A program made the translations under genes and the position numbers. 20,379 nt of DNA from a virus. The DNA lies in IMG/VR virus record IMGVR_UViG_3300042691_037408, positions 1 through 20,379 of that record; one strand, written 5' to 3'. Below, one piece after another: positions 1 through 20,379 of this stretch. The notes under the pieces are model-generated. The model worked only from the letters and a program-made list of their open reading frames with translations. It was not told where the DNA came from and did not search any database. The stretch's first letter is position 1. Every line of letters begins with the position of its first letter.

Positions 1-1387
1 CGCTCGGATTGAGTTTCTTACTCCCATCGTCCGCCTTGGGGGCGGGGGCTGGAGCCGAGGATCCAACTGATGGAGAAACGTGTTTTTGCGCAGCAGGAGC
101 GGCCTGTTGACGCTGCGTCTGACCCTGCTGACCAGAGCCTGATTGCGCAGAACTCTGCCCGTACCGTTTTTTCACGGCCGTTGTGATCTGATCGTACTCC
201 TGCTTGATGATCGTTTTTTGATCGGATCGGAGCTTATAAAGGACCTCGTCCTTGCCCACCGTCCAGTACCTGGACCGCTTCTCCGCTGGCATGTTGGCGA
301 AGTCCTCCATGGTGGCGAACCGCTTCTGCACTTGGCGACCCCCAATGGTCTCCACCTTGATGCGGTCAGACGGCTCCAGTGCCAGCACCGAGTTCTCAAT
401 GCTCATCATGACCTCCTCGATCTTGGCATGGATCGGATTGGACTGCGTGGGAGCGACAAGCCCTTCGGAGATCTTGATGGTCTCAGTGATCAGGGGGCTG
501 AAGATCTGGGCTGCCTGAGACACCAGCTTCAGCGCAATGGGGTCTTCGTCAGCCAGGCCCTTCTCGCCATCCTTCTTCACCACCTCCACGAGCTTCGGGT
601 CGATTGCCTCCAGGGCCTCCAGCACGGAATCCGTGGCCGTCTGCTCTGCGATTGGGGCAACCCGCTGGCGGCGTTCCTCGGACTGGCGCTTGGAGCTTTC
701 CTCAGCTAGGGCCTTTGACGCCTCCTCGCGAGCCTCCCTCTTGATGATGCGGAGCTGGGCATCCTCAAGCTGCTCGTCGATGTCATCGAACTTGTTGGTC
801 GGATCGTTTTCGGCGTACCAATCCGTGTGTTCGTCGTCGTTCGGGTCGAACTTCTCGCCGGGATTCTCCTTCAGCCACTCGGCCTTGTACTGATCCTCAA
901 TGCCGCCGACCTTCTTGAAGTCGACAACCTGCTTCACGATGCCCTTGAACGCAGTGTCCTGCTGCTCCAGCTCCTGGAACAGAGCCATCTTGCGCTGAAC
1001 ATTCTTGGGCAACTCGGGCTGTGGTTCGGGCTTTGGATCCTCCCGGATCTGGGAGGCCTTTACCGCGGCGGTGGCGGCGGCGGTGGCAGCCTTGGTGATC
1101 GCATCCTCATCCAGAAGCTCCTCAGCCTTGATGATCCGTGGTGCCTTGGCCCGCTTGGGCTTGGCTTCGGGTGGATCCTGCGGAGCTGGCTTCTCTTCAG
1201 CCTTCTCCGTGGTGGGCGCTTCAGTCTCCTGGCTCACTGACGCAGAGGGCTTCTCCTCCTTCGCAACCTCCGCAGGTGCGGGGTCAGCGGGCTTTGGGGC
1301 TGCCTCAGCGGGCTTTGCGCCAAACGAACTGAGAATGGTACGAGCCACCTCAGACTGCTTCTGTTTATCCTCCACTTCGTTACTCAT
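1..1387 (-). CDS. Probable capsid scaffolding-like protein (partial, C-terminus outside window)
   Basis: An uninterrupted frame runs leftward from an ATG at 1387 to the window edge, giving 462 codons without a stop. The first ~110 residues are a disordered Pro/Ala/Glu/Lys-rich stretch (AEAAPKPADPAPAEV is typical). A charged, helix-prone middle follows (many E, K, Q, D), and the last visible part is Gln/Ser/Ala-rich (QQGQTQRQQAAPAAQ). No enzymatic motif is visible. Acidic, low-complexity, coiled-coil-prone proteins just downstream of a portal gene are commonly scaffolds that occupy the procapsid before the major capsid protein, and that is the basis of the call. The start overlaps the stop of the preceding gene as ATGA, so the two are probably translationally coupled. 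It could instead be another head-interior or structural protein. The coding frame is certain and the function is an inference. Confidence 0.6.
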   Translation of the reverse strand, partial: MSNEVEDKQKQSEVARTILSSFGAKPAEAAPKPADPAPAEVAKEEKPSASVSQETEAPTTEKAEEKPAPQDPPEAKPKRAKAPRIIKAEELLDEDAITKAATAAATAAVKASQIREDPKPEPQPELPKNVQRKMALFQELEQQDTAFKGIVKQVVDFKKVGGIEDQYKAEWLKENPGEKFDPNDDEHTDWYAENDPTNKFDDIDEQLEDAQLRIIKREAREEASKALAEESSKRQSEERRQRVAPIAEQTATDSVLEALEAIDPKLVEVVKKDGEKGLADEDPIALKLVSQAAQIFSPLITETIKISEGLVAPTQSNPIHAKIEEVMMSIENSVLALEPSDRIKVETIGGRQVQKRFATMEDFANMPAEKRSRYWTVGKDEVLYKLRSDQKTIIKQEYDQITTAVKKRYGQSSAQSGSGQQGQTQRQQAAPAAQKHVSPSVGSSAPAPAPKADDGSKKLNPS

Positions 1388-1674
1388 ACGAACTTCACTA
1401 TCTGAAACGATTCCCTGCCAACCAAAGACTCCAGCTCGCGGATTGCGAGCCGAAGCGCGGCTGCCGAGGCCAGAGCTTCCTTCGCCTTCATGGGAAGGTC
1501 TGAACCTGCCGCCATTGCCGTGAGATCAGTCATGGCCGTTTGCAGTGCCTCAATCTCCAGGATGGATACCTGGCCTTTCAGCACCTGCAAAGCGACGTCC
1601 ATCTGCGGATCCTCAAGCCAACGCCTGAGCTTTTTCTCATCCTCCCCGAGGAGAGGATGCTCGTGTATCATCAT
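1384..1674 (-). CDS. Small helical phage protein between portal and scaffold
   Basis: A 96-residue protein beginning MMIHEHPLLGEDEKKL. It is predicted by eye to be mostly alpha-helical, with an acidic N-terminal third and two Ala/Leu-rich amphipathic helices (around residues 37-60 and 63-85). No recognised family or motif. It is linked by 4-nt ATGA overlaps at both ends, with the portal stop upstream and the scaffold-like ATG downstream, so it is translated as part of the head operon. A small assembly or linker protein is plausible from position only. Two consecutive ATGs (1674 and 1671) are possible starts; the first is the one that forms the ATGA overlap. Confidence 0.7.
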   Translation of the reverse strand: MMIHEHPLLGEDEKKLRRWLEDPQMDVALQVLKGQVSILEIEALQTAMTDLTAMAAGSDLPMKAKEALASAAALRLAIRELESLVGRESFQIVKFV

Positions 1675-4031
1675 TGAGGCGGAGCGGGCGGCTGGGGCAC
1701 CAAGGTTTCCACGAGACGGTTGAGCTGCTCCATGAGCATTCCCATGGCCTCATCCGAGGTCTGGGCTTTCTGCGCGATCTCGGTGATGGCCTGCTCAAGC
1801 GCCGTGATCTTCTGCTCGTGGGCGGCGACGGGCTCTCCAAGCTGCTGCTGGATTCCTCCAACGAGCGGCTCCAGCTGGGATTGGACGACCGCTTGGATCT
1901 GCTGCACAGCCTGCTCCTGGGAAGCCTGCTGCGCTGCCTGCTGCTCTTCCTCGCTGGGCGGCTTGGGAGCGGACATCATCGCCTTGAAGTCTCCCGGGAC
2001 ACCCATGCGGGAGGCCACCTGGTTGAACATCTTCAGGATGTTGTCGAGACCCACCAGCTGAGCGATCTGCGGGACCATCATGCGGTCGACGAACGTCAGC
2101 ATCAGCTGCGCTGCCTGAGGATCGCTGATGCGGTTGGCTCCCTCGCGCTCGCTGGAGAACTGCTCAACCGACAGGGCCTCCTTGGAGCCAACGACTCCGT
2201 AGCCAGCCTCCTCTCCGCGCTCCACCTCGAAGCCTGCCCGGTTGAGGGCAGCCATTCCACCCTCACTGAGGTCAGCCACCTGGACGGTGATCTGGTCACT
2301 GCCATGTGCGAGCAGCGCATTGTAGAGCGCCTTCTTCATGGCGTAGATGGCCGGATCAATTCCAGACGCCGTGAAGCCCATCCGCGCCGTGGTGTTGGTC
2401 GCGGTGATGGACGTCTCGGTGGCGGACTGCTGGTGGTCAGCTGTCTGCCCGAGCTCCTGCGCGGAGAACCCGAGCACACGCTCAGCCATGCCGATGATGG
2501 TGTTGATCGCGCCGATCAGTTCACCCGTCGGCTGGATGGGCATTTGCACAGGCACAAAGGCCCGGCTGTAGTCGCTCTGCTGGCGGGCGAGGTGCTTGCC
2601 AGAGAACTTCGCGAACTCGATTCCGCGGAGCATGTTCTCGGCGGAGTTCTCCACGGTCTTGAAGAACTCGTCGGTGACCATGTCCGTGTCCACCCCAACC
2701 ACCCGGATGAGGTTCTTCTTCACAGTCATGAGGTACTGCGAAAGAAGGTTGGAGATGTGGTCCTGGAACGGCAGGAGCTCCTGGGCCAACGAGGAGTTGG
2801 TGGTCCGGTTCTCGTCGTACTCGTACAGGTAGGCGTGGACGGGAGCGTAGCCCATCGGCTCGGCGAAGATGACGCTGCGATCGCCTGCGTAGACGAAGCG
2901 CATCCACACCGGGTACTCGTAGTCTCCGAGACCCCAGTCCTTCGGGACCAGCTTGTGATGGAAGTCCACCACGTCGACGCCATCGTCGTTCTTGGCTCCC
3001 CGCCGGTAGTAGAACGCCTCCTGCTCGCGCTCGTTGCTGCCGCCAGTCCTGATGTCCGGGAAGCGGGCGGCACACGGGTACAACTCCTGGTAGTACGTCC
3101 AGAGGCTGCTGTTGCGCCAGGAGAGGTCCTTGAACCCGATCTTGTCCTTGTTCCAGTAGTGGGGGCTGGAATCAACCTCCTGCCACCGCTTGATGCTCCA
3201 GAACCCGGCGTACTCACAGCCGGAGTCGCTGTTGATGGTGTGGAGCGGGTGGGCCTGGTCGAAGAAGCAGCGGGTGGGGTGCGGGCGGTACCACCGGATA
3301 CCCTCCTTCACCACCTTCTTGGATCCCTTGATCATCTGCTCCTCGCGGTAGTAGGACTCCCGAGGGAACACGAGGCACCGTGAGTACAGGAGCATGTCCT
3401 TGATGGACTGCTTGATGTCCTCGCGGTAACCCAGATCGACAGAGAACCGATCAATTCGGGCCGTGATCACCTTGCACAGGGCGCGGTCTGCCTCGTCCTG
3501 CCGGTGAGGCTCGTACTTCAACAGAGGGTACACGTCCCGGTCGTTGAATAGCTTGGCCCACCGGATCTTCACGTAGGCCGCCACCATCGGCATGAAGATG
3601 TTGAAGAACGTGGGCAGGTTGAGCTTCTTCCCCGGATTGCCGGAGTTGTTCTTCATCCGCCGACCCATGTCGTCCAGGCGGTGGCCGGTGGAATCCACCA
3701 TGTCCACGAGCATCGACTCCAGGCCCCAGTCCTTGGCCATGGACAGAAGCTCCTTCTGGCCCGGCCCACGATCGATCAGGTCGCTGACGATGGTGTAGGT
3801 GATCTGGTTCTGGGAGGCGTCGAATGCCTTGTCGATGGCCCTGATCACGCGAGCCTCAGCCAGGCTGCGGCGCACTCCTTCATCAATGCGCCAGCGGTGA
3901 AGCTCAATGAGCTTGTTCACCTTCTTGCCAGACTCGGTCTTCTCGCGCTCTTCGTCAGTAGCCTCGAAGATCTTCTTCAGGGATTCCTGATCGAGGCCCT
4001 TTGAACGAACGTGTTCTAGGTCGATGTACAT
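1671..4031 (-). CDS. Portal protein (putative)
   Basis: A 786-residue protein, in the upper range for phage portals. The portal forms the ring at the capsid vertex through which the terminase pumps DNA and to which the tail attaches. The N-terminal ~150 residues are helical and charged. The central region (about residues 150-560) holds the portal-like core, with aromatic-rich stretches such as FFNIFMPMVAAYVKIRWAKL and helices such as ELIGAINTIIGMAERVLG. The last ~110 residues are a Gln-rich coiled coil ending in a Pro-rich tail (VPQPPAPPQ), as seen in several portal C-termini. Position supports the call: a scaffold-like gene follows, and TerL is the next gene upstream in the opposite direction. 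The start ATG at 4031 lies inside the previous gene's 3' end (16-nt overlap). It could be another head-tail connector, but length and context favour portal. Confidence 0.75.
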   Translation of the reverse strand: MYIDLEHVRSKGLDQESLKKIFEATDEEREKTESGKKVNKLIELHRWRIDEGVRRSLAEARVIRAIDKAFDASQNQITYTIVSDLIDRGPGQKELLSMAKDWGLESMLVDMVDSTGHRLDDMGRRMKNNSGNPGKKLNLPTFFNIFMPMVAAYVKIRWAKLFNDRDVYPLLKYEPHRQDEADRALCKVITARIDRFSVDLGYREDIKQSIKDMLLYSRCLVFPRESYYREEQMIKGSKKVVKEGIRWYRPHPTRCFFDQAHPLHTINSDSGCEYAGFWSIKRWQEVDSSPHYWNKDKIGFKDLSWRNSSLWTYYQELYPCAARFPDIRTGGSNEREQEAFYYRRGAKNDDGVDVVDFHHKLVPKDWGLGDYEYPVWMRFVYAGDRSVIFAEPMGYAPVHAYLYEYDENRTTNSSLAQELLPFQDHISNLLSQYLMTVKKNLIRVVGVDTDMVTDEFFKTVENSAENMLRGIEFAKFSGKHLARQQSDYSRAFVPVQMPIQPTGELIGAINTIIGMAERVLGFSAQELGQTADHQQSATETSITATNTTARMGFTASGIDPAIYAMKKALYNALLAHGSDQITVQVADLSEGGMAALNRAGFEVERGEEAGYGVVGSKEALSVEQFSSEREGANRISDPQAAQLMLTFVDRMMVPQIAQLVGLDNILKMFNQVASRMGVPGDFKAMMSAPKPPSEEEQQAAQQASQEQAVQQIQAVVQSQLEPLVGGIQQQLGEPVAAHEQKITALEQAITEIAQKAQTSDEAMGMLMEQLNRLVETLVPQPPAPPQ

Positions 4032-4387
4032 GTGGTCAATGGTTCCGCTGGTGTCTGGACTGAATCAACCCACTTCTGGTAGATCTCGTACTCCTGCGGT
4101 GTCACTTGGAGCGACATCTGGATCTTTACGACCGGGCGCACCCTGAGCCCGGGACAGAGATCGAACTCATCAATGAGCTTCTCCTTCAGCTCAACCAGAT
4201 AGATTTTACCGATGTCAGGCCTTACGCGCCGACGCTGAGGTCGGACTGCGGCCAGCAATCCGATCTTCCCATCCACATCCGTGACGATCCGGATCTGCCT
4301 GTGGGGTGACTTGCCTCCGACCAGCCGATCCAGGTGATCAAGTGGCCGGTCGTCCTGCTCAAGCCTCTTCGGAGTCGCCTTCTTCAT
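4016..4387 (-). CDS. Hypothetical small head-operon protein
   Basis: A 123-residue protein when started at ATG 4387, which has a GAAGG Shine-Dalgarno-like run 5 nt upstream. The same frame is open further upstream, but that part is a shadow of the acidic tail of the preceding gene. The body is basic and beta/alpha mixed (QIRIVTDVDGKIGLL, IYLVELKEKLIDEFDLC), followed by a helix (TPQEYEIYQKWVDSVQ). I do not recognise the family. It overlaps the preceding gene by 29 nt and the portal start by 16 nt, so it belongs to the head operon. Role unknown; an assembly or regulatory protein is possible. Confidence 0.6.
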   Translation of the reverse strand: MKKATPKRLEQDDRPLDHLDRLVGGKSPHRQIRIVTDVDGKIGLLAAVRPQRRRVRPDIGKIYLVELKEKLIDEFDLCPGLRVRPVVKIQMSLQVTPQEYEIYQKWVDSVQTPAEPLTTCTST

Positions 4388-4682
4388 CATCACCTTCTTC
4401 ATCATCCTCGTAGGCGACCTCGGTCGGCTTCCCACCCACGGCGACGATCTCAACCGTCACATCGGTGGGGCCGTCCTTGGTGTCGGTGATCCGGGAGATC
4501 TTGAACTCCGCCGTCACGCGCATGGTCTTTCCGGCTTGGAGCTTCTGGTTGCCGAAAACCGCCGCGATGGCCTCCTTGTCGTAGAGGGAGAATGACGGAT
4601 AGCGCGGCTCCGATTCAGATTCGCTGTCCTTGGACATGGCGATGACCATCCCACCTGACGGCTTGTAGGCGCAGTCTTTCAT
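4359..4682 (-). CDS. Acidic-tailed small protein, first gene of the minus head operon
   Basis: A 107-residue protein starting at ATG 4682. An in-frame TTG at 4718 is less likely because it coincides with the -35 hexamer of the promoter. The core (residues ~25-88) looks like a small beta-rich domain (GKTMRVTAEFKISRITD, PTDVTVEIVAVGG). The last ~18 residues are almost only Asp, Glu and Gly. An AAGG lies 9 nt before the ATG, and the -10 box of the likely promoter ends 8 nt before it, so the mRNA may be nearly leaderless. The family is not recognised. An acidic-tailed beta protein beside head genes could be a decoration or accessory protein, but nothing shows this directly. Confidence 0.65.
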   Translation of the reverse strand: MKDCAYKPSGGMVIAMSKDSESESEPRYPSFSLYDKEAIAAVFGNQKLQAGKTMRVTAEFKISRITDTKDGPTDVTVEIVAVGGKPTEVAYEDDEEGDDEEGDSEEA

Positions 4683-4686
4683 CGGC

Positions 4687-4714
4687 TTGAGCCTTAGCGA
4701 TTTTTGTGTAACCG
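4687..4714 (+). promoter_or_regulatory. Promoter of terL, facing the head-operon promoter
   Basis: TTGAGC (4687-4692), a 16-nt spacer, TAACCG (4709-4714), and 11 nt to the terL ATG at 4726. It overlaps the oppositely directed promoter almost completely, so the two operons may compete for polymerase. No Shine-Dalgarno is visible before terL, which fits a very short leader. Confidence 0.4.
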
Positions 4715-4718
4715 TCAA
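4691..4718 (-). promoter_or_regulatory. Promoter of the leftward head operon
   Basis: On the minus strand: TTGACG (4718-4713), a 16-nt spacer, TAAGGC (4696-4691), then 8 nt to the ATG at 4682. A start site at the usual 6-8 nt after the -10 would fall at or next to the start codon, so the transcript would be leaderless. The geometry matches the promoters at 6221 and 9553. The -10 is imperfect. Confidence 0.5.
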
Positions 4719-4725
4719 ACGCGCA

Positions 4726-6219
4726 ATGGATAGTCATCAAGGCTGGGTGCAAGCGAATGGCAGCTGGTACCCCAGCAGAGCGGAAAAGCAGCAGCAGATC
4801 TTCGATTGTGCGCATAGATACACCCTGATCCACGGCCCTCGTAAGACAGGTAAGTCCACAGGAATCCAGCACAAGGTGTTCAGGTGGCTGGTGCAGACTG
4901 AGAACGCCTCTGTGGGCATCTTCTCACGCACCACCCGTAACGGTAAGCAGGGTGTTTGGAAGGCTCTCATTGGTGACATCTACCGATCCTGGAATGCCAT
5001 GGGAATGACCGAGTGGGTCAAGGAGCCTGGCTATGAGATGGACACGAAGATGGCATTCTTCCGGGTCCGAAACCAGTACGGCGGGTACAGCGAGTGCCAG
5101 CTTCACTCCATCAACTACGACGAGAACGCCGAGGAGCTCCTGAAGGACTCGACCTTCACCCACATCTACATGGTCGAGGCCGATCGATTCGACCGGAAGT
5201 CTTTCAACGCGCTGCAGATGACGCTGCGCTCAGCCTCTGTCCCGTACGAGCGGCAGCAGTTCATCCTGGACTGCAACCCACCGGAGGAGGGCGAGGATCA
5301 CTGGCTGCATGACGTGTTCTTCAAGGCCAAGGGCGAGACCTCCATGGAGCAATGGAAGCTGCTGCATGAGCAGATCAGCGTCTCCATCGACGAGAACCCG
5401 TTTCTCAACGATATCCAGAAGCAGGAGATCTACCGCACCTACCAGCACGACAAGACCCTCCTGGATCGGTACTACTACGGCAAATGGGTGCGGGGCATGG
5501 AGAACTCAGCCTTCTCGGACGTGTTCATGCCAAACTTCCACATCGTTGGGGAGTTCGACTCCAACAAGCGCGAGAACGAGATGGAGCTGCTGCGCCCTTC
5601 CAAGGGGGCCTACGTGATGGACGTCGGTCTGGACGTTGGTGATGTGAACACAGCTGTCAGCTTTGGGTGTCCGCGGGTGGATGGGCACAACATCGCGTAC
5701 GACATCGTGGATGAGATCGTCTACCTGAAGGACCGGGTCACCCTGGATGAGCTGACTGTCGAGATCATGGCCCACATGGACAGGTGGGATGAGTACTTCG
5801 AGAAGATCCTCAAGACCCGCAAGCCTCAGTGGAGGTTCTGGTCTGACCCGTCCTCGCTGAAGTTCAAGGGTGCCATCGGCGGAACCGAGGCTCAGCTGAT
5901 GGAGCTGCGGAGCGATGGGCGGATCATGATGCAGGGCGTGTACAAGGCACCTGGTACCGTGCTCAAGCGGTTGGACCTCATGAAGCGGATGCTTTTCGAG
6001 GAGCGGATCTTCTTTTCTGCAAAATGCTTCAAGCACATTGAGATGCTGCGCAACCTGAGGCGCGGGTCTTCTCACACCCACATCATTGACCGCAGCTCCG
6101 AATACAAGCATGTGTTCGACTCGGCAACCTACATGCTGCAGGGGGCGATGCCTGAGGAGATCATGGCTGCATCAGGGCCTTCTTCGGCCCCTTTTTCCAT
6201 GCAATCCATCAGATTTTGA
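4726..6219 (+). CDS. terL: Terminase large subunit
   Basis: A 497-residue protein, normal length for the family. TerL is the ATPase-nuclease motor that drives genome packaging through the portal and cuts the concatemer. The N-terminal ATPase domain has a Walker A-type loop GPRKTGKST (residues ~37-45). The later IYMVEADRFD is the likely Walker B with its acidic residue. The C-terminal RNase H-like nuclease domain starts near YVMDVGLDVGDVNTAVSFG, where the first metal-binding Asp is expected, and ends near HVFDSATYML, where the last one is expected. ATG 4726 is preferred over the in-frame TTG at 4687, because that TTG is part of the -35 box and the protein begins naturally at MDSHQGW. No small terminase subunit gene was recognised next to it. 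The gene diverges from the portal operon, whereas terL and portal are usually co-directional. Confidence 0.88.
   Translation: MDSHQGWVQANGSWYPSRAEKQQQIFDCAHRYTLIHGPRKTGKSTGIQHKVFRWLVQTENASVGIFSRTTRNGKQGVWKALIGDIYRSWNAMGMTEWVKEPGYEMDTKMAFFRVRNQYGGYSECQLHSINYDENAEELLKDSTFTHIYMVEADRFDRKSFNALQMTLRSASVPYERQQFILDCNPPEEGEDHWLHDVFFKAKGETSMEQWKLLHEQISVSIDENPFLNDIQKQEIYRTYQHDKTLLDRYYYGKWVRGMENSAFSDVFMPNFHIVGEFDSNKRENEMELLRPSKGAYVMDVGLDVGDVNTAVSFGCPRVDGHNIAYDIVDEIVYLKDRVTLDELTVEIMAHMDRWDEYFEKILKTRKPQWRFWSDPSSLKFKGAIGGTEAQLMELRSDGRIMMQGVYKAPGTVLKRLDLMKRMLFEERIFFSAKCFKHIEMLRNLRRGSSHTHIIDRSSEYKHVFDSATYMLQGAMPEEIMAASGPSSAPFSMQSIRF
6175..6196 (+). terminator. Intrinsic terminator embedded in the 3' end of terL
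   Basis: GGGCC (6175-6179), a 6-nt loop, GGCCC (6186-6190), then a C and five T (6192-6196). The stem is short (5 bp) but all G-C and is followed directly by the T-tract. It lies inside the last codons of terL and just before a new promoter at 6221, so it separates two transcription units. Confidence 0.5.
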
Positions 6220-6220
6220 C

Positions 6221-6248
6221 TTGAGCGTCGTAGCTGTTCTTGTAGCGT
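6221..6248 (+). promoter_or_regulatory. GTAGC-box promoter for the genes after terL
   Basis: TTGAGC (6221-6226), a 16-nt spacer, TAGCGT (6243-6248), and 7 nt to the ATG at 6256, which predicts a leaderless mRNA. Two GTAGC boxes (6230-6234 and 6242-6246) lie 12 nt apart across the spacer and -10. An overlapping TTGACT at 6216 is an alternative -35 but gives a 21-nt spacer. Confidence 0.5.
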
Positions 6249-6255
6249 TTACTCC

Positions 6256-6468
6256 ATGCGAAGAAAGATGCTGGGCAGGTTCACCTTGGAGGGGATTGAG
6301 TGGACCGCATTCGTCAAGGACGGGGCGTTGTGCGTGCGGCCGTACGGAAAGCCTCGCATGATCAGGTCGCTTTCGGTGGAGAAGGCCGTGGAGCTTTGCA
6401 TCGCCAACGGCCAGGACTCAATCAGCCCAAAGCGGGCAGACAATCATCCGGAATTCCTCTTTCAGTGA
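6256..6468 (+). CDS. Hypothetical 70-residue protein
   Basis: Begins MRRKMLGRFTLEGIEWTAFV. A small, probably beta-alpha domain: two short strands (FTLEGIEWTAFV and GALCVRPYG), then a helix (SVEKAVELCIANG) and a basic tail. The family is not recognised. It has no Shine-Dalgarno, and its ATG sits 7 nt after the -10 box, consistent with leaderless translation. The stop overlaps the next gene's GTG start as GTGA, so the two are probably coupled. Confidence 0.65.
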   Translation: MRRKMLGRFTLEGIEWTAFVKDGALCVRPYGKPRMIRSLSVEKAVELCIANGQDSISPKRADNHPEFLFQ

Positions 6469-7577
6469 CCTACTTTTCAGACAGTGACGTGGAGCTTTGG
6501 TACACCTTCAGCGGTGAATACCAGATTCCGTTCCTTTGTCGGCCCGTCCGGCTCGATGGCGGCGTGGAAGCGTGGCATATTTCACAGGCCGCGACCTCCA
6601 ACGTGCTGCTTTCGCGCAAACTCAAGGCTGAGATGGACGCCTGCGCTGTCTTCGTGGTGATGGACGGCCACATTCTGGAGGACACTGTCTTCCGATCGCA
6701 GTTCACGAAGGCACCGGGGATCACGCCAGCCTTCTACTTCCGCAAGAATGGTGAGTTTGTCCGCGGGGTGGAGAATCTGGAGGCTGAACCCGCCTTCAAT
6801 GCGTTCCGGAACGCCCCGGATTCCAACAAAACCTTCGTGGAGTCGCTTCACAGGGTGACCAGGATCGACGATCTGGCGGTTTTGAAGACGCTCTGGAACG
6901 CCGTCTGCAACCACATGGCGTACTGGCTCATCGTTGAGCAGAAGCCGATCGATTTCGGGTGGTTCAAGCTCCACGCCTTTCCGGTTCGGGACAACTGGAA
7001 GCAGGTCCTGATCGCCAAACACCACCAGCTGCGCTCTGCGTCACGCCTGATGGGTGAATCCAGGATGGATGCCCTGGAGGCTGGCGGTGTCTTGCAGTCG
7101 CTGCAGCAGACAGACCTCATCGCGCTGCGGTCGGAGGACTCCCAGCGCACTGTAAGCTGGACTCTGGAGGTCGAACCGACCGATTACTGGGATCAATATG
7201 TCAACTCAGCCGAAAAAGAGCGACTCAACAGCTCAATACCCCTCGACGAGTACGTGTCCCTCTGGGGCAGGACAATGCTCTCGCTCCGAAAAGGCCTTGT
7301 CTCGTGCCTATGCAGATTCGCACTCCGCTCTACCCTACCTGCTGCTACAGTGGGTGGCTCTCGTTCCCCGTCTGGTGGTGGCTTTAAGGAATACGTACGG
7401 CCTGGCAGGGTGCGTCCGATTGATGTGGACGACGTTCCCGTCAGTCTTACGGGCGGCAGCTGCAAGGACTCGGTGCGGATCCCGACAGGTCAAGTCGCTG
7501 GCGTTTCAAAGGCTGTCGACATGCCAAAGGTGCGCCGTCTTCGACTCCCGCTTCCAAACGTGCGGAACACCCGGTGA
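6465..7577 (+). CDS. Hypothetical protein with possible out-of-frame 3' part
   Basis: GTG start at 6465 in a GTGA overlap; 370 residues. The first ~245 residues read as a well-formed soluble protein (LDGGVEAWHISQAATSNVLL, ACAVFVVMDGHILEDTVF). I recognise no family. From about 7300 the same frame becomes low in complexity (SRSPSGGG, RRLRLPLPN), and its third-position G/C drops to about 44% between 7306 and 7400, while another frame holds a convincing Cys-rich protein. The true stop is therefore uncertain. Either the C-terminal ~100 residues are a read-through after a lost stop or an indel, or the region is genuinely dual-coding. The annotated stop lies 2 nt from the stop of the converging minus-strand gene. 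Confidence 0.6.
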   Translation: MTYFSDSDVELWYTFSGEYQIPFLCRPVRLDGGVEAWHISQAATSNVLLSRKLKAEMDACAVFVVMDGHILEDTVFRSQFTKAPGITPAFYFRKNGEFVRGVENLEAEPAFNAFRNAPDSNKTFVESLHRVTRIDDLAVLKTLWNAVCNHMAYWLIVEQKPIDFGWFKLHAFPVRDNWKQVLIAKHHQLRSASRLMGESRMDALEAGGVLQSLQQTDLIALRSEDSQRTVSWTLEVEPTDYWDQYVNSAEKERLNSSIPLDEYVSLWGRTMLSLRKGLVSCLCRFALRSTLPAATVGGSRSPSGGGFKEYVRPGRVRPIDVDDVPVSLTGGSCKDSVRIPTGQVAGVSKAVDMPKVRRLRLPLPNVRNTR

Positions 7578-7788
7578 CTTCATTGACGCGGCACAGCCAG
7601 AAACTCCTCCAGGGGTAGACTCCAGGTCGATGTCCAGGTCGATGCGGATACAGGTTGGGTGCTGGTGCTACCTTCCGCTGGCTTCTCAGGATCCGGACAA
7701 GCTGTGCTGGGCGCGTGCTCAGGGTGAGGACTACGGCTGGCCTGAAGACGACGGAGAGTCGCTTCTACGTACACCGAAGCGTCCATGA
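7198..7788 (+). CDS. Cys-rich, probably metal-binding phage protein in an overlapping frame
   Basis: A 196-codon frame overlapping the 3' part of the preceding gene. The C-terminal half has the pattern CQRCAVFDSRFQTCG (7528 onward) followed by GCWCYLP and CWAR. This is a C-x2-C-x8-C plus C-x-C arrangement that I associate from memory with small phage proteins having an N-terminal helical or membrane-proximal part (here PYLLLQWVALVPRLVVAL). Third-position G/C is about 75% at 7487-7577, against about 61% for the competing frame. The start is uncertain: ATG 7198, GTG 7354 and ATG 7423 are all in frame and none has a clear Shine-Dalgarno. Its last ~209 nt lie opposite the 3' end of the gene at 7580-7957. 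Function unknown. Confidence 0.5.
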   Translation: MSTQPKKSDSTAQYPSTSTCPSGAGQCSRSEKALSRAYADSHSALPYLLLQWVALVPRLVVALRNTYGLAGCVRLMWTTFPSVLRAAAARTRCGSRQVKSLAFQRLSTCQRCAVFDSRFQTCGTPGDFIDAAQPETPPGVDSRSMSRSMRIQVGCWCYLPLASQDPDKLCWARAQGEDYGWPEDDGESLLRTPKRP

Positions 7789-7957
7789 GCTCCTGCTGGA
7801 GGTGGATGAGCCAACCCTCCAGGTCGATGTCCTGGCGCTCGGTGGTGACCCCATACTTCTTCAGGCCGATCTGAGAGCGGATCAGCAGCTTCTCTCGGAT
7901 CGCTTCGACATTCGCGTCAGGGCTTTGGGCGACCGCCTTGGTTGTCAGAGTCTCCAT
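7580..7957 (-). CDS. Small conserved phage protein (KYGVTTER type)
   Basis: A 125-residue protein. The core (residues ~15-70) contains IREKLLIRSQIGLKKYGVTT, then ERQDIDLEGWLIHLQQELMD and a short helix. I recognise this RS-x-G-x-x-KYG-x-T / W-x-x-H-x-x-E-x-D arrangement from many phage hypothetical proteins, possibly related in fold to all-alpha NTP pyrophosphohydrolases (inference). The last ~50 residues are Ser/Thr/Pro-rich and unlike the core. They lie opposite the Cys-rich plus-strand gene and may be a read-through tail. The start overlaps the end of the RusA-like gene by 13 nt. Last gene of the leftward cassette. Confidence 0.65.
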   Translation of the reverse strand: METLTTKAVAQSPDANVEAIREKLLIRSQIGLKKYGVTTERQDIDLEGWLIHLQQELMDASVYVEATLRRLQASRSPHPEHAPSTACPDPEKPAEGSTSTQPVSASTWTSTWSLPLEEFLAVPRQ

Positions 7958-8282
7958 ATCTCAATCACTGTGCTTTCTTCTTCGCCTTTTCGGACTTTTT
8001 CCTGGATGACATCGCCTTCGGAGAAAGCCTCTTTGTCGTCATGTAGGATTCCAGCGTAGACGCATGCATCCTCAATGTACTTGGTTCCGCCGTACAGGTT
8101 GGCTCGTGGGTCGATAAGGCGGCTGCGGCGGCTCGTAATGCGGATAAAACAGCGGCCTGATCGCGCTTCTTCTGGGCTCGCCTTGCCCACGGGTTCATCG
8201 ACAGAAGGCCGTTGAGGCTCACCACGCGGTGCTTCGGCAGCACCAGCTTGATGTACGGCTTTCCCTCGGGTGCGCTCCTCAT
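7945..8282 (-). pseudogene. RusA-like Holliday junction resolvase split across two frames
   Basis: Two frames together resemble one RusA-type resolvase. From ATG 8282, which forms an ATGA overlap with the HNH stop, one frame reads LVLPKHRVVSLNGLLSMNPW and RRAQKKRDQ, the N-terminal SLN-type part, with about 86% G/C at third positions. The other frame, one nt back, gives ITSRRSRLIDPRANLYGG, AGILHDD and STVIEI, the C-terminal catalytic half. One extra base in the AAAA run at 8146-8149 (TTTT on the coding strand) would join them into ~112 residues. RusA resolves four-way junctions using Asp residues. Here the usual D-x-D-N reads DPRAN, so even the joined form may be altered. An uninterrupted frame from ATG 8316 (123 aa, starting MPTWTQEDLKRY) also covers the C-terminal half. 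It is the main alternative and would be intact, but its N-terminal half has only about 47% third-position G/C. Confidence 0.5.
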
Positions 8283-8623
8283 ACCTCTTCAGGTCTTCCT
8301 GGGTCCACGTCGGCATGTGTCCTGTCCGGGGTATTCCAGAGACCCGCCTCGCACAGCAGTCCTGCCTCGCGAGCTTCCTTTGGATGATCCCCCACCCAGT
8401 TGTGGCAGCTCATGCAGAGCAGTGTCCAGTGTCGAGTATCGCAGAGCAGATCACCGATCCGGCCCCTGGTGTGGTGGATGGTGATGGATTTGAACGGGAT
8501 CCCCCTCGCGCATCTCTTGCATGGCACCTTGCCGTCCTTGCCGCGTGCCTGGGCTACGAAGGCGTCCCGCACCTTGCTGTAGGTGGCGAGTGCCTTTCGG
8601 CGCTTGGAGGAGATCTTTCTCAC
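8279..8623 (-). CDS. HNH endonuclease-like protein
   Basis: A 114-residue protein. HNH nucleases cut DNA with a beta-beta-alpha metal fold, often stabilised by a zinc held by two CxxC pairs. Here CKRC is at residues 35-38, the catalytic-type His pair IHH is at 50-51, and LLCMSCHNW at 68-76 supplies the second CxxC with His74 and Asn75. The N-terminus is basic (MRKISSKRRK), which suits DNA binding. It is joined by ATGA overlaps to the genes on both sides. Phage HNH proteins may be homing enzymes, packaging-linked nickases or recombination nucleases. Its place beside a RusA-like gene suggests DNA processing rather than packaging. Confidence 0.75.
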   Translation of the reverse strand: MRKISSKRRKALATYSKVRDAFVAQARGKDGKVPCKRCARGIPFKSITIHHTRGRIGDLLCDTRHWTLLCMSCHNWVGDHPKEAREAGLLCEAGLWNTPDRTHADVDPGRPEEV

Positions 8624-8859
8624 TTCTTTTCGTCAACCACGAGGTACACCTCCACACCATCGGGGTGGGCGCGGACAGCGAACCGCTTCTTCATCCTGCG
8701 AGCGGCTGCGTAGACCGTGGAGGAGATGTTGTGGACCTTGCGTCCGCGAATCAGGATCCGCCCCTTCTTGAGCAGATCGGACCATGGGTGCTTTGATTGC
8801 CTACCCTTGCGTGCTGGTGGGATCACGATGCCGTTGATCCCCTTCAATAAAACACTCAT
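8620..8859 (-). CDS. Hypothetical small phage protein
   Basis: A 79-residue basic protein beginning MSVLLKGINGIVIPP. It has a short motif HPWSDLLKKGRILI, then a helix with AAARRMKKRFAVRAH and a final strand (GVEVYLVV). From memory this order (short P-W/F-D-x-L segment, helix with AxR, F-x-x-R, terminal strand) recurs in small phage proteins of unknown role. Linked by ATGA overlaps to the SWIM gene upstream and the HNH gene downstream. Possible nucleic-acid-binding protein from charge and neighbours only. Confidence 0.65.
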   Translation of the reverse strand: MSVLLKGINGIVIPPARKGRQSKHPWSDLLKKGRILIRGRKVHNISSTVYAAARRMKKRFAVRAHPDGVEVYLVVDEKK

Positions 8860-9110
8860 GTTTTCTCTACGTAAGATGCCAACTTTCTAGCCATCTTGTC
8901 AAACCAGACATCCCTTGCCGCCTTGATGTGCTTGCAGTGGATTGTTGCGCCTTCCCGGATGCGTGGAGCCAGGCGACACTGGAAGTGCGGACAGTCGCAC
9001 TGGCCAACGAAGTCGTTCTCCTGGAGGTCCACGAGGTAGCCTGTGCCACCACCCGACTCACTTTGGACAAGGAATCGGAACCACTCTCCTTCCAGAGGTT
9101 CTACTTTCAA
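8856..9110 (-). CDS. SWIM zinc-finger protein
   Basis: An 84-residue protein with Cys38-x-Cys40 (QCDCPHF) and Cys59-x-His61 (IHCKHIKAA), the CxC...CxH pattern of SWIM zinc fingers, which bind DNA or proteins. Stand-alone SWIM proteins of this size are common in phages. Two short strands precede the finger (EWFRFLVQSE, GTGYLVDL) and a helix follows (HIKAARDVWFDKM). The start is uncertain: the first usable codon is TTG 9110, without a clear Shine-Dalgarno, although the frame is open about 20 codons further upstream. It heads the recognisable part of the leftward cassette, and its stop overlaps the next ATG. Confidence 0.7.
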   Translation of the reverse strand: MKVEPLEGEWFRFLVQSESGGGTGYLVDLQENDFVGQCDCPHFQCRLAPRIREGATIHCKHIKAARDVWFDKMARKLASYVEKT

Positions 9111-9321
9111 AGGGGGTTTGGTTGCGCTTGCCAGGAAGCAGGACTGTAAGTCGAGGTGAAACCCTTGCTGTGGCTTTCACGAAGTTCCCACCGCAGAAGG
9201 CTATGCACCAGGGCAACTGAAAACCCCGTTCCTCGAACCCGTGCTGCGGATCGTTCGTTTGTCGCAACCAAAAATCGATCTGGGGCTCACCATTACCCAG
9301 AATCCAGCAGGGCTGCGGCAT
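9058..9321 (-). CDS. Doubtful ORF upstream of the SWIM gene
   Basis: An 87-codon frame starting at ATG 9321 (MPQPCWILGNGEPQIDFWL). Its first 50 codons have about 70% G/C at third positions, which fits a gene here. The last ~18 codons overlap the SWIM gene in another frame, and the product ends in an implausible basic tail. It matches no family I know. It could be a short gene bridging the promoter at 9536 and the SWIM gene, or a remnant. Confidence 0.25.
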   Translation of the reverse strand: MPQPCWILGNGEPQIDFWLRQTNDPQHGFEERGFQLPWCIAFCGGNFVKATARVSPRLTVLLPGKRNQTPFESRTSGRRVVPIPCPK

Positions 9322-9487
9322 GGAGCCGCATGCTGTTTCCGCCTGTGGAGCGGCGTAGGGCCAATGCGGGATTGGAGCGATGTCGCATCAGCCCAGTTTT
9401 GGGGGCCAGGTCGATTTGGCCTCCCAAATTGTGAAAGAGCGTGCCAGCCGCAACCATCAACCACCGATCCCTCAGATATGAACCCAC
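9293..9487 (-). CDS. Doubtful ORF, first after the leftward promoter
   Basis: A 64-codon frame from GTG 9487 (product begins MGSYLRDRWLMVAAG), located about 21 nt after the -10 box of the leftward promoter, so it would be the first reading frame on that mRNA. No Shine-Dalgarno or recognised family. It and the following 87-codon frame overlap by 29 nt. Without one of them the transcript would have a leader of nearly 400 nt. Confidence 0.25.
   Translation of the reverse strand: MGSYLRDRWLMVAAGTLFHNLGGQIDLAPKTGLMRHRSNPALALRRSTGGNSMRLHAAALLDSG
9305..9335. repeat. GC-rich inverted repeat
   Basis: CAGCA (9305-9309) with TGCTG (9331-9335), and TGCGGC (9314-9319) with GCCGCA (9325-9330), form an 11-bp stem with a 4-nt bulge and a 5-nt loop. 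It sits in a stretch without a convincing gene. TTT follows on the plus side, too short for a good terminator. Confidence 0.5.
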
Positions 9488-9508
9488 CTGGCGGCTGGTA
9501 CGGGTGTA

Positions 9509-9536
9509 TTTGTAGCGTAAGTTGTAGAGATGTCAA
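9509..9536 (-). promoter_or_regulatory. Promoter of the leftward nuclease cassette
   Basis: On the minus strand: TTGACA (9536-9531, consensus), a 16-nt spacer, TACAAA (9514-9509). It is the best sigma70-like match in the window. On the opposite strand its spacer carries GTAGC (9512-9516) and GTAGA (9524-9528) 12 nt apart. It diverges from the promoter at 9553 with 16 nt between the -35 boxes, so both could be controlled by one bound protein. Confidence 0.6.
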
Positions 9537-9552
9537 CGCCTACATGAAGTCA

Positions 9553-9580
9553 TTGACGTAGCTACCTCCATCGCTACCAT
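9553..9580 (+). promoter_or_regulatory. Promoter of the rightward replication module
   Basis: TTGACG (9553-9558), a 16-nt spacer, TACCAT (9575-9580), and 7 nt to ATG 9588, predicting a leaderless mRNA. GTAGC (9558-9562) and its inverse GCTAC (9573-9577) flank the spacer as a 5-bp inverted repeat, a possible operator. Confidence 0.5.
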
Positions 9581-9587
9581 CGCCTCA

Positions 9588-9788
9588 ATGAACTCAGGCG
9601 CATCAAAACGTGGGGCCGCCCTCAAGCTGGCCATGGAGAACCGCAAGAAACTGCAGGATCAGAGGATCGCCTCCTACCGCCGGAAAGACCGCAAGCTGCG
9701 TGATGAGGATCGCAAGGATCCCGTCTACCGAGAGGCCATCAACGCCTACCAGCGCGAGTACCGCAAGAGGCAGAAGGAGGCCAAGTGA
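9588..9788 (+). CDS. Small, highly basic protein
   Basis: A 66-residue protein, nearly all charged helix (ASYRRKDRKLRDEDRK, YQREYRKRQKEAK), rich in Arg, Lys, Asp and Glu. Such proteins often bind nucleic acid or act as small adaptors, but no family is recognised. ATG 9588 has no Shine-Dalgarno and lies 7 nt after the -10 box, so it is probably translated from a leaderless mRNA. It is the first gene of the rightward unit, and its stop overlaps the next GTG as GTGA. Confidence 0.65.
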   Translation: MNSGASKRGAALKLAMENRKKLQDQRIASYRRKDRKLRDEDRKDPVYREAINAYQREYRKRQKEAK

Positions 9789-9922
9789 CGTTCAACCATG
9801 TGTTGGCGCTGGGAATCATCGCGGCGTTCATACTGCTGATGGAGCATGGTGGCAGGCTGGTTGACCTGCTGGCGGACTGGCTGGCCAGACGCAATGGGGT
9901 CGAGAAGGAAGACGAAGAATGA
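9785..9922 (+). CDS. 45-residue single-pass membrane protein
   Basis: GTG start at 9785 in a GTGA overlap with the previous stop. The product is a short polar start, one hydrophobic helix (VLALGIIAAFILLME, residues ~6-20), an amphipathic helix (LVDLLADWLARR) and an acidic end (EKEDEE). One transmembrane segment with a charged cytoplasmic-type tail is visible. Size fits a small phage membrane protein (superinfection exclusion, lysis accessory and similar roles exist), but nothing identifies the role. It is the last coding sequence before the structured non-coding region. Confidence 0.55.
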   Translation: MTFNHVLALGIIAAFILLMEHGGRLVDLLADWLARRNGVEKEDEE

Positions 9923-9924
9923 CC

Positions 9925-9953
9925 TTGCGTCCGTAGCTATGAACGTGTAGATG
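9925..9953 (+). promoter_or_regulatory. GTAGC-box promoter before the non-coding RNA candidate
   Basis: TTGCGT (9925-9930), a 17-nt spacer, TAGATG (9948-9953). GTAGC (9933-9937) and GTAGA (9947-9951) start 14 nt apart. The predicted start near 9960 is followed by ~145 nt without a coding frame, ending in a terminator-like hairpin. Confidence 0.45.
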
Positions 9954-9957
9954 AAGG

Positions 9958-10101
9958 GCGTGGATACGCGAGGTGTGAGAGCCTAACGAATCCAAGCAGG
10001 AACATGATCGTAGAATTCAATTTACCCCACCAGGGACCCGTCGCTGCCTCGGCTAGTTCCGGCCACCAGCGATCTCTCACCTCTGGTGGGGTTTACTTTT
10101 T
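9958..10101 (+). ncRNA. Structured RNA or attenuator leader candidate
   Basis: About 145 nt with no plausible gene, bounded by a promoter-like site and a terminator-like hairpin. Visible pairings: GCGT/ACGC (9958-9961 with 9966-9969); ACCCCACCAG with CTGGTGGGGT (10024-10033 with 10083-10092); nested TCGCTG/CAGCGA (10041-10046 with 10067-10072); and innermost CGG/CCG (10050-10052 with 10059-10061). In addition GAGGTG plus AGAG (9970-9975, 9978-9981) can pair with 10074-10083, an arrangement that would compete with or form a pseudoknot against the terminator stem. It could be a free phage small RNA, or a leader controlling the initiator gene that starts 7 nt later. It does not fold as a tRNA. 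Confidence 0.45.
10024..10101 (+). terminator. Terminator-like hairpin with long structured loop
   Basis: A perfect 10-bp stem (10024-10033 with 10083-10092) encloses a 49-nt loop with nested stems, and is followed by TTACTTTTT. It ends just before the ATG at 10108, so termination here would cut off the replication genes unless it is regulated. Confidence 0.55.
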
Positions 10102-10107
10102 CTACAG

Positions 10108-11061
10108 ATGATAGCCCCAAACATTATCCGGCAGGACGAGGTCAACGTGATCTTTGTCCGCAGTGAGCTGGATGACGCCCGGTTGACCGCGTACGAGTTC
10201 CGCGTCTACGCCCACATCGCCAGAAGGTCGAACTGCTTCGCCTCACTGGAGTCCATGGCAGACATCTGCCAGATGAGCGAATCCCAGATCAAACGGGTGA
10301 TGGCATCGCTCAAGGAGAAGGGGATGATCCACATCATCAGCAGGCCCGGGACAACCAATCTGATTTCCATCACTCCGCCGCGGATTTGGTCTGAGGATAC
10401 GTGGCGTCAGATTGAGCTTTCGAGGAGGGCTTTTGTCGAAGGGATTGAGGGGTCGCAGGAGGGGGAGGGTAGCTCTGTGGGAGCTACCCACCCAGCTCTA
10501 CCAGAGCTACCACCCAGCTCTACCAGAGCTACGAAGGATATCCCTTTAAGGAAATCCCCTTTAAGGGAGGGGGAGGAGCAGCCATCCGACTCCGCGGATG
10601 GAGAGCCCCGGGAGACTGTGTCTCCTCAAGGCAAACCCCCCGTCTCCCACCCCAAGAGTTCCGCGCCACCCCCTCCCACCCCCCGGCAGCGAAACCTCCT
10701 GGGCGAAACCATGCTTGAGGTGTGCTGGGGGATAGCCGACTACACCAAGGCCACCGCCGCCCAGTGGTCCCTCGCCTCCAAGACCCTCAAGGAGCTGAAG
10801 CAGGTGCAGCCCGACCTCACCCCGGAGATGCTGCGCGAATTTGCCGCTAGGATGCGTCGGGAGTGGGATGGGCGGTCATTTACCCCGGCGGCGATTGCAA
10901 AGCACTGGCGGCCTATCCCAGCTTCAGGAAACGGCATTCCTGATCCCCACCCATTCCCCGGATCCGCCCGGGTGACCACCGCAGAGCTGGTAGCCCGGTT
11001 CCCGTCGGGTCCGGAGCAGGCCAAGTGGAGGAGGCGTTTGATGGAGGAAGGGAGGTACTGA
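10108..11061 (+). CDS. Winged-helix replication initiation protein
   Basis: A 317-residue protein. Residues ~20-85 form a winged-helix/helix-turn-helix domain: LTAYEFRVYAHIARRSN, then LESMADICQMSESQIKRVMA as the recognition part, then a wing ending ISRPGTTNLISI. A Pro/Ser-rich linker (about 130-195) is encoded by the tandem repeats at 10489-10532. A C-terminal helical domain (ETMLEVCWGIADYTKATAAQ to AIAKHWRPI) could contact the helicase. The layout of DNA-binding N-terminus, iterons within the gene and a DnaB-type helicase downstream parallels phage O-type initiators that bind the origin and load helicase. ATG 10108 has no Shine-Dalgarno and directly follows the structured region. The next small gene begins one base after its stop. 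DNA binding is well supported; the initiator role is inferred. Confidence 0.7.
   Translation: MIAPNIIRQDEVNVIFVRSELDDARLTAYEFRVYAHIARRSNCFASLESMADICQMSESQIKRVMASLKEKGMIHIISRPGTTNLISITPPRIWSEDTWRQIELSRRAFVEGIEGSQEGEGSSVGATHPALPELPPSSTRATKDIPLRKSPLREGEEQPSDSADGEPRETVSPQGKPPVSHPKSSAPPPPTPRQRNLLGETMLEVCWGIADYTKATAAQWSLASKTLKELKQVQPDLTPEMLREFAARMRREWDGRSFTPAAIAKHWRPIPASGNGIPDPHPFPGSARVTTAELVARFPSGPEQAKWRRRLMEEGRY
10471..10570 (+). repeat. Iteron block and adjacent repeats, candidate replication origin
   Basis: Two exact tandem copies of a 22-bp unit (10489-10510 and 10511-10532). Each contains the inverted repeat AGCTCTACCAGAGCT (10494-10508 and 10516-10530). A degenerate third copy precedes them: AGCTCT 10471-10476 and AGCTAC 10482-10487. 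Immediately downstream, CCCTTTAAGG occurs twice (10542-10551 and 10557-10566) in the most A/T-rich short stretch nearby. Iterons plus an A/T-rich element inside an initiator gene match the layout of lambda-type origins. Confidence 0.55.
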
Positions 11062-11062
11062 T

Positions 11063-11236
11063 ATGAACAAGACCGAGATCAACCTGAGGCTGGCGGCGAT
11101 CGACCTGCTGTTCTCCATGTCGGCCAAGCGGAAGAACCTGATCAAGCAACAGCGAGCCCTTTTGAAAGCCATCACCGAATCCCAGCAGCAGGAAAGGCTG
11201 CAGATGACCCAACCCATGAACCAAGGAACCCTGTGA
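11063..11236 (+). CDS. 57-residue helical protein between initiator and helicase
   Basis: ATG 11063, one base after the initiator stop; its own stop overlaps the helicase GTG as GTGA. The product is a helical, basic protein (MNKTEINLRLAAIDLLFSM, then KRKNLIKQQRALLKAI) with a Gln-rich end. No family is recognised. Its position between initiator and DnaB-like helicase makes a loader-like or regulatory role possible, but it is far smaller than known loaders (lambda P, DnaC) and has no ATP-binding motif. Confidence 0.6.
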   Translation: MNKTEINLRLAAIDLLFSMSAKRKNLIKQQRALLKAITESQQQERLQMTQPMNQGTL

Positions 11237-12576
11237 GCAAACCCAAGGACGAGCTGCCTCCCCACTCCATCGAAGCGGAACAGGGGGTGCTGGGGTGCTG
11301 CCTGCTGAATCAGGAGAAGCTGGACGTGTGCCTTCAGGCGGGGATGACCCGCCAGTGGTTCTACGACCTGAGGCACTCGGAGGTCTTCGATGCGCTGGTG
11401 GCCACCTACAACCGGGCGATCCCCAGCGACGTGATCATCATCGGTCAGGTGCTCAAGGAAGCCGGGAAGATCCAGCATGTGGGTGGGCTGGCCTACCTCT
11501 CGGAGCTGATGGATAAGGTGCCATCAGCCGAGATCATCACCCACTACACCCAGATCCTGCGGGACTACTTCATCCGACGACGGCTCATGTTCGCCCTGGC
11601 GGATGGGCAGCTGAAGGCCCGGGACGAGCGGGAGACGGCCGACAACCTCATGGCCTCGGTGGAGTCAGCCATCGACCAGTGCCGGATCGGGGTGGCTGAG
11701 GCCGAGTCCCTGACGAGCAAGGAGGCGGTGGCTGTGGTGATCGACACCCTCCAGGAGCGGGCGGCAAAAGCGAAGGAGTCCAGTGGCGTCACCGGGGTGC
11801 CCACCGGGTTCAAGCAGCTGAACCGGATGACTGCTGGCTGGCAGGCTGGAGAGCTGATCCTTGTCTGCGCCAGACCTGCTGTAGGCAAGAGCGCCCTCCT
11901 CATGAACTTCGCCCGGGCTGCCGCGGTGGATTCCCGTGTACCCACCCTGGTCCTGACGGCCGAGATGAGCATCGAGCAGATGGCCCGAAGGCTGGTGTGC
12001 GAGGTGGCTTCGGTGGATGGCAAGATCGTCCGCAATGGGGATATCTACAACATCCCCTCCTACGCCTCGGAACAGCGGCGGCTGGTGTCCTCTGCCGCCC
12101 GGGTGCAGAAGTCCCCGATCTTCTGGCGCTACGTCAAGGGCATGGCTGCCTGCGAGGTGGGGGCCTTGATCCGATCGCATGTCCGCAAGCACGGGGTAGG
12201 GCTGGTGGTGATCGACTACCTTCAGCTGCTGGAGCCGGACCACCGCACGGGGACGATGACGTACGACATCGGGACGGTGGCGGAGTCGCTGAAGGGCTTT
12301 GGGGTGAAGAACAATGTGCCGATCATCTGCGCTGCCCAGCTGAACCGGGAATGCGCCAAGGGCAACCGACGCCCCCAGATCTCGGACATTGGCGACTCAA
12401 AGCAGATTGAGCAGGCCGGTGAGGTGATCATGCTCATCCACCGCGACACCGAGGAGGATCCCACGAAGGCTGAGGTCAACCTGGCGAAACAGCGTGAGGG
12501 TGAGACGGGTGTCATCCCAATGGGTTACGTGCCTGCGTGGTGCCGCTTCACGGAAGAAGCTGTGGTTCCTGAATAA
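11233..12576 (+). CDS. dnaB: Replicative DNA helicase, DnaB family
   Basis: A 447-residue protein, full length for the family. DnaB forms a hexameric ring that unwinds the fork 5' to 3' on the lagging strand. The N-terminal primase-interacting domain starts HSIEAEQGVLGCCLL (residues 11-25). After a linker the RecA-like domain begins with TGFKQLNRMTAGWQAGELIL. Walker A is ARPAVGKSALL (213-223), followed by LTAEMSIEQMARRL (241-254), Walker B VVIDYLQLL (325-333), the AAQLNRE segment (367-373) and the AKQREGETG arginine-finger region (418-426). The Walker A has Val-Gly in place of the common Met-Gly. The GTG start at 11233 is set by the GTGA overlap. A promoter for the next unit begins 7 nt after its stop. 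Likely works with the initiator at 10108. Confidence 0.93.
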   Translation: MSKPKDELPPHSIEAEQGVLGCCLLNQEKLDVCLQAGMTRQWFYDLRHSEVFDALVATYNRAIPSDVIIIGQVLKEAGKIQHVGGLAYLSELMDKVPSAEIITHYTQILRDYFIRRRLMFALADGQLKARDERETADNLMASVESAIDQCRIGVAEAESLTSKEAVAVVIDTLQERAAKAKESSGVTGVPTGFKQLNRMTAGWQAGELILVCARPAVGKSALLMNFARAAAVDSRVPTLVLTAEMSIEQMARRLVCEVASVDGKIVRNGDIYNIPSYASEQRRLVSSAARVQKSPIFWRYVKGMAACEVGALIRSHVRKHGVGLVVIDYLQLLEPDHRTGTMTYDIGTVAESLKGFGVKNNVPIICAAQLNRECAKGNRRPQISDIGDSKQIEQAGEVIMLIHRDTEEDPTKAEVNLAKQREGETGVIPMGYVPAWCRFTEEAVVPE

Positions 12577-12582
12577 ATCCCA

Positions 12583-12611
12583 TTGACGCTAGCTGAATGT
12601 GTAGCTAGTTT
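12583..12611 (+). promoter_or_regulatory. Promoter with palindromic operator-like spacer
   Basis: TTGACG (12583-12588), a 17-nt spacer, TAGTTT (12606-12611). The spacer holds a perfect inverted repeat CTAGCT (12589-12594) and AGCTAG (12603-12608) with 8 nt between, overlapping the -10. TAGCT occurs twice 12 nt apart, as in the other boxed promoters. Here there is a leader of ~27 nt and a GGAG before the gene. Confidence 0.55.
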
Positions 12612-12644
12612 CGTGGCGGTTAACGAAGATTGGAGCAAGCCACC

Positions 12645-12893
12645 ATGGATCAACATTCACCAACCAAGAACACGATTTCACCGACCACCGCGTGTGCGGA
12701 CAAGGCCGGTACCGCGGGTGCCTCAACCGTTTCGACAGAGGCCCTGCGGGTATCTTTGGAGGCAATGCGGTCTCAGGCGCGGGCGCTGCATGCTCAGGCT
12801 TGCGCATACCGGGACATGGCGTTTGCTGCCGATCGGGCCGTGAGCGACCTGGACGAAGCCATCAAGTCGCTGGAGAAGCGGTTCGACATCTGA
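12645..12893 (+). CDS. Hypothetical 82-residue helical protein
   Basis: Starts at ATG 12645 with GGAG nine nt upstream. Upstream in-frame TTG is less likely because it lies in the leader. The first ~27 residues are Ser/Thr/Ala-rich and probably disordered. The rest is a long helix (LEAMRSQARALHAQACAYRD, then DLDEAIKSLEKRF), possibly a coiled coil. No family recognised. It is the only gene between its own promoter and a strong terminator, so it is a monocistronic unit, unusual here and suggestive of separate control. Confidence 0.6.
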   Translation: MDQHSPTKNTISPTTACADKAGTAGASTVSTEALRVSLEAMRSQARALHAQACAYRDMAFAADRAVSDLDEAIKSLEKRFDI

Positions 12894-12913
12894 TTTCCTC
12901 CTGAGTGGGAGGT

Positions 12914-12968
12914 TCCCGCCGTTGGGTCCGAATTCAAGGACCGGATCTGGCGGCGGGATTTTTATTTT
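12914..12968 (+). terminator. Strong intrinsic terminator
   Basis: TCCCGCCG (12914-12921) pairs with CGGCGGGA (12951-12958), 8 bp, followed by TTTTTATTTT (12959-12968). A second stem GGTCC/GGACC (12925-12929 with 12938-12942) lies inside the loop. It ends the 12645 unit just before the cluster of tiny genes. Confidence 0.8.
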
Positions 12969-12989
12969 GGCCTACTGAAGGAGCGGACT

Positions 12990-13334
12990 ATGAACGACGA
13001 GGAGATCAACAGAGCGATTGCGGAGCACTTGGGGTGGTCTGCAATTCGCATGAGCGCATTGTGGGAGTTTACTGAACCCGGAGAAGACCATCAGGTGCTT
13101 TGCGGTTTGAACCCGCAAGGGAACACGAGGGCTGTACCCAACTACTGCGGCGATCTGAACGCGATGCACGAGGCGGAGAAGGCGTTTACGAGCGTTCAGT
13201 GCAGCTTCTACACATACAGTATGCGCGAGGTGATTACGGAACATGATGCGTCCAGAAGGACGTGGCACGCCACCGCCCGCCAGCGAGCCGAGGCGTTTCT
13301 GAGGACGGTTGGAAAGTGGAGGGGTGAGGAATGA
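12990..13334 (+). CDS. Phage ABA-sandwich-like small protein
   Basis: A 114-residue protein with AAGGAG six nt before ATG 12990. The order INRAIAEHLGW, VPNYCGDLNAMHEAEKA, and ATARQRAEAFLRTVGKW is one I recognise as the phage ABA-sandwich family, small phage proteins of unknown biochemical role present in many tailed phages. First gene of the tiny-gene cluster. Its stop forms ATGA with the next start. No promoter was recognised between the terminator at 12968 and this gene, so transcription may come from read-through. Confidence 0.75.
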   Translation: MNDEEINRAIAEHLGWSAIRMSALWEFTEPGEDHQVLCGLNPQGNTRAVPNYCGDLNAMHEAEKAFTSVQCSFYTYSMREVITEHDASRRTWHATARQRAEAFLRTVGKWRGEE

Positions 13335-13549
13335 AAACCTATACGGTATCAGTTAAGGAGGAGGTCACGGGTTGGCGTGTGGCGTTGAGGGGTTATAGGA
13401 AGAGCAAGGATGAGGTGATGAAGATTGCGTGGGAATTCAGCCAACGTGCGACGTTGTGCGATGTGGTGGTGGACTGTGGTGGAAAGCACGTTGTGACCTA
13501 CCGAAATGGGCGGATGAAGGAGTTGAATGGGAAAGGGGTGAAGTTGTGA
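13331..13549 (+). CDS. Hypothetical 72-residue protein
   Basis: Begins MKTYTVSVKEEVTGWRVALR. Alternating strand-helix pattern: a strand pair (TYTVSVKEE, GWRVALRGY), a helix (SKDEVMKIAWEFSQRA), then strands (DVVVDCGGKHVVTY) and a basic end. Probably a compact alpha-beta domain. Family not recognised. A GGAGG lies about 8 nt before the ATG, which overlaps the previous stop as ATGA; the end overlaps the next gene as GTGA. Confidence 0.7.
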   Translation: MKTYTVSVKEEVTGWRVALRGYRKSKDEVMKIAWEFSQRATLCDVVVDCGGKHVVTYRNGRMKELNGKGVKL

Positions 13550-13785
13550 ACAACTGTCCCTATTGCGGATCCAATTTGCGTTATGACTGCCCTGTGGAGT
13601 GGCGGTGCGGCAGCGTGAGCGATGTATATCGCAGCCGGGATTGCTTGGTGAATGAGATTGGCCTGCTGAAGGATCGTGTGAAGCGGTTGGAGGAGGCTGG
13701 GGATGCAGCAATTCACGAGGCGTCTCACGGTCGAGAAAGTGACGCGTTGGAGGTTTGGAACCAAGCCAAGGAGGCCAAGCGATGA
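13546..13785 (+). CDS. Small zinc-ribbon-like protein with LEEAGDA module
   Basis: GTG start at 13546 in a GTGA overlap; 79 residues. The N-terminal part MNNCPYCGSNLRYDC, then WRCGS and RDCLVNEI, supplies Cys pairs suited to a zinc ribbon. A helix follows (EIGLLKDRVKRLEEAGDAA), and the end EVWNQAKEAKR resembles the end of the next protein. The DNA at 13687-13706 matches 13947-13966 in the next gene at 19 of 20 positions, so the tails may share an origin. Role unknown; Zn binding is inferred from Cys spacing. Confidence 0.7.
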   Translation: MNNCPYCGSNLRYDCPVEWRCGSVSDVYRSRDCLVNEIGLLKDRVKRLEEAGDAAIHEASHGRESDALEVWNQAKEAKR

Positions 13786-14033
13786 GCGACGGACTTACAC
13801 CGCGTGTTAGGTGCGCGATTTTCCGTGTTACCGGCCACGTTCCAACGGGAAACGAAAGTGTCGTGGCTGGGGTGGCATGCCAACTGGAGCGTGAGCTGCA
13901 GGACGCGAATCGACGAGTGGAGGAGCTGGAAGCCTACGCGAGGAAGTTGGAGGAGGCGGGGGATGCGATGCATCGATACTGCGACGCGATCTCTGCCCTC
14001 AAGTGGGAGAAAGCCAAGGAGGCAAACCCATGA
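13782..14033 (+). CDS. Small coiled-coil protein with LEEAGDA module
   Basis: ATG 13782 with a perfect AAGGAGG (13768-13774) seven nt upstream, inside the previous coding sequence; 83 residues. After a short N-terminal domain (PRVRCAIFRVTGHVPTG) comes a long coiled coil (ACQLERELQDANRRVEELE, then ARKLEEAGDAMHRY) and a tail ending WEKAKEANP. The tail mirrors that of the preceding gene. Function unknown. Confidence 0.7.
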   Translation: MSDGLTPRVRCAIFRVTGHVPTGNESVVAGVACQLERELQDANRRVEELEAYARKLEEAGDAMHRYCDAISALKWEKAKEANP

Positions 14034-14263
14034 CCATCCGCACCGAGATCAACGGCAACCCCTGCATCCTCACTTTCCCTGACGAAGGTGGTCAGACCCG
14101 CATCCGAGGGCGGGTGTGGCGTTGGGAGTATAGCCACGGGATGTTTGGCCTACTGAGGAAGGACGGTGAGCCGATGAGCATGAGCGCATGGCCTGGGGAG
14201 AAGCATCCGTTGTGGCGGGCTGTCCGGCGGTGGGAGAAGAGGAATAGAAAGGCAAAGCGATGA
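14030..14263 (+). CDS. Hypothetical 77-residue protein
   Basis: ATG 14030 in an ATGA overlap with AAGGAGG (14016-14022) seven nt upstream. The sequence MTIRTEINGNPCILTFPDE is followed by beta-like segments (TRIRGRVWRWEYSHGMFGLL) and a basic, Trp-rich helix (PLWRAVRRWEKRNRKAKR). Not recognised. The basic end could bind nucleic acid, but this is only a charge argument. Confidence 0.65.
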   Translation: MTIRTEINGNPCILTFPDEGGQTRIRGRVWRWEYSHGMFGLLRKDGEPMSMSAWPGEKHPLWRAVRRWEKRNRKAKR

Positions 14264-14472
14264 ACCATATTGGTGACGGCAACAAAATGGTGGGCGACAC
14301 GCCCAGGACGGATGCGGAGGCCAATGATCAATACTCTATGGTGCTGACGGGCAACGGATTGAGGCGTGCGCTGGTTCAATCCGACTTCGCCCGCCAACTG
14401 GAACGCGAGCTTCAGGAGGCTCAAGAGCGAATCCGGCAACTTGAGCTTTTGATTCAAACACAAACCAAATGA
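14260..14472 (+). CDS. Small coiled-coil protein (TPRTDA type)
   Basis: A 70-residue protein, MNHIGDGNKMVGDTPRTDAE, with a C-terminal coiled coil (SDFARQLERELQEAQERIRQ). I recognise the TPRTDA...ARxLERxL arrangement from many small phage proteins of unknown function. It shares the QLEREL segment with the protein at 13782. ATGA overlaps at both ends place it in the same coupled series. Confidence 0.7.
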   Translation: MNHIGDGNKMVGDTPRTDAEANDQYSMVLTGNGLRRALVQSDFARQLERELQEAQERIRQLELLIQTQTK

Positions 14473-14879
14473 ACAACACTATGAGTATTGAGGAGTTCTG
14501 TGGCCTACACGATGCGTGTGACGAGGGCCGCAAGTGGGCGTTGGAAAACTGCGTGTCGATGGAGGATGCGTGGGCGAAGCTGAAGCCTGAATGGTTGATC
14601 TGGGTTGCGACGCGCAAAGGTGTGCTGACGGATCGCGAGTTGAGGAAGTTTGCGGTGTGGTGTGCGCGACAGGTGCAGCATCTGATGACTGATCCGCGCA
14701 GTGTGGCTGCGTTGGACGTGGCGGAGAGACATGCTGAAGGGTTGGCAACAGATGAGGAGTTGGCTGCTGCGGGGGCTGCTGCGTGGGATGCTGCGGTGGA
14801 TGCTGCGGGGGATGCGAGGGATGCACAAGCAGCGTGGTTGCGGGAAAACACGAAGCCGAATTTCGGGAAAACCAAATGA
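14469..14879 (+). CDS. Conserved phage hypothetical protein with Ala-rich repeat tail
   Basis: A 136-residue protein. The N-terminal part (EEFCGLHDACDEGRKWALEN, KPEWLIWVATRKGVLTDREL, FAVWCARQVQHLM) is a helical domain that I recognise from memory as recurrent in phages and prophages. The C-terminal part is an Ala-rich helix with A-A-G-D/W repeats (ELAAAGAAAWDAAVDAAGDA). Its DNA (14761-14825) consists of near-repeats of GATGCTGCGG, which could expand or contract. Function unknown. Coupled to neighbours by ATGA overlaps. Confidence 0.7.
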   Translation: MNNTMSIEEFCGLHDACDEGRKWALENCVSMEDAWAKLKPEWLIWVATRKGVLTDRELRKFAVWCARQVQHLMTDPRSVAALDVAERHAEGLATDEELAAAGAAAWDAAVDAAGDARDAQAAWLRENTKPNFGKTK

Positions 14880-15463
14880 ACAACATGAAGAGAACACTGA
14901 TGGCAATGATGGTGGCCTACACAACGCAGGCCGCGACGGTGGTTCACACCGTGACGATCAACCCGACGCTCACTGATTGGAGCGTTACCAACCGGGTCCC
15001 GCAGTTCGATGGGAGACTCGGAAAGCTCCGCTCCGTCCAGGTGACGGTGGATGCTGAGGCTGCTGGCCAGTCGCAGTTCGTGAATCTGGACCTAGGATGG
15101 CGGATTCCGGTGGATTTGGCGGTGACGAACTCGGTGTCGGTGCGGGTAGGTGCGCTGGCGGCTGGTGAGTCGGTTGCGAGTGTTGCTAGGTATGTGCCCG
15201 CGTTTGGCGCGACCAACGTGACACCGTTCTCGGTGAGCCTGTCTGGCGCGGCGACGACCAACCGCAACCTCGGTCGGTGGATCGGGACGAACACGGTGCC
15301 TGTGGTGACGCAGGCCAGTGCGCGGACTTGGTACAGCGGACCGGGTGACTACCAATTGGCTTGGCGCACGGCAGCGAGCGCAGTGGCCACAGTGGCCTAC
15401 ACGTTCGATGGCAAGTGTGAGGACGACGACAAGGGCTCCGACAAAGACAAGGACGGACGATGA
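14876..15463 (+). CDS. Exported beta-sandwich protein, choice-of-anchor-like
   Basis: A 195-residue protein from ATG 14876. Residues 1-19 look like a Sec signal peptide: KR at 5-6, a hydrophobic core LMAMMVAY, and a cleavage-type TQA-A. The mature part is Ser/Thr/Val-rich and beta-like. VPQFDGRLGKLRSVQVTVD resembles the start of choice-of-anchor E-type domains in bacterial secreted proteins. No PEP-CTERM or sortase signal follows; the end is a charged tail (EDDDKGSDKDKDGR). It differs sharply from its cytoplasmic-type neighbours. It could be a cargo gene acting at the cell surface or in the periplasm, or a virion decoration. Export is fairly clear; the domain match is from memory. Confidence 0.65.
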   Translation: MNNMKRTLMAMMVAYTTQAATVVHTVTINPTLTDWSVTNRVPQFDGRLGKLRSVQVTVDAEAAGQSQFVNLDLGWRIPVDLAVTNSVSVRVGALAAGESVASVARYVPAFGATNVTPFSVSLSGAATTNRNLGRWIGTNTVPVVTQASARTWYSGPGDYQLAWRTAASAVATVAYTFDGKCEDDDKGSDKDKDGR

Positions 15464-15696
15464 GCGAGCAAATCAACGACGGAGGACCGGCGTTTCCTGC
15501 ACCGCCTAGTCATCTATCATGCGGTATGTCCATGCGTGATTACTTCGCGGCGAAGGCGATGCAGGCAATCGTTGAGTCGGTACTCAGTAACCCAACAAGA
15601 CGAGGGCTAGATACCAAACTTAATTGTGATTGCGTTGCGTTGGACTCCTTCGAAATCGCTGACGCCATGCTCAAAGCCCGTGGAGGTGCGAAATGA
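15460..15696 (+). CDS. Conserved small phage protein (NDGGPAFP type)
   Basis: A 78-residue protein, MSEQINDGGPAFPAPP, then GMSMRDYFAAKAMQAIVES and EIADAMLKAR. I recognise the order NDGGPAFP...GMSxRDYFAAKAMQ...AIADAMLKAR from very many phages and prophages; its role is not established as far as I know. An AAGGAC-like site precedes the start, which overlaps the previous stop as ATGA. Confidence 0.8.
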   Translation: MSEQINDGGPAFPAPPSHLSCGMSMRDYFAAKAMQAIVESVLSNPTRRGLDTKLNCDCVALDSFEIADAMLKARGGAK

Positions 15697-15839
15697 GCAA
15701 GACCTGCGAGTTCTGCGGAGCCTGCGTCGCGACCATCGCCGCATCGTTTGCGGACTATGAGTGCGGGACGACATGGTCCAAGATCGATGGTTGGGAACGA
15801 TCCATGCGATGCCGCAAGGCCGCGAAAGGAGATGAGTGA
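15693..15839 (+). CDS. 48-residue zinc-ribbon-like protein
   Basis: ATG 15693 in an ATGA overlap with GGAGG upstream. MSKTCEFCGACVATIAAS gives C-x2-C-x2-C, followed by YECGTTW and a last Cys in RSMRCRK. The pattern C-x2-C, xCG, W, R-x2-C resembles the zinc-ribbon part of the protein at 13546, so the two may be distant paralogues. Last gene of the rightward cluster; its stop lies 9 nt from the stop of the converging minus-strand gene. Confidence 0.6.
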   Translation: MSKTCEFCGACVATIAASFADYECGTTWSKIDGWERSMRCRKAAKGDE

Positions 15840-15848
15840 AATCCCTGC

Positions 15849-16319
15849 TCAACGATACCTAGCAGTCTTGTCCGCAATCGCCTTCGGCTGACTGACGAAT
15901 TGCTTACCAGACCTGAGGCCAGCTCTCTTCGCGGAGCTGGTCGCTGCGTACTCACTACTGCTCAAAGCCTCCCTGGCCTTCTTTGGTAGGTATCGCTCCC
16001 CGGTAGCCTTCGGGCCAAGCACCGAGTTCTTCCCGCTCTTTGTGCCCCAGTTCTCACGAGTCCACTTGGAGAGGCTGTTGGAAGCCTTCTTGGCACCCTT
16101 GTACGTTCCGCCAGCCTTCTTGTAGCGCAGAGTGGCAAGTTGCGCTTTCCTGGCGCTCCATTGCCCTGGCTTCCCACCTTTGGATGACGCTTTTACCTCT
16201 CGGACGATTCGCTTCCAAAGGCTCTGGTTCCCTCTCAATGCAGTGGTCACGCCAGCCATGGTACGGCCGTGACCACCACCGATCAAGGTTCCCGGATCAC
16301 TCAGAGCAAGGCTTCCCAA
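15849..16319 (-). CDS. DUF5872-like protein
   Basis: Up to 156 residues from TTG 16319. An internal ATG at 16259 (MAGVTTALRGNQ) is an alternative start and neither has a clear Shine-Dalgarno. The body matches what I remember of DUF5872: GGKPGQWSARKAQLATLRYK, then SLSKWTRENWGTKSGKNS, VLGPKATGERYLPKKAR, EYAATSSAKR and GKQFVSQPKAIADKTARYR. This family occurs in phages and in large eukaryotic DNA viruses. It is short, Lys/Arg-rich and lacks a known activity, and a DNA-associated or virion-packaged basic protein is possible. It overlaps the upstream gene by 23 nt and ends the leftward operon. Confidence 0.75.
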   Translation of the reverse strand: MGSLALSDPGTLIGGGHGRTMAGVTTALRGNQSLWKRIVREVKASSKGGKPGQWSARKAQLATLRYKKAGGTYKGAKKASNSLSKWTRENWGTKSGKNSVLGPKATGERYLPKKAREALSSSEYAATSSAKRAGLRSGKQFVSQPKAIADKTARYR

Positions 16320-16497
16320 ATGAAACTAGGCAATTGAGTCCTGACCAGAGCTGGGTGTATCGACCCCCGTGCTGTTTGCTCAGATACTCGGCCAGCTCAG
16401 CCAGCTCCTCCTGGTAGGCATCGTTCTTCTCAAGCACGGCATGCCCCACCTCCTCCATCATCCCGTGATCATTCTCGACCAAAACCTGCAGAGTCAT
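16297..16497 (-). CDS. Hypothetical 66-residue protein
   Basis: ATG 16497, forming ATGA with the stop of the preceding small gene. Helical sequence with an acidic amphipathic helix (DAYQEELAELAEYLSKQHGG) and a Cys-containing tail (LNCLVSFGKPCSE). The last ~8 residues overlap the next gene. Not recognised. Confidence 0.6.
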   Translation of the reverse strand: MTLQVLVENDHGMMEEVGHAVLEKNDAYQEELAELAEYLSKQHGGRYTQLWSGLNCLVSFGKPCSE

Positions 16498-16649
16498 TCT
16501 TCAACGCTTTCTATTGTAACCGGACACCCCATTCGGGAAGAGAGCAGCACAGCCCAGACGACCCTGGAATCTGCGCCGCTCCCAATACCAAGCATGCTTT
16601 CACCGCACAGTACGCCACGGCATGTGAACAGGACGTGATATCGCTTCAT
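16494..16649 (-). CDS. 51-residue small protein
   Basis: ATG 16649 to a TGA that overlaps the following ATG (ATGA). The product MKRYHVLFTCRGVLCGESML continues SGADSRVVWAVLLSSRMGCP and ends in VTIESVEE. Strand-helix pattern with three Cys; not recognised. Evidence is the overlap and a natural-looking composition. A 39-nt gap separates it from the gene upstream, with GAGGAAGGG in that gap but too far from the ATG for a normal Shine-Dalgarno. Confidence 0.5.
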   Translation of the reverse strand: MKRYHVLFTCRGVLCGESMLGIGSGADSRVVWAVLLSSRMGCPVTIESVEE

Positions 16650-16688
16650 GAGGCGGCGGGTTGTACAGACCCTTCCTCACCCACGCAA

Positions 16689-16877
16689 TCACTGGTCCAT
16701 TCCAAGGACACCGTGGAACCCAACCCACTTCCGACGGACGCATCTCTTGATGAGATCCGGAGCCTCCTGCTTGATCGCAGAGAAGCTCCACGCCGCATTG
16801 TCCCGCTCCTCCTTGCTCACAGGGCCAGGCTTCTTCGTGGATCGGACGTACTGCTGGTAAACGAATTCCTTGCTCAT
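16689..16877 (-). CDS. Hypothetical 62-residue basic protein
   Basis: Begins MSKEFVYQQYVRSTKKPGPV, then a helix (SFSAIKQEAPDLIKRCVRRK) and a short tail. The start overlaps the ParB-like stop as ATGA, so it is probably translated with it. Not recognised. The pattern IKQEAPDLI followed by basic residues suggests a small domain, but no function follows. Confidence 0.6.
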   Translation of the reverse strand: MSKEFVYQQYVRSTKKPGPVSKEERDNAAWSFSAIKQEAPDLIKRCVRRKWVGFHGVLGMDQ

Positions 16878-17704
16878 GATGCCTTCACGCTATCAAGGAT
16901 GATGCGCTTCGCCCATGGGAAGGTGGAGTCAATGAGCGCATCGGTCACCCTGACTCGCGGATTGGAGATGAACTCATTGCTGAACACCAAGCGTGCGCGA
17001 GTCATCAACTCAGCACATGACTCGGTGGTCGAGATGCCGCGGTCGGAGGTGATCATGCGCTCGAACGCCTTGGCCTCAACGGTCATCCGGTCGTAGTTCT
17101 TCCGAAGCAGCGCCATGTACTGCTCGATGACGTGATTGGTGGATCCATTCTCAATCATGCACAGTACAGCCGCGAGCCTCACAGCATTGGATGTGATCGT
17201 CTTGCGGAGTGTGCCCGCTGCGGCCTCTTCGAGCAGTATGATGTGGTAGGAAAGTTTGCTACCAAGCATCTTCTTGATCTGATCCGGAGACGGCGTGTTC
17301 TGTCCGTAGGCGATGTAGGCGGCAAAGCGCAGCACCTGGCCGGACATCTGGCTCACACCCAGCAAGTCCTCCGTCTTGCGCTTCACGCCGATGTCGATGA
17401 CCTCAAAGGCATCAACCGGCATCCCCAGCACGACAAGGGCTTCTACCGTCCTGCCGCTCTGGATGATGGCATTGAGGCGATGGTGGCCGTCCCGAAGGCC
17501 GCCCTTCACGTCGAAGCCGATGCCCTGGCTGGTCACACGCCACTCACCGCGCTCAATCGCCTTGGCGAGGTAGTTGACGTGGGTCTTGCGGAGCCTCCGA
17601 TTGCCGGGGCTTGTCTGGAGAAGGCAGTCGGCAATGTCAGGGGAGATCGACGCCGTAAACGAAGTGGGCTTGTCGGCGACCAGTTTCTCGTACCATTTGC
17701 TCAT
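16874..17704 (-). CDS. ParB-like N-terminal domain protein
   Basis: A 276-residue protein. The N-terminal part contains NRRLRKTHVNYLAKAIERGE (residues ~35-54) and GLRDGHHRLNAIIQSGR (69-85). The G-x-x-DGHHRL segment is the core motif of ParB/sulfiredoxin-like domains, which bind nucleotides and in some phage proteins cleave DNA. The rest is helical with no ParB-type HTH that I can see, so chromosome-partition ParB is unlikely. Similar single-domain proteins are frequent in phages with unclear roles. ATGA overlaps join it to both neighbours. Possible roles are a DNA nuclease or a modifier of host functions. Confidence 0.75.
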   Translation of the reverse strand: MSKWYEKLVADKPTSFTASISPDIADCLLQTSPGNRRLRKTHVNYLAKAIERGEWRVTSQGIGFDVKGGLRDGHHRLNAIIQSGRTVEALVVLGMPVDAFEVIDIGVKRKTEDLLGVSQMSGQVLRFAAYIAYGQNTPSPDQIKKMLGSKLSYHIILLEEAAAGTLRKTITSNAVRLAAVLCMIENGSTNHVIEQYMALLRKNYDRMTVEAKAFERMITSDRGISTTESCAELMTRARLVFSNEFISNPRVRVTDALIDSTFPWAKRIILDSVKAS

Positions 17705-18006
17705 GCTGCACCTCCGACCTTGGAAGCGCGGCGTTGGCGGCCAGCCTCGTGTTTGTTGATGCGGATGCCAGCCAGTCGGTTGGCGTTGCGGATGTGCCAG
17801 CGAGGCCCCGGCTTGGTGCCTTCCTGAGCCTCATCCTTGCAGAATGAGTACCGACCATTGAGGTTGGCAATCTGCCAGGAACGCTTGAACGACAGGTGGG
17901 ATTTCGCACCGCGGATGGCGCTCCAGGCTTCAGCCCGTTTGGCCATCAGGATGCCGAGCATCTGCTTACTTACTGTTGGATCAGTGATCTTCATCGCCCT
18001 GGACAT
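17701..18006 (-). CDS. Hypothetical basic protein, first gene of the leftward ParB operon
   Basis: A 101-residue protein starting at ATG 18006 (MSRAMKITDPTVSKQM) or the second ATG at 17994. Strongly basic, with AWSAIRGAKSHLSFKRSWQI in the middle and an Arg/Lys-rich end (KHEAGRQRRASKVGG). No family recognised; DNA or RNA binding is suggested by charge only. It diverges from the SSB-like gene across a 98-nt intergenic region holding an inverted repeat. Confidence 0.6.
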   Translation of the reverse strand: MSRAMKITDPTVSKQMLGILMAKRAEAWSAIRGAKSHLSFKRSWQIANLNGRYSFCKDEAQEGTKPGPRWHIRNANRLAGIRINKHEAGRQRRASKVGGAA

Positions 18007-18010
18007 TGGA

Positions 18011-18031
18011 TGACCACCACACGTTTGGTCA
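18011..18031. promoter_or_regulatory. Inverted repeat, candidate operator
   Basis: TGACCA (18011-18016) and TGGTCA (18026-18031) form a 6-bp perfect inverted repeat with 9 nt between. It starts 5 nt upstream of the leftward start codon at 18006, in the divergent region between the ParB operon and the SSB-like gene, so a bound protein could block leftward transcription or translation. Confidence 0.35.
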
Positions 18032-18066
18032 AGGATTAAACGCCACGAAAATAGATACCATAAAAG

Positions 18067-18095
18067 TTGACACCAATCGCTACATCAGCCACGCT
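18067..18095 (+). promoter_or_regulatory. Possible promoter of the SSB-like gene
   Basis: A consensus -35 TTGACA (18067-18072) starts 38 nt before ATG 18105, the same distance class as the leaderless promoters elsewhere (35-39 nt). The expected -10 place reads CACGCT (18090-18095), which is poor, so use would need an activator or a phage-modified polymerase. Confidence 0.3.
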
Positions 18096-18104
18096 CTTCG
18101 CACC

Positions 18105-18773
18105 ATGAAATTGGAAACTGTATCTGAATCCATCAACTACGCGAAGGGTCAACCACTCCCCGGTCTTACCGGCAAGGTCGTCAAGGTCTGGACACAAGAC
18201 GCCAAGCAGAGGACGGACGGTGAGGAGTACCTGAAGCAGGGAATCGTCATCGCTGACCTCAATGCCCCGAAGACCGAGGTCACCGTCAACTTCTACGACC
18301 ATGCTGCCTACGGAAACGACATCGTCGGCAAGGTCGTCATCATCACCCCTGGCCCCAAGGGCGGCCTGAAGTCGGCTGGTCCGTGGAAGGAGAAGTTCTA
18401 CGTGGACTGCTCCAAGGCCTGCGACGTGACCTTTGAGGGCGCGTCCCAAGGGGCCACTCCACGCCCTGCGCCATCCCCTGCTCCCGCTGCCCAGAGGCCT
18501 GCGGCTCCCGCTGCACCTGCCCGTGCGGTGACCAGGACCACCTGGCGCGAGCATGCCAGCGCACAGGGCCAGATCATCCGCATCGCCCTTGCTGAAGCGC
18601 GGCAGATTGCCCGTGAGATCGAGATGGAAGGCGGCATGGATGGAGGCGGGCTCTCCAGCGACAACCTGGTGGCCATGGCAATGAACATCGTCATCTCCGG
18701 CGAACGCTCCGGACTGAGCATCGACTCCACTCTGGGCGCTGCTCCTGAGGTTGAAGACAACATGAAGTTCTGA
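18105..18773 (+). CDS. SSB-like OB-fold single-stranded DNA-binding protein (putative)
   Basis: A 222-residue protein from ATG 18105; an in-frame TTG at 18006 would add an unnatural leader. Residues ~10-110 form a beta-rich domain (LTGKVVKVWTQDAKQRTDGE, GIVIADLNAPKTEVTVNFYD, GKVVIIT) resembling an OB fold. A Pro/Ala linker follows (PRPAPSPAPAAQRPAAP), then a helical part, and the protein ends EVEDNMKF, acidic with a final Phe like the protein-docking tip of bacterial SSB. Such proteins coat ssDNA during replication and recombination. The Rad50-like gene follows 6 nt after the stop, which supports a recombination role. The helical C-terminal half is not typical of SSB, so another OB-fold DNA-binding protein is possible. 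Confidence 0.6.
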   Translation: MKLETVSESINYAKGQPLPGLTGKVVKVWTQDAKQRTDGEEYLKQGIVIADLNAPKTEVTVNFYDHAAYGNDIVGKVVIITPGPKGGLKSAGPWKEKFYVDCSKACDVTFEGASQGATPRPAPSPAPAAQRPAAPAAPARAVTRTTWREHASAQGQIIRIALAEARQIAREIEMEGGMDGGGLSSDNLVAMAMNIVISGERSGLSIDSTLGAAPEVEDNMKF

Positions 18774-18779
18774 TCTGAC

Positions 18780-20379
18780 GTGAAAACCATCGGACTCCTC
18801 AATGTCAAAGGGGTGACCGGGTCTTTTGACCTGGCCCCCATCACGGTCGTCACCGGAAGCAACTCTACCGGCAAGACCGCCATCCTCAACGCCGTGACGC
18901 TGGCCCTGATCGGCTACGTCCCGGGTGTTGGGAAGAAGCCCGGCTCCACCTTCAGCCTGTCCTCCGGAGAGCGGATGGCTGTGGTGGCTGACGGGGCCAC
19001 TTTCACCTGGGAGACCAAGCGCAATCAGGTGACCTCGAAGATGCCAGATGGCTGGGAGGCTGCTCCTGAGACCATGCTGGACCTCTCCGGGCTCTTCGCC
19101 CTGACCAAGGAGCAGCGCATGATGGCCATCCTGAAGGCTTGCTCGCTGCCCCCTGAGCTCACGGTGAAGAACCTGGTGAAGAGCATTCAGGCCATCTGCC
19201 CTGCGTACGAGATGCCTGCGATCACCGGGTCCACCCTGGACGACATCGCCTCCCTGACGACCACAGGCAAGGCCTCCCTGACCCGCCTGAAGAAGCTGGC
19301 TGAGGAGTATGAGGGCGCTTCTGCCCGTCATGCAGAGGAGATGACCAAGACCCCCGCGGAGCCTGACAGCCTGCAGGGTGAGATCGAGCGGGTCTCCGAG
19401 GCCATTGGTGCCGCCCGCCAGAAGCAGAAGGTGGCGGAGTCCGGTCTGGATGAGCGCAAGCGCATCATTGCCCGGGCAGAGGCCATCACGGTGCCTTCAC
19501 TGGAGGCGCTGACTGCAGAGGAGGCGGTGATCAAGGCTGAGCTGGCCACCATCCCGGAGTCGGTGGAGGTCAATGAGGCTCCCTTCATCATCAATCGGGA
19601 CGAGGCCATGCGCAACGAGGCGGCCATCTCCGCCACCGGAACCACCCTGAAGGAGCAGATTGCTGCGCTGCAGGGCAAGGTGGAGTGCCCCACCTGCGGT
19701 CATCATGTCGGTCCTCTGGTGATTGACGTGATGAAGGACAAGCTCGACGCCCTGCGCTCTGAGTGGCAGGTGAAGAAGGCTATCCTGGACGAGGCCAACG
19801 CCAAGCTGAAGCAGGCGCGGTTCAACACCCAGGTGCAGATCCAGAAGCGCCGGGACCTTGAGAAGCGCCTCTCCACCATTCAGGCGCAGAAGGCATCCAT
19901 CCCGCAGCTGGAAGACAGCCGCAGGGCCTTGATGGCCACGCTGGACTCCATCCCCATGCCTTCAGACGCGGAGGCCTTTGCCAATGAGTGCGAGGGTTTG
20001 ACGGCTGTGCTCTCTGGGCTGCAGCTGCGTCAGAAGTACCACATCGCCTACCTGAAGCTCACCCAGGCTGCAGAAGCTGCGGTGGAGGCGCGTCTGGAGT
20101 GCGAACGCAAGCAGGACGCCGTGAAGCTGGCTCTGGCTGAGGTGACCCGGTTCCGGGAGAAGCTGCTGGAGAATGTGGCTTCCACCCTGCTGACGAAGGC
20201 CAACCGCATCATCAAGCCGGTGCTTGGCTGGGAGCTGCGCTTCGAGGAGGGAGACTTCACCCTCGGGAGTGCTGTGCTCACCACCCTGTCTGGCTCTGAG
20301 CAGATGGTGGTGTACGCCGGTCTGCAGGTGGCGCTCAACGCAGCCTACTCGCCGCGGATCGTGGTGATGGATGAGCTGG
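18780..20379 (+). CDS. Rad50/SMC/RecF-like ATPase (partial, C-terminal end outside window)
   Basis: GTG 18780; 533 codons are in the window. Walker A is GSNSTGKTAILNAV (residues 26-39). The middle is a long charged coiled coil with a zinc-hook-like CPTCGHH at 303-309. The ABC signature LSGSEQMVVYAGLQVAL begins near 503, and Walker B RIVVMDEL is at the window edge. This order (Walker A, coiled coil, CxxC hook, coiled coil, signature, Walker B) is that of Rad50/SbcC-type proteins. They bind DNA ends and work with an Mre11/SbcD-type nuclease, as phage T4 gp46/gp47 do. With only ~530 residues it is shorter than SbcC, in the size range of phage versions. The nuclease partner, if present, would be outside the window. 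Confidence 0.85.
   Translation, partial: MKTIGLLNVKGVTGSFDLAPITVVTGSNSTGKTAILNAVTLALIGYVPGVGKKPGSTFSLSSGERMAVVADGATFTWETKRNQVTSKMPDGWEAAPETMLDLSGLFALTKEQRMMAILKACSLPPELTVKNLVKSIQAICPAYEMPAITGSTLDDIASLTTTGKASLTRLKKLAEEYEGASARHAEEMTKTPAEPDSLQGEIERVSEAIGAARQKQKVAESGLDERKRIIARAEAITVPSLEALTAEEAVIKAELATIPESVEVNEAPFIINRDEAMRNEAAISATGTTLKEQIAALQGKVECPTCGHHVGPLVIDVMKDKLDALRSEWQVKKAILDEANAKLKQARFNTQVQIQKRRDLEKRLSTIQAQKASIPQLEDSRRALMATLDSIPMPSDAEAFANECEGLTAVLSGLQLRQKYHIAYLKLTQAAEAAVEARLECERKQDAVKLALAEVTRFREKLLENVASTLLTKANRIIKPVLGWELRFEEGDFTLGSAVLTTLSGSEQMVVYAGLQVALNAAYSPRIVVMDEL

Follow-up and report, generated by a model that had tools for sequence, protein, structure and literature searches.

A conserved leader RNA with a predicted loop-to-hairpin pseudoknot and an overlapping reading frame precedes replication initiator genes of uncultured viruses

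In plasmids of the IncI-alpha and IncB groups, the loop of an upstream hairpin pairs inside the open reading frame (ORF) of a leader peptide whose end overlaps the initiator gene, the partner sequence forming part of the stem that conceals the start site. Plasmids are already known to regulate initiator dose through a leader ORF together with a pseudoknot. Expression of RepA in the I-complex plasmids needs translation of the leader (PMC10286972), and the action of a pseudoknot as a switch for repZ is the claim made in the title of a paper cited in PMC10724649. An overlapping leader ORF has also been described for S004-repA of SGI1, where RepA is lost when the leader is given a premature stop codon (PMC7826253). 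The Pseudomonas REx-C systems consist of stem-loop modules with a non-conserved leader peptide that are swapped between non-homologous rep genes, and whose specificity is altered by few loop changes; their authors argued that no pseudoknot extends into the rep region (PMC5304414). If an unrelated RNA with this arrangement precedes several different phage initiators, then phages too have evolved, or borrowed, a portable RNA-based form of replication control.

An RNA of this layout was recognized in IMGVR_UViG_3300042691_037408, a record of 20,379 bases from an uncultured virus (the whole stretch that was analysed, hereafter the window), which encodes a terminase, a portal-like protein, a replication initiator and a DnaB helicase. 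The initiator (317 aa; 10108..11061, plus strand) carries an HTH_36 match and is PHROG 270-like, and a DnaB-like replicative helicase (11233..12576, plus strand) was identified downstream of it. Relatives of the initiator were found on Nostoc and Deinococcus plasmids, and its N-terminus was consistent with a start at ATG 10108; a search of viral_contigs with the window's initiator or dnaB alone gave no close relatives. The whole leader element (9957..10107, plus strand) lies directly 5' of the initiator start, its homologues having been recovered with covariance models, and comprises a first hairpin (H1), a linker, a second hairpin (H2) and a U-rich tail. The last gene before it, read directly as an open frame, is a 45-codon ORF (9785..9922, plus strand). 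A previous inspection of the letters alone (the sequence-only reading) had described a promoter-like site followed by ~145 nt without a gene, ending in a hairpin; the observation holds, and the element is larger than that description, with a further hairpin and a leader ORF. The proposed promoter (TTGCGT at 9925-9930, a 17-nt spacer and TAGATG at 9948-9953) is weak on inspection, with 3/6 matches per hexamer, and was absent from a promoter scan, and the supposedly gene-free stretch contains a frame open from ATG 10004 to TGA 10111.

H1 (9962..9993, plus strand) is built of short helices, with small symmetric internal loops between them, and is capped by a 6-nt loop: from the base upwards, 4 bp, a 1x1 loop, CG/CG, a purine-rich internal loop, AGGU/GCCU and the hairpin loop. 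H2 (10024..10092, plus strand) is terminator-like, with a lower stem of 12 bp (10024-10035/10081-10092), an upper, nested hairpin (10040-10073), a 4 x 7 internal loop and a G-rich 3' arm (GGUGGGG). The perfect 10-bp hairpin with nested stem and T-rich tail that had been noticed earlier was found here: ACCCCACCAG/CUGGUGGGGU (10024-10033 / 10083-10092) form the core of the lower stem, and the U-rich tract UUACUUUUUCU (10093..10103, plus strand), a possible terminator tail that doubles as the final codons of the leader ORF, stops a few nt short of ATG 10108. The minimum free energy of 10018-10103 was -36.7 kcal/mol (z = -5.4), with 0 of 200 shuffles as good, and z was -6.9 for the part of the window that runs from the leader ORF up to the start codon. 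Among the seven members of the family gathered below, H2 regions gave z values from -3.1 to -6.9 and 0 of 300 shuffles were as stable in any member. MAFFT aligned full-length H2 poorly, so this hairpin was assessed from individual folds of the members, and pair counts were restricted to H1 and the pseudoknot.

In order to find homologues, a covariance model built from the single window sequence (model R1) was run on viral loci fetched by DnaB. It matched L007 (16 bits, E 0.27) and, once further loci had been fetched by DnaB, L131 (33 bits, E 2e-5), L136 (16.9 bits) and L138 (13.3 bits), whose elements all lie ~0.9-1 kb upstream of dnaB. A second model of H1 plus the linker, made from these four and the window (model R2), matched two further loci outside its training set, L181 (E 1.8e-7) and L132 (E 2e-6). 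The six homologues lie on other uncultured-virus contigs, each directly 5' of a replication-initiator gene (in L132, before an HNH gene that precedes the initiator), and the elements are mutually 63-79% identical in pairwise global alignment. The family thus numbers seven members, a small sample gathered through a dnaB query and hence all beside dnaB. Rfam yielded no window match at gathering score, none at E<=10 for the region and none at E<=0.5 in the homologous loci, which fits an undescribed RNA; a blastn search of the RNA against known phages returned short chance matches only, with none for the two homologues queried, and the element was not found in the literature searched. Models R2 and R3 gave weak matches only, with a fold unlike the element, in 388 Verrucomicrobiota genomes, and no comparable element was seen by eye upstream of initiator relatives in Nostoc, Deinococcus, Verrucomicrobiia and Akkermansia. 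Pattern scans of viral_contigs produced apparent chance matches that did not fold like the element (L087-L089, L121-L124), and a looser descriptor search returned mostly noise. With the covarying base pairs found among its homologues, the element constitutes a new, defined RNA family that can be searched for in metagenomes. As a separate observation, L136, L138 and L132 share TTTGCACATTCC(A/G)CCCGCGTAGATAGAAACGCG ~40 nt upstream of H1, which may be a promoter or another element.

The sequence-only reading had also proposed that 9970-9981 can pair with 10074-10083, and an exact match was found within these limits: the strand GUGAGAG (9975..9981, plus strand; the H1 loop GUGAGA and the next G) is complementary to CUCUCAC (10074..10080, plus strand), so that a 7-bp kissing pseudoknot is predicted. 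The partner coincides exactly with the seven nucleotides on the 3' side of the H2 internal loop, is unpaired in the unconstrained fold and covaries with the H1 loop; the supposed overlap with the base of the terminator arm was not borne out. Loop and partner read GUGAGAG/CUCUCAC in the window, GUGGAAG/CUUCCAC in L007, GUGAGAA/UUCUCAC in L131, GUGGAAA/UUUCCAC in L136, L138 and L181, and CUGAGAA/UUCUCAG in L132, all seven pairs being Watson-Crick in all seven members though the sequence varies. Each partner was found by looking for a complement to its loop; two facts are independent of this search, namely the placement of the partner in the H2 internal loop and how seldom a given 7-mer is expected in ~100 nt (an estimated ~0.6% per member). 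An unpaired complement to the loop of length at least 6 occurred in 0.7% of 1000 shuffled 154-mers. In pair counts over six distinct sequences, aligned after omission of two bases inserted in L132, four of the seven pseudoknot pairs showed double compensatory changes and three were invariant, while in H1 three outer pairs and one inner pair had both sides changed. Covariation of the whole structure, again over six distinct sequences, reached 0.613 vs 0.237 ± 0.051 in shuffles (0/500). Moreover, sliding the partner by 1-3 columns lowered the pairing of H1 and pseudoknot from 98% to 31-43%, and complete pairing was obtained only between a loop and its own partner, save for members sharing a loop (L136, L181). 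On these comparative grounds, the folded structure of H1, H2 and pseudoknot is almost certainly real and conserved.

When H2 was folded alone, the seven partner bases were unpaired in six of the seven members, and in L136 leaving them free costs 0.9 kcal/mol. H2 and the pseudoknot are compatible, because the partner is unpaired and lies in the 3' internal loop of H2 and not in the terminator arm, and both helices are retained together in all members. Hence, where two exclusive folds or a pseudoknot had been suggested, the pseudoknot is upheld and the exclusive folds are not. This bears on the reading of the element as a transcription attenuator, in which H2 and its U-tail would form an intrinsic terminator before the initiator AUG, with readthrough decided by translation of the leader or by a factor that binds the pseudoknot. 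As in leader attenuators and intrinsic terminators, a GC-rich hairpin with a U-rich tail stands before the gene; the stem is strong in the window and stable in all seven members, and at least five T occur in the 8 nt after the stem in five of them. In contrast to such terminators, the tail is not conserved, being poor (4/8 T) in L138 (CCTTCATT) and L132 (ATTCTTCA), it coincides with the coding end of an ORF that crosses the hairpin, and a kissing pseudoknot is present. Furthermore, no antiterminator helix excluding H2 was found, the sequence that pairs with the H1 loop not being part of the H2 stem. Attenuation is considered possible, at low probability.

The AUG of the linker opens a frame that runs in register through H2 in all seven members. 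In the window this leader ORF has 35 codons (MIVEFNLPHQGPVAASASSGHQRSLTSGGVYFFYR; 10004..10111, plus strand) and its stop TGA (10109-10111) overlaps the initiator ATG 10108 as ATGA; it has 31 codons in L007, L131, L136 and L138, 35 in L181 and 38 in L132. The stop overlaps the next start codon in every member, as AUGA in six and by 8 nt in L181, and in L132 that start belongs to the HNH gene, with the initiator following. Distances from the AUG to the next start were 92, 100, 104 and 113 nt, which indicates that indels preserved the register. As a short GC-rich frame will frequently lack stop codons by chance (0.43-0.77 for each member in shuffles), the argument for the ORF rests on register and overlap. 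A clear Shine-Dalgarno sequence for the leader AUG is absent in most members; a G-rich, Shine-Dalgarno-like sequence is predicted within the H2 3' arm, 7-13 nt before the next start, in six of the seven. At the sequence level, comparison of the members establishes the two hairpins, the pseudoknot and the leader frame that overlaps the next start, and the leader ORF is likely to be translated. Programmed frameshifting was rejected as an explanation, a conserved slippery site being absent from the overlap.

The frame is open in all members and its peptides share recurrent ends in several of them ('M(K/N)..' and '..GFFIS'), as would be expected if the locus were a conserved small protein gene whose codons produced the RNA structure as a by-product. 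The leader peptides are nonetheless only 10-25% identical to that of the window, UUUACCCC and the pseudoknot elements fall in different reading frames, and compensatory changes track base pairing, so that this explanation is scarcely credible. Depending on the member, the partner strand of the pseudoknot is read in frame 0, 1 or 2 relative to the leader ORF, which, together with the unconserved peptide, points to selection on the RNA and on translatability and not on the product. The same ORF bears on the alternative put forward by the sequence-only reading, namely an undescribed phage small RNA or an attenuator controlling replication genes. An undescribed structured RNA placed to control replication genes agrees with the data, and homologues with covarying pairs, which the sequence-only reading had named as its test, were obtained. 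A stand-alone, trans-acting RNA of ~145 nt ended by H2 would account for the compact, strong fold, the terminator-like end and the lack of an Rfam match, yet it is very unlikely, as the leader ORF overlapping the next start is kept in all seven members, the element always stands in cis directly before a gene and a promoter of its own is not convincing.

The gene following the element matched initiator or primosomal PHROG families in five of the seven members (270 in the window, 9474 in L131 and L138, 9327, with DUF1376, in L136, and 1408 in L181), and the Pfam and PHROG matches of the initiators comprised HTH_36, DUF1376 and phage replication families. In L132 an HNH endonuclease (2440-3114) is followed by an L138-like initiator starting at 3111, and the next protein of L007 was without a family match, its N-terminus resembling that of L138. 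As the element is attached to different initiator families, autoregulation by one initiator is unlikely. The conserved purine-rich internal loops of H1 and its invariant loop bases could form a site for a host or phage protein that binds the pseudoknot and controls translation in an autoregulation-like manner, the leader ORF being secondary; with downstream genes of different families, and no candidate binder identified, this account was judged improbable.

The preferred reading, which we hold with moderate confidence and by analogy with the plasmid systems, is that of a cis-acting leader of a phage replication operon, in which translation of the leader would open H2 and allow reinitiation at the initiator, tuned by the pseudoknot. 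H1 and H2 would be joined by the 7-bp kissing interaction, and the leader ORF, starting in the linker, would be translated through H2 and finish at the start codon of the initiator itself (AUGA). The G-rich stretch preceding this codon would be buried in the 3' arm of H2, ribosomes on the leader ORF would open H2 and then reinitiate at the overlapping AUG, and the pseudoknot may set how often this occurs by locking or repositioning H2 and the leader start region. Translation of the ORF, its coupling to the initiator and the sign of the pseudoknot effect are what we infer from the arrangement, and a trans factor (antisense RNA or protein) may act on the H1 loop. Such a leader would probably control the amount of replication protein, as some plasmids control copy number.

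The element comes close to the IncI-alpha and IncB replicons (RepY-RepZ, RepB-RepA), with which it shares a leader ORF whose end overlaps the next start in all seven members, and an upstream hairpin loop that pseudoknots with leader-ORF sequence (7 bp in all seven, with compensatory changes). It differs from them in that the rUUGGCG loop motif is absent, the loops here being GUGAGAG, GUGGAAG, GUGAGAA, GUGGAAA and CUGAGAA, and in that the partner lies in an internal loop and not in the start-hiding stem; no Rfam or sequence match was seen, the initiators match phage families, and the carriers are phages and not plasmids. Given its different loop motif, and with any antisense RNA hypothetical here, the element was not filed as an IncI-alpha member. 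In S004-repA of SGI1 and tap-repA of R1 the leader ORF likewise overlaps repA within a stem-loop masking the repA start; a pseudoknot is not mentioned for SGI1 in PMC7826253 and a sequence relation was not seen. Like REx-C, the element would be a control module with a non-conserved leader peptide before different initiators; REx-C belongs to plasmids of one genus, and the likeness drawn here is again one of layout. The element resembles the IncI-alpha, IncB, R1 and SGI1 replicons by layout, and no homology to them was seen.

L138 and L132 were 98.4% identical over 311 nt ending 11 nt into H1, and 88.7% identical for 300 nt from the initiator ATG. Between these flanks, L132 has a different H1 loop, a different H2 and an added HNH gene, loop and partner having changed together; this exchange suggests that the element may be swapped as a cassette between initiator genes. 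A bolder proposal, which we regard as tentative and put forward with low confidence, is that a lineage-specific code is made up of the H1 loop together with its partner in H2. A counter-transcribed RNA or comparable trans factor would read this code, which would set initiator dose and superinfection compatibility in a cassette swapped between unrelated initiators, equivalent to plasmid copy-number control. On the minus strand at 10010-10028, opposite the conserved end of the linker, stands GGGGTAAATT (GGGGTAAAAT in L136), a putative -10 for an antisense RNA over H1, with no recognised -35. HNH genes were observed directly behind the leader element (L132:2272-3114) or behind a diverged leader-like ORF (L159:2348-2452), which suggests that the leader can travel with, or serve, homing endonuclease genes. 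The ORF of L159 overlaps its HNH gene, but its H1 was a misfit and this locus was excluded from all counts.

Several other features were noted in the window. Inside the initiator gene, at 10481-10532, there is an iteron-like 22-nt tandem palindromic repeat (GAGCTACCACCCAGCTCTACCA x2.3), possibly a replication origin as in lambda O-type genes. Upstream, ~477 nt between divergent genes (9111-9587) are without a convincing ORF and had no Rfam match; a sigma-70-like sequence (TTGACG-16-TACCAT, 9553-9580) ends 7 nt before ATG 9588, and the first early gene may therefore be leaderless. An 8.6-kb contig (L002, IMGVR_UViG_3300032116_019336), which ends short of the leader element, corresponds to window positions 1-5750 with 100% protein identity, covering nearly all of the portal and terminase residues 1-354. 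Finally, a 12-nt tandem repeat (14765-14815) within the ORF at 14469-14879 encodes an Ala/Asp-rich stretch.
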